From contig CALXSJ010000026.1 of NCBI GenBank assembly GCA_944391115.1, positions 1 through 41,466 on the forward strand: a stretch of DNA of 41,466 bases, written 5' to 3'. The notes beneath the pieces are model-generated. The model was given only the letters and a program-made list of their open reading frames with translations. It was not told the origin of the DNA and did not search any database. Made by a program: the position numbers and the translations under genes. This document shows, one piece after another, positions 1 to 41,466 of this stretch; position 1 is the stretch's first letter, and each line of letters starts with the position of its first letter. This DNA is from an uncultured Victivallales bacterium (GTDB taxonomy: Bacteria > Verrucomicrobiota > Lentisphaeria > Victivallales > UBA1829).

Positions 1-27
1 GTAGCACACTTTTTTAGGTTCAGCCAT
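1..27 (-). CDS. Possible 5' end of a gene leaving the window
   Basis: Read on the minus strand, an ATG at 27 opens a frame (MAEPKKVCY) that stays open to the window edge. Only nine codons are visible, so no function can be assigned. The sequence just upstream is A-rich with no clear Shine-Dalgarno match, which weakens the call. It lies downstream of the GntR-type regulator on the same strand. It could be chance. Confidence 0.25.
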
Positions 28-160
28 CTTTTTTTACAATTTACACCTGCTTTCTTTTACCATAGCAACTTTCAGGTTAAGTTCACTTTCTCTGCTGTTC
101 CGTCCCTGATTCCAGCGGAATGATGCCCCTGACCGGACACAGCAGAATGCGCTTCTGGTT

Positions 161-1366
161 TCAATATTCCATTCCGCGACGGCCGGCAGATCCATTTTTC
201 CGCCGTGCCATGCCCGCAGATCCGTTCCGGACCGGCGGACGGCCTTTATCCGGCCGGATTTTGCCTCTTCCGCTCTTTCCTGTCTCCCTCATGCCAGAAT
301 GATTCTGAATCCACGAAACGGTAGTGGCGCCTTCCAGCTTGCCGCGCCATGGACGGTGTGTTCTTCCGTAAAAAAGATTCAGAAAAGCGTCCACTGCATG
401 TTTGGCAAGAATATTTTCCTCATACAGAAAACAGTTGACCAGATCCATATAAGGCATCTGCGATTTCGGTGTGTCCAGAAAGAGATAAGGACGTTCTTCC
501 GGAGACAGCTTCTCCTCCAGAACCGCCCGCGCGGCTCCGATGAAGGTATGACTGGTAAGATAGAGAAGATCATCATTTCCCAGGGAGCGTTTCCCCAGAA
601 GATATTTCATGACGGAATAACTCTTCTTTTCATCATTGTCGGAAAAAAACAGTGTCTCGTCAAACGGAATCCCGGATTCCTCCGCGACTCGCCGCAGCGC
701 CGCATACACTTCTTTCGGCCCGTTGCCGAACATGGTGTCGAAGATTCCCGCGATGCGTTTGAAACGGTATCGCTCCATCAAAACGCCGAGTGCCTTTTTC
801 GTGCTGGAAAAAACCTCTTTTTCCAGAATATTGACGGGTTCGGAGAGCTCATAGTTCCCAAGAATCAGAAAGAGAATCTCCGCCTTGTTCAGCGCCCGCA
901 CCAGATCGTCATCGACATATCCGCTCAGCAGCAGCCCGTCCAGCTGATAGTCCCGCATCCATTCTTCAAGGGCTTCCACGCTGTTTCCGAAGCTCAGCAG
1001 AATATCGCAGTTCTTTTCCCGGGAATCCTGAATGATAGTCTGATACCCCTCCAGAAAAGAGCCTCCCGGATAAGGGGAATCCTTCCGAGTCCAGTAAAAG
1101 TATCCGATGCGCACTCTGCGCAGGGAGATGTTTTCGGGGATGAAGTCATTCACATAGACACCGCATCCCTGTGACGAACGGATCAGGTTTCCTTCCTTGA
1201 GAAGTTTCAATGCGGAACGGATCACCTGGCGCCCTACGCCGAAACGTCCGGCAAGAATCAATTCCCCTGCCAGTTTCTCTCCGGGGCGGATGCGGCCCGA
1301 GAGAATCTCATGACGGAGGATTTCCGCGATTTCCTTGGACTTTGACTCTCTTCTGACCAGTTCCAT
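161..1366 (-). CDS. GntR-family transcriptional regulator with LacI-type sugar sensor domain
   Basis: A 401-aa regulator. Residues about 5-75 form a GntR winged helix (SKEIAEILRHEILSGRIRPG, then GRFGVGRQVIRSALKLLKEG). The rest, about 85-360, resembles the periplasmic-binding-protein-like sensor of LacI/AraR-type regulators, so a sugar is the probable effector. The ATG is preceded by GGAGGG and by a good sigma-70 promoter. The last roughly 45 residues, after the sensor fold, are unusually basic and rich in Gly, Arg and Lys (GRGKIRPDKGRPP, then ARRKNGSAGRR). This looks like an added tail, or like read-through after a frameshift at the natural end. No operator is proven. Direct GGTTA repeats in its own promoter spacer hint at autoregulation. 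Its targets may be the neighbouring esterase or the sugar-isomerase operon; that is inference from position. Confidence 0.85.
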   Translation of the reverse strand: MELVRRESKSKEIAEILRHEILSGRIRPGEKLAGELILAGRFGVGRQVIRSALKLLKEGNLIRSSQGCGVYVNDFIPENISLRRVRIGYFYWTRKDSPYPGGSFLEGYQTIIQDSREKNCDILLSFGNSVEALEEWMRDYQLDGLLLSGYVDDDLVRALNKAEILFLILGNYELSEPVNILEKEVFSSTKKALGVLMERYRFKRIAGIFDTMFGNGPKEVYAALRRVAEESGIPFDETLFFSDNDEKKSYSVMKYLLGKRSLGNDDLLYLTSHTFIGAARAVLEEKLSPEERPYLFLDTPKSQMPYMDLVNCFLYEENILAKHAVDAFLNLFYGRTHRPWRGKLEGATTVSWIQNHSGMRETGKSGRGKIRPDKGRPPVRNGSAGMARRKNGSAGRRGMEY

Positions 1367-1392
1367 TTACCCTCCGAATGTTCCTCAAATAT

Positions 1393-1420
1393 ATTATAAC
1401 CATGATTAACCAAACGTCAA
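1393..1420 (-). promoter_or_regulatory. Sigma-70 promoter of the GntR-type regulator gene
   Basis: On the minus strand, TTGACG (1420-1415), a 16-base spacer and TATAAT (1398-1393) sit just upstream of the regulator's ribosome binding site and start codon at 1366. The spacer carries GGTTA twice, ten bases apart. That is a possible operator half-site pair for autoregulation (inference). Confidence 0.7.
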
Positions 1421-1588
1421 GTGCCGGAAACGGAAAATCGGGCAGAAAAGTCAAAAGAGCAAACCTGACCGGAATGATTTCCCGCCTGAGCGCAGGAACG
1501 GCCGCAGATATGCCGTAACACAGCATTCCTCCGTCTCCACGACAAAATCAGCGGAGCCGGACGGAAATCCCGGAAAAGAATGAAACTT

Positions 1589-2989
1589 TCATCTGCGGGA
1601 CTGCCCGCGGAGGATTTCATCCATCACCTTGTAACCCAGCGGATTCTTATGAACATGCCCGGATGCGGGAAGAATCGTCATATGCTTTTCCGTCGAAGCG
1701 GGAAGGTTGTTGAATACGGCATATACGGATGTGGGAACGCATGCCGTATCATTCATGCAGGCGGTCATATAAACAGGAGCTTTGATGTATTTCGCGAAAT
1801 TGACATTGTCATAATATTTCGACACTTCGGCCACCCTGGCATCCACGGGTTTTCCGTCCTTCACCGCGAAAAGACGCGGCCAGCCGGACTGGCGGCCGAG
1901 CAGATTGCCGGAGTGATCGCTCATGGCGGGAGCGGCGGCCAGGCAGAGGGAAACCTGCGGGTCCAGAGCGGCGGCGACGAGCGCCTGCGCACCGCCCTGA
2001 CTGAAGCCGAATACAATCAGGTTTTTCCCGTCCCATTCGGGAAGCGTCTTCACATAGTCAAGCGCACGGAGCACACGCAGATACATATTTCTGAAGTAAA
2101 ATTTTTCACGGTCGTTTTTGTTCCGGTGGAAATAAGCGCGCAGTTCATTTGCATACAGGCGGTTGTAATATTCCTGAGACTGTCCGTTGAGAATGCCGTG
2201 CGCATTGACGTCAAAGGAGATCGCATTGTGACGGATCGGTTTCCCCGCAGAAGCGACACCGGCGCCGTGGAAGGAAATTACAGCAGGAAGACTTTTCGGT
2301 CTGGCTCCGACTGGAATGGACAGATAACCGGAAACGGGAACCTTGTCCACACAGTCCACCTTGACATCATAGCATTTGAATCTGGCTGCCGCATGCCTTC
2401 CCTTCAGGGAAACTTCCGTTCTCTCCGCCTTCACGGGAATTCCGGCCAGAAGCGCCTTCTGATCGTCCCAGAATTTTTTGAAATCCGCCGGTTCCTCACA
2501 GCCCGCCTTGATCTTTTCCGGCTCGACCATTGCACCGGCGCCAGCTGAAAATATTTTCCTGCCCTTCATCAGGGGCTGTCCATTTTCCCCCAGCAGGGTG
2601 GCCAGCACCCGGATCCATCCGGGTGCATCCAGGGCGACCTCGCAGATGTAAGGGTTACCGCCCGTTTTCGTCACGATATTCTTCTGGAGTCTGCCGTCGC
2701 CGGAAGAGATCGTATAACAGATTTTCTGTCCTGTCACCGGGATCTTCGCCGGATCCAGAAGCGTCACCTGAAAAGAAGCTTTTTCTCCGACTTTGTAAAT
2801 GTTTTTCTCCTGAAGGGGAGTGACACTGAGGGTGCAGCTCTCCAGGGAAGCACGCTTCGCCTTGACAGCATCGGAAAGTTCCGGCGCGGCCGCTTTCGGA
2901 AGCTCCGCCGCGGAACCGCAGCATGCGATCAGGAAAAATACACTGGAAACAGTCACGGACGTCATTTGCTGTCCGAGTCTCTTCATCAT
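1589..2989 (-). CDS. Secreted acetylxylan esterase / CE7-like alpha-beta hydrolase
   Basis: A 466-aa exported hydrolase. Residues 1-28 are a signal peptide with hydrophobic core SVTVSSVFFLIACCGSAA. Residues about 40-150 look like an Ig-like beta domain (VGEKASFQVTLLDPAKIPVTG). Residues 155-466 form the hydrolase of the acetylxylan esterase / cephalosporin-C deacetylase type (AXE1). The nucleophile is Ser330 in GFSQGG. Asp414 (ACMNDTACVPT) and His445 (ASGHVHKN) complete the triad by position. The family removes acetyl groups from xylo-oligosaccharides or related acetylated sugars; the substrate here is inferred. The start is fixed by AAGGAGAAC directly before ATG; a second ATG follows at once. 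The gene has a long leader made largely of a structured repeat (3025-3245). Its neighbours are a sugar-sensing regulator and a sugar isomerase/dehydrogenase pair, consistent with plant or host glycan use. Confidence 0.85.
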   Translation of the reverse strand: MMKRLGQQMTSVTVSSVFFLIACCGSAAELPKAAAPELSDAVKAKRASLESCTLSVTPLQEKNIYKVGEKASFQVTLLDPAKIPVTGQKICYTISSGDGRLQKNIVTKTGGNPYICEVALDAPGWIRVLATLLGENGQPLMKGRKIFSAGAGAMVEPEKIKAGCEEPADFKKFWDDQKALLAGIPVKAERTEVSLKGRHAAARFKCYDVKVDCVDKVPVSGYLSIPVGARPKSLPAVISFHGAGVASAGKPIRHNAISFDVNAHGILNGQSQEYYNRLYANELRAYFHRNKNDREKFYFRNMYLRVLRALDYVKTLPEWDGKNLIVFGFSQGGAQALVAAALDPQVSLCLAAAPAMSDHSGNLLGRQSGWPRLFAVKDGKPVDARVAEVSKYYDNVNFAKYIKAPVYMTACMNDTACVPTSVYAVFNNLPASTEKHMTILPASGHVHKNPLGYKVMDEILRGQSRR

Positions 2990-3024
2990 GTTCTCCTTGT
3001 GGTAACAATTAATGTATGCTCGCA

Positions 3025-3097
3025 GCAGGACTGAGAGTCCTGCACGAAGCTATTCTGGCGATGCAAAGCATCGCGATGTCAACCTGATTTTTTGAAT
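3025..3097 (-). repeat. Partial copy (B) of the 150-bp structured repeat
   Basis: This holds the first half of the repeat unit described at 3096-3245, in tandem with it and in the same orientation. It keeps the AAAAAATCAGG start, the hairpin GCGATGCTTTGCATCGC and the hairpin GCAGGACTCTCAGTCCTGC, then stops about 35 bases before the esterase start codon. The shared half is nearly identical to copy A, so the tandem duplication is recent. Confidence 0.85.
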
Positions 3098-3245
3098 GAA
3101 TTACCGCGATGCAAGCATATGCGGTATCGGGAGTTTCGCCTCCGGCGACCAGCTTGCGCAGCTGGACCGCGGCAGGACTGAAAGTCCTGCACGAAGCTAT
3201 TCTGGCGATGCAAAGCATCGCGATATCAACCCATTTTTTCAATAA
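3096..3245 (-). repeat. Full copy (A) of a 150-bp structured repeat
   Basis: Read on the minus strand the unit runs from TTATTGAAAAAAT to GCGGTAATTCAT. It is a chain of hairpins: GCGATGC-TTT-GCATCGC, GCAGGACT-TTC-AGTCCTGC, CCAGCT-GCGCA-AGCTGG, GGAG-GCGAAA-CTCC and a terminal TACCGC/GCGGTA stem. A diverged copy lies at 37229-37380 on the other strand. It is not a gene: a short open frame across the tandem copies only repeats the same peptide twice. It lies between a possible promoter at 3251-3278 and the esterase start, so it would be transcribed as leader RNA. Confidence 0.9.
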
Positions 3246-3250
3246 TAAGG

Positions 3251-3278
3251 AAAATAGCACCGAGCCAGAGAAAAACAA
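3251..3278 (-). promoter_or_regulatory. Possible promoter of the esterase gene
   Basis: On the minus strand, TTGTTT is followed by 16 bases and TATTTT. The boxes are weak. If used, the transcript would begin at the structured repeat and carry a leader of roughly 250 nt before the esterase start at 2989. Confidence 0.3.
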
Positions 3279-3309
3279 GGATTGAGAAAATGAAAATTTT
3301 CAGAAACAG

Positions 3310-3360
3310 GAAAAAACGGAAAACGGAATCCCGCGCAAAATGCGGAAGGATTCCGTTTTC
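3310..3360 (-). terminator. Rho-independent terminator of the isomerase-dehydrogenase operon
   Basis: On the minus strand, GAAAACGGAATCC pairs with GGATTCCGTTTTC across a GC-containing loop. The stem is followed by CGTTTTTTCC. It starts 28 bases after the TAG stop of the Gfo/Idh/MocA gene, so it ends that operon. Confidence 0.85.
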
Positions 3361-3388
3361 AGGCATTCCGGTGCAGCCGGTTCTTCCG

Positions 3389-4384
3389 CTATTTCAGAGA
3401 AACCTTGCGGCCGCTCAGCGCGGATTTTTCCTCGGCCAGCACAATCCGGATGGATTCGCGCGTGCTTTCCATCGAGGCGACGGAGGGACGTTTGTTTTTC
3501 AGGATGCATTCGCAGAAATATGCAATTTCATTGAAGTATCCGTTGGTTCCCGAGCAATCGATCTCACGGTCTTTCCGCCCTTCCGCGTGAACAATCACTT
3601 TCGGAGCGACGATTTCCAGAGTGGCCTTTTCGAACACAGCGACCGTCGTGCATCCCCACTTGGAACGGCACCAGCTTCCTTCGGAATTGACAATCGGGCC
3701 GTTCTCAAAATAATAGGTTGTCATCAGATCGTCGATTCCGCCGGAAACCCGGGAAACTCCGGAGGTAAGAACCGCGTCCGGCACACCGATCATGAAGTTG
3801 ATGAAATCGGTATCGTGCAGATGCAGATCCAGAATTGCGCCGCCGCTGCATTTGACATCGCGGTACCAGGCCTGCGAGGGCGCACCGCCGCAGCGGGTCA
3901 TGGAAAGGCGCAGAAGTTTGCCGTATTTGCCGGAATCATACGCTTTTTTCAGCGTATTGTAGGTTTTCTCAAACCGGAGACACTGGGCGATCATCAGGAA
4001 CTTCTTCGTTTTCCCGGAGACGGCAATCATCCGGTCGGCAAGCCTGAGATCGCGCGCCATCGGTTTTTCACAGAGGACATGTTTTCCGTCCTCCATCGCC
4101 CGGATCGCGTATTCCGCGTGCAGATGACACGGCAGGCAGATGTCCAGATAATCGAAAGTCTCATTTTTCAGCAGATCCTCGTAGGACAGATACTGATGCA
4201 CCTTGGACAGATCGGCAACGCCGCTGTTGCCGAGATTGATCTCCGCGGAAAGTTTCTTGAATTTCTCCGGATCGATGTCGCAGATCGCGACCAGTTCGCA
4301 GTTCTTCTGTTCTTTGTACTGGGTGGCGTGGAAGTGCCCCATTCCGCCGAATCCGATCAGGGCCGCTCTCAATTTCTTTGTCAT
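3389..4384 (-). CDS. Gfo/Idh/MocA-family NAD(P)-dependent oxidoreductase
   Basis: A 331-aa sugar or polyol dehydrogenase-like protein. The N-terminal Rossmann fold carries GFGGMG (11-16) and an acidic residue in CDID after strand 2. CEKP (105-108) is the family lysine motif. GGAILDLHLHDTD (181-193) is the conserved substrate-domain motif with the catalytic-region histidine. The start is the inner ATG at 4384, preceded by AAGGAGA; the open frame continues upstream without family homology. It is the second gene of an operon, 11 bases after the TIM-barrel isomerase. That pairing is common in catabolism of inositols and unusual sugars. The exact substrate cannot be read from the sequence. Confidence 0.88.
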   Translation of the reverse strand: MTKKLRAALIGFGGMGHFHATQYKEQKNCELVAICDIDPEKFKKLSAEINLGNSGVADLSKVHQYLSYEDLLKNETFDYLDICLPCHLHAEYAIRAMEDGKHVLCEKPMARDLRLADRMIAVSGKTKKFLMIAQCLRFEKTYNTLKKAYDSGKYGKLLRLSMTRCGGAPSQAWYRDVKCSGGAILDLHLHDTDFINFMIGVPDAVLTSGVSRVSGGIDDLMTTYYFENGPIVNSEGSWCRSKWGCTTVAVFEKATLEIVAPKVIVHAEGRKDREIDCSGTNGYFNEIAYFCECILKNKRPSVASMESTRESIRIVLAEEKSALSGRKVSLK

Positions 4385-4395
4385 GACAGATCTCC

Positions 4396-5241
4396 TTATG
4401 CAAGTTTTTTCTGCAGAAAAGTCTGCGCCAGGCGGATATCCCCTTCCGGATCTTCGCCGCATTCACGCTCAATGGTCAGAAAACCGTCATATCCGATTTT
4501 CTTCAGGGCGGCAAGATAGGCATCCCAGGGCACCTGCCCCTGTCCGAGCGGAACCTCCCTGTATCTTGCAGGCTCTACGCCGAGGTCGCGCCTGGAACCG
4601 TCGGGATTGACCATTCCGTATGCGGCCGCCGCGGATCCGGGAAAGAGATTGACGCCGTCCTTGGCATGAGTGTGCACGATGCAGCTGCCGAGAACTTCGA
4701 CAGCGTGAACGGGATCGACGCAGGAAACCATGCGCAGGTTCGCCGGATCCAGGTTGACGCCGAGTCCTTCAGAACCGACATCCTCAATGAACGCCCGCAG
4801 GATCTCCGGTTTTTCCGGACCGGTTTCAATGGCAAAGACAACTCCTTTTCCCGCAGCATACCGCGCGGCATGACGGATGGATTCCAGCATCAGCGGATAA
4901 ACCGGATCGTTCTTATCTTCGGGAACCACTCCGATGTGGGTTGTAATGACATGCGTCCCGATCCGGACGGCGAGATCAGCCACCCTGCAGAGAAATTCAG
5001 CGCGCTCCATATTCTCCCCGCGCGTCTGAAAAGCATGTCCTCCGATATCGCCGCAAACCGCGGAAATCGTCAGACCGTTTCCGGCGCAGCACTCCCTGAT
5101 CTCCTCGATTTTTTCGTCGGGAAGAGCAAGAAATTCCCGGTTCACGCCGATCTGGACCCCCTGAAGGCCCATTTCCCGATAGACGGCGAATGTCTCAAGC
5201 AGAGGACGTCTCAACGAACTCGCAAGAGCTCCGATCTTCAT
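4396..5241 (-). CDS. Sugar phosphate isomerase/epimerase, xylose-isomerase-like TIM barrel
   Basis: A 281-aa protein of the AP-endonuclease-2 / xylose-isomerase-like family. The usual metal ligands are visible: Glu139 in AIETGPE, Asp165 in VNLDPAN, a His pair in IVHTHAKDG (190, 192) and Glu258 in TIERE. These enzymes isomerise or epimerise keto-sugars or inosose-type compounds, usually with Mn or Mg. The start is the ATG at 5241, preceded by AAGGAGT. A longer frame reaching 5442 overlaps the neighbouring gene's end and terminator and is not credible. It is the first gene of a two-gene operon with the Gfo/Idh/MocA dehydrogenase and is probably its functional partner. Confidence 0.87.
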   Translation of the reverse strand: MKIGALASSLRRPLLETFAVYREMGLQGVQIGVNREFLALPDEKIEEIRECCAGNGLTISAVCGDIGGHAFQTRGENMERAEFLCRVADLAVRIGTHVITTHIGVVPEDKNDPVYPLMLESIRHAARYAAGKGVVFAIETGPEKPEILRAFIEDVGSEGLGVNLDPANLRMVSCVDPVHAVEVLGSCIVHTHAKDGVNLFPGSAAAAYGMVNPDGSRRDLGVEPARYREVPLGQGQVPWDAYLAALKKIGYDGFLTIERECGEDPEGDIRLAQTFLQKKLA

Positions 5242-5352
5242 ACTGGCTACTCCTTGTTGATTTTTGTTGGATGAAGAAATCAATTCCCTTGTGTCTGATA
5301 ATTTTACACAGAAAAATTTTTTTTGAATGGATAAAAACCGCATTTTACATGT

Positions 5353-5375
5353 CAAAAAAGCGGGAACCCGCACAA
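5353..5375 (-). terminator. Rho-independent terminator after the AsmA-like gene
   Basis: On the minus strand GCGGG-TT-CCCGC (5371-5360) is followed by six T residues (5359-5354). It begins about 17 bases after the TAA stop at 5388 and closes the four-gene MoxR operon. Confidence 0.8.
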
Positions 5376-5387
5376 GAATGCGGAAAT

Positions 5388-8252
5388 TTACTGCCAGTGG
5401 TAGGATCCCAGCTTTCCGTGGATCCGCCGTTCCAGGATCCATGAGATCGGGCTCAGAACTGTGGAAAGCGTTCCGAAGGGAAGTGTTCCTTTCAGGAGTT
5501 CCGCGCGGACACGGAAATCGAACTCATTCGTATTCCAGTAATACGAGCCGTCGGCATTGAGCGCCACAATCCCGCCGTCGGATTTGAGCGTGTCAGTAAA
5601 CAGCTCATCCCCCTGAAGCCTGAATGTGCCGTCCACTTCCGTGATGCTCCCGAAATTGCTTGTATTCCAGGCCTTTCCCAGAATTTTAAGCAGATCACCC
5701 AGAACGGGAACGGACCAGAGGTCGCGCCCCTTGACCTGCAGATCAGCGCCGCCGTTCATCTGCAGCAGGCCGGATGCATTGTAATATAATTCGGCATTCA
5801 TGCCTGCCGTAACCAGGGCATCCATGCGTACAGCATCCGGCACATCGATATGAAGTTCTCCGAGAATATCCGGCAGATGCGCGCTTTTCAGCTTTGCATC
5901 GATTTTTCCTGTTCTGGTATTGAAGTCGAATTCATAATCCATGCCGATTCTGCCGTTGCAGACGCTAGCGGCGGCATTGCGGATGAAGAGCTTGTTTCTT
6001 TCATATTTCACGGCGGAATCCACATCGGTGATCCGGATTCCCTTCCAGAAACAGGTCCCGTTGCTGATTCCGGCGGAAAAACGCGTATTCATTTCATTGC
6101 TGTAATCAATAATGCCGGATGCGGCGACCTTCATCCGGTCGGGAAAATCAATGAACTCGCTCCGCCACTCCGGATACAGACAGCGCATGATGTCATTCCC
6201 CGCCATCGTGCTGTCGAAGGAAAAGCTGAGAATCCCCCCCTGCCGGAGAAGCGCACCGGGGGCATTGCTCCGCTGCGGGGCGCTTTTGTAGGAAACGCTG
6301 ACCAGAGCCTGCCCGTCGTCTGTTTGAAGAAGCGCACCGGGAAGAATCAGAAGACGGTCGGAATCAATCAGAAAACGCGTTGCCCCGTAATTGAAATGAA
6401 TGCCGCGGTATTTGAAATCCGTCATGACCAGCGAGCCCGTGATGCAATATGCGGGATTGGGGCCGTAATGAATCTGGAGATCCGCCGTGGTTTCCACAAG
6501 ATTGCCTTTCGCCGGCCACTGGATGCCGGAGGTCAGGCTTTCGATGAAAGCGCGCATGCGCGGTTCCAGCATCCGGATCGTTTTCCCCGGAGAACCGCGG
6601 CAAACGAGCGAGGCATTGATAAACTTCTCGTCCAGGAGGCATTTCATTCTCCCGGAGATGGAGAGAGAGTCTTCAATCCTCGCTTCAATTCCGGTGACGG
6701 AAAGCGTGTTCGCGGTGAAATTCAGATCCGCGGCCGCGCTCGCAAGGGCAACTCCGTGGCAGATGACGGGCGGAAGCGACAGCCTGATTTTCCCCTCGAA
6801 CCCGGACCGCTTCCAATCCGGAGCAGCGACTTCTCCGGCAAAATGCAGACGGTCGGACGGATTCCTGAACTTGACATTCCCGTAGATGAAATCCGCGGCG
6901 GAACGGGAGAGGAAACGGCGCAATGCCGCTGGCGGCGTCTTTCCCTCAACCGCCGCTTTGAACGTATTGCCGGAAATGGTGAAGAGCGATTCGATTTCAT
7001 TGCCGCCGGGATCCGAGCTGACGATCCGGCCGGAAATCAGGTCATCGCCAATCTCCGTTGCCGCCGTGACATTTTTCAGTTTGATTCCATTGAAAGTCAT
7101 TGAGGGAATGCGGAGTTCCGCCGTGCCGGAACAGGCGCCGGACGAAAGAGAGAAATGATGCAGCGCGCCGTTGAAGGAAATCCGTTTCGCGCCGGAAAGA
7201 TCCAGTTTCCCCGCCATCGTCTCACGAACGGACTCACTGACGAACAGAAGCATCTTATCCGGAGAGCAGCTTCCGGAAAACATTCCGCTGACACTGTTCC
7301 GCCCGCTGTCATAGTGTCCCTGCGCAAGAAGATACTCGCCGTTCCCGAGTTCCAGACGCAGATCCTGAAAAAAAAGCATGCCGTTTTTCAGAACAAGCTT
7401 TTCCCGGATCGCTCCGATCCGCAAACGCCCGTACTGGAAATCCGGAAAAAATACAAGGGCCTCGGCATTCGTTCTGTTGAAATCTCTGGCGTCCAGGGAA
7501 AGAAAGGCGTGAATGCTCGGAACGCCGTCGAAAGAACGTTCGCTGAATTTGTCCAGCAGACGGATTACGGATTTCCGCAGGGAAAGCGGGATCCCGCCAA
7601 GCGTCTGCCGGTACCATCCGTCGGGCCGCCGAAAACCGGAAACTGCCGCCGCAGACGACCCCTTCTCCATCAGACGGTCATGCAGCAGTTCACTGACGCG
7701 CGCCCCCGCCAGATGCAGCAGATTGTCCACTGTTCCGGAGACTGTGAATTCGAAATCACGGACCTTCCCCTTCGCTCTGTGAATCACGATCATGCCGGGA
7801 TCTCCACCGACATCGGCATTCAGGCCCGTAATGGTAATCCGGTCTGTTTCTCCTTCCCTCCCGGATTCGGGAAGCAGAGGCAGCTCCAGACGTCCTCCCG
7901 CGACTTGGATTCTCGCAGGCAGCAGAGTCCCGTTGAAAATCCGCCACGGCGCCGTCGAAAAACGAAGCCGGTCCGCATGGAGCGCGGGATATTCATAGGA
8001 ATTCGGACCTGAAATTTCAATATCCTCAAATACAATTCCTTTCAGAAAACCGGCCTTGCAGGAAGCGGCGCGAAAATGCAGGCCGCGGGAACGCAGACAT
8101 TCGGAAAGATTCTTCATGACGCCCGCGGGAACGCCGCAGCATTCAAACCAGATATCAAGCGCCAGAAGCCCCCCCGCGGCAAGAAGCAGCATCAGGGATG
8201 CGAAGAAATAAAGCGCGGAAAAGCGTCTGATTTGTTTGCTGAAGATCGTCAT
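5388..8252 (-). CDS. Large AsmA-like membrane-anchored envelope protein
   Basis: A 954-aa protein. It has one N-terminal membrane segment (about residues 11-35, FSALYFFASLMLLLAAGGLLALDIWF) and then a long beta-rich region with repeated amphipathic strands. The C-terminus (GADLQVKGRDLWSVPVLGDLLKILG, then a DGTFRLQGDELFTDTL-type segment) matches the AsmA / DUF3971 C-terminal type. Proteins of this superfamily span the periplasm and are linked to lipid transfer to, or assembly of, the outer membrane. That fits a diderm cell. The ATG at 8252 is chosen because it puts the membrane segment near the N-terminus. A TTG at 8330 overlaps the upstream stop as TTGA, copying the GTGA overlaps earlier in the operon, and is a real alternative. 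Neither start has a strong ribosome binding site. It is last in the MoxR-DUF58-transglutaminase operon. Confidence 0.75.
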   Translation of the reverse strand: MTIFSKQIRRFSALYFFASLMLLLAAGGLLALDIWFECCGVPAGVMKNLSECLRSRGLHFRAASCKAGFLKGIVFEDIEISGPNSYEYPALHADRLRFSTAPWRIFNGTLLPARIQVAGGRLELPLLPESGREGETDRITITGLNADVGGDPGMIVIHRAKGKVRDFEFTVSGTVDNLLHLAGARVSELLHDRLMEKGSSAAAVSGFRRPDGWYRQTLGGIPLSLRKSVIRLLDKFSERSFDGVPSIHAFLSLDARDFNRTNAEALVFFPDFQYGRLRIGAIREKLVLKNGMLFFQDLRLELGNGEYLLAQGHYDSGRNSVSGMFSGSCSPDKMLLFVSESVRETMAGKLDLSGAKRISFNGALHHFSLSSGACSGTAELRIPSMTFNGIKLKNVTAATEIGDDLISGRIVSSDPGGNEIESLFTISGNTFKAAVEGKTPPAALRRFLSRSAADFIYGNVKFRNPSDRLHFAGEVAAPDWKRSGFEGKIRLSLPPVICHGVALASAAADLNFTANTLSVTGIEARIEDSLSISGRMKCLLDEKFINASLVCRGSPGKTIRMLEPRMRAFIESLTSGIQWPAKGNLVETTADLQIHYGPNPAYCITGSLVMTDFKYRGIHFNYGATRFLIDSDRLLILPGALLQTDDGQALVSVSYKSAPQRSNAPGALLRQGGILSFSFDSTMAGNDIMRCLYPEWRSEFIDFPDRMKVAASGIIDYSNEMNTRFSAGISNGTCFWKGIRITDVDSAVKYERNKLFIRNAAASVCNGRIGMDYEFDFNTRTGKIDAKLKSAHLPDILGELHIDVPDAVRMDALVTAGMNAELYYNASGLLQMNGGADLQVKGRDLWSVPVLGDLLKILGKAWNTSNFGSITEVDGTFRLQGDELFTDTLKSDGGIVALNADGSYYWNTNEFDFRVRAELLKGTLPFGTLSTVLSPISWILERRIHGKLGSYHWQ

Positions 8253-8326
8253 CGGTTCCGTTCTTTTTTGTTGAAAAAACGGCAGAACACGCCGAAAACG
8301 TAATGTAACGCCTTTCCCCGTCAAAA

Positions 8327-10522
8327 TCAACGGCGGGAAAGATTTTTCAGCAGGACTTTGCCGCGAAGCGCAAAACGGCGGACGGCATCCTCCTGCGGGG
8401 ATTGTTCGCGGTAACGCATGGACTCGTATTCGGAAACATAGGAACGGATCTCCTCAGGAGCGTCTCCGTAAAATGCCTGCAGCGTCATGCGCTCCGGACG
8501 TTTTTTCCGGGTCGCTGCGGCGTAATTCCGCTCAAATGCGGCAAATCCTGCAGCCAGCCGGCGTTTGCCGGCGGACTGTATCCCCTTCCCTGTCCGGACA
8601 TGGATCCTTCGCCGGAAATAGCGGTACAGCGGAACAGAGGCCGCAGCAAGCAGGACGGCAAAAAACGCGGGATGCAGCAGAATCCGTTTCAGCAGGCCGA
8701 ACCCGTTTTCAATCACAGTCAGAACGGCGTTTGCAAAATAACCGCGCCGGACATCCGCAAAAGCCTGCTGGAAAGTCTGCCGCAGCAGATCCAGCACCGA
8801 AGCGGCCGCGCTCTGTTTCCGGATCCTGCGGGCGGACGGCAGATCTCCGGAAGGCGGCGTCGCCTCGACCAGGACCCATCGTTTTTCCTCCGGCAGATAC
8901 ACCTCTCCCCATGCATGGACATTCGAAGCGCGCACAATGTAATATTGAGAGAACGGATGCAGTTCCTCGCAGACCAGACCGGTCACGTAACGGGCGGGCA
9001 GTCCCATGCTCCTCAGAAGGAGAACCGCCGAAGATGCGAATAATTCACAATGTCCCCTGCGTTCCCGCATGAGAAAATGCAGGACGGGATCGGACCTGTC
9101 CGCGGGAGGACGAAAATCCAGGGAATAACGATAGCGGGAAAGATATTCAATGACCGCTGAAAGTTTTTCCCGGCTGCGCCGGATTTGTTTTCCGGCGAGA
9201 ATCGCGTCCGCCATCTCCCGCAGCGGGCGCCGGAGCGGACGCGGAAGTTCCGTCAGAATCCGCGACTCCTCCGGCAGCGGCATGGGATACGCAGCCTCGG
9301 GATCGTAGGCGGCAGTGAAAAGCGTGCATCCGCCGTCGCGCTTCCAGAGTTTGAGAGAAAGAATGCCGGAATCGGTCATCTCCGCATCATCGGCGACAGC
9401 ATCAAGACGGTAGGTGTTGCCCGGCGCGGGAACAACGCCGCGTGTGGCAAGTCCGTCAAAATACAGTTCGATCCGGCGGACCGGCTCCTCCGGCACTTCA
9501 CGCGGATCGTCCGGCACCGCTGTTGGCGCACCGGGGAAATCCGGTATGGTAAATGTGTTTTCGGAAAGGATGGTGGCGCGCCGGGTGGCGGCCAGCGCGG
9601 TGCGGACCGGATTGGAGAGCCATTCCCCGTTCCGGTACTTGGTGTAGACGCCGCCGCGGAGATAACCGGGCGGTGCATCCGCTTTTGCACGGAGCAGCAC
9701 ACGGTCCGGATTCTCAAGGAGCCCCGGCTGCATGGTTGCGTTCAGATTGACTGAATTCGACAGAATCATCATCTCTCCGCCGCGTGCGGGACGGCGCATT
9801 CCGAGGCGCAGAAAATAAAATTCCAGATTGCGGAACCATGCCGTATGCGCGGAATAGAATTCCACCATGGAAAGGGCAAAAACAGGGATCAGCACAATGC
9901 ATCCGGAACGGATCAGGAAACGGAGAACGGACGCCCCGGAATGCCGTCTTACGGGATATATGGCTTTCGTGGTTGTGTAAAAGAAAAGAGGCAGCGCAGT
10001 CGCCTGAACAATCGCGGCAATCATGTAACTCATCCGGTAATTCCGGAGGGGAACGTCCAGAAAGGACAGAATGTTGTTTGAAAGATCCGCCGAATTGAAA
10101 ATATCGCCGCAGATCAGAGTGGCCGCCACGGCAAGCGAGGCAGTCAGTCCGGTCCGGTGGGGATTCGGGGGGAAAAGACAGCTCAGCGCGGCAAAATAGA
10201 GAAGCATCGGCACGGCGAGACTGGAACGGAGCATCAGGTCAAACAGTCCGAAGCGCGCATCATCCACGGTGACCACCATGTCCGGAACAACTGTCAGGAT
10301 CAGAGCCGCCGTGATGCAGTAAATGATCGGACGGTCACGGTATGGCAGGTAGCGTCTCCGGAAAAGGCCGATGCCCAGCATCGCCGCCGTAATCAGAATA
10401 ATATGCGGCATATCCGTTTTCATGGTATAAAGAAACGCGGGCGGCAGAATCAGCATCGCGTTCAGGAGGAAAATGCGGAAATCAAATCCTTTGAAAAGCG
10501 GGTTTCCGGATGCGCCGTTCAC
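8327..10522 (-). CDS. TgpA-like membrane transglutaminase-domain protein
   Basis: A 731-aa protein. Residues 15-230 hold about six membrane segments (DUF3488 type). A periplasmic transglutaminase core follows with Cys492 in RRGHCELFASSAV and His536 in NVHAWGEVYLP. The third triad position is Glu553 in LVEATPP, where the family usually has Asp. One more membrane segment (about 595-615, FFAVLLAAASVPLYRYF) and a DUF4129-like cytoplasmic tail follow. The start is GTG at 10522, overlapping the upstream TGA as GTGA, so translation is coupled. Such proteins accompany MoxR and DUF58 in many bacteria and have been linked to envelope or peptide remodelling. The substrate is unknown. Confidence 0.85.
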   Translation of the reverse strand: MNGASGNPLFKGFDFRIFLLNAMLILPPAFLYTMKTDMPHIILITAAMLGIGLFRRRYLPYRDRPIIYCITAALILTVVPDMVVTVDDARFGLFDLMLRSSLAVPMLLYFAALSCLFPPNPHRTGLTASLAVAATLICGDIFNSADLSNNILSFLDVPLRNYRMSYMIAAIVQATALPLFFYTTTKAIYPVRRHSGASVLRFLIRSGCIVLIPVFALSMVEFYSAHTAWFRNLEFYFLRLGMRRPARGGEMMILSNSVNLNATMQPGLLENPDRVLLRAKADAPPGYLRGGVYTKYRNGEWLSNPVRTALAATRRATILSENTFTIPDFPGAPTAVPDDPREVPEEPVRRIELYFDGLATRGVVPAPGNTYRLDAVADDAEMTDSGILSLKLWKRDGGCTLFTAAYDPEAAYPMPLPEESRILTELPRPLRRPLREMADAILAGKQIRRSREKLSAVIEYLSRYRYSLDFRPPADRSDPVLHFLMRERRGHCELFASSAVLLLRSMGLPARYVTGLVCEELHPFSQYYIVRASNVHAWGEVYLPEEKRWVLVEATPPSGDLPSARRIRKQSAAASVLDLLRQTFQQAFADVRRGYFANAVLTVIENGFGLLKRILLHPAFFAVLLAAASVPLYRYFRRRIHVRTGKGIQSAGKRRLAAGFAAFERNYAAATRKKRPERMTLQAFYGDAPEEIRSYVSEYESMRYREQSPQEDAVRRFALRGKVLLKNLSRR

Positions 10523-11889
10523 AGTTCACCCGCCTTTCCGTTCAGGATATCCTCCGTGCGGAGCGTCTCCGCCCATGCGGGTCCGGCTTTCCCGGCGATC
10601 AGAAACGTTTTGAGCGGCACGCCGGTTTCCGCCAGCGAACGATACAGTTTCTCCGATTCGGAATCCACGCTCAGCAGAATCAGATAGACCGCGCCGGAGG
10701 AAGCGATTCCGCTGATGTCATCGGGGGTGATTCTGCGGAATCGCCCGATTCCGTCCGTCGGCTTCAGGGAGGCAAGCAGGTCCAGAAAACCATCTTTCGT
10801 CATGTGGTTGCGTCCCGTCCGGAAATGGTGTACCTCGGATCCCGCCGCAAAGAAGTCCACGACAAAATCACGCTCGGACAGAGAAACGGCGATGGACGCG
10901 GCCAGGGAGACGGCCGCCTCGAACGGCGCGTCATCGCGTCCGGCGCGGAGCGGTTTCAGAAGAAAAAGTTTCTTCAACACGCCGAGAACGGTCTCCCGCC
11001 CGGCAAACAGCGTATTGTCCATGATGAGCGCGGCCTTTGAAAGTTTCTCCTCCTGAAATTCCTTGATGACAAACTGCCCGCGCTTTGCGCTCGCGATCCA
11101 GTGAATTTTCCGCGGGTCGTCCCCCGTCCGGTATTCCCGGCAGCCGTAAAAATCCATGCTTTCCCCCACCGCCGAAACGGTATTCACGCTTTCACTGTTT
11201 TTCGCGGTTCCGTCCGGCAGACGCAGTGTGCGCAGAGGAGTATAGGCCGGCTGGCAGATGATCTGCTGCATTTGATTGGCGGTCCTGCTCAGCTTGAAGA
11301 GCTGAAAGGGGAAACCCGTTTCCGCAAGCGGACAGGGAAGACGGTAGACGCCCCGTTTGAGAATCCGGAATCCGCGGGAAAATGTTCCTTCACACTTCGG
11401 AAGCAGAGTCAGACGCGGCACGCATCCGTCCGTGCATTGCAGATTCCGCATGACAAGCTGCGGATCGGCAGCGAGATCAAAGCAGGGAAGAAAGGACCGG
11501 TTGAACAGCGTATAGGAAATCCGGAATTCCGCGCCGCAGGAAACGCGCTCCGGAACCTTCCGCACAATCCTGACGCGCGGGAAAAAGAGGAATCCGGCGG
11601 CCAGGTTGAAGAACAGAACCCCGGACAGCACGAAAAATAAAATCACGGCAGGACTGCGGGTCAGGATCGTGGAATAGAAAGCGATAGCCAGATAAACGGC
11701 TCCGAGCATGCGTCCCTGGGGCGTCAGAATACGGTCCAGCAGCGCATACCCCCAGATCAGCGGCATGAAACAGCCGGGAATCCTTCTCCCCTTCTCCTCC
11801 GCGGAAGGCATGGGAAACCAGCGGGGACCGCGGAGAAAGTCTCCCCGGAGGCGTCTGAAATGAGCGACAACCCTCCTCATCGCCATCAC
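10519..11889 (-). CDS. DUF58 protein with von Willebrand A-like domain
   Basis: A 456-aa protein. Two adjacent membrane segments lie at about 60-105 (MLGAVYLAIAFYSTILT, ILFFVLSGVLFFNLAAGFLFF). A beta-domain follows, then the DUF58 signature at 241-280 (DFYGCREYRTGDDPRKIHW, then the conserved Lys-Phe-Glu stretch). A vWA-like segment begins at ALIMDNTL. The start is GTG at 11889, overlapping the MoxR TGA as GTGA; ATG codons at 11886 and 11880 are alternatives. In the known MoxR-DUF58 pairing, the AAA+ ATPase is thought to act as chaperone for this vWA-type partner at the membrane. Confidence 0.85.
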   Translation of the reverse strand: MMAMRRVVAHFRRLRGDFLRGPRWFPMPSAEEKGRRIPGCFMPLIWGYALLDRILTPQGRMLGAVYLAIAFYSTILTRSPAVILFFVLSGVLFFNLAAGFLFFPRVRIVRKVPERVSCGAEFRISYTLFNRSFLPCFDLAADPQLVMRNLQCTDGCVPRLTLLPKCEGTFSRGFRILKRGVYRLPCPLAETGFPFQLFKLSRTANQMQQIICQPAYTPLRTLRLPDGTAKNSESVNTVSAVGESMDFYGCREYRTGDDPRKIHWIASAKRGQFVIKEFQEEKLSKAALIMDNTLFAGRETVLGVLKKLFLLKPLRAGRDDAPFEAAVSLAASIAVSLSERDFVVDFFAAGSEVHHFRTGRNHMTKDGFLDLLASLKPTDGIGRFRRITPDDISGIASSGAVYLILLSVDSESEKLYRSLAETGVPLKTFLIAGKAGPAWAETLRTEDILNGKAGEL

Positions 11890-12827
11890 ACCGGGATTTT
11901 GATTTTCCCGACAATGTCGTCCAGAACCGCGGCAGGCGCAATTCCGGCATGTTTGCTTTCCAGCGTCATGACAAGCCGATGGGCAAGCAGCGGCTGAATC
12001 AGCAGGAGAATGTCATCCGGCTTGACAAACATCCGGTTGTCCAGCCATGCCAGGGCCTGCGCGCAGCGGGAAAGCGTGAGAAGCGCGCGGGGACTGGCAC
12101 CGAGGAGGATTTCCCCGGATTCCCGCGTCGCCCGGATCACACGCATCATATAGCGAGCGAGGGAATCTTCCACCTCCACGGTGCGGACTTCCTCCTGAAT
12201 GCGCCGGATTTCCCCGCAGTCAAGAACCGGGCGGACGGATTCCAGGGGATCATTCCGGCGGCGGTCCAGAAGCAGCTGAAGCTCGGCATCCCCGTCCGGG
12301 TATCCGAGCGACAGGCGAACGGCAAAACGATCCAGCTGCGCTTCGGGAAGCGGATAGGTCCCGTAATATTCCACCGGATTCTGCGTTGCAATCACAAGAA
12401 AGGGACTGCTCAGGCGGTGTTCCTTCCCTTCGATCGAAACCTGCCGCTCATTCATCGCTTCCAGCAGCGCGGACTGCGTGCGCGGAGAGGCCCGGTTGAT
12501 CTCGTCCGCCAGAAGCAGATTCGTAAAGACCGGTCCTTTGCGAAAGAAAAAAGAGCCTTCCTTCGGAGAATAAATGGAGGAGCCGAGGATATCGGCGGGC
12601 AGCAGGTCGGGGGTGAACTGAATCCTGTTGAAATCCGCGGAAACGGACAGCGCAAGCGCCTTTGCCAGTGTGGTTTTCCCCGTCCCGGGAACATCCTCCA
12701 TCAGGATATGCCCTTCCGCGAAGAAAGCGCCGAGCAGCAGACGCATGACGTTCTCCTTGCCGCGGATGACGCCATTGAGCTGTTTCTCCACTTCCAGCAC
12801 TTTTCCGTAAAGTTCCCTGTCCGGCAT
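11886..12827 (-). CDS. MoxR-type AAA+ ATPase
   Basis: A 313-aa ATPase. Walker A is VPGTGKTT (46-53), Walker B LLADEIN (105-111), sensor 1 ATQNP (147-151), and PLPEAQLDRF (159-168) carries the arginine-finger region typical of the MoxR clade. The start at 12827 is chosen because AGGGAGG lies six bases upstream. ATGs at 12833 and 12845 overlap or precede that site. It heads the operon whose next genes are DUF58, transglutaminase and the AsmA-like protein. The family uses ATP to mature or remodel partner proteins. Here the partners are probably the DUF58 and transglutaminase membrane proteins (inference from the operon). Confidence 0.92.
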   Translation of the reverse strand: MPDRELYGKVLEVEKQLNGVIRGKENVMRLLLGAFFAEGHILMEDVPGTGKTTLAKALALSVSADFNRIQFTPDLLPADILGSSIYSPKEGSFFFRKGPVFTNLLLADEINRASPRTQSALLEAMNERQVSIEGKEHRLSSPFLVIATQNPVEYYGTYPLPEAQLDRFAVRLSLGYPDGDAELQLLLDRRRNDPLESVRPVLDCGEIRRIQEEVRTVEVEDSLARYMMRVIRATRESGEILLGASPRALLTLSRCAQALAWLDNRMFVKPDDILLLIQPLLAHRLVMTLESKHAGIAPAAVLDDIVGKIKIPV

Positions 12828-12947
12828 CGGCATCCTCCCTTTCATCGAGCGTTTTCCGCAATATAACGCGCCTGCCGTCCGATTCAATCGCGGCAGGAAT
12901 TTTATCCGATTTTTTTCGGAGGCGGACGGAGCAGGAAGCCTCTGATT

Positions 12948-13754
12948 TCAGGAAAGTCCTTCCTGCTCGGCATCAATCTGTCTCTGCAGATTCGTGCGGC
13001 ACCGTTCGAGGAAAACCGGCCATTCGGAAGGATCGATAAAAGGATTTTCCCTTTCCCGTTTCATGCGCCGGGCTTTTCCCAGCGTGTCATTACAGCCGAC
13101 ATGGTTGCCGAGATGAAGATCGACATGTTCGTGTTTCAGGCGGTCAAGTCCGGCGAAGAATTTCTCCCGACAGTCACAGGAAAGTCCGTATGCGTCCAGG
13201 AATTTCCGGGTCATGGAGTTGACTCCGACTCCGCCGTGCATTCCCGCACGGAGCCGGACTCCGTTTTCCGCGACGTCGAAGAAAAAAGAAATGGTTCCCG
13301 GCGTGTGCCCGGGCGTGGAGACGCATTGAATCTCCGTTGATCCCAGGCGGATCACGTCGCCGTCGTGAAGGGCGACATCCGGTTCAAAAGCCTCGTGATA
13401 GACATGTCCCAGCTCCTTTGCCCAGGTAAGATCCAGTTTCCCGTTCGCATAATCGAAATCCTCCGCTCCGAGAAAGGTCTTCGCACCCGTCAGCTCCTTC
13501 AGAGCCCGGGTCGCGCCGAGATGATCGTAATGTCCGTGGGAATGCACAATGCAGCGGATCTTCCGCGGATCAAACCCGAGCTCCCATATCGATTCGATCA
13601 CCAGATAAAGCGACTGCGGATATCCGGAATCAATGAGAATCAGCCCCTCCTCCGTCTCAATCATGTGGGATGATGCGGGTTCCGTTCCGACGAAATAAAG
13701 ATTTCCGAAAATCCGAAACGGCGCCACTCTTCCGGTCCACGGGGTGTTCATCAT
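12948..13754 (-). CDS. Metallo-beta-lactamase-fold hydrolase (B3-like)
   Basis: A 268-aa MBL-fold protein. HSHGHYDH (71-78) is the HxHxDH metal motif. His150 in TPGHTPG is the next ligand and ILIDSG (39-44) is the first strand motif. The layout resembles the stand-alone B3-like group, which includes true beta-lactamases and many other hydrolases. No signal peptide is visible, which argues against a periplasmic beta-lactamase. The start is the ATG at 13754 (an ATG-ATG pair), preceded by AAGGAG seven bases away. It is a single gene. Function beyond zinc-dependent hydrolysis is not assignable. Confidence 0.85.
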   Translation of the reverse strand: MMNTPWTGRVAPFRIFGNLYFVGTEPASSHMIETEEGLILIDSGYPQSLYLVIESIWELGFDPRKIRCIVHSHGHYDHLGATRALKELTGAKTFLGAEDFDYANGKLDLTWAKELGHVYHEAFEPDVALHDGDVIRLGSTEIQCVSTPGHTPGTISFFFDVAENGVRLRAGMHGGVGVNSMTRKFLDAYGLSCDCREKFFAGLDRLKHEHVDLHLGNHVGCNDTLGKARRMKRERENPFIDPSEWPVFLERCRTNLQRQIDAEQEGLS

Positions 13755-14277
13755 GCTGCATCTCCTTATGTTAAGCATGTCTTTTATTTGCGCAATATAA
13801 CCGGAGGCGTCCGCCTTTCAAGCCCGTTTCGCCGGAAAGCTCCGCACGCATTCAGAAAAAGCGATTGCTCCGTTTCATAATGAAAAATCGACATCATCCG
13901 CTTCTCTTCCCAGGGGATGCAGCCGGAATGCAGGACTCTGTCAAAAAAAGCGTTTTTTTTTGTTTTTCGATTTGTAATCCTCTGAAAACGCACTACGTTA
14001 ATACACAAGAACAATAATTAAGGAACCTATTTCTCCGAGGCATATTTGATTTCCATCCGCATATTCCGTAATATTGCCGTTCATGCTGTTCCTTCGCGGT
14101 CGTTCTTTCCGTTCTTAAAGCCGGCAGCCGGCTGTAAGATAATCCCACCCGTTGATTCCGGCAGGCACAGTCACACCCTTCCTGGCCCGATCCGATCCAA
14201 CAGTGGCAATTTGGTAAAAAAAAATCTGAAGGGGGCAGCAGCAGGACATTTTTCAATGTCCGGAAAAGGTATCCAAC
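13755..14277. other. Intergenic region between the MBL and RRM genes
   Basis: This 520-base divergent gap contains no credible gene. It holds a T-rich tract near 13945-13970 and an exact palindrome AGCCGGC-A-GCCGGCT at 14119-14133, about 145 bases before the RRM start. Part of it is probably a long 5' leader for the RRM gene; no clear promoter boxes can be assigned. Confidence 0.4.
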
Positions 14278-14643
14278 ATGAACATCTATGTCGGGAACAT
14301 GCCGTACGCAATGTCAGCAGATGAACTCAAAGCAGCTTTCGCGGCTTACGGAAACGTGACAGGCGTCCGTCTTGTAACTGATCGCGAAACCGGCCGGGCC
14401 AAAGGTTTCGGTTTCGTCGAAATGCCTGATGCGGCGGAAGCCAACGCGGCAATCGCCGGACTCAACGGTTCCATGCAGGGAGGGCGCGCTCTGGTCGTCA
14501 ATGAAGCCCGGCCGCGCGAGGAAAGACCCCGCGGCGAACGGCGCGGATTCGGCGGTCCCCGCGGTGAACGCCATGGCGGCTTCGGCGCACCCCGCAATGA
14601 TCGGCGCGGCGGATTCGGCGCACCTCGCGAAGAAGAGTTCTGA
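14278..14643 (+). CDS. Single-RRM glycine/arginine-rich RNA-binding protein
   Basis: A 121-aa protein. Residues 1-75 are an RNA recognition motif with RNP2 IYVGNM (3-8) and RNP1 KGFGFVEM (42-49). Residues 76-121 are a low-complexity basic tail built from repeats of GERRGFGGPRGERHGGFGAP type, ending EEEF. Bacterial single-RRM proteins of this build (Rbp type, as in cyanobacteria and PVC bacteria) bind single-stranded RNA and are often cold-induced. Induction here is inference only. The ribosome binding site is weak (GGAAAAGGTATCCAAC), and a perfect terminator follows. Confidence 0.9.
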   Translation: MNIYVGNMPYAMSADELKAAFAAYGNVTGVRLVTDRETGRAKGFGFVEMPDAAEANAAIAGLNGSMQGGRALVVNEARPREERPRGERRGFGGPRGERHGGFGAPRNDRRGGFGAPREEEF

Positions 14644-14663
14644 TTTCTCCTTCTGTGTCACAC

Positions 14664-14709
14664 GGACGGAACCTGCAGGACAATATCCCTCCGGTTCCGT
14701 CCTTTTTTT
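14664..14709 (+). terminator. Rho-independent terminator of the RRM gene
   Basis: GGACGGAACC (14664-14673) pairs perfectly with GGTTCCGTCC (14693-14702) and is followed by seven T residues. It begins 20 bases after the stop codon. Confidence 0.92.
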
Positions 14710-14819
14710 GCATTGTGTCCGGAGTCATGATGCATTCCTCTCCTGCGGAATGCGCCTCGCTCTTTCCGCTCCCTCGCATTTCCTTTTCCCAAAGCTCCAT
14801 CCCTCTTTTCTTCCGCGCC

Positions 14820-14834
14820 GCCTAATCGTTAGGC
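14820..14834. promoter_or_regulatory. LacI-type operator O1
   Basis: GCCTAA-TCG-TTAGGC has perfect 6-base arms. It ends five bases before the -35 box of the lacI-type gene's promoter. The 11-mer GCCTAATCGTT recurs inverted in O2 at 14878-14893, so the pair probably binds the product of the downstream gene (autoregulation, inferred). Confidence 0.65.
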
Positions 14835-14839
14835 ATTGC

Positions 14840-14868
14840 TTGACATTGCGCTGTTTTTCTTCTATATT
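14840..14868 (+). promoter_or_regulatory. Sigma-70 promoter of the LacI-type regulator gene
   Basis: TTGACA (14840-14845), a 17-base spacer and TATATT (14863-14868): near-consensus in both boxes and spacing. It lies between the two operator-like sites. The predicted start of transcription, about 14875, is at the edge of O2. Confidence 0.8.
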
Positions 14869-14877
14869 GACAGCAAA

Positions 14878-14893
14878 GCTTAAACGATTAGGC
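14878..14893. promoter_or_regulatory. LacI-type operator O2
   Basis: GCTTAAACGATTAGGC is an imperfect palindrome around CG that shares AACGATTAGGC with the inverse of O1. Its position just downstream of the -10 box would block promoter clearance when occupied. Confidence 0.6.
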
Positions 14894-14912
14894 AAAAAAA
14901 ACAAGACAGAAG

Positions 14913-15926
14913 ATGCCGACAACGGGAAAAACACATCCGTCCATCAGCCTGAAGGAACTCGCCGTCTCCTGCGGCCTCTCCTCGGCAACAGTATCCGACA
15001 TTTTAAACGGCAAGGCCCGCGCCAAACGGATTTCAGAAAAAACCGAAGCCCGGGTTCTGTCTGCTGCAAAACGGCTCGGATACCGCCCGAACCGCCTGGC
15101 CGCCTGTTTCCGCAGAGGCGTAAATCCGGCAATCGGCGTGTTTCTGCCGAATCATGCGTATGCGCCGGTCGCCGCGCTTGCCATGGGAATTTCCGATGCT
15201 GCGCTGAAAGACAATATCCCGCTGAATTTTTATTACGGGCTTCAGGACGGCGACTATGCCGCCTTCCTGGATCATGTCAGCGTCAACGCCAACTGCGGAA
15301 TCATCTCCTACCGCCCGAACTCCTCCGCCTTTGAAGAGAAGATCCGGAATTTTACCGACCGCGGCGGCGCTGTCGTGCTGCTCAATGCGCCCAGAATGGA
15401 AAATCCGAACGTGAAATATCTCTCGCTCCGCAATTACGACACGGGACGGGCGGCGGCGCTCGCTCTCCTGCAAGGGTCCTGCACGGTGTTTCACGCGTTC
15501 TGCGCGCATGACATCCAGGGAGGAGAGCGGGAGGCGGGATTCCGCGATTGCCTGCTGGAACATGGAATCCATCCGTTTCTCCACGAAGAAAAGGAAGCGC
15601 GGAAGGATGTTTTGAAAACGATAGCGGAAGCGGCCGCTGAACAGACCGTCGGAATTTTCACCTGGACGGATTTTCTTGCAATGAAACTGTTCCGTTGTTT
15701 CCGGGAACTCGGCGCAGGAAGGGAAATCGGAAAAAAACTCAAGATGGTGGGATGCGACAATTCCCCGTTCTGCGAATGGCTGGATCCATCCCTGAGTTCC
15801 GTGGATCCCCGTTTCCGGGAACTTGGCTTCAGCGCGATGCATTACCTTCTCTCATGCCTGAAGGATCCGGACACACCTCCGCCGCAGCTCCCGGAACCGC
15901 GCCTGATCCGGAGGGAAAGCTCTTAA
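14913..15926 (+). CDS. LacI-family transcriptional regulator
   Basis: A 337-aa regulator. An N-terminal LacI helix-turn-helix (residues 11-33, ISLKELAVSCGLSSATVSDI) and hinge helix (AKRLGYRPNRLA, 52-63) are followed by a periplasmic-binding-protein-like sugar sensor to the C-terminus. The ATG at 14913 has only a poor ribosome binding site (ACAGAAG). The gene has its own near-consensus promoter between two matched operators, so it probably represses itself. The downstream oxidoreductase starts 46 bases after its stop with a strong ribosome binding site, so the two are probably co-transcribed and respond to the same sugar or derivative. Confidence 0.9.
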   Translation: MPTTGKTHPSISLKELAVSCGLSSATVSDILNGKARAKRISEKTEARVLSAAKRLGYRPNRLAACFRRGVNPAIGVFLPNHAYAPVAALAMGISDAALKDNIPLNFYYGLQDGDYAAFLDHVSVNANCGIISYRPNSSAFEEKIRNFTDRGGAVVLLNAPRMENPNVKYLSLRNYDTGRAAALALLQGSCTVFHAFCAHDIQGGEREAGFRDCLLEHGIHPFLHEEKEARKDVLKTIAEAAAEQTVGIFTWTDFLAMKLFRCFRELGAGREIGKKLKMVGCDNSPFCEWLDPSLSSVDPRFRELGFSAMHYLLSCLKDPDTPPPQLPEPRLIRRESS

Positions 15927-15972
15927 ATTCAGAAAATCTTTCAACCCATCAAAACAGTCTGGGAGGCAAATC

Positions 15973-16806
15973 ATGAAAAAACTGGGATTCATCGATCTTT
16001 TCATCGACGAATGGCACGCGAACAATTATCCCGCCTGGATAAAAACGGCAAGACGGGGAAAGGAATTTGAACTTGCTTACGCATGGGAAAAGGCGCCGGG
16101 GAACGGACGCCCGCTCAAAAAATGGTGTGAAGACTTCGGCGTAACTCCCGTGAAAAGCCTGGAGGAGATTGTGGAAAAATCCGACGCGCTGTTTGTACTG
16201 GCGCCGTCGAACCCGGAAGTGCATCGTGAACTTGCGGAAATTCCTCTGCAAAGCGGAAAACCCGTGTTTGTCGACAAACCGTTCGCGCCGTCGAAGACGG
16301 ATGCGCAGGCAATGTTTGAATTCGCGGCCGGACACGGCACGCCGCTGATGTCGAGTTCCGCACTGCGCTTTTCGGCGGAACTGGACGCCTGGCGGAACAA
16401 ACCGGGCACGACTTATGTGGAGACGACCGGCGGCGGCAGCTCCTTCTGGGAATATTCGATCCACCAGCTGGAAATGATAACAGCCCTCCTCGGCGTCGGC
16501 GCAACGCGCATCATGCAATGCGGATCCGCCGGCACGGAACATATGCTGATCCAGTATGCGGACGACCGGAGGGCGGCGCTGACCTATACCGCCAATGCGC
16601 CGTTTACAACCCGCTTCGTTCATGAGGGGAAAATGATCGTCAACCCGGACTGCTCCGGCTACTTCCCCGCCCTGCTCTCGGAAATTCTCGATTTCTTCGC
16701 CACCGGACACTCTCCGGTCGATGCCGCGCAGACGATTGAAATCGCCGCGCTGGTCGAGGCCGGCATCAAGGCGCTTGACGAGAAAAACGTCTGGCACGAT
16801 CTGTAA
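15973..16806 (+). CDS. Short Gfo/Idh/MocA-like oxidoreductase
   Basis: A 277-aa protein, shorter than the usual 330-390 aa of the family. The N-terminus MKKLGFIDLFIDEWHANNYP lacks the classical GxGxxG nucleotide loop. The segment FVDKPFAP stands where the family has EKP, so the Lys is kept with Asp for Glu. SSFWEYSIHQLEMITALLG matches the substrate-domain helix region. I recognise this as the divergent Gfo/Idh/MocA group with an N-terminal IDEWHANNYP-type motif; the substrate is not known to me. The start is fixed by GGGAGGC before ATG. It lies downstream of the LacI regulator and is probably controlled by it. Whether it still binds NAD(P) is open. Confidence 0.75.
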   Translation: MKKLGFIDLFIDEWHANNYPAWIKTARRGKEFELAYAWEKAPGNGRPLKKWCEDFGVTPVKSLEEIVEKSDALFVLAPSNPEVHRELAEIPLQSGKPVFVDKPFAPSKTDAQAMFEFAAGHGTPLMSSSALRFSAELDAWRNKPGTTYVETTGGGSSFWEYSIHQLEMITALLGVGATRIMQCGSAGTEHMLIQYADDRRAALTYTANAPFTTRFVHEGKMIVNPDCSGYFPALLSEILDFFATGHSPVDAAQTIEIAALVEAGIKALDEKNVWHDL

Positions 16807-16843
16807 GGCGCAGGACCGGCACGCCGCAGAACAAGGACGTAAA

Positions 16844-16876
16844 AAAACCCGTCCCGGATTTCCCGGAACGGGTTTT
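16844..16876. terminator. Bidirectional terminator between the oxidoreductase and pnp
   Basis: AAAACCCGT pairs with ACGGGTTTT, and an inner CCGG/CCGG closes the hairpin. There are T residues on the plus side and, because AAAAAAA precedes the stem, T residues on the minus side as well. It serves the two convergent genes that end at 16806 and 16906. Confidence 0.8.
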
Positions 16877-16905
16877 GCTGTTTCAGCGGCCAAGGAACGG
16901 AAGCG

Positions 16906-19029
16906 TTACTTTTTCGCCTCTTCCTTGTCGAGATCATCCAGAGCGGCCTTCCGGCTGAGACGGATCTTGCCGGTACGGTCGATGTCGATCACCTTGACGG
17001 TGACGTAGTCCCCCTCCTTGCAGATGTCCGAGACATCCTTCACGCGGTAATTCGCCATCTCGGAAATATGGAGCAGTCCATCCTGACCGGGCAGGATTTC
17101 AACAAATGCGCCGAAATCCCGGACCGTCTTCACAAGGCCGCGGTAGATCTTTCCGATCTCCGCCTCGGAGGTGTAGGATTCGATTTTCCGTTTGACCTCG
17201 TCGAGAACAGTTTTGTTCCTCGCAAGAATCGTGACGGTTCCGTCATCCTCGATGTTGACTTCGGACTTCGTGGATTCGGTAATCTCCTTGATGTTCTTTC
17301 CGCCGGTTCCGATCAGGGCGCCGATCTTGTCCGGATTGATCTTCATCTTCTCCATCTGCGGAGCGTTCGGGCTGAGCTGCGGACGCGGCGCAGGCAGACA
17401 TTCGCGGATCACGCCGAGAATCCGGGACCTCGCGCGCTTGTTCTGCTCCATGGCTCTGGCCATGAGATCGATGGAAACGCCGGGCAGTTTCAGGTCAAGC
17501 TGGAATCCGGTGATGCCTTCGTCGGTTCCGCAGACTTTGAAGTCCATGTCGCCGTAATGATCCTCCGCGCCGATGATGTCGGTCAGGATCAGCTCCTTGC
17601 CGTTGTCGCCGGTGACAAGGCCGCAGGAAATGCCCGCGACCGGAGCCTTGATCGGGACGCCGGCATCCATCAGGGCAAGCGTGCCGCCGCATACGCTGGC
17701 CATCGAGGTCGAGCCGTTGGAGGACATGATCTCGGAGACGCAGCGGACGGTGTACGGGAAATCCGCCGGAATCACCTGCGCAAGCGAACGCTCCGCCAAG
17801 TTGCCGTGCCCGATCTCGCGTCTGCCGGGACCGGAGATTCTGCCGACCTCGCCGACGGAGTAGTTCGGGAAGTTGTAGTGCAGATAGAATTTTCTGGTCG
17901 CGTCGGTATTGTAGATGCTGTCGCTTTCCTGCGCGTCGCCGGGGCCGCCGAGCGTCGCAATGACAAGAGCCTGGGTTTCGCCGCGGGTGAAGAGTCCCGT
18001 GCCGTGAACGACCGGCAGGACACCGACTTCCGCCGTCAGCGGGCGGATATCCTCGACGCCGCGTCCGTCAGGGCGGAATCCTTTTTCCAGAATCGCGGTG
18101 CGGATGGTCTTCTGCACCAGTTTGTCAAACCCCATGTTGACGGTGTTGGTGAAGTTCTCCTCGCCCATTTCCGCCTCGTATTTCGGACGGAGGCCATCGA
18201 CAATCAGCGTTTTGAGCTCTTCCAGCGCCTTGATCCGGTCCTCTTTTCCGGGAACGGTGCAGGCAGCTTCGAGCTTTTCGCCGGCGATTTCAATCATGCC
18301 CGCCGTGATTTCCGCGGGAACGAGATGCAGATCGGGAGCCTTTTTGGGACGGCCCGCGCGTTTCATCAGGTCGAGCTGGGCTTCCACCTGTTTCTTGACA
18401 ATCTCGTTGGCAAACTCCATCGCCGCGACAAGGACGGACTCCGGCAGCTCCTTCGCGTCTCCCTCAATCATGATGACCTTGTCCGGAAGTCCGGCATAGA
18501 TCAGTTCCAGAGAGCTCTTCTCCATCTCGGAATAGGTCGGGTTTGCAACGAACTGTCCGTCGATATAGCCGACGCGCAGCGCGCCGATCGGGCCGAGGAA
18601 CGGCAGGTCGGAAAGACAGAGCGCGACAGAGGCGCCAAGGATGCTGAGCACATCGCCTTCGTTTTCACCGTCCGCGCTGAGAAGCAGTCCGGAAATCTGG
18701 ACCTCATCAAAAAAACCTTCCGGAAAGAGCGGACGGAGCGGGCGGTCGGTCATGCGGCAGATCAGAATTTCCTTGTCGCTCGGACGGCCTTCGCGTTTGA
18801 TATAGCCTCCGGGGAACCGGCCGGCAGCGGAATATTTCTCCCGGTAGTCCACCTGAAGCGGAAAGAAATCCTGTCCGGGCTTGGCCGCGCCGGAACAGGC
18901 GGCGACGAGAACCGTCGTATCGCCGAGACGGAGCGTGCAGGAACCGTTTGCAAGTCTTGCGATTTTCCCCGTGGAAATTTCAATGTCCTTCCCCGGGCCG
19001 ATGTTGACCACTACTTTTTCTTCGGGCAT
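16906..19029 (-). CDS. pnp: Polyribonucleotide nucleotidyltransferase (PNPase)
   Basis: A 707-aa, full-length enzyme that degrades RNA 3'-5' with phosphate and forms part of the RNA decay machinery. The first RNase PH-like domain covers about 10-145, with an alpha-helical linker to about 310. The second PH domain spans 325-545 and contains the catalytic set EDHYGDMDFK (Asp490, Asp496, Lys498, equivalent to E. coli 486, 492 and 494). The KH domain follows with IGTGGK (573-578), and the S1 domain runs from 625 to 692 (GKIYRGLVKTVRDFGAFVEI). The start at 19029 has GGGAGG eight bases upstream. The gene order rpsO then pnp is the widely conserved one, but a terminator lies between them here. Confidence 0.98.
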   Translation of the reverse strand: MPEEKVVVNIGPGKDIEISTGKIARLANGSCTLRLGDTTVLVAACSGAAKPGQDFFPLQVDYREKYSAAGRFPGGYIKREGRPSDKEILICRMTDRPLRPLFPEGFFDEVQISGLLLSADGENEGDVLSILGASVALCLSDLPFLGPIGALRVGYIDGQFVANPTYSEMEKSSLELIYAGLPDKVIMIEGDAKELPESVLVAAMEFANEIVKKQVEAQLDLMKRAGRPKKAPDLHLVPAEITAGMIEIAGEKLEAACTVPGKEDRIKALEELKTLIVDGLRPKYEAEMGEENFTNTVNMGFDKLVQKTIRTAILEKGFRPDGRGVEDIRPLTAEVGVLPVVHGTGLFTRGETQALVIATLGGPGDAQESDSIYNTDATRKFYLHYNFPNYSVGEVGRISGPGRREIGHGNLAERSLAQVIPADFPYTVRCVSEIMSSNGSTSMASVCGGTLALMDAGVPIKAPVAGISCGLVTGDNGKELILTDIIGAEDHYGDMDFKVCGTDEGITGFQLDLKLPGVSIDLMARAMEQNKRARSRILGVIRECLPAPRPQLSPNAPQMEKMKINPDKIGALIGTGGKNIKEITESTKSEVNIEDDGTVTILARNKTVLDEVKRKIESYTSEAEIGKIYRGLVKTVRDFGAFVEILPGQDGLLHISEMANYRVKDVSDICKEGDYVTVKVIDIDRTGKIRLSRKAALDDLDKEEAKK

Positions 19030-19292
19030 AATGCCTCCCTTTCAAAAATCCGGTTTCAGACGCGTCTGCGGAGAACCGGCCGCGGACCAGATCGGGGCCG
19101 CAATGGTTTCGTGTGAAAGACGGGGAGGAACGGGGGATGATCCCGTGCGGTCTGCCGCGGAATAGCGGTATCAGACTCCGGATCCGCACCCGGGGGCTGA
19201 TACCGACCGAATTCCACAAAGCAAACCGTTTGAAAGCGTTCCGGCCTGCGTCTCGTTTCAAGAACAATCCCGGTAATATACCGCAGTTACCG

Positions 19293-19334
19293 GAAAAAAC
19301 AAGCAGTCACTCTGCAAAAAAACAAAGTGACTGC
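19293..19334 (-). terminator. Terminator between rpsO and pnp
   Basis: On the minus strand GCAGTCACT and AGTGACTGC form a perfect 9-bp stem, followed by TTGTTTTTTCC. It begins about 65 bases after the rpsO stop. It should end or attenuate rpsO transcripts before pnp. Confidence 0.8.
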
Positions 19335-19398
19335 GGAAAAACAGACATCTCCGCTGCGGACTGCCGCGCAAAACGCCGGGAATCCGCCGGAAACGGAC

Positions 19399-19677
19399 TT
19401 ACTTGGTGATCGCGGTTCCGCGGATGCCGAACGCCTCGGCAAGCTCCAGGTATTTGGCGTGATTTTCGGAAGCGAGATATTTGAGGAGACGTTTTCTTCT
19501 GTTGACCATCGCCATGAGACCGCGTCTCGTGCTGTGATCCTTTTTGTTGGCATGCATATGCTCCGTGATCTCGGCGATCCGCTGAGAAAGAAGAGCAATC
19601 TGAACTTCCGAAGATCCCGTATCCCCTTCCTTGCGGGCATACTTCCGAATGATTTCCGACTTAGTTGCTTTTTCCAT
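19399..19677 (-). CDS. rpsO: 30S ribosomal protein S15
   Basis: A 92-aa protein with the S15 core: TGSSEVQIALLSQRI, then HMHANKKDHSTRRGLMAMV and NRRKRLLKYLA. It binds 16S rRNA early in assembly of the small subunit. The start is the ATG at 19677, with AAAGGA upstream. An in-frame ATG at 19710 would add 11 residues unlike S15 and is rejected. In other bacteria S15 represses its own mRNA through the leader; a roughly 200-base upstream gap leaves room for that, but no such structure is recognised here. Confidence 0.97.
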   Translation of the reverse strand: MEKATKSEIIRKYARKEGDTGSSEVQIALLSQRIAEITEHMHANKKDHSTRRGLMAMVNRRKRLLKYLASENHAKYLELAEAFGIRGTAITK

Positions 19678-19817
19678 TTTGTCCTTTTCCTGAGTTTTAT
19701 GCGAAGGCAAGTAAGTAATTTACAACGGGATTTCCCTTTTGCAAATCAAAAAACTTTTTTTCCGCATTTTTTTGCAACGGAAGAGACGCCGCGCTTCCCT
19801 CCCGCGCCGTCCGGATG

Positions 19818-19860
19818 CAAAAAGGAATCCGCCGCGGCCCGCCAATTCCGGCCGCGGCGG
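19818..19860 (-). terminator. Terminator of the FAD oxidoreductase gene
   Basis: CCGCCGCGGCC (19829-19839) and GGCCGCGGCGG (19850-19860) form a perfect 11-bp GC stem. On the minus strand it is followed by ATTCCTTTTTGC. It begins 31 bases after the gene's stop. Confidence 0.75.
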
Positions 19861-19890
19861 CAAACGGAACAAGGGTCTCCCGTCCCTTGC

Positions 19891-21198
19891 TCAGACGCAC
19901 ACACCGGCCTGATTGAGAATCGCCTGAACTTTCTTCACATCGACATCACGGGGAAGAATCCCCTCCTTCACGGCAACCGCGGCCGCCGTCCCGACTCCCT
20001 GACCGACATTCAGGCAGATCGGCATGACACGGTAGTTCGAATGGGCTTTGTGCGTTCCGGAAATGTTGCGTCCGGAAAGCAGAAGGCCGTCAATCCTGAC
20101 CGGCACGCAGGCGCGATAGGGAAGCGTATAGGCGCCCTTGGAACGGAAATGCCTCTGCGCGCCGTGTTCGTCAAGTCCCGGACCCTTGAGGCTGTGAATA
20201 TCAAAATTGAAGTAATTTTTCGTCGCGATCCAGTCGTCGAAGACACGCGCCTCCAGAATATCCTCGGCGGTGACGGTGTAAAGCCCCTTGAAATGGCGGG
20301 TTTCGCGCACGCCGACATTCGAGGCGCATGCGACCAGATAACAGTTCTCATATCCCGGCGCATATTCCCGGAGGAAGGGAATCATTTCGTCGATCTGGCG
20401 GCGGCAGAGCTTTTCCGCTTCCGTAAGCTGACGGACATCGGTGGCGTCGAGATTGATGACATTGGTCATGTTGACACAGACCTCTCCCGGGATGCGCGTC
20501 CGGTAAAGCAGAACATGCCCCGCGGGATGGGTCAGAATGGATTTTCCGAGCGCCTGGATCTCCCCTTTCGGGACATCGACATACGACTCGAAGCTCGGCG
20601 GGAAGATCGCCCTGTCATAATCGACGCCGCCGATCCGGAACATCAGAGTGGCCGGCTGGCAGATGTGATCGCCCTCGCGGCCGAGCTCGAATTCCGCTCC
20701 GGCGCGCGCCGCGACGTCGCCGTCGCCGGTCGCGTCAATCACGACCTTGGCAAAGATCGCTTCCCGTCCAGACTTGCTTTCCGTAATGATGCCCGCAACC
20801 CGGTTGCCGTCCATAATGACATCGGCAATCTGCGTATAAAGCTGAACCGTGACGCCGGCTTCATCCATCATCTGAAGGAGAGTGCTTTTCAGACACTCAT
20901 GCGTAATGCACCAGCTGTAGCCTTCATTCGGATTCTTCGGAAGAGATCTGCTCTCGCAGGCGCGGTGCATGATTTCGTTCACCAGCGGCGAAGTGGAACC
21001 GCCGCTCCAGTGGGACATCATACCGGAGGTCGCCATGCCGCCGAGCGCATTGGACTGTTCCACAATCATGACTTTGGCTCCCGCACGCGCAGCACCGAGC
21101 GCCGCGCCGATTCCGGCGGGACCGCCGCCCGCCACCAGAACTTCCGTTTCCGCCGCCACTGGAATGTTTCTTGCCGGTTCCGCATACGTCTTCATCAT
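19891..21198 (-). CDS. FAD-dependent oxidoreductase (FAD_oxidored family)
   Basis: A 435-aa flavoprotein. The FAD-binding GGGPAGIG loop lies at 24-31, with Glu47 in IVEQS ending strand 2 and the GG doublet at 53-54. A VVIDATGDGDVAARAG motif is near 170. The C-terminal FAD motif is GLLLSGRNISGTHKAHSNYRV, followed by GQGVGTAAA. This family is abundant in glycan-degrading bacteria and often lies in sugar-use loci; its reaction is mostly unknown. The start at 21198 (the first of an ATG pair) has AAAGGA upstream; a longer frame to 21258 lacks a site. It is divergent from the PocR-AraC regulator 155 bases away, which probably controls it. Confidence 0.88.
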   Translation of the reverse strand: MMKTYAEPARNIPVAAETEVLVAGGGPAGIGAALGAARAGAKVMIVEQSNALGGMATSGMMSHWSGGSTSPLVNEIMHRACESRSLPKNPNEGYSWCITHECLKSTLLQMMDEAGVTVQLYTQIADVIMDGNRVAGIITESKSGREAIFAKVVIDATGDGDVAARAGAEFELGREGDHICQPATLMFRIGGVDYDRAIFPPSFESYVDVPKGEIQALGKSILTHPAGHVLLYRTRIPGEVCVNMTNVINLDATDVRQLTEAEKLCRRQIDEMIPFLREYAPGYENCYLVACASNVGVRETRHFKGLYTVTAEDILEARVFDDWIATKNYFNFDIHSLKGPGLDEHGAQRHFRSKGAYTLPYRACVPVRIDGLLLSGRNISGTHKAHSNYRVMPICLNVGQGVGTAAAVAVKEGILPRDVDVKKVQAILNQAGVCV

Positions 21199-21290
21199 CA
21201 GAATCCTTTCTTTCTGTTTGCTGCGGAGATGTTCCGCGCTGTTTTTTGGTTTATTCATTGATAATTATATGACAAAAAAGAGAAAAAGCC

Positions 21291-21319
21291 TTGAAATTTC
21301 AATAAAAAGTTCTTAAATT
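21291..21319 (+). promoter_or_regulatory. Promoter of the PocR-AraC gene with embedded palindrome
   Basis: TTGAAA (21291-21296), 17 bases and TAAATT (21314-21319) fit a sigma-70 promoter for the gene at 21354. The -35 lies in the perfect palindrome TTGAAATTTCAA (21291-21302). A TATAAT reading leftward lies in the same divergent gap, so one site could control both genes. Confidence 0.55.
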
Positions 21320-21353
21320 ATCACAGATTTCGTCAAAAAAGGACGCAAACGGC

Positions 21354-22313
21354 ATGACTCTTCCCGAACTGCTCCGCTACTATGAAAGGAAAACCGCGTC
21401 CTCCGTCAGCGTCGAGGTCCGCCATCCGGCATTCTATCACTGCGACAGACTGAAATTCGCTCCGGACCAGTATCTGCATCACTCGGATTTCTGCCGTGCG
21501 GCGAAACTCCGCGACGCCAATGCAGGCTGTTCGGCAAACAAGCTCAGAAGCCTGGAGGTGGCAAAACGCGGACGCTGTTTCTCTGGCTGCTGTCCCTGCG
21601 GGATCTGGGAATATGCATGCCCCGTCATGCATAACGGCGAACTCGCCGCCGTCCTCTATTTCGGCGGTCTCAATCCGGGGGAGCAGGACGGCGAAGACTT
21701 GCCGCCTCCCCTCCGGACCCTCCCCTGCGCGACTGAGGACCGGAAGAAAAAAATCCGGACGGCGGCAGCCTTTGTCGCGGAATTTCTGAAAATCGAACTG
21801 GAACTCTTCCTTTCGTCGGGCGGTATGGACGCCAAACAGCACGGAGAGGCGTTCTACCTGGAAAACTGCCGGAACTTCATCAACTGCCACTATCTGGAAA
21901 ATATCGCGCTCGGCGATCTGGCGGACATGCTGAAGGTCAATCCCAATTACCTCGGCGCACTGATCCGCAGAAAAACGGGAAGCACTTTCCGCGCCCTTCT
22001 GGCGCACCGCCGGATTGAAGAATCAAAAATCTATCTCACACTGCACAAGTATCTGACAGTAACGCAAGTTGCGCGACTCTGCGGATTCACGGACAGCAAC
22101 TATTTCTCCAGCGTGTTCCGGAAACTCTGCGGAAAAACACCCCTGGAATATAAAAGGGAATACAAAAAGGAAAAGGAAGCGCCGGCGTCCCCCTCTCCCC
22201 GCGGAACCTGCGCTCCCGTCAGAGCAGCTTTTCCAGAAGCGACCGCACCTCGTCATCGGACATCGGACGCGGATTCAGCTTCATGCTCGCGCTCCGGCAG
22301 TTCTTCACGATGA
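21354..22313 (+). CDS. AraC-family regulator with PocR-type sensor domain
   Basis: A 319-aa regulator. Residues about 1-130 match the PocR ligand-sensing domain, with its cysteine-rich stretch (FCRAAKLRDANAGC, then CFSGCCPCGIWEYACPV) and MHNGELAAVLYFGG. Residues about 165-265 are the paired AraC helix-turn-helix: IALGDLADMLKVNPNYLGALI, and VTQVARLCGFTDSNYFSSVF with KTPLEYKREYK. PocR domains bind small hydrocarbon derivatives such as 1,3-propanediol in the founding case; the ligand here is unknown. The start has AAAAAGGA upstream. The last 45 residues are low-complexity and overlap the 3' end of the convergent alcohol dehydrogenase by 95 bases. They are probably a late stop rather than a functional domain. 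It is divergent from the FAD oxidoreductase. Confidence 0.88.
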   Translation: MTLPELLRYYERKTASSVSVEVRHPAFYHCDRLKFAPDQYLHHSDFCRAAKLRDANAGCSANKLRSLEVAKRGRCFSGCCPCGIWEYACPVMHNGELAAVLYFGGLNPGEQDGEDLPPPLRTLPCATEDRKKKIRTAAAFVAEFLKIELELFLSSGGMDAKQHGEAFYLENCRNFINCHYLENIALGDLADMLKVNPNYLGALIRRKTGSTFRALLAHRRIEESKIYLTLHKYLTVTQVARLCGFTDSNYFSSVFRKLCGKTPLEYKREYKKEKEAPASPSPRGTCAPVRAAFPEATAPRHRTSDADSASCSRSGSSSR

Positions 22314-23343
22314 AATCAAAATGAGATTCCATCAGACCGTATTCGGAAAAATTCCGCGGAACCTCCAGTGCCCGGCAGAGATCCAGCGCGCCGGCAAGGA
22401 AATCCTCCGCATCGGAACCGAAACCGCAGGCGCGGGCGATCGCGGCGTATTCCTCCCGGCAGCAAGGCAGGTTCCATGCCGTGACCGCGGGAATCAGAAT
22501 CGCACATGCCTTCCCGTGCGGCACATGCAGCAGAGAACCGATCGGATGGGCGAGTCCGTGGATCGCCCCGAGCCCGGTCTGCGAAAACGCCATCGCCGAA
22601 AGCAGACTGCCCTCGCTCATTTCCGCACGATAGTCCAGAACGGACGGATATGCGCAGGCGTTCCGGAGATTCTCCCGGATTTTCCGGACCGCGGCATAAG
22701 CGAGAGCGCGGGAAACACTTGAGGCGCGCGGCGACGTGCAGGATTCAAACGCCTGCACAAAGGCGTCAAGTCCGCTTGCGGCGGTCTGCGCAGGCGGACA
22801 GGAAAGCGTCAGAACCGGATCGACAAGAGCAAGATCGGCAGCCATCGAGGGATGCCGGAGCGATTTCTTGATCTTCGTGGCGGCATCCGTCAGAACAGCA
22901 TTGTTCGTGATCTCGGCGCCGGTTCCGGAACTGGTCGGAAGCGCGGCGAAAAAAAGCCCTTTCCCGGGAATTTCCCGTTTCCCTGAGAAATAATCCGCAC
23001 ACCAGCCGTCGAGCGGAATCAGCGCGGCGGCGGCCTTGGCGGCATCGATGACGCTTCCGCCTCCGACGGCAACCACGCATTCCGCGGAGCACTCGCGTCC
23101 TGCGCGGATCAGGCGGTCCACGTCCTCAAGCGGAGGTTCCGGATGGACTGCGCTTTCGTGACGCACGGAGAAATCAGAAAGCGAGCGCATGAGCATGTCA
23201 AAGTCCGCGCTTCCGGCGAAATGGGAACCGGTCACAAGCAGAATGCGCCGGAACGGGGCAAGTTCCGCCGCGAGATGAGCCGCGGAACCGATTTCGAAGC
23301 GGATCTTTGCCGGATAAGTCAGGGTGAAGGGTGCGTATGCCAT
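22219..23343 (-). CDS. Iron-type (group III) alcohol dehydrogenase
   Basis: A 374-aa NAD(P)-dependent dehydrogenase. GGGSVIDAAKA (94-104) binds the nucleotide and ALPTSSGTGAEITNNAV (134-150) is family signature 1. Metal ligands compared with FucO are Asp193, His262 (AIHGLAHPIG) and His276 (VPHGKA). The fourth position is Gln197 where FucO has His200. That substitution is known in part of the family and may change metal choice or activity. The start at 23343 is followed directly by the family N-terminus. The likely role is reduction of an aldehyde or lactaldehyde-type product in fermentation. It is convergent with the PocR-AraC gene and overlaps its end, so the two may be linked through propanediol-type chemistry (inference). 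Confidence 0.9.
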   Translation of the reverse strand: MAYAPFTLTYPAKIRFEIGSAAHLAAELAPFRRILLVTGSHFAGSADFDMLMRSLSDFSVRHESAVHPEPPLEDVDRLIRAGRECSAECVVAVGGGSVIDAAKAAAALIPLDGWCADYFSGKREIPGKGLFFAALPTSSGTGAEITNNAVLTDAATKIKKSLRHPSMAADLALVDPVLTLSCPPAQTAASGLDAFVQAFESCTSPRASSVSRALAYAAVRKIRENLRNACAYPSVLDYRAEMSEGSLLSAMAFSQTGLGAIHGLAHPIGSLLHVPHGKACAILIPAVTAWNLPCCREEYAAIARACGFGSDAEDFLAGALDLCRALEVPRNFSEYGLMESHFDFIVKNCRSASMKLNPRPMSDDEVRSLLEKLL

Positions 23344-23566
23344 AAGGGGAATCTCCTGTTTGTTTCACAGACATAGTCTAGCACGGCAGGAAGCTTCTTT
23401 CAAACCGGATTGCGAAAATAACGGTTTCGAAGCCTCCGGGACAGAGCGTTCCCAGGGGCATTCTCGCGATTTTTTGACCGCGCCGCTTGATTCTCGGCAT
23501 TTTGAAGACTACATTATACAATGATTTTTTGCCAGGACGCAAGACAAACTGATAAGGAGAAGAAAA
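23344..23566. other. Divergent gap upstream of the PPi-PFK operon
   Basis: Contains no gene. A TATACA at 23515-23520 is a plausible -10 box for the PFK operon, but no -35 lies at normal spacing. The PFK start at 23567 has a strong AAGGAGAAG site. Confidence 0.35.
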
Positions 23567-25228
23567 ATGGATTGCACCGTTTCCGCTCTGCAGAAGGCCA
23601 GAATGGCCTACGCCCCGAAACTGCCCGCCGCCTTCAAGGCCGGCGCCAACACCGCCTGCACGGAGGGGGAAAAGCTCGCAGCATTCGCCGACACGGAGAA
23701 AATCGCCGCGAAATTCCCGTCCACCAGCAACATGCCGCTCCTGACCTTTGCGCCGGGGACCGGGGAAAAGATCGCAAAACCGGTCAACGTGGCGGTCATC
23801 CTTTCCGGCGGCCAGGCGCCCGGCGGGCACAACGTCATCGCCGGACTTTTCGACGGTCTCAAGTCCCTCCATCCGGAATCGAAGCTCTACGGCTTCAAGG
23901 GCGGCCCGAGCGGCCTCACCGACAACAAATACATTGAAATCACGGCGGATTTCCTCGCCGCCTACCGCAACACCGGCGGTTTCGACATGATCGGCTCCGG
24001 ACGCACCAAGCTGGAAACGCCCGAACAGTTCGAAAAAGCCGAAGTCAACTGCAAGGCTCTCGGCATCACGGCAATCGTCATCATCGGCGGCGACGACTCC
24101 AACACGAACGCCTGCCTTCTTGCGGAATACTACAAGGCGAAAAATGCCGGAATCATCGTGGTCGGCTGCCCGAAAACCATTGACGGCGACCTCAAGAACG
24201 CCTACATTGAAACCTCCTTCGGATTCGACACCGCCAGCAAAGTCTACTCCGAGCTCATCGGCAACATCGAGCGCGATGCGAACTCCGCCAAGAAATACTG
24301 GCACTTCATCAAGCTGATGGGCCGCTCCGCCTCCCACATCGCGCTGGAGTGCGGACTCCGCACGCATGCCAATGTCACGCTCATTTCCGAGGAAGTCGAA
24401 GCGAAAAAAATGGCGACGGACGAAGTCGTCACGATTCTCGCCGACTCCGTGGCAAAACGCGCCGCAAACGGAGACAACTTCGGCGTCGCGCTGATCCCCG
24501 AAGGCCTGATCGAGTTCATTCCGGACTTCAAGAGCCTGATCGCCGAACTCAACGATCTTCTCGCGAAAGAGGGCGAAGCCTATGCCGCGCTCGGGTCCAA
24601 TGACGAGAAGGCCTCCTTCATCGCGTCGCGCCTCTCCGCAGCTTCCGCCGCGGTTTTCGCGACCCTTCCGATGGAAATCAAGATGCAGCTCACGATGGAC
24701 CGCGATCCGCACGGCAACGTCCAGGTTTCCCGCATCGAAACCGAAAAACTGCTCGTTGAACTCGTGAAGAACAAGCTCGCCGCCTGGAAGAAGGAAGGCA
24801 GATACAGCGGCAAGTTCTCGACGCAGACCCATTTCTTCGGCTACGAGGGACGCTGCTCGATGCCCTCCAATTTCGACGCGGACTACTGCTACAGCCTCGG
24901 CTACAACGCCGCTTCGATCATCAGCACGGGCAGAACCGGCTACATGTCCTCGGTCCGCAACCTCACGGAACCCGCGGAAAAATGGATTGCCGGCGCCATT
25001 CCGCTGACGGCGATGATGAACATGGAAAGACGCCACGGCGAGGACAAGCCCGTCATCAAGAAGGCGCTGGTCGAACTCGACGGCGCGCCCTTCCGCGAAC
25101 TTGCGAAGAACCGCGACAAATGGGCGGTCGAAACCTGCTACGTCTATCCGGGCCCGATCCAGTTCTTCGGTCCGGCGGAAGTCGCCGACATCACCACCAT
25201 GACCCTTGCACTCGAGAAGGGAAAATAA
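23567..25228 (+). CDS. pfp: Pyrophosphate-dependent 6-phosphofructokinase
   Basis: A 553-aa enzyme of the long PPi-PFK group (plant beta-subunit / spirochaete type). It phosphorylates fructose-6-phosphate reversibly with pyrophosphate in glycolysis. Diagnostic residues are GGDDS (174-178), where Asp replaces the Gly of ATP-PFK, and PKTIDGD (202-208) with Lys203. Both select PPi over ATP. Other motifs are GGQAPGGHN (81-89) and MGRSAS (251-256). The start has AAGGAG upstream. gatC begins three bases after its stop and gatA overlaps gatC, so sugar and tRNA functions share a transcript. Codon use is strongly GC-biased, which suggests high expression; the long open frames on the other strand are by-products of it. 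Confidence 0.96.
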   Translation: MDCTVSALQKARMAYAPKLPAAFKAGANTACTEGEKLAAFADTEKIAAKFPSTSNMPLLTFAPGTGEKIAKPVNVAVILSGGQAPGGHNVIAGLFDGLKSLHPESKLYGFKGGPSGLTDNKYIEITADFLAAYRNTGGFDMIGSGRTKLETPEQFEKAEVNCKALGITAIVIIGGDDSNTNACLLAEYYKAKNAGIIVVGCPKTIDGDLKNAYIETSFGFDTASKVYSELIGNIERDANSAKKYWHFIKLMGRSASHIALECGLRTHANVTLISEEVEAKKMATDEVVTILADSVAKRAANGDNFGVALIPEGLIEFIPDFKSLIAELNDLLAKEGEAYAALGSNDEKASFIASRLSAASAAVFATLPMEIKMQLTMDRDPHGNVQVSRIETEKLLVELVKNKLAAWKKEGRYSGKFSTQTHFFGYEGRCSMPSNFDADYCYSLGYNAASIISTGRTGYMSSVRNLTEPAEKWIAGAIPLTAMMNMERRHGEDKPVIKKALVELDGAPFRELAKNRDKWAVETCYVYPGPIQFFGPAEVADITTMTLALEKGK

Positions 25229-25231
25229 TCC

Positions 25232-25543
25232 ATGGCCGAGTCGTCAAAAGGAATTGACGTGGCTCATATCGCGACGCTCGCCCGTCTGCGCATTGAGCCG
25301 GCGTCCGTTCCGAAGCTGCAATCCGAAATGGAAGCCATCGTCGGCTACGTCGAGATGCTCTCCGAGCTTGATGTGACGGGCATCGAGCCGACGGCGCACG
25401 CCGTGCCGCGCTCGAACGTCCTCCGCGACGACGCGCAGGGCGTTCCGTTCGGACGCGACGCGATGCTCGCCAATGCGCCTGAAACGGTGGACAGTGAACT
25501 CATCAAGGTGCCGCAGGTGCTGCCCGGAGGAGAGATGTCATGA
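25232..25543 (+). CDS. gatC: Asp/Glu-tRNA amidotransferase subunit C
   Basis: A 103-aa subunit. The family motif ISHIATLARLRI-like segment (VAHIATLARLRI, 10-21) and the C-terminal VPQVLPGGE (about 93-101) are clear. GatC wraps around GatA and holds the GatCAB complex, which converts Glu-tRNA(Gln) and/or Asp-tRNA(Asn) to the amide form. It starts three bases after the PPi-PFK stop and ends with an ATGA overlap with gatA, so translation is coupled. No gatB is in the window. Confidence 0.95.
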   Translation: MAESSKGIDVAHIATLARLRIEPASVPKLQSEMEAIVGYVEMLSELDVTGIEPTAHAVPRSNVLRDDAQGVPFGRDAMLANAPETVDSELIKVPQVLPGGEMS

Positions 25544-27009
25544 ACAATCTGCATTCTCTCACGCTCCGGCAGGCCGCCGAACTGCTTGCCGATGGCAGCA
25601 TCACTTCCTCAAAGCTCTGCGACGCGTATCTTGCCCGGATCGCGGAAGTCGAACCGGCCGTTCAGGCGCTGCTCTCGCTCAATGCAGACGCAGTGCGCTC
25701 TCAGGCGGAGGCATCCGACAAACGCCGCGCCGCGGGGAAGGCGCTGGGGCCGTTCGACGGCATTCCGGTCACACTCAAGGACAACATCGCGGCAAAGGGA
25801 TATCCCTGCACCTGCGCGTCCAGGATTCTCAAGGGATTTGTCTCCCCGTATGACGCAACGGTCACATGCAAACTCAAAAACGCGGGGTTCGTCCTGATGG
25901 GACGCGCCAACATGGACGAATTTGCAATGGGGTCCTCCTGCGAAAACAGCGCCTATCAGAAAACGAAAAATCCGCGCAACCATGACTGCGTTCCAGGCGG
26001 ATCAAGCGGCGGATCGGCCGCCGCCGTGGCCGCCGATGAAACCGTGATCGCGCTCGGTTCCGACACCGGCGGCTCAATCCGCCAGCCCGCGGCGTTCTGC
26101 GGCATCGTCGGAGTCAAACCGACCTATGGACGTGTTTCGCGTTACGGCCTTGTCGCCTTCGCCTCCTCGCTGGACCAGATCGGCCCGATGAGCAAAAGCG
26201 TCTACGACGCGGCGGCAATGCTCGACGTAATCTGCGGAATCGACCCGAAGGACACGACCAGCCTTCCCGCGCCGGCGCCGGAGGGCGGATTTGCAAAGGA
26301 TCTCGAAGACTTTGAAAAAGCGCCTTCGCTCAAGGGCCTCCGCATCGGCGTGCCGAAGGAGTATTTTGAGGTGGAAGGCATTTCCGGCGGCGTCAGAAAA
26401 GTCTGCGCGGAGGCAAAGGAAACGCTGCGCCGTCTCGGCGCGGAATTCGTGGACATCAGTCTGCCTCATACAAAATACGCGATGGCCTGCTATTACATCA
26501 TCGCGCCCGCGGAGGCCAGCGCGAATCTTGCGCGCTTCGACGGCATCCGCTACGGCTACCGCAGTCCGAACGCGACGGATCTGATCTCCACCTATCTGGA
26601 TTCCCGAGGAGAAGGGTTTGGCCCCGAAGTGACGCGCCGCATCATGCTCGGCACCTATGTGCTCAGCAGCGGCTACTACGACGCGTATTACGTCCGCGCC
26701 CAGAAGGTCCGCACGCTGATCCGGAAAGACTTCACGGAAGCGTTCCGCTCCTGCGACGTGATCTTCACGCCCGTCACCCCGGCGACCGCATTCCGCTTCG
26801 GGGAGAAATCCGATCCGATGCAGATGTATCTCTCGGACGTTTTCACGACGGCGCTGAACCTTGCCGGAACCTGCGGCATCAGCGTCCCCGCGGGAACGGA
26901 TGAAACGACAAAGATGCCCGTCGGCATCCAGCTGATCGCACCCGACCTTGCGGAAGCCCGAATGTTCCGCACCGCCCGCGCCTTCGAGCTGGAGCGGGAT
27001 AAGGTCTGA
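25540..27009 (+). CDS. gatA: Asp/Glu-tRNA amidotransferase subunit A
   Basis: A 489-aa glutamine amidase subunit. It releases ammonia from glutamine and passes it to GatB. The Ser-cisSer-Lys triad is complete: Lys80 (TLKDN), Ser155 (GGSSGGS) and Ser179 (DTGGSIRQP), each one residue beyond the Staphylococcus aureus numbering. Full length for the family. GAGGAGAG before the ATG lies inside gatC. It is the last gene of the PFK-gatC-gatA operon. A GC hairpin follows the stop. Confidence 0.97.
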   Translation: MNNLHSLTLRQAAELLADGSITSSKLCDAYLARIAEVEPAVQALLSLNADAVRSQAEASDKRRAAGKALGPFDGIPVTLKDNIAAKGYPCTCASRILKGFVSPYDATVTCKLKNAGFVLMGRANMDEFAMGSSCENSAYQKTKNPRNHDCVPGGSSGGSAAAVAADETVIALGSDTGGSIRQPAAFCGIVGVKPTYGRVSRYGLVAFASSLDQIGPMSKSVYDAAAMLDVICGIDPKDTTSLPAPAPEGGFAKDLEDFEKAPSLKGLRIGVPKEYFEVEGISGGVRKVCAEAKETLRRLGAEFVDISLPHTKYAMACYYIIAPAEASANLARFDGIRYGYRSPNATDLISTYLDSRGEGFGPEVTRRIMLGTYVLSSGYYDAYYVRAQKVRTLIRKDFTEAFRSCDVIFTPVTPATAFRFGEKSDPMQMYLSDVFTTALNLAGTCGISVPAGTDETTKMPVGIQLIAPDLAEARMFRTARAFELERDKV

Positions 27010-27065
27010 GAAAAGAGGACGCCTCTTCCTGCCTTCTCCGGAAAGCCGGTTCGCAAAACTAAAAT

Positions 27066-27096
27066 CGGGAATCCCCGCCCGCCGCGGGGATTCCCG
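27066..27096 (+). terminator. Hairpin after gatA
   Basis: CGGGAATCCCCGC (27066-27078) pairs perfectly with GCGGGGATTCCCG (27084-27096). There is no T run, so it may act as a weak terminator or as a 3'-end protecting hairpin. It lies 30 bases before the next start codon. Confidence 0.55.
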
Positions 27097-27125
27097 GTCA
27101 TCAGCTCAGCAAAAGGAAACGCCAG

Positions 27126-28127
27126 ATGAAACGGATCGCAATCGCGGGATGTGCGCATATCCACACTCCCAATTTCGTAAAAATCCTGAAAGCGCGGGAG
27201 GACGTGACCGTCACCGGCGTCTGGGATCATGACGCAAGGCGCGCGCGGGAAAATGCGGAACTTCTGAACACGAAACGCTATGATTCCGACGCGGAAATCT
27301 GGGACGATCCCGCCATTGACGCCGTCGTCATCTGCTCCGAGACGAACCGCCACCGGGAGCTGGTGCTCCGCGCCGCAAAAACAATGAAACACATCTTTGT
27401 CGAAAAACCGCTCGGATTCGCCGGCCGGGACGCGCTGGAAATGGCCGCGGCGATCGAAAAAGCAGGCATCCTGTTCCAGACCGGTTATTTCATGCGCGGC
27501 AATCCCGTGCATCTTTTTCTGAAACAGCAGATTGAAGCCGGCGTATTCGGCGTCATCACACGCATCCGCCACTCCAACTGTCACTGCGGCTCCCTCGGCG
27601 GCTGGTTCGACACACAGTGGCGCTGGATGGCCGATCCGGCAATTGCCGGATGCGGCGCATTCGGGGATCTCGGAACGCACTCCCTTGACATTCTGATGTG
27701 GTTTCTCGGCGTTCCGGAGCGGGTCGCAGCCGATATCCGGACGGTCACAGGCCGCTACGGAGCGGACTGCGACGAATCCGGAGAAGGACTGCTTCATTTC
27801 CCAGGCGGCACGATCGGAACGCTCGCGGGCGGCTGGGTCGATCTGGCCAATCCGGTCACGTGCGAAATCAGCGGCACGGAAGGGCATGCCGTCGTCGTCA
27901 ACGGACAGCTCTATTTCAAGAGCAACCACGTGACGGGCGCAGACGGCAAGGAGCCGTGGACGGCGCTTCCCTCCGAGTGGCCGCACGCGTTCGTTCTTTT
28001 TCTCGACGCGCTCGCGGGGAAAAAAGTCAAGCTTGTTTCCGCACGGGAGGCGGCGCTCCGCAGCGTCGTCATGGAAACGCTCTACCGGGCGGCAAAACAT
28101 ACGAGGTGGGAGACGATTGCATTTTAA
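27126..28127 (+). CDS. Gfo/Idh/MocA-family oxidoreductase
   Basis: A 333-aa dehydrogenase-like protein. The nucleotide-binding N-terminus reads AIAGCAHIHT in place of the usual GxGxxG. VEKPLGF (92-98) is the family lysine motif and GAFGDLGTHSLDILMWFLG (about 179-197) the substrate-domain motif. AAAGGAA upstream fixes the start. This GCAHIHTPNF-type N-terminus is a recognised sub-group among glycan-degrading bacteria; the substrate is not known to me. It follows gatA on the same strand after a hairpin, and the next gene starts 73 bases downstream. Confidence 0.85.
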   Translation: MKRIAIAGCAHIHTPNFVKILKAREDVTVTGVWDHDARRARENAELLNTKRYDSDAEIWDDPAIDAVVICSETNRHRELVLRAAKTMKHIFVEKPLGFAGRDALEMAAAIEKAGILFQTGYFMRGNPVHLFLKQQIEAGVFGVITRIRHSNCHCGSLGGWFDTQWRWMADPAIAGCGAFGDLGTHSLDILMWFLGVPERVAADIRTVTGRYGADCDESGEGLLHFPGGTIGTLAGGWVDLANPVTCEISGTEGHAVVVNGQLYFKSNHVTGADGKEPWTALPSEWPHAFVLFLDALAGKKVKLVSAREAALRSVVMETLYRAAKHTRWETIAF

Positions 28128-28200
28128 GCGCGAATCCCTGCGCAGAGGAGGGCCGTACTCTGTTCTGCGAGTCGTTTTCAGAATGAATCCGGAGGTATTT

Positions 28201-29304
28201 ATGAAGCACATGATGTTTGCACTGATCGCCGCGGCGGCAGCCGCGCTCCCGCTGAACGGAATCGAAGCGGATCAGCCGATGCCGGCCATCGACGCGGCAA
28301 AATGGTATACCGCTCCCGCCGCAATCCCGGCAAAAGGACTGGCGGCTGTCGTTCTGCTTGATATCGCCTCGGATGACGCGGTCAATACGCTCCGCATGCT
28401 GGAAAATCTCAGTGCGGAGCTGCCGGATGTCCGGTTTGCCGCCATCGCCATCAATCCGGTCAAAACCACCGACGCGGTCGTCCGGGACAACGGACCTTTC
28501 CAGATTCCCCTTGCAGCGGACAACAATCTGAAAAGCCGGAATCTGTTCGCGGAAACCGAATCACTCTTCCCCTATGCGGTGCTCGCCCGGGACGGCAAGG
28601 CGGCGTGGTCCGGACATCCGACGGAACTCGAATCCGTCATCAGAAAAGTCGCCGACGGCTCCTTCTCCATTTCCAGGCAGAAACGGATCGAGGCCATCCG
28701 TCAGGAGCTTCAGATGGCAATTCAGGCAGGTCTTCCGGAAGTCGTCTCCGCCTCCGCGGACAAAATCCTCCGGATCGCTCCGGACGACCGGATTGCGATT
28801 CAGGCAAAGCTCTTCGCCTTCAACGCCAGAGGAAAAATGGCGGATGCCGTTAAATTCATTCAGGAAATCTGTGAAAAAAATCCGAAGGACGCCAAGCTGC
28901 GCATGATGCAGCTGGACCTTCTTTTAAACCGGGGAGACACCTCCGCCTACCGCCAGGCCGTGGAGAAGGCGTTCCGCGATTTCGAGACGTCGCCGGACAA
29001 CAGTCTGGTCTTCCTGTGCGCCTACGCGCTGGAGAACTCCCCCTACGGCGTGCTCAACCCGGCCGTCACGCTCAGCTGCGCGGGGAAAGCATATGACAAG
29101 GTGAAAAATCTGAAAACACCGCTTGCCGCCGTCGCGCATGAAACTCTTGCTAGAATCCATGCTGAAACGGGAAATCCGGAAAAAGCCGTCGCACTCCAGG
29201 AAGCGGCGCTGGCCATCCGGAAAGGAACCCATCTGGAACAGGCTGCGGCAAACCGTCTCCGCTACTACAAGGAACTGACGGCCATGAAATCCGGGGCAAA
29301 ATAA
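28201..29304 (+). CDS. Secreted thioredoxin-fold protein with helical (TPR-like) repeats
   Basis: A 367-aa protein. Residues 1-23 are a signal peptide (MFALIAAAAAALPLNGIEA). Residues about 30-150 resemble the TlpA/thioredoxin fold (AVVLLDIASDDAVNTLRMLENL, then FPYAVLARDGKAAWSGHP) but have no CxxC, so no redox activity is expected. Residues about 160-350 are paired helices in TPR style (ILRIAPDDRIAIQAKLFAFNARGKMADAV, ending IHAETGNPEKAVALQEAA). GGAGG five bases before the ATG at 28201 fixes the start; the open frame extends upstream into the previous gene but is not credible. Its role is unknown; it is probably a periplasmic protein-protein interaction module. Confidence 0.75.
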   Translation: MKHMMFALIAAAAAALPLNGIEADQPMPAIDAAKWYTAPAAIPAKGLAAVVLLDIASDDAVNTLRMLENLSAELPDVRFAAIAINPVKTTDAVVRDNGPFQIPLAADNNLKSRNLFAETESLFPYAVLARDGKAAWSGHPTELESVIRKVADGSFSISRQKRIEAIRQELQMAIQAGLPEVVSASADKILRIAPDDRIAIQAKLFAFNARGKMADAVKFIQEICEKNPKDAKLRMMQLDLLLNRGDTSAYRQAVEKAFRDFETSPDNSLVFLCAYALENSPYGVLNPAVTLSCAGKAYDKVKNLKTPLAAVAHETLARIHAETGNPEKAVALQEAALAIRKGTHLEQAAANRLRYYKELTAMKSGAK

Positions 29305-29375
29305 CCGCCATTGCGCGGCACCGCTTTTCCGCATGCTCTTCGGGAATGATTCCCGCGGCAAAAAAATTTTCAAAA

Positions 29376-29393
29376 AATTAGTTAAGACTAATT
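29376..29393. promoter_or_regulatory. Operator-like palindrome 1 of the flavodoxin operon
   Basis: AATTAG-TTAAGA-CTAATT: perfect arms that extend to 7 bp (AATTAGT/ACTAATT). It lies just upstream of the predicted promoter. The same AATTAG-N6-CTAATT pattern recurs at 29472-29489. Geometry and the TTAG...CTAA core resemble sites of DtxR/MntR-type metal repressors (inference). Confidence 0.65.
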
Positions 29394-29415
29394 GAAATAT
29401 TCATTTCCCCTGCTA

Positions 29416-29424
29416 TGGTATACT
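29416..29424 (+). promoter_or_regulatory. Extended -10 promoter of the flavodoxin operon
   Basis: TGG-TATACT gives an extended -10 (TGn plus TATACT). No good -35 stands 17 bases upstream, which is usual for extended -10 promoters. Transcription would begin near 29431, between the two operators. Confidence 0.6.
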
Positions 29425-29427
29425 TTC

Positions 29428-29462
29428 AAAACGGGGAGCAACAGTGACTCCGTTTTTATTTT
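29428..29462 (+). other. Leader hairpin followed by a T-rich tract
   Basis: AAAACGGGGAG and CTCCGTTTT form a stem with one bulged G and a 9-base loop, followed by TATTTT. It falls at the predicted transcript 5' end. It may be an early terminator, or a 5' stabilising stem. Confidence 0.45.
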
Positions 29463-29471
29463 CGCAGCAGA

Positions 29472-29489
29472 AATTAGATTTAACTAATT
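29472..29489. promoter_or_regulatory. Operator-like palindrome 2 of the flavodoxin operon
   Basis: AATTAG-ATTTAA-CTAATT, extended to AAATTAG/CTAATTT. It is the same 18-base pattern as the site at 29376-29393, and lies 96 bases away, 18 bases before the start codon at 29508. Confidence 0.65.
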
Positions 29490-29507
29490 TTTATATGGAA
29501 ATCATCT

Positions 29508-30128
29508 ATGTCATGTGAATCTCACAAGAAGGATCTTCTCCGTTTTCTGATGGTCAAAACGGCGGCAGTCCGGGCGGGAGTCAAACCGGGCGCTCTGCTG
29601 CGTGTCCAGCGGTGCTACCGGATGTCCGGCGCAACGCAGAAGGATACAATCTGTCTTCATCAGCAGGAAATTCTTGCAGAATTGAAGCTCGCCTTCAGAA
29701 TCCTGAAAAAAGGGCCGGAAAGCGCGCTGGTGCTCTTTTATGCACCTCATCCTCTTGCGAACACTCTGCGCGCCGGACCGAACAGAATCTACCTGAAACA
29801 ATACGGTTATCCGGAAACCGGCGGAATCAGCCTTTATCTGGACGCTCTCGAAAGACGCTGTGGCGCGATGGCATTCCCGCACGAAGTCGGACTTTTCATC
29901 GGGTATCCGCTGAAGGATGTGGCGGGTTTCATGGAAAAGGCGCCGCGGACGCCGGTTGACCGCGGGGACTGGCAGGTATTCGGAGATCCCCGGGAATCAC
30001 TCCGCCTGATGCACCTTTACCGCTGCGCGGAGCGTCTCGCGGAAAAAATCATCGAAAGTTGTCAGAATATGGAAACGTGTCTTGAAAAAATCGCCAATAT
30101 CAACCTTCCTCAAACAGCAAGGAGTTAA
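29508..30128 (+). CDS. DUF3793 family protein
   Basis: A 206-aa protein matching DUF3793, a family seen mostly in anaerobes next to flavodoxin and iron-transport genes. Visible features are a GVKPGALLRV stretch near 24-33, ALVLFYAPHPLANTL near 73-87 and HEVGLFIGYPLKDVAGFM near 125-142, with conserved Cys and His in C(x)12MAFPHE-like spacing. No signal peptide or membrane segment is present. Biochemical function is unknown. It heads an operon with flavodoxin (six bases downstream), DUF2325 and a small PH-like protein, behind two matched palindromes. An iron- or metal-limitation role is likely by association. Confidence 0.8.
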   Translation: MSCESHKKDLLRFLMVKTAAVRAGVKPGALLRVQRCYRMSGATQKDTICLHQQEILAELKLAFRILKKGPESALVLFYAPHPLANTLRAGPNRIYLKQYGYPETGGISLYLDALERRCGAMAFPHEVGLFIGYPLKDVAGFMEKAPRTPVDRGDWQVFGDPRESLRLMHLYRCAERLAEKIIESCQNMETCLEKIANINLPQTARS

Positions 30129-30134
30129 AACAAA

Positions 30135-30629
30135 ATGGCAAACGTCAAAGTGATTTACGGCAGCAGCACCGGCAGCACGGAAAGCGCGGCGGCGCTCATC
30201 GCCGCCGCATTCGGAACGGAGGCAGTCAGCATCGCCAATGCAAGTGCGGAGGATTTTGAAGCGGATCTTCTGATTCTCGGAAGTTCGACATGGGGGCTCG
30301 GAGAACTTCAGGACGACTGGATCTCCGGCATCGCCATGCTGGACGGCCTGGACCTGACCGGACGGAAAGTCGCGGTCTTCGGGCTTGGCGACCAGAACGG
30401 CTTCCCCGATACATTTGCGGACGCAATGGGCATCCTCGCGGAAAAAGCGGAGGAACGCGGCGCGGCAATCATCGGGGAAACCTCATCGGCAGGCTATGCG
30501 CACAGTATCTCCGCAGCGGAAAAAGACGGGCACTTCCGCGGTCTGGCGCTGGATGACAACAATGAACCGGAAAAAACACCCGGCCGTATCGGAAGATGGG
30601 TGGAACAGCTGAAGGCCGCACTTGCCTGA
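30135..30629 (+). CDS. Long-chain flavodoxin
   Basis: A 164-aa FMN electron carrier that can replace ferredoxin when iron is scarce. The FMN phosphate loop is GSSTGSTES (9-17). The isoalloxazine-stacking loop is SSTWGLGELQDDW (about 54-66), with Trp57. GLGDQNGFPDTFADA (about 88-102) holds the Tyr/Asp-type second loop. The insertion in the last strand marks the long-chain type. AAGGAG nine bases before the ATG fixes the start. Its operon context (DUF3793 upstream, DUF2325 downstream, palindromes at the promoter) supports metal-dependent control. Confidence 0.95.
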   Translation: MANVKVIYGSSTGSTESAAALIAAAFGTEAVSIANASAEDFEADLLILGSSTWGLGELQDDWISGIAMLDGLDLTGRKVAVFGLGDQNGFPDTFADAMGILAEKAEERGAAIIGETSSAGYAHSISAAEKDGHFRGLALDDNNEPEKTPGRIGRWVEQLKAALA

Positions 30630-30709
30630 GCAGATAACGTTCCGGCCGGACGCGGAAGGACGCTGTCCGGCATTCTCCAGAGCGGAAGAAAGGGAAAAAG
30701 GAGATTTTC

Positions 30710-31156
30710 ATGAGCAGAAAAAAAAGACTCAACAGAAACCGGACCGCCTGCCCGTGCGCATGCACCGCGGAAGAGATGTCAGGATGCTGCACGCTCCAGC
30801 ATCTGAAAGTGGCGCTGATCGGCGGCCTGGACCGTCTGGAAAATCAGTATCGCTCGGTATTCGAATCGCTGGGCACGATGAAATTTTATTTTCATACCGG
30901 CTGCTGCAGCGGATCGGGCGCAAACCGTCTGCGCGCCTCCGCGCAGGATGCGGACATTGTGGTATTCATCACACGGGTCAACAGTCATAATGCGCTGAAC
31001 GTCATCAAGGGAATCTGCAGGAAAAGCGGAAAATCTTTCCTTGCATTGCGGGAAACCAATCCGGCGCTCGTCTCGAAAATTGTCACGCAGACATGGCACA
31101 GCAGGAAAATGCGCGGACCGCGGCCTGCACCGGTTGTCAAGGACAGCCTTCCATGA
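30710..31156 (+). CDS. DUF2325 small cysteine-rich protein
   Basis: A 148-aa protein. Residues about 31-130 match DUF2325: HLKVALIGGLDRLENQY, then FHTGCC, ADIVVFITRVNSHNALNVIK and KSFLALRETNP. The family has a Rossmann-like fold and unknown biochemistry, and often accompanies DUF3793 and flavodoxin. The N-terminus adds a cysteine cluster (Cys14, 16, 18, 26, 27) which, with Cys65, 66 and 103, could bind metal (inference). AAAAAGGAG precedes the start. The last eight codons lie in a segment that is duplicated at about 37.2 kb. Confidence 0.82.
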   Translation: MSRKKRLNRNRTACPCACTAEEMSGCCTLQHLKVALIGGLDRLENQYRSVFESLGTMKFYFHTGCCSGSGANRLRASAQDADIVVFITRVNSHNALNVIKGICRKSGKSFLALRETNPALVSKIVTQTWHSRKMRGPRPAPVVKDSLP

Positions 31157-31395
31157 GGGTTATGTTTCCGCTTGCAATCGGGAAACAAGGGGATATAGTA
31201 ATCCAGAAACTTTTATCCCACTCTTTCAGTAACAGGTTGTCCAACCGGACAGGAGGCGCATCATGCACACGTTCCGCGGCGGAATTCGAATCGGGAACTC
31301 ATCCTGGGATGCAATCAATTACACCTGGCCTTTTGCAAATGCCGCTTTCACCGAGGATGCACTCCGGTTTTCAATCGACTTCTTTTTTCTGAAAA
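31133..31395 (+). repeat. Parent copy of a duplicated segment
   Basis: From the last codons of the DUF2325 gene through the first 43 codons of the small PH-like gene, this sequence aligns to 37203-37608. Shared blocks include AGGTTGTCCAA, GGAGGCGCATCATGCA-like start-site DNA and GCGGCGGAATTCGAATCGGG. The other copy carries a 148-base insertion near its left end. Confidence 0.85.
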
Positions 31396-31577
31396 CCACC
31401 TGCATCCTTCCCTATCATGATATAAGTTGCGTATCTTCGGAAAAAGGATTTTTCCTGCAGGGGATACGGATCCGGCATCACTCGGATCTCATGCCGGAAT
31501 TCCTTCTTTTCTGGACGGGAAAACATCACTCGTTCCTGGAGGAATGCAGGAATCATTCCATCCCGGTCACGGCCTGA
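31263..31577 (+). CDS. Small PH-like domain protein (tentative)
   Basis: A 104-aa protein. From about residue 30 it reads like a bacterial PH-like fold: ALRFSIDFFFLKTTCILPYHDISCV, then GIRIRHHSDLMPEFLLFW and an ending helix HHSFLEECRNHSIPV. No signal peptide. AGGAGG six bases before the ATG is one of the strongest ribosome binding sites in the window and supports a real gene. It lies 106 bases after DUF2325 on the same strand and could be the fourth gene of that operon. A broken duplicate lies at 37482-37608. Function is unknown. Confidence 0.7.
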   Translation: MHTFRGGIRIGNSSWDAINYTWPFANAAFTEDALRFSIDFFFLKTTCILPYHDISCVSSEKGFFLQGIRIRHHSDLMPEFLLFWTGKHHSFLEECRNHSIPVTA

Positions 31578-31858
31578 TTTCGGGATCCGCAGCCGAGCGG
31601 CTGCGGAAGACATTCATTCACACAGGAGCCTTGCAGGGATTCTGCCTTTCAAGGGCGCATGCCAGAAGGACATCCTGTCCCGCCAGCACAGCTTGCGCAT
31701 AATTCGCAGGAACCCGCGGTTTCCGTCTCACGCTTTGAACACCCCGATACTGCCACCTCCATTTGTCATGCAGCAGTCTTCCCCGCTTTCACAGAATGAG
31801 TGTATAGCGGGAATATCCGAAACAACGCCGGAGATATCGCTGTTCTTCTCATGGCAGT
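31578..31858. other. Intergenic region with one hairpin
   Basis: Convergent gap between the small PH-like gene and the GntR regulator. It holds CCGCAGCCG-AG-CGGCTGCGG (31587-31606), a GC hairpin without a T run. Nothing else recognisable. Confidence 0.5.
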
Positions 31859-32896
31859 TCAATTGAAAAGGATGGGAATGCATTCCTCGTTGACAAGACT
31901 CGTTTCCACGAGTTCTTCCCGGGGGACTTCCAGTGAGGGATCCTCATTTCGGTCGATCAGATGTCTCGCGGCAAGCTCGCCCTGCCGCTCAGGATTCTGA
32001 TTTACCGTGGCAATCGGGAGATGGGTCACATCCCCGAATCCCGTCAGAGCAATCTTTCCGGGAATTTCCACACCGAGTTCCTGCCCTGCCCTGTGCAGAA
32101 GATCCGCACTGTTGTCTGAATCCGTGCAGATCAATGTCACTCCGGGATAGCGCGCAAGTATTTCCCGCAGACTCTGCTTCGCGTCTGAAAGAGAATTCGG
32201 AATTCCGTAAAAGGTTCTGGCGGAATAATCCCGGATCCCCGCCTCCTTCATCATGGCGTGAAATCCCCGGACCCGCGGTGCAATCGGCGCCTTCGATTCG
32301 AGATAAAAACGTTCTGAACTGTAAATGACAAAGTCACGATGGCCGCGACGCAGAATTGCCTCCATCATTCGTCTTCCCCCTTCATAATTGGCGCTGTTCA
32401 GAAAATGCAGATGCGGAATGGAATTTTCATGTTTCAAGGTGTAATCCAGACAGAAGACTTCGACACCTTCCGGCGGATGCAGAAGTCCGTATCCGCATGT
32501 GATGATTCCGCAGACATTCCGCTTGTGAAGCATGCTCAGACAAGCTTGAAAACGATCTGTTTCCGGAGCGAACACTGCAAGAAAATATCCCCGCCGCAAG
32601 CATTCCTCCTGCGCGCCCTTGCACAATCGGAGATGATAAGGGGAAAACCTTCCGAGAAATGCAATTATCCCATGCGGACGGAAAAGCTGTTCCGTGACAC
32701 GGGTCCCGGCACCGCGGTTCCCGCGCGTAAGATATCCGTTATCCGCCAGAACGGAAACGATCTTGTTCATCGTCAGTTTGCTGACACCGTAGTTATCCGC
32801 AAGATCCGCTTCTGACGGGAAGCGGCTTCCGGGCGCAAATGCCCCCTCCTCCAGGAGAGAGCGAAGTTCTGTCAGTATTTTTTCCGTGGCATTCAT
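31859..32896 (-). CDS. GntR-family regulator with LacI-type sugar sensor
   Basis: A 345-aa regulator. The GntR winged helix is in residues 4-68 (EKILTELRSLLEEGAFAPGS, then EADLADNYGVSKLTMNKIVS). From about 75 a LacI/periplasmic-binding-like sensor follows (GIIAFLGRFSPYHLRLCKGAQ, later GKIALTGFGDVTHLPIATVNQ). The effector is probably a sugar or oligosaccharide. It is divergent from the pseudopilin and glycoside-hydrolase genes, with 170 AT-rich bases between them holding a perfect palindrome, so it most likely controls that pair and itself. Confidence 0.9.
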   Translation of the reverse strand: MNATEKILTELRSLLEEGAFAPGSRFPSEADLADNYGVSKLTMNKIVSVLADNGYLTRGNRGAGTRVTEQLFRPHGIIAFLGRFSPYHLRLCKGAQEECLRRGYFLAVFAPETDRFQACLSMLHKRNVCGIITCGYGLLHPPEGVEVFCLDYTLKHENSIPHLHFLNSANYEGGRRMMEAILRRGHRDFVIYSSERFYLESKAPIAPRVRGFHAMMKEAGIRDYSARTFYGIPNSLSDAKQSLREILARYPGVTLICTDSDNSADLLHRAGQELGVEIPGKIALTGFGDVTHLPIATVNQNPERQGELAARHLIDRNEDPSLEVPREELVETSLVNEECIPILFN

Positions 32897-32975
32897 CCGT
32901 GGATTCCTTTTCTTTCGATTTCAAGTAATATATATCATAAAGTGATTAAATCAAGAAAAATTAAAAAAACATAAT

Positions 32976-33012
32976 TTTTTATATTGATTTCTCATATAAA
33001 ATATGATAATTT
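32976..33012 (+). promoter_or_regulatory. AT-rich divergent control region with palindrome
   Basis: TCATAT-AAA-ATATGA (32992-33006) is a perfect 15-base palindrome. It sits between a TTGATT -35 (32984-32989) and -10-like TAATTT (33007-33012, 17-base spacer) of the pseudopilin gene. It is a good candidate operator for the divergent GntR regulator. A second weaker ATCA-N5-TGAT repeat lies nearer the regulator gene. Confidence 0.5.
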
Positions 33013-33066
33013 TAGATATTAAACAAACAAAGGAGATTAATCAAAATAAAATATTGAGGAGGGAAA

Positions 33067-33816
33067 ATGCGAAAGATTTTACGGATTCAGAAGAATGCTG
33101 AATTTACTTTGATAGAACTTCTTGTCGTTATTTCAATCATCGCAATATTGGCTTCCCTGCTGCTTCCCGCACTCAACAAGGCGAAAATGCGAGCGAAAAG
33201 CGTCATTTGTATCAACCAGCAGAAACAACTCGGATTCTGTTTTGAGTCTTACTCATCCGACTATGACAACTATTTCCCCTGCCGGAATCAGTACAGAGAC
33301 TCCAATGCAGACAACGGAATTTCATGGGTAACAGCGCTGATGCCATACAGCAGCTCGAAAAAAATCGTTTACGGGATCAACAATCAGCTTCCCGCGGGAA
33401 GCATCTTTATCTGCCCTCTCGTCGAGAAGCTGGCAATCAGCAGCGCCGTTTACGGGCTCAATACAAAATTATTCGGAGAGGACCAGAAAACCGGCGTCAA
33501 CCCGTTCCGATGCAAAGTGTCAAGTATCCGGGGACCATCCAAATCCTTTGTCATTGTCGATTCATGGTTTAACAAGAACACCCTTGAAAACCGCCGGAAA
33601 GGAAGATACACTGCGGAAGAACCGGAATTCATCTGCTACCGTCATTCACGAAAGGCAAACGGTTTGTTTGTTGACGGACATGTTTCAAGTGATGGTCCGG
33701 AACTCTACAACCTTCCGCCCTATGACTACAGCTATTATCCTTTCAACGCAAATAACAGTGGCAAGGGGAATCGGAACGGTGCCGTTTGGCTGTACGGTTT
33801 CTGGCCGTATGATTGA
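33067..33816 (+). CDS. Prepilin-type N-terminal cleavage protein (Lentisphaerota pseudopilin)
   Basis: A 249-aa protein with the type IV pilin / type II secretion pseudopilin leader. FTLIELLVVISIIAILASLL starts at residue 13, with Glu18 as the conserved +5 glutamate after cleavage, then LPALNKAKMRAKSVICINQQKQLG. The -1 residue is Glu12, not the usual Gly; relaxed -1 residues are common in this phylum. A C-terminal YRHSRKANGLFVDGHV motif is the usual H-x-G-x-x-N-xx-F-x-DGH-like ending of these proteins. Such pseudopilins are massively expanded in Victivallis-like genomes. GAGGAGGG precedes the ATG. The hydrolase follows 111 bases downstream, so it may help display or export that enzyme (inference). 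Confidence 0.9.
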   Translation: MRKILRIQKNAEFTLIELLVVISIIAILASLLLPALNKAKMRAKSVICINQQKQLGFCFESYSSDYDNYFPCRNQYRDSNADNGISWVTALMPYSSSKKIVYGINNQLPAGSIFICPLVEKLAISSAVYGLNTKLFGEDQKTGVNPFRCKVSSIRGPSKSFVIVDSWFNKNTLENRRKGRYTAEEPEFICYRHSRKANGLFVDGHVSSDGPELYNLPPYDYSYYPFNANNSGKGNRNGAVWLYGFWPYD

Positions 33817-33927
33817 GCCGGATCGCAATATCATCTGCCGGAAGACAATTTTCAGCGCGATTCCGCATGGGATCCGCCAAGAAGGGGAAATCATATTGAT
33901 AACCAAATACAGAAAGGGAAAATTAAA

Positions 33928-36900
33928 ATGAACGGGAAAACAATTGCCGTCGGAATGCTGACCATGCTTGGCGTATTGAGTCTCTCCGCACAGAACCTGG
34001 TCGTGAATTCAGGATTTGAAGAAGACTCTCAAAAATGGCAGACGCCGAAATGGATTCTGCAAAGCGCCAACGGCTCGACATATATCGAAGGAATCACGGA
34101 CGCAAAAAACTCGCAGGGACCGGTCGGACAAAAATCTCTGCGGATTAATCACGTGCCGGGAAAATATCGCTCATACCTGACACTGGAAGAAAATTTGAAG
34201 CTTGATCCGGAACTCCGGAATTACACTCTTTCATGCTGGGTCAGGAGCGAAGCAAAAGACTGGACGCTGGGAAAACCGCTCGGAATTCTGGAATTTCATG
34301 CCTTTTTCCTGGGAAAAGGCAAGGCGAATCTCACGAAATCTATTGTCACGCCCTGGAATAAAACACTTCCGGAATGGACTCATTTCTCCGTGGACTTCAC
34401 GGTCCCGGCAGGTTATGACTCCGTCAAATTCCTTCTGAAATATACCGGCGATAAAAATGGAACGGCCACATTCTGGATTGACAATCTGTACTGCGGCCCG
34501 AAACTTGAAAAAAAGGCCGAACCCGGAGTAGTCAAAAAAGAGACCGCAGCTCTTTCCGGAATTCCCTCCGCACCCCACGGAGGAATCTATTACCCGGGCG
34601 AGGAGATTTCATACCGGATCAAGCCCGGGAAAAATATTCCGGCCGGGAAAAGAGCGGAACTGACCTGGCAGGTGTTTGACTTTGAAGGAGCGAAACTTGC
34701 GGAAGGCCGGACATCTGTCATGACGGAAAGCACGCTGAATTTCAAACTCCCTCTTCCCAAGGATTTTCTCGGATATTATACGGTGCGCGCGGAACTTTCC
34801 ATGGAGGGGAAGCATTGCGGCAGCGGCCTTTTTTCCGGCTTTGTGATTGAACCCTTGAACGGAAAAGCGGATCCTTTTTTTTCAAACCGATCCTGTTCGT
34901 CCGTAGAAAAATACAGGCGGATGGGATTTGGGGCGAAACTTCTGACGCCGGGCTCCGGAATCACCTGGAGCTCGCAGATTGAAAAAGGGAAAAACAATTT
35001 CAAATGGTATGATGAACTTCTGAAAAAACACCGTGCGGAAGGTTATGAAAATATCTATGCGAATACCTATTTTACCAATTATGTGATTCTTCCCGGCTAC
35101 AGCAGAAAAGAATACAGATTGAAATTAAAAAGTGGAATTGATCCGTTTACGGAGTCAGATTATGAGGATTACCGGAGATTCTGCCGCGAAGCAATTTCCC
35201 GATATGGCAACACGATACGTGAATGGCGCGTCAACGATGAAATCGGACTCACCCGCCATAATAATATTTTCGTAATTGAGCAATATCCGAAATTCTGCAA
35301 GATATTCTCGGAAGAACTTCGGAAACTTCATCCGGAAGCCAAACTTTATGCGGGCGGTCTGATGTTCGGAGATCCGCACAGTTCAGAATATCTCCCGCTG
35401 ATATGGGAAAAGATCAAGGACAGCGTGGACGGTCTTTGTGTCGATATGTATTCGCAAGGAGCCGGCATCGGAATCGGTCAGAACTATCTTGGGCCGGAAC
35501 AGCTCGGCATGCGCGAGCGGATTCTCAGGACTCTGCGTGTAACAGGCGCGAAAGTTTTTGTCAATGACGAAACGGGATCAGCGATCCAGAAAAATCTGCC
35601 GCTGAACCATGAGCTCCTCAGGGATTATGCCGTCAAAAATGCGCGGATCATCACGGTTGCAAAATCCATTGACGAGGTCAAATCCTGGATGCAGTTTCTG
35701 ATTGAGGACGCACCTTCCGCCTGGAACGGAATTTATGATTATGCGGCCTGGAAAGGCGGCAATCCCAGACCGCATGCATTTACCCTGGCTCTCATGGCGC
35801 GGGAACTTGCCTTTGCGGAAAAAGCCGTTGAAGTGCGTCCCAACAGTCTGGTTTACGCATATGTATTCCAGAGGAAAGGGAAAAGCCTGCTGGCAATCTG
35901 GTCACTGGGAAAGGAAACGGTCAGCGCGAAGATTGACATGCCTTCCGCCTGGAGCGGGCATATGCTCTCCGGACGAAAGGTTTCCGGAAAAAAAGGAGCA
36001 AATATTCTGCATTTGAACGACCGACCGCTTTATCTGGAACTTGATGCTCCTCAGAAGCGTGTTGTCAAAGCTGTCCGGGAGGGACATTACGTGATCCCCG
36101 AGCTTTCGCTCTCTGCCAACCGGAAATTCGGAAACATCGTCAATGTGTTTATCGAAAACCGAACGGCCCGGAAAATCGAAGCGGATATTGCATTTTCCGG
36201 CTCTGCCGCAAAACGCGTTCCGCTTCCGCCGATGGCGGAAACCCGTGTTGAATTCGAATCCGCACCCGGCAGGGAATGGAAGATCGAAGCAACGGCAAAC
36301 GGAGTGAAATACACAGAAAAAAAGAAGGAGGAACTCCTTCCAGTTGAAAAACTTTTGGCTCCACCGGCGCTGGATGGAACTCTGCATGGATTTGAAAAAG
36401 TCAAACCGATCATTCTGAACAGTTCGAGTTCTCTTCAGCCTATCGATGCGGCCGCGTGGGGCTACTGGACAGGTCCGGAGGATTTCTCTGCAAAGCTGTA
36501 TCTTGCTTATGACAAGGATTATTTCTACATTGCGGCGGATGTTCTTGACGATGTCCAGGTCTCAAGGTTCAGCGGACCAATGATCTGGAATCAAGACTGT
36601 CTGCAGTTTGCATTCGATACGGAAAATGACTCCTTCGATCCGAAAAAAGACACAGGCGGCTATCATCCTGACGACCGGGAATTCTGCATGGCGCTCACTC
36701 CGGAAGGGCCGCAGAACTTCTGTTATACAGCGCCTGAGGGACTTCGCGGCAGGACAGTACCTGACAAAGTGTTCGTCAGTCACCGTAATGGCAGAACAGT
36801 CTATGAGGCCCGGATTCCATGGCGTTATTTCGGAAAACTAACGCCTGAACCGGGAAGTGTGTTTGGATTTAACGCGGTCTTCTTCGATCTGGATGACCCC

Positions 36901-36990
36901 AAAGGAGTTATTTCCTACAGGATGGAGATCTCTCCAGGAATCTCGAACGGCAAATCTCCCGCATATTTCAAACGTTTTCAACTGAAATAA
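33928..36990 (+). CDS. Secreted multidomain glycoside hydrolase (clan GH-A-like barrel)
   Basis: A 1020-aa exported protein. Signal peptide 1-21 (VGMLTMLGVLSLSA). Residues 23-190 are a CBM4/9-type beta-sandwich (NLVVNSGFEE, ending TFWIDNLYCGP). Residues about 215-310 are an Ig-like domain. Residues about 315-690 resemble a GH10/GH39-type TIM barrel. The likely acid-base is Glu438 in WRVNDEIG and the likely nucleophile Glu548 in VFVNDETG, 110 residues apart. Residues about 835-1020 resemble a family 9 CBM / DOMON domain (AKLYLAYDKDYFYIAADV, then WNQDCLQFAFD). The usual GH-A acid motif is Asn-Glu-Pro; here it is Asn-Asp-Glu-Ile, so the family is uncertain. The start follows AGAAAGGGA. Probably regulated with the pseudopilin by the divergent GntR sensor. 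Confidence 0.8.
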   Translation: MNGKTIAVGMLTMLGVLSLSAQNLVVNSGFEEDSQKWQTPKWILQSANGSTYIEGITDAKNSQGPVGQKSLRINHVPGKYRSYLTLEENLKLDPELRNYTLSCWVRSEAKDWTLGKPLGILEFHAFFLGKGKANLTKSIVTPWNKTLPEWTHFSVDFTVPAGYDSVKFLLKYTGDKNGTATFWIDNLYCGPKLEKKAEPGVVKKETAALSGIPSAPHGGIYYPGEEISYRIKPGKNIPAGKRAELTWQVFDFEGAKLAEGRTSVMTESTLNFKLPLPKDFLGYYTVRAELSMEGKHCGSGLFSGFVIEPLNGKADPFFSNRSCSSVEKYRRMGFGAKLLTPGSGITWSSQIEKGKNNFKWYDELLKKHRAEGYENIYANTYFTNYVILPGYSRKEYRLKLKSGIDPFTESDYEDYRRFCREAISRYGNTIREWRVNDEIGLTRHNNIFVIEQYPKFCKIFSEELRKLHPEAKLYAGGLMFGDPHSSEYLPLIWEKIKDSVDGLCVDMYSQGAGIGIGQNYLGPEQLGMRERILRTLRVTGAKVFVNDETGSAIQKNLPLNHELLRDYAVKNARIITVAKSIDEVKSWMQFLIEDAPSAWNGIYDYAAWKGGNPRPHAFTLALMARELAFAEKAVEVRPNSLVYAYVFQRKGKSLLAIWSLGKETVSAKIDMPSAWSGHMLSGRKVSGKKGANILHLNDRPLYLELDAPQKRVVKAVREGHYVIPELSLSANRKFGNIVNVFIENRTARKIEADIAFSGSAAKRVPLPPMAETRVEFESAPGREWKIEATANGVKYTEKKKEELLPVEKLLAPPALDGTLHGFEKVKPIILNSSSSLQPIDAAAWGYWTGPEDFSAKLYLAYDKDYFYIAADVLDDVQVSRFSGPMIWNQDCLQFAFDTENDSFDPKKDTGGYHPDDREFCMALTPEGPQNFCYTAPEGLRGRTVPDKVFVSHRNGRTVYEARIPWRYFGKLTPEPGSVFGFNAVFFDLDDPKGVISYRMEISPGISNGKSPAYFKRFQLK

Positions 36991-37202
36991 AAAACGGATT
37001 GCGTTTCCCCCTCAAGAGCTGAAGAAAAGTGCCGTCATGCATTCCTGACAGACGCACATTGCATCGGCTTATTGCCTTGCTATATTTCCAGAAAAAGCAG
37101 TTCCATCCCCCCTTGTCCGGGGGGATGGGAAATGGAAACAGCTTGAAAAGAAGCATTGAAACCGGACATTCGAAAGAAAAAAAGCCTGTGTAACACCTCA
37201 GT
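36991..37202. other. Intergenic region with a strong GC hairpin
   Basis: CCATCCCCCC (37103-37112) pairs perfectly with GGGGGGATGG (37119-37128) across TTGTCC. No T run follows on the plus strand. It may be the 3' end of the hydrolase transcript, or a structured repeat. No gene seen. Confidence 0.5.
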
Positions 37203-37232
37203 TTGTCAAGGGCGGCATCACATAAGGGTTAT
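37203..37232 (+). repeat. Left part of the decayed duplicate (DUF2325 tail)
   Basis: TTGTCAAGG...AGGGTTAT aligns at roughly 80 percent with 31133-31162, the last codons of the DUF2325 gene plus the following bases, and keeps a stop codon in the same place (TAA for TGA). The alignment breaks at GGGTTAT, where the structured repeat begins, and resumes at 37381. Confidence 0.7.
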
Positions 37233-37380
37233 TGAAAAAATCAGGTCGACAGTGCGATGCTTTGCGTCGCCAAAATAACTGCGTGCACTCAGCGACTCCA
37301 GCTCCGGTCCAGCGGAACAAGCTGGCAGCCGGAAGCGAAATTCCCGATACGAGCGCATGCCCTGCACCGAGGCGCTTCAT
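37229..37380 (+). repeat. Diverged copy (C) of the 150-bp structured repeat
   Basis: Runs from TTATTGAAAAAATCAGG to GGCGCTTCAT and aligns end to end with copy A (3096-3245, opposite strand). Differences preserve pairing: GGAG/CTCC becomes GGAA/TTCC with the same GCGAAA loop, the terminal TACCGC/GCGGTA becomes AGCGC/GCGCT, and GCGATGC/GCGTCGC needs one wobble. The second hairpin (GCAGGACT) is lost. It interrupts the duplicated DUF2325/PH-like segment. Confidence 0.85.
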
Positions 37381-37730
37381 TTTCCCGCCTGCAAACGAAA
37401 AACAGGTGGATACAGCAATCCGGAAGCTTTTATCCTTGTCTCTCAATCACAGGTTGTCCAATCCGGACAAGAGGCGCATCATGCATAAGCTTCGCGGCGG
37501 AATTCGAATCGGGCGTTCATTCCGGAAGGCAATCAATTATTCCCGGCCTTTTGCCAGAGCTGTTTTGCCGGGAATGCACTCCGGCATTCAATCTGCGTCT
37601 TTCTTCTGATGGAAAGAAAGGATTTGTTCCAAAAAATGAAGTATTTTCCTTTCAAAAAAATGCCGTATCCAATTTTGAGGTTTCATTCAATCATTTGCGT
37701 TTGACCAGCAGGAAGAAACATTTCACAAAA
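37381..37730 (+). pseudogene. Broken duplicate of the small PH-like gene
   Basis: 37381-37608 aligns with 31163-31395, including the ribosome binding region and the ATG (37482; MHKLRGGIRIGRS against MHTFRGGIRIGNS). Near 37567 one base is missing relative to the intact gene. The first frame stops at 37608, while homology continues in another frame (NALRHSICVFLL against DALRFSIDFFFL). Downstream of about 37615 similarity fades. It is not expected to make a functional product. Confidence 0.75.
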
Positions 37731-37950
37731 GCCGAAAAGGGTGAAAAAGTGAAATGTTTTGAAAGAAAATTTCACAGAAAACGGTGGATGAATGAAAAAT
37801 GACAACTCAGTGTTCCGCCCGCCTCTTTAAGCCGGGTGCAATAAAACGACAGGGGAAATTACGAAGACAACTTTTCCCAATCAGGCCCGGTATTAACCGA
37901 CGGACAGGCAGCTGGTTACAAGTCGCCATTCATCGATCTCCGGTAAAACA

Positions 37951-37970
37951 GCGGCAGTGAAAACTGCCGC
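37951..37970 (-). terminator. Possible terminator of the exported-protein operon
   Basis: GCGGCAGT-GAAA-ACTGCCGC is a perfect 8-bp hairpin. On the minus strand it is followed by TGTTTTACC. It lies about 185 bases beyond the stop at 38156, so it could end that operon, though nearer hairpins compete. Confidence 0.4.
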
Positions 37971-37989
37971 ACCAACCCGCTTTTCCTGT

Positions 37990-38067
37990 TTTACTTCTTT
38001 TCAGGGGGAAAAGAAGTAAATGGCGGACCACGCGAATTTTTGCACCCTTCACTCTGACCGCCATTTT
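37990..38067. repeat. Nested perfect inverted repeats
   Basis: TTTACTTCTTTTC (37990-38002) and GAAAAGAAGTAAA (38008-38020) form a 13-bp stem with a 5-base loop. Directly after it AAATGGCGG (38018-38026) pairs with CCGCCATTT about 30 bases downstream (to about 38067). No gene lies here. It may be a transcription stop for both sides, or the remnant of an element end. Confidence 0.6.
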
Positions 38068-38155
38068 TGAGCTTGAAAACTCATAATTTTGATTTTGAAA
38101 TGCGTTTAAACACGCTTCAATTTCTCATGTCAATTTTCAGAATGGCTGGGAGGTT

Positions 38156-38935
38156 TTAAAATTCAAACATTTCAGAGTCTAAAAACTCCTTCGGCAGCGT
38201 ATGACTTTTCGCTTGATCCAAAAGCATTTTTCTGCTCTTCTCCGGGAGTATGGCCGCCTTGTCAAGGTATATTCTTCTTATGGAAAATTGCGCCGGAAGT
38301 TCGATATAGCCATCATAAAATACCCAAAAGTCTGATGTGACCTTGGCGGTATCTGCATGAAGCCATCTCTTCACATTGCGAAAACGCCAGCCTATTTTAG
38401 CCGGGAAACGGGCAATTACCTGCCAGTCAACAATGCCGTCGGCAGGCTCAAGGTCAATGATCCAGCGTTTTCTTTCTGCAGGGAGGTTCGGGGCAATAGC
38501 AGACAAATCTTCGGGAGTAAAATTTTTCAAATTCCAGGAATACCGATCCCCCGTGTCAGCCGGAAGTTTTTGACAGAGAATTGGAATATTTCCCGTTTTT
38601 GTAATTGAGACACAGTCTGGATCTGCAAGCAGATTGGTAATATCTCCGCCAATAACCTTAAAATGAATAAAGCGCGGTTTCGGACCGCAGCCGTAACGGA
38701 TAGATCTATTCAATTTAAATATGCCGTCCGGCGGCAGTTTCTTAAATTCGACATTGACATAATTGGCTTTTTGAGAGCAGACATCGGCATAAACATCTTC
38801 CGCTGAAAGATGATTTTCCTTTGCCAAAGATTTTTCCATTCCATTGTCACGTTGCGGAAAAAATGAAGCAAGCGGCGGTTTGCATGAGCAAAGAATGATC
38901 GAACATAAGAGTAACAGTATTGTTTTCAAATCCAT
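38156..38935 (-). CDS. Putative lipoprotein of unknown function
   Basis: A 259-aa protein. Residues 1-18 form a lipoprotein signal (hydrophobic ILLLLCSIILCSC, lipobox L-C-S-Cys18), so it is predicted to be anchored in an envelope membrane. The body has no motif I recognise. It contains DWQVIARFPAKIGWRFRNVKRW near 185-206 and a C-terminal helix KSRKMLLDQAKSH. The start at 38935 is chosen for the signal and a GAGGAAAGG upstream; an ATG at 38983 would bury the signal. It is the third gene of a minus-strand operon, overlapping the upstream gene by 10 bases. Base composition is AT-rich compared with the rest of the window, suggesting different ancestry. Confidence 0.7.
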   Translation of the reverse strand: MDLKTILLLLCSIILCSCKPPLASFFPQRDNGMEKSLAKENHLSAEDVYADVCSQKANYVNVEFKKLPPDGIFKLNRSIRYGCGPKPRFIHFKVIGGDITNLLADPDCVSITKTGNIPILCQKLPADTGDRYSWNLKNFTPEDLSAIAPNLPAERKRWIIDLEPADGIVDWQVIARFPAKIGWRFRNVKRWLHADTAKVTSDFWVFYDGYIELPAQFSIRRIYLDKAAILPEKSRKMLLDQAKSHTLPKEFLDSEMFEF

Positions 38936-40095
38936 AATAACGGACCTTTCCTCAACTCGAAGGAATATTCTGGCTTTTTCCAAAATTCATACCAGCGGGG
39001 ACGCACAAACATCAAAACGCCGGTATCGTGTTGTTCGTCAATGGTAAACAGCTCCTCAAAATCCATTCCGCCGCCTGTGATTTTCAAACGGTGTTTTCCG
39101 GGAGGAAGCAGAGTTGGGAAGCTGTACAAGGTGTGCTGAAGCATCTTTCGATCCGACTGGATTTTGCTTTTTGTAACAGGAATCCCGTCAATTTCTACGG
39201 TCAGTTCGGGGGCATCGCCCCGGATCATGCTCTGATTCGTGATCACCAGATGAAACGTTCCGCCCAAGGCATTCCGGATTTTCGATCGGAGCGTTTGATC
39301 CGCATCTTCAAACTTTTCATAATAAAACATATTGCGATCGGAAATACAATGAAACATGCCGTGAAAATAGGAACGGGATCCAGTTGACGGTGTAATCTCA
39401 ATGGAAAACTTTCCCGGTACTTCATAAATACGCGACAACCAAGTCTCCCCCGGTCGGTCTTTCAACGGCAGATCCCCGGCTGCCGCTTTCAGCCGTTCCT
39501 GCAAACGGAACAGAGATTCCTCGTAATGGTTTGTCTGCTCGGGGACAATGTTCAAGATGGATTCTTCCGGTTGTTTCCGGGAGAGAATGACATATTTTCC
39601 GCGCACACTGGTGCAATTGATAAAGAGAGTCCGGAATGCCGATGTTTCCAGTTCGTTCCAACAGGGCAGAAACAGGTATTCCCGGCACCTCTGTGTGCCG
39701 CCGAAACTGCGGGCATCCAATTGCGCTCTTACGAGCAGAACATATTTCCCCGGATAGGAAACATGAGTGCACAGATACAGAAGTTCATCTCCGCAGTGTT
39801 CCTTTTGCAGTGCCTGTTTCTCCAGCAGACTGCAGGATAATTTCCAATGCCGCCCGTCGGTAAGATTCCGCGTCTCATTCGTCCCTAAAAGCAGTTTTTC
39901 TCCATAACGGAGCAACGTCTTTTTTTCTCCGTCCGCCCAAAAGCGGACTCCGGAATCCGGCAGTATGATCGTCAGTTGTCCGTCCTGCCAGTCGAGAGCG
40001 TGGAAGAATCCGGACGGATCAATACCGGAGTCTCCGGCAAAAGCCATATTCAATACGAAAAGACCGGGAAAAATCAAGAAGCAGAGTTTTTTCAT
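38926..40095 (-). CDS. Exported protein of unknown function (beta-rich)
   Basis: A 389-aa protein. Signal peptide 1-20 (KKLCFLIFPGLFVLNMAFA). The body is probably beta-rich. Near the C-terminus LLPPGKHRLKITGGG (about 335-349) resembles the PEGA-type or surface-layer beta motif, followed by the aromatic stretch RPRWYEFWKKPEYSFEL. I do not recognise the family. The start is the ATG at 40095, sharing ATGA with the stop of the upstream gene. The end overlaps the lipoprotein start. Tight coupling in all three genes suggests the products form one complex or pathway in the envelope. Confidence 0.7.
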   Translation of the reverse strand: MKKLCFLIFPGLFVLNMAFAGDSGIDPSGFFHALDWQDGQLTIILPDSGVRFWADGEKKTLLRYGEKLLLGTNETRNLTDGRHWKLSCSLLEKQALQKEHCGDELLYLCTHVSYPGKYVLLVRAQLDARSFGGTQRCREYLFLPCWNELETSAFRTLFINCTSVRGKYVILSRKQPEESILNIVPEQTNHYEESLFRLQERLKAAAGDLPLKDRPGETWLSRIYEVPGKFSIEITPSTGSRSYFHGMFHCISDRNMFYYEKFEDADQTLRSKIRNALGGTFHLVITNQSMIRGDAPELTVEIDGIPVTKSKIQSDRKMLQHTLYSFPTLLPPGKHRLKITGGGMDFEELFTIDEQHDTGVLMFVRPRWYEFWKKPEYSFELRKGPLLWI

Positions 40096-41186
40096 GATGT
40101 TGTTGCCTGTTTTGCAGAAATCGTTTTCATTTCTTTTTCCAGAATTGTCCGGCAATGCTTGTATAATCTTCCATTGAAACAGCGCCATTGCAGAAGCTGT
40201 TCCCGGTAAGGCAGATCCAGATATTCCTCTTCCGTGTAAAAAGGACAATCGAATCCGGAAGCATAAGTAAAAGGAATACATGAGGGGCACGGCGGAGGAA
40301 GGGGCGGAAGTTTTTCCGGATAGGTGAGTTTGACAAATATATCCAGCTTTTTCTTTTCATGCAGAGTCTTGAAAAACGGTTCCGGATTCTGTATTGTCAA
40401 AGCCAACATGACCGCATTCAGCGGAGTAGGCTTGCGTTCAAATTCGGCAAGAAAAAATTCAGCGTAAGCTGCACATCCCGAAGTATCGCGGAATACATCT
40501 GTATAAAAATGTTTCGGCAGAACATCCGGATAGCGGTTGCGTTCCCATTCCATCAACCGCAAATGCCTGGTGTCAGGTAATTTTTCGCCGCCGTTCAGAT
40601 ACCCGGTCAATTCTTTACGAAATTCTTCAGCATGAAATTTCACGTAGGAATCCTGCAGAAAAAGATCGACAGATTTATCATTTTTTTCACGGATCAACCG
40701 GATGGTCTCCGCATAAATTCTCTGCGCTTCTTCTTTTGACGGATTGCACTGGTCCAGCACTACTTGTATAAGGTCTGATACCCAATATACCGGAGATGTC
40801 CGCGAAACACAGCGGTCACGCAAAATATACCAGTCCCATTTCCAGAATTTCCAGCCATGAGAGTGACGTTCAATATCCCACCATTCAAAAGAATAGCCTT
40901 TTCGAGTTAACAGAACAATGACCGGCTCCGGATAGGAAAGCTGATATTTTTCATATTGCCGCTTGACCTGATATGCCTTTTCATTCTGTTTCCGCCAAAT
41001 CAATTCATTGGATTTACCGTCCCGTTTTTCCGTAAAAGATTCACCTGTGGCAAAGTCAAAATATGTATCAAGCCAATAGTCAATTTCCAGAGTTTTTAAT
41101 CCCTCCGCCACGATTTTGACAGGCTCTATTGGGAATACTGTAATTGCCAAAAATATGAAAAAGAATACCAATAGCAGTTTTTTCAT
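40092..41186 (-). CDS. Exported protein of unknown function (cysteine motif at C-terminus)
   Basis: A 364-aa protein. Residues 1-19 are a signal peptide or membrane anchor (KLLLVFFFIFLAITVFP). Aromatic-rich HSHGWKFWKWDWYIL lies near 110-124. The C-terminal 80 residues hold PPPCPSCIPF, a CxxC pair, and further cysteines (FDCPFY, QWRCFNG, YKHC), which suggests disulfides or metal binding. No family recognised. The start at 41186 is chosen for the signal peptide; ATG at 41201 and 41261 are alternatives and none has a good ribosome binding site. It heads the three-gene AT-rich operon. Confidence 0.68.
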   Translation of the reverse strand: MKKLLLVFFFIFLAITVFPIEPVKIVAEGLKTLEIDYWLDTYFDFATGESFTEKRDGKSNELIWRKQNEKAYQVKRQYEKYQLSYPEPVIVLLTRKGYSFEWWDIERHSHGWKFWKWDWYILRDRCVSRTSPVYWVSDLIQVVLDQCNPSKEEAQRIYAETIRLIREKNDKSVDLFLQDSYVKFHAEEFRKELTGYLNGGEKLPDTRHLRLMEWERNRYPDVLPKHFYTDVFRDTSGCAAYAEFFLAEFERKPTPLNAVMLALTIQNPEPFFKTLHEKKKLDIFVKLTYPEKLPPLPPPCPSCIPFTYASGFDCPFYTEEEYLDLPYREQLLQWRCFNGRLYKHCRTILEKEMKTISAKQATTS

Positions 41187-41298
41187 AAAAAGTTCTTTCA
41201 TATCTGAAATTTTGGAAACGATCATACAGAATAATATATTATTTTTCATTTGGAAAAGCAAGCATGTATATTGTCGGAATAGAAAAGGAGATGTGTAT

Positions 41299-41379
41299 AT
41301 GAATATATCTCAAGAAATCAGACATGAAATTGTCCAACTTTATGAAAATAGAATGTCTGTGAATGAACTGATGCAATGA
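41299..41379 (+). pseudogene. Fragment resembling the N-terminus of a transposase-type helix-turn-helix
   Basis: With a good AAAAGGAG site, the ATG at 41299 opens 26 codons (MNISQEIRHEIVQLYENRMS, then VNELMQ) before TGA. The peptide has the first helices seen in insertion-sequence OrfA or related helix-turn-helix proteins. In frame after the stop comes FKV, so a CGA-to-TGA change giving MQ-stop-FKV is plausible. The continuation then does not look like a helix-turn-helix. It is probably a truncated remnant; the identity is uncertain. Confidence 0.35.
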
Positions 41380-41466
41380 TTCAAGGTTTTGCGGTTGGCC
41401 CCGAAAGCTGGACAACTTGACTTGGTGTAAAATGCCCGTTAAATTAACCTGAAAAGGGAGGGCGTT
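41380..41466. other. Right edge of the window
   Basis: No complete gene. The final bases (AACCTGAAAAGGGAGGGCG) contain a strong ribosome-binding-like AAGGGAGGG, so a plus-strand gene may start just beyond the window. Confidence 0.3.

Follow-up and report, generated by a model that had tools for sequence, protein, structure and literature searches.

A short gene-free repeat of Victivallales, probably mobilized by a transposase of the IS200 type, carries a three-hairpin core found across the order

Two copies of a repeat of about 150 bp lie far apart in the window (the whole 41,466-nucleotide stretch of an uncultured Victivallales bacterium analyzed here), and raise the question whether their hairpins mark a structured RNA, a folded DNA element, or something else. 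The original prediction had aligned copy A (3096-3245, minus strand) and copy C (37229-37380, plus strand) end to end; both copies and their alignment are confirmed. The repeat is short, gene-free mobile DNA, which most likely jumps as single-stranded DNA by means of an IS200-type transposase. It is best described as a non-autonomous IS200/IS605-type mobile element with structured cargo, similar to the palindrome-associated transposable elements (PATEs), a reading to which a probability of about 0.86 is assigned. The parts of the copies in the window are listed in Table 1.

Table 1. Repeat copies in the window, their hairpins and their flanking target-type motifs
Feature	Position	Strand	Basis
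Copy A, probable non-autonomous IS200-type element, about 146 bp, GAAAAAATGGG to AATTCATT	3095..3240	minus	ends set by analogy with empty sites
Target-type hexamer ATTATT, immediately 5' of copy A	3241..3246	minus	motif rule from empty sites
H1 of copy A, left-end (LE) hairpin GCGATGC-TTT-GCATCGC	3205..3221	minus	94% standard pairs
H2 of copy A, GCAGGACT-TTC-AGTCCTGC	3172..3190	minus	genus alignment
H3 of copy A, CCAGCT-GCGCA-AGCTGG, middle hairpin of the order-wide core	3149..3165	minus	genus and order alignments
H4 of copy A, TCGCC-GGA-GGCGA, last hairpin of the core	3136..3148	minus	genus and order alignments
H5 of copy A, right-end (RE) hairpin TACCGC..GCGGTA	3102..3126	minus	RE comparisons
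Terminal TTCATT of copy A, after H5	3095-3100	minus	
Copy B, tandem, beginning directly after TTCATT of copy A, 3'-truncated past H2	3021..3094	minus	
Copy C, older, diverged element, GAAAAAATCAGG to GCGCTTCATT	37234..37381	plus	
Target-type hexamer GTTATT, immediately 5' of copy C	37228..37233	plus	
Element-free paralogous sequence, in-window empty site (GGGTTATGTTTCC) for copy C	31136..31200	plus	

Further copies, for which the original prediction had proposed a search, are numerous. The window's own genome (G000) holds about 55 matches to copy A, with E values down to 1e-73, and the repeat is therefore not a chance similarity; some 16 of these copies are almost identical to each other and reside at unrelated sites. 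The family is abundant in the congeners G001 and G003, is also present in G002, and among named records matches uncultured Victivallales/Lentisphaeria. Measuring 146-150 bp and devoid of genes, the element is too short to accommodate a transposase gene. Copies are mainly intergenic, only 23 of 151 long matches overlapping a crude ORF call, mostly at the ends of the calls, and a coding origin was rejected on these grounds. An origin from phages or plasmids was also rejected, as phage and plasmid collections gave no match to the repeat, and IMG/VR none to the RE pattern. Contigs C16, C24, C25, C35 and C43 of G000 start or stop in or near repeat copies; the assembly was thus probably interrupted by the repeats, and the copy counts given here are lower bounds.

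Lineage-specific insertions were recognized by comparing individual stretches of G001 to the corresponding G000 loci. At locus L013, the filled site reads GGTTCATT, element, TCTTGAG, and its empty counterpart GGTTCATTTCTTGAG; the flanking hexamers are TTCATT on the left and TTTATT on the right, the latter being the element's own end. L029 and L030 are further clean filled/empty pairs. Two tandem elements are found at a single TTTATT in L002. In L019 and L021, a diverged, older copy supplied the target, namely the TTCATT at its 3' end. The use of older copies as targets explains the tandem arrays. The target is exact, since the element, of 140-150 bp, enters directly 3' of one YTYATT; a further TTYATT forms the 3' end of the element itself. 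There is no target duplication: empty sites hold one hexamer, the second one being the right end of the element. Conservation of the flanks stops at the hexamer motif in 26 distinct sites. A filled/empty pair exists also within the window, copy C interrupting a sequence whose paralogue is uninterrupted (Table 1). A sequence of about 250 bp, unrelated to the element, occurs twice in the window (31136-31392 and 37200-37609, about 80% identity), and copy C sits within the second of the two. Lagging-strand transposition would predict a bias in orientation relative to replication; the count was 31 of 50 loci (p 0.12).

At the left end of the element, TTYATT is followed by a short A-rich stretch, GGTTRATACC and hairpin H1; the right end is made up by RATACC.., hairpin H5 and ARTTYATT. 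The presence of RATACC 5' of both end hairpins is what is expected if both cleavage sites are identical and recognized, as we infer, by guide base-pairing. The 3'-end pattern ATGCTTGCATCGNGGTARTTYATT was detected in only 7 of the 388 genomes of a phylum sample, all within the same order, and a reversed control in none. The RE pattern follows the end of an IS200-type tnpA gene or its remnant in G308 and G024, a related RE version is found after tnpA in G058, and the RE lies behind tnpA fragments in G028, G031 and G048. A protein search revealed an intact insertion sequence (IS) in G020, present in two copies, the second visible only in its left part. The left end of this IS reads TTTATT, then CTTTTGGGTTTAATACC-CCGACCC-TCT-GGGTCGG, with TTTAATACC preceding the LE hairpin, and the right end ..GGGGTAGTTCATT. 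In five comparisons, the similarity between the ends of the repeat and those of these IS200-type elements each time surpassed all 2000 shuffles. Between the genus element and the intact IS, the LE match is only moderate; the element of G050, the LE of which is nearly the same as in the G020 IS, bridges the two. Both ends of the repeat are thus related to those of an IS200-type insertion sequence from the same order. As its terminal hairpins match those of an IS encoding a Y1/HUH TnpA, the repeat is interpreted as a PATE-like, non-autonomous IS200/IS605 element.

The linked protein is a Y1_Tnp (PF01797, E 1.5e-37), and its solved relatives include 2xm3/2xma and the ISHp608 TnpA 2a6m. A search for an intact TnpA of the matching type was negative in G000, G001 and G003, where the Y1 genes seen are decayed or truncated and belong to other types, so that the mobilizing enzyme may have been lost, be unassembled, or reside elsewhere; G002 has a tnpA of the matching type, in a decayed state. 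Near a contig end, at L035 (G000:C35:25416-25862), lies a decayed Y1 transposase gene belonging to another IS200 type. The IS200 elements of G002:C2 and G012:C38 were considered as partners and rejected, their ends being unrelated.

The hairpins of IS200/IS605 elements work as folded single-stranded DNA. The TnpA of the related IS would bind in trans both folded hairpins of the repeat on single-stranded DNA, and would cleave 3' of two hexamers, the flanking TTYATT on the left and the element's own TTYATT on the right. The element might then be released as a single-stranded circle, to be rejoined 3' of a TTYATT elsewhere. Since every inserted copy terminates 3' in a fresh TTYATT, later copies can land there and give rise to head-to-tail arrays. 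ISDra2 and IS608, the members of the IS200/IS605 family among which the closest solved relatives of the linked Y1_Tnp are found, similarly insert 3' of a short motif and have subterminal hairpins. Their targets are TTGAT and TTAC, whereas the repeat targets TTYATT; moreover, the repeat is gene-free, and no tnpB was found in 61 relatives.

The closest parallel is provided by PATEs, defined in Haloquadratum (PMC3119063) and described also in Halanaerobium (PMC7290912). As in PATEs, palindromes located near the termini are related to those of an IS200/IS605 element (PMC3119063, PMC7290912), a transposase gene and target duplications are both absent, the target is 4-6 bases long, the distance from end to palindrome is longer at the 5' than at the 3' side, and amplification occurred though the host genome has few intact tnpA genes or none. 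In contrast to PATEs, the repeat is found in Victivallales, has a 3' end which is itself a target, whence the tandem arrays, and carries a conserved, covarying three-hairpin core which is not derived from the IS. The original prediction that no described family has this layout is therefore not correct for the ends, and appears to hold for the core, which has no match in Rfam and no description in the literature searched.

Five hairpins (H1 to H5) were monitored in an alignment of 81 non-redundant copies from the genus. Standard pairs amount to 94% in H1 and 92% in H3, the CCAGC/GCTGG hairpin, in line with the pairing originally noticed in both. The stem GGAG-GCGAAA-CTCC, proposed to close a loop, is in Watson-Crick register in just 43% of the cells, and gives way to the hairpin TCGCC(GGA)GGCGA (H4), for which the figure is 84%. 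The terminal stem is real, but the right ends of copies A and C are of two different types, and blur each other when placed in one alignment. The 5' arm of H2 is lost in 46 of 80 genus copies. Covariation is weak at this level, and barely exceeds the controls: 19 pairs show double changes vs. 14.1 in shuffled alignments, and slid partners reach 23. G-U and A-C mismatches are balanced (104 vs. 112, H2 left out). Within the genus, stem changes are mostly decay.

A different picture emerged at the order level. The block H2-GCGGT-H3-H4-AAATC recurs across the order with exchanged stems, those of H4 being TCGCC/GGCGA, TCGTGC/GCACGA, TCGCGC/GCGCGA and TCGCTC/GAGCGA. At E 0.001, a covariance model of this core finds matches in 50 of the order's 137 genomes, some of which have 30 or more copies, and outside the order a single match in one genome of a 319-genome phylum sample. 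In 74 distinct aligned sequences, 18 of the 20 pairs are changed on both sides, and 92.9% are paired; the double-change count was reached by none of 500 shuffles and is at most 11 in slid versions, and the covariation score is 0.352, vs. 0.105 in shuffled and at most 0.066 in slid alignments, all counts being inflated because the alignment was fitted to the model, though exchanged hairpins are still visible in unaligned sequence. The shape of the core, more than its sequence, is kept across a whole bacterial order. Junctions and linkers (GCGGTCCAGC, CTGGTCG, CGAAATC) are conserved over the order as well, and hence some function-like constraint acts on the core. The idea of selection on structure, as RNA or folded DNA, is thus backed in part by the IS200/IS605-type ends and by the order-wide covariation of the core, but not by the misassigned stem, nor by the genus-level changes.

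RNA helices are normally rich in G-U pairs. In H3 and H4, 76 double changes were counted across the order vs. 4 one-sided ones, and 5 G-U vs. 6 A-C cells, a pattern which typical RNA helices do not show, and which DNA hairpins or block exchange would be expected to produce. With G-T intermediates nearly absent, a DNA hairpin fits no less well than RNA does. This bears on the hypothesis that the repeat is transcribed, its hairpins being selected as RNA, for example in a 3'-UTR or regulatory element, and spread as a repeat. The strong covariation of the core would fit such an RNA, as would the avoidance of promoter-type spaces between divergent genes, in which elements are rarer (7/96 vs. 62/246 spaces, p 1.4e-4, as determined with a crude gene caller); this depletion counts in favor of the mobile element, too. 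Yet the balance of G-U and A-C in the genus and the lack of Rfam matches argue against it, and the precise insertion of whole elements at TTYATT would be left unexplained; we regard it as unlikely. It is somewhat more plausible, though still doubtful, that the compensation seen in the core results from mutation or module exchange (palindrome-templated repair, gene conversion, hairpin swapping) and not from selection on structure, which would be compatible with a mobile element. Hairpins switch as whole blocks with hardly any intermediates (CAGGACT../CAAGGGTC.. in H2; TCGCC, TCGTGC, TCGCGC and TCGCTC in H4), and genus-level covariation is weak; the conservation of linkers and junctions over the order speaks to the contrary.

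Two other known systems were taken into account. REPs are palindromes of 20-50 nt which follow a GTAG (PMC8266576), and REP/BIME elements moved by RAYT (TnpA-REP) resemble the repeat in being high-copy, palindromic, intergenic, and arranged in mosaics and tandem arrays, and in their association to the Y1 enzyme family, members of which are found in the order (PMC8266576, PMC2817692). A repeat of this kind is very improbable here, and was rejected: the GTAG head is absent, the element is a unit of 150 bp, its two ends are distinct and its insertion target is defined, the linked enzyme is an IS200-type TnpA inside an intact IS, and by way of Y1 genes G000 offers just a decayed one of another type. 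The core, located just upstream of the right end, might recall the multi-hairpin block found at this position in IS605 elements, and be the omega/re-RNA of a TnpB-type nuclease carried by a gene-less element. As the TnpB family PF07282 was found in 0 of 61 relatives, while controls were detected, this hypothesis is effectively refuted as regards TnpB.

The non-autonomous IS200/IS605-type element remains the preferred reading, and the core, common to other mosaics of the order with different ends, is its unexplained part. The autonomous IS lacks the core. Nothing was found on such repeats in Lentisphaerota in the literature searched, and the internal core does look undescribed. It forms a cargo between the ends; one guess is that it helps the mobile DNA to fold, to bind proteins or to persist. 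Tentatively, H2-GCGGT-H3-H4-AAATC could be a selfish or domesticated structured module, spread over the order and reaching dozens of copies in the genomes of many members, hosted by IS200-type elements as by other multi-hairpin mosaics, and selected as a folded nucleic acid recognized by some protein or process. The core is a rare case of strong hairpin covariation almost without G-U steps; covariation screens would otherwise call it a new non-coding RNA, and it may serve as a test case to tell covariation driven by DNA hairpins or repair from RNA structure. To our knowledge, PATEs are known mostly from haloarchaea. Here the PATE-like family is bacterial, its target is defined, empty sites occur naturally and a candidate for the autonomous partner is at hand, which makes the mechanism directly testable.

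Mosaic multi-hairpin arrays, in which the core is common, and other hairpins and ends differ, were found in G001, G003 and G000 (L108 3953-4840, L111 4500-5200, L045 900-1400), some being tandem units of 400 bp. The core adjoins GGAGGAGGG..GAACCTTGA..TCAAGGTTTCCCCTGCG at L360, L384, L358 and L362 (G332, G426, G041), and in G332 and G426 cores are often paired in inverted orientation, with a spacing of about 70 or 250 bp. In the single-contig genome G185, two cores (L365 and L386; G185:C1:1584091 and 1663555) adjoin two apparent ribosomal RNA operons.

Follow-up and report, generated by a model that had tools for sequence, protein, structure and literature searches.

The non-coding 148-base repeat that interrupts one of two paralogous segments near position 37 kb of the window, by which we mean the whole 41,466-nucleotide stretch of DNA analysed here, from an uncultured gut-type bacterium, is, on comparative sequence evidence, a truly mobile element. 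It is very probably a non-autonomous transposable element that follows the single-strand, peel-and-paste route of IS200/IS605, with a Y1/HUH-type transposase acting in trans as the candidate enzyme type, and its five-letter target appears to be chosen by base-pairing with a short guide carried inside the element.

When these 148 nt (37233-37380) are left out, 31120-31400 and 37190-37610 align through the junction. At 31 kb the sequence reads AGGG-TTAT and then GTTTCCGCTTGC; at 37 kb it reads AGGG-TTAT (TTAT at 37229-37232), 148 additional nt and then TTTCCCGCCTGC, resuming at 37381, and the interruption begins immediately 3' of AGGGTTAT. The 5' arm is a 28-nt alignment (TTGTCAAGG...AGGGTT) with a score of 26, a value reached by 0 of 2000 shuffles (maximum 22), the 3' arm keeps 78-81% identity across 83 + 104 nt, and both paralogous stretches surround a small reading frame. 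The initial annotation had placed the repeat exactly at a break in a duplicated segment, and this is borne out by the continuity of the alignment once the 148 bases are removed and by a 5' arm beyond chance; that the 148 bases are the repeat likewise stands, with the same family present at 3021-3247 on the minus strand and across the bacterium's own genome. What did not survive is the idea that a target duplication has decayed into the flanking TTAT and TCAT: the former is the target itself, and TTCAT (37376-37380) belongs to the element as its right end. The 37-kb site fits the family rule described below, with (G)TTAT (37228-37232), the element and then base 37381, and on this reading one of the two paralogous segments received the element on the 3' side of its (G)TTAT (Table 1).

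Table 1. Features of the 148-nt repeat and of related copies; coordinates are those of the window unless a locus is named.
Feature	Position	Strand	Remark
Full second family copy, type B right end	3095..3247	-	orthologous place in G001 without element
Third family copy, truncated	3021..3094	-	head-to-tail with the 3095..3247 copy, one TTCAT common to both
Empty paralogous segment	31133..31395	+	empty target TTAT 31160-31163
Element-holding paralogous segment	37203..37608	+	104-aa reading frame, shorter than 31263-31577
Target pentamer GTTAT, form xTNAT, N = T	37228..37232	+	in left flank; empty paralogue 31159-31163
Mobile 148-nt element with a right end of type A	37233..37380	+	ends fit the insertion rule
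Putative left guide GACA	37248..37251	+	first base 37248 (G) = guide base opposite target N
Left subterminal palindrome GCGATGC-TTT-GCGTCGC	37254..37270	+	helix 1
Right subterminal palindrome CCCGAT...ACCGAGG	37343..37372	+	helix 5; weak in the 37-kb copy
Element-borne right end TTCAT	37376..37380	+	
Tandem middle hairpins	L048 1407-1698; L220 1324-1568		

The family to which this copy belongs is large. Searching the bacterium's own genome (G000, 3.66 Mb in 44 contigs) with the 37-kb copy as DNA query yielded 40 matches at E<=0.001, and a family covariance model built from 41 copies gave at least 84 copies there (all 84 scored candidates), 80 in G001, the closest genome, at least 84 in G003, 11 in G002 and 8 in G024. 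Four more genomes contained 1 to 15 weak matches each, and the model found no match in 27 of the 36 genomes searched from the taxonomic family. An exact core pattern matched 18 stretches in GTDB genomes, 15 of them in the MAG 'uncultured Victivallales bacterium BRZ_N__bin192' and 3 in 'uncultured Lentisphaeria bacterium SI.B33'; an exact core pattern, used as a test of phage carriage, matched nothing in viral_contigs. Rfam had no match within the window, no protein family was found inside the 148-nt element (37233-37380), and a keyword search of the open-access literature, which was not exhaustive, returned no description of the repeat family or of naturally segregating guide alleles. Two types of right end occur, type A (..CACCGGGGCGG-TTCAT) and type B (..GCATCGCGGTAA-TTTAT or -TTCAT). 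Some copies are joined to further hairpins (L015, L027), and composite copies (L015 1501-1900; L024 1501-1730; L027) have added hairpin modules after or within the element (GATTTCGTGCTTCGCACG.., AAGGGCCGGAAGGCCCTTG, GAAAAATGC..GCATTTTTC). In another genus (G019 and its relatives) the middle hairpins of the element are found by themselves, in tandem, with a period of ~78-85 nt.

Sequence comparison of empty and filled sites shows a simple rule: an empty site reads TTNAT|flank and a filled one TTNAT|element...TTYAT|flank. By this rule the insertion point lies directly 3' of TTNAT, the pentamer is not duplicated and the right pentamer TTYAT is part of the element. The comparisons also show, as a statistical rule, that the target base N is complementary to a guide base, which lies six positions ahead of the foot of the first hairpin (GCGATGC), the alleles A, G and C of this base occurring with T, C and G targets. 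The first test of this guide gave 27/50 complementary copies against 19.6 expected (p=0.0045, the best among 20 positions), and p=0.056 once the copies that had prompted the idea were removed. For the validation copies, whose raw sequences were viewed before the statistic was taken, position and pairing were already fixed: 25 of 30 were complementary against 12.6 expected (p<=5e-5; 25/29 without the ambiguous copy L253) and position -6 alone stood out among 20, the five exceptions to the left rule including L246 (guide G, TTGAT) and L252 (guide A, TTCAT). Over all 98 left ends that remain when 7 of 105 are left out for want of a readable target, 63 were complementary against 38.2 expected, and with one representative per distinct left end and target base the figure was 42/77 against 29.2 (p=3.5e-4). 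Older copies with guide C often lie at T targets (11 T, 7 G, 2 C), and the 37-kb copy itself sets guide G opposite target T, a wobble and no strict match.

The strongest comparison involves 32 left ends that are identical over AAAAAATTTAGGTT[A/G]ATACCGCGATGC, two others being left out as too short at locus starts. With guide A, 17 of 18 lie at TTTAT and the remaining one at TTCAT; with guide G, TTCAT precedes 11 of 14, TTTAT two and TTGAT one (Fisher p=4.8e-6; 7.6e-6 without one probable orthologue). The guide C allele before ATACAGCG is preceded by TTGAT in 5/5 copies (G003, G002). A corresponding guide at the right end was complementary in 54/83 copies overall, and in 33/60 distinct ends against 29.7 expected (p=0.12), a small number of rows (L016, L026, L045) having had their final pentamer misread by the parser; after clones were collapsed it did not reach significance on its own.

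The right end has consequences of its own. Because TTYAT is ATRAA on the opposite strand, about 45% of the countable copies lie on the stop codon of a neighbouring gene: the right-end TRA is such a stop in 39/87 non-array copies, with 11/87 and 19/87 in the other two frames, when only open frames of 60 or more codons that end exactly at TRA are counted and the 22 array copies of 109 are left out. Among high-scoring, mostly recent copies the count is 14/26, with 3 and 6 in the other frames. Judged from these frames, many insertions land on stop codons and the element's right end restores the stop, a simple reason why such insertions would be tolerated. The right end also resembles the target, and a new copy can for this reason land exactly behind a resident one, giving head-to-tail arrays with one common pentamer, of which we count 13 distinct junctions. 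At locus L250, G001 has a single older copy with a CTCAT end and G000 has a recent copy right behind the end of the older copy (TTCAT): arrays extend through insertion at the right end of the resident copy.

A known repeat that invites comparison is bcr1 of the Bacillus cereus group, for which, to our knowledge, no guide rule is known. In the part of PMC6542083 on which we draw, bcr1 is described as a small repeat with tens of copies, TTTAT motifs and mobile-element features; its host belongs to a different phylum, and the likeness is one of description. Site-specific recombination of a circular form has been suggested there for the bcr repeats (PMC6542083, same part), and a circular form of our repeat that a serine or tyrosine recombinase joined to TTYAT sites would suit both the TTTAT-like pentamers that flank the element and the head-to-tail arrays with one common pentamer. 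However, such a recombinase leaves without reason the complementarity of the target base with a base ~18 nt inside the element, and the left guide rule is also true of TTGAT targets with TTCAT right ends (L183, L208, L223); we consider this alternative very improbable.

The evidence for movement comes from relatives. Three congeneric genomes served to locate the flanks of the G000 copies, and four to locate those of the G001 and G003 copies; G001 identity at the compared places is 82-98%, and 90-97% at most of them. At L248 the filled site in G000 reads GCTTCAT|TTCAAAAAAATTTAGG...GGTAATTTAT|TCGAATTC, the element starting with TTCAAA and ending with TTTAT, and the empty site in G001 reads GCTTCAT|TCGAATTC; G003 is empty as well. 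L253, L242, L239 and L014 are cleanly empty in G001, the corresponding gap at L242 being occupied in G003 by a different hairpin array; L002 also lacks the element in G001, though its junction is less exact. The element is absent from G001, with junctions that are not clean, at L244 and L251 and at L017, L020, L024, L028 and L008. Four loci (L012, L006, L013, L016) hold the element in G000 and G001 alike, which makes the family old as well as recently active. G003 copies compared with G000 and G001 gave no clean junctions, the flanks being too diverged. These orthologous empty sites support movement far more strongly than the two paralogous segments alone, and it is chiefly through them that the earlier claim of an element that moved, with the 37-kb segment as the filled site, can be upheld.

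The paralogue pair by itself gives no polarity, and TnpA-type excision, according to the portion of PMC5934647 cited, likewise regenerates an exact empty site; the 31-kb segment might accordingly have lost the repeat by precise deletion, with no insertion at 37 kb. Three loci speak against this, L003 and L243 (both empty in G001, G002 and G003) and L236 (CGTTTAT|; empty in G001 and G003): G000 alone is filled and two or three relatives are empty, from which it follows that insertion does happen in G000. The family rule also accounts for the 37-kb junction without any deletion, and loss at 31 kb seems to us very improbable. At this place synteny with G001 ends at 31009, ahead of the 31-kb segment; G001 is 92-93% identical over 26513-31009, the break lies inside a DUF2325 gene and unrelated genes follow in G001, and the sole other homologue of the small gene (G003:C169) is in a different context; within this range of comparison no intact segment turned up that carries the repeat at the equivalent position, the case which the initial annotation had named as a refutation.

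Recent insertions with an empty TTCAT|flank are filled as TTCAT|element...TTTAT|flank. Of 68 near-full copies, 39 allow both pentamers to be read; the 5' and 3' pentamers carry the same variable base in 19 of these, against 16.8 expected if the two are independent, which excludes target duplication as a general rule. That the repeat is a classical MITE, mobilised by a DDE transposase that duplicates TTTATT/TTCATT at the target site, is very improbable: TTTATTC stands at either end at L014 and single in the empty site, and TTCATT at both ends at L003, where a duplication looked attractive, but that candidate was ruled out by the independence of the two bases and by the TTCAT sites ending in TTTAT, the visible element ends form no inverted repeats, and the target base goes with a base inside the element. 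Of the features of TIR-type MITEs, neither terminal inverted repeats nor a target-site duplication was found in the element.

The IS200/IS605-like route that we favour would proceed as follows. A Y1/HUH-type transposase acting in trans would recognise the hairpins of the non-autonomous 148-base element and move it, with a single-stranded circle as the probable intermediate; guide and target would pair DNA to DNA at insertion, and the element would enter directly 3' of TTNAT, leaving its own TTYAT at the right. In the sections of PMC5934647 used here, IS608 inserts 3' of TTAC, which is kept in the left flank, pairs A+16 with T-3 and A+17 with T-4, and is retargeted by engineered guide changes; in our repeat N at -3 would likewise be the partner of the guide base, and the A that follows the guide base stands opposite T at -4. 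The likeness to IS200/IS605 comprises: (i) insertion 3' of a fixed short motif that is kept in the left flank; (ii) no duplication and no terminal inverted repeats; and (iii) subterminal palindromes, the left one preceded on its 5' side by a guide whose bases pair, in a statistical sense, with the motif. In contrast to IS608 and IS200/IS605, (i) the 148-nt element has neither tnpA nor tnpB, and its cognate transposase was not found; (ii) 2 nt separate its guide from the foot of the hairpin; and (iii) it forms a family with three natural guide alleles and three targets. Near-identical copies, one guide base apart and at matching targets, would be the natural counterpart of engineered IS608 retargeting, and the family supplies a collection of guide alleles, of sites both empty and filled and, at L250, an array in the course of growth.

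Two further groups of repeats invite comparison. The PATEs, ends-only, palindrome-associated derivatives of IS200/IS605, are in the extract of PMC7290912 consulted likewise short and non-coding, with palindromic ends and presumed mobilisation in trans; by comparison with what is described there, our repeat is without a found parent with the same ends, and has high copy number and natural retargeting. REP/BIME sequences, as the cited parts of PMC6006769 and PMC8266576 present them, also have many dispersed, intergenic palindromic copies and a guide 5' of the hairpin, whereas our repeat has no GTAG motif and is a larger composite element, and a TnpA-REP gene (REP transposase) was found at E<=1 in 0/4 genomes of the genus.

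The Y1_Tnp profile detected only remnants in the drafts of G000 and G001 and nothing in that of G003; G002 has one intact gene (IS200-type TnpA, L160) and one remnant. Origin as a deletion derivative of this local IS200 was rejected, the L160 TnpA and the remnants having other flanks and no element match below E=0.08. Patterns for the left and right ends brought to light no longer, enzyme-bearing version in G000, where the exact matches either pair with the customary spacing or fall at the ends of contigs, and a Y1 TnpA element with the same ends was not seen in the draft genomes; several contigs of G000 and G003 terminate within the element. As no cognate transposase or parent was found, we say of the repeat that it apparently works like IS200/IS605 and do not file it as a member. 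The cognate transposase may have been lost or may be missing from the drafts; alternatively, a mobile replicon may supply it, or it may belong to a type that goes unrecognised. As a tentative possibility, an HUH enzyme missed by present Y1/REP-transposase profiles could move it, single-base guide mutations retargeting it (A to TTTAT, G to TTCAT, C to TTGAT) and the right end both restoring stop codons and offering the next landing site.

The palindromes near both ends are conserved (83% of cells paired) with weak covariation: the left one (helix 1) has 96.8% of cells paired and little covariation, and the right one (helix 5) 81.5%. Folding of the 37-kb copy is no better than that of shuffles (z=-0.08), and in view of this and of the weak covariation structure was dropped as main evidence. 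A second palindrome (alignment A1, columns 62-81) has a pairing form, GCAGGACT..AGTCCTGC, and a non-pairing form, GCTCTCC..AGTCCTGC, each present in about half of the copies.

Other repeats and elements lie in the window. A ~90-nt repeat at 31171-31260 (CTTGCAATCGG..TATAGT..GTTGTCCAA..GGAGGCGCA) recurs in several places in G000-G003, and its TTGCAA-N16-TATAGT looks, from the letters, like a promoter. The repeat overlaps the end of a frame that we take to be an IS3-type transposase at L033, L035 and L037, stands ahead of an apparent carbohydrate kinase gene at L036, and lies downstream of the small gene, not upstream, at G003:C169. A ~128-nt repeat at 37688-37815 is also present in G002 (C22, C25, C52), G001:C14 and G000:C20. 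The stretch at 38011-41214 is 94% identical to G002:C9, other stretches common to G002 being ~73% identical, and 38007-38966 is 97% identical to G000:C7:155428-156385; by its sequence, 38011-41214 resembles an element that has moved recently and now neighbours the repeat. An 80-nt stretch at the contig end (41386-41466), which recurs in many places in the genus, is probably the end of an IS that broke the assembly, and 33100-33235, which lies where a weak DUF1559-like gene begins and has matches at dozens of places in the genus, is presumably a repeated N-terminal coding segment.
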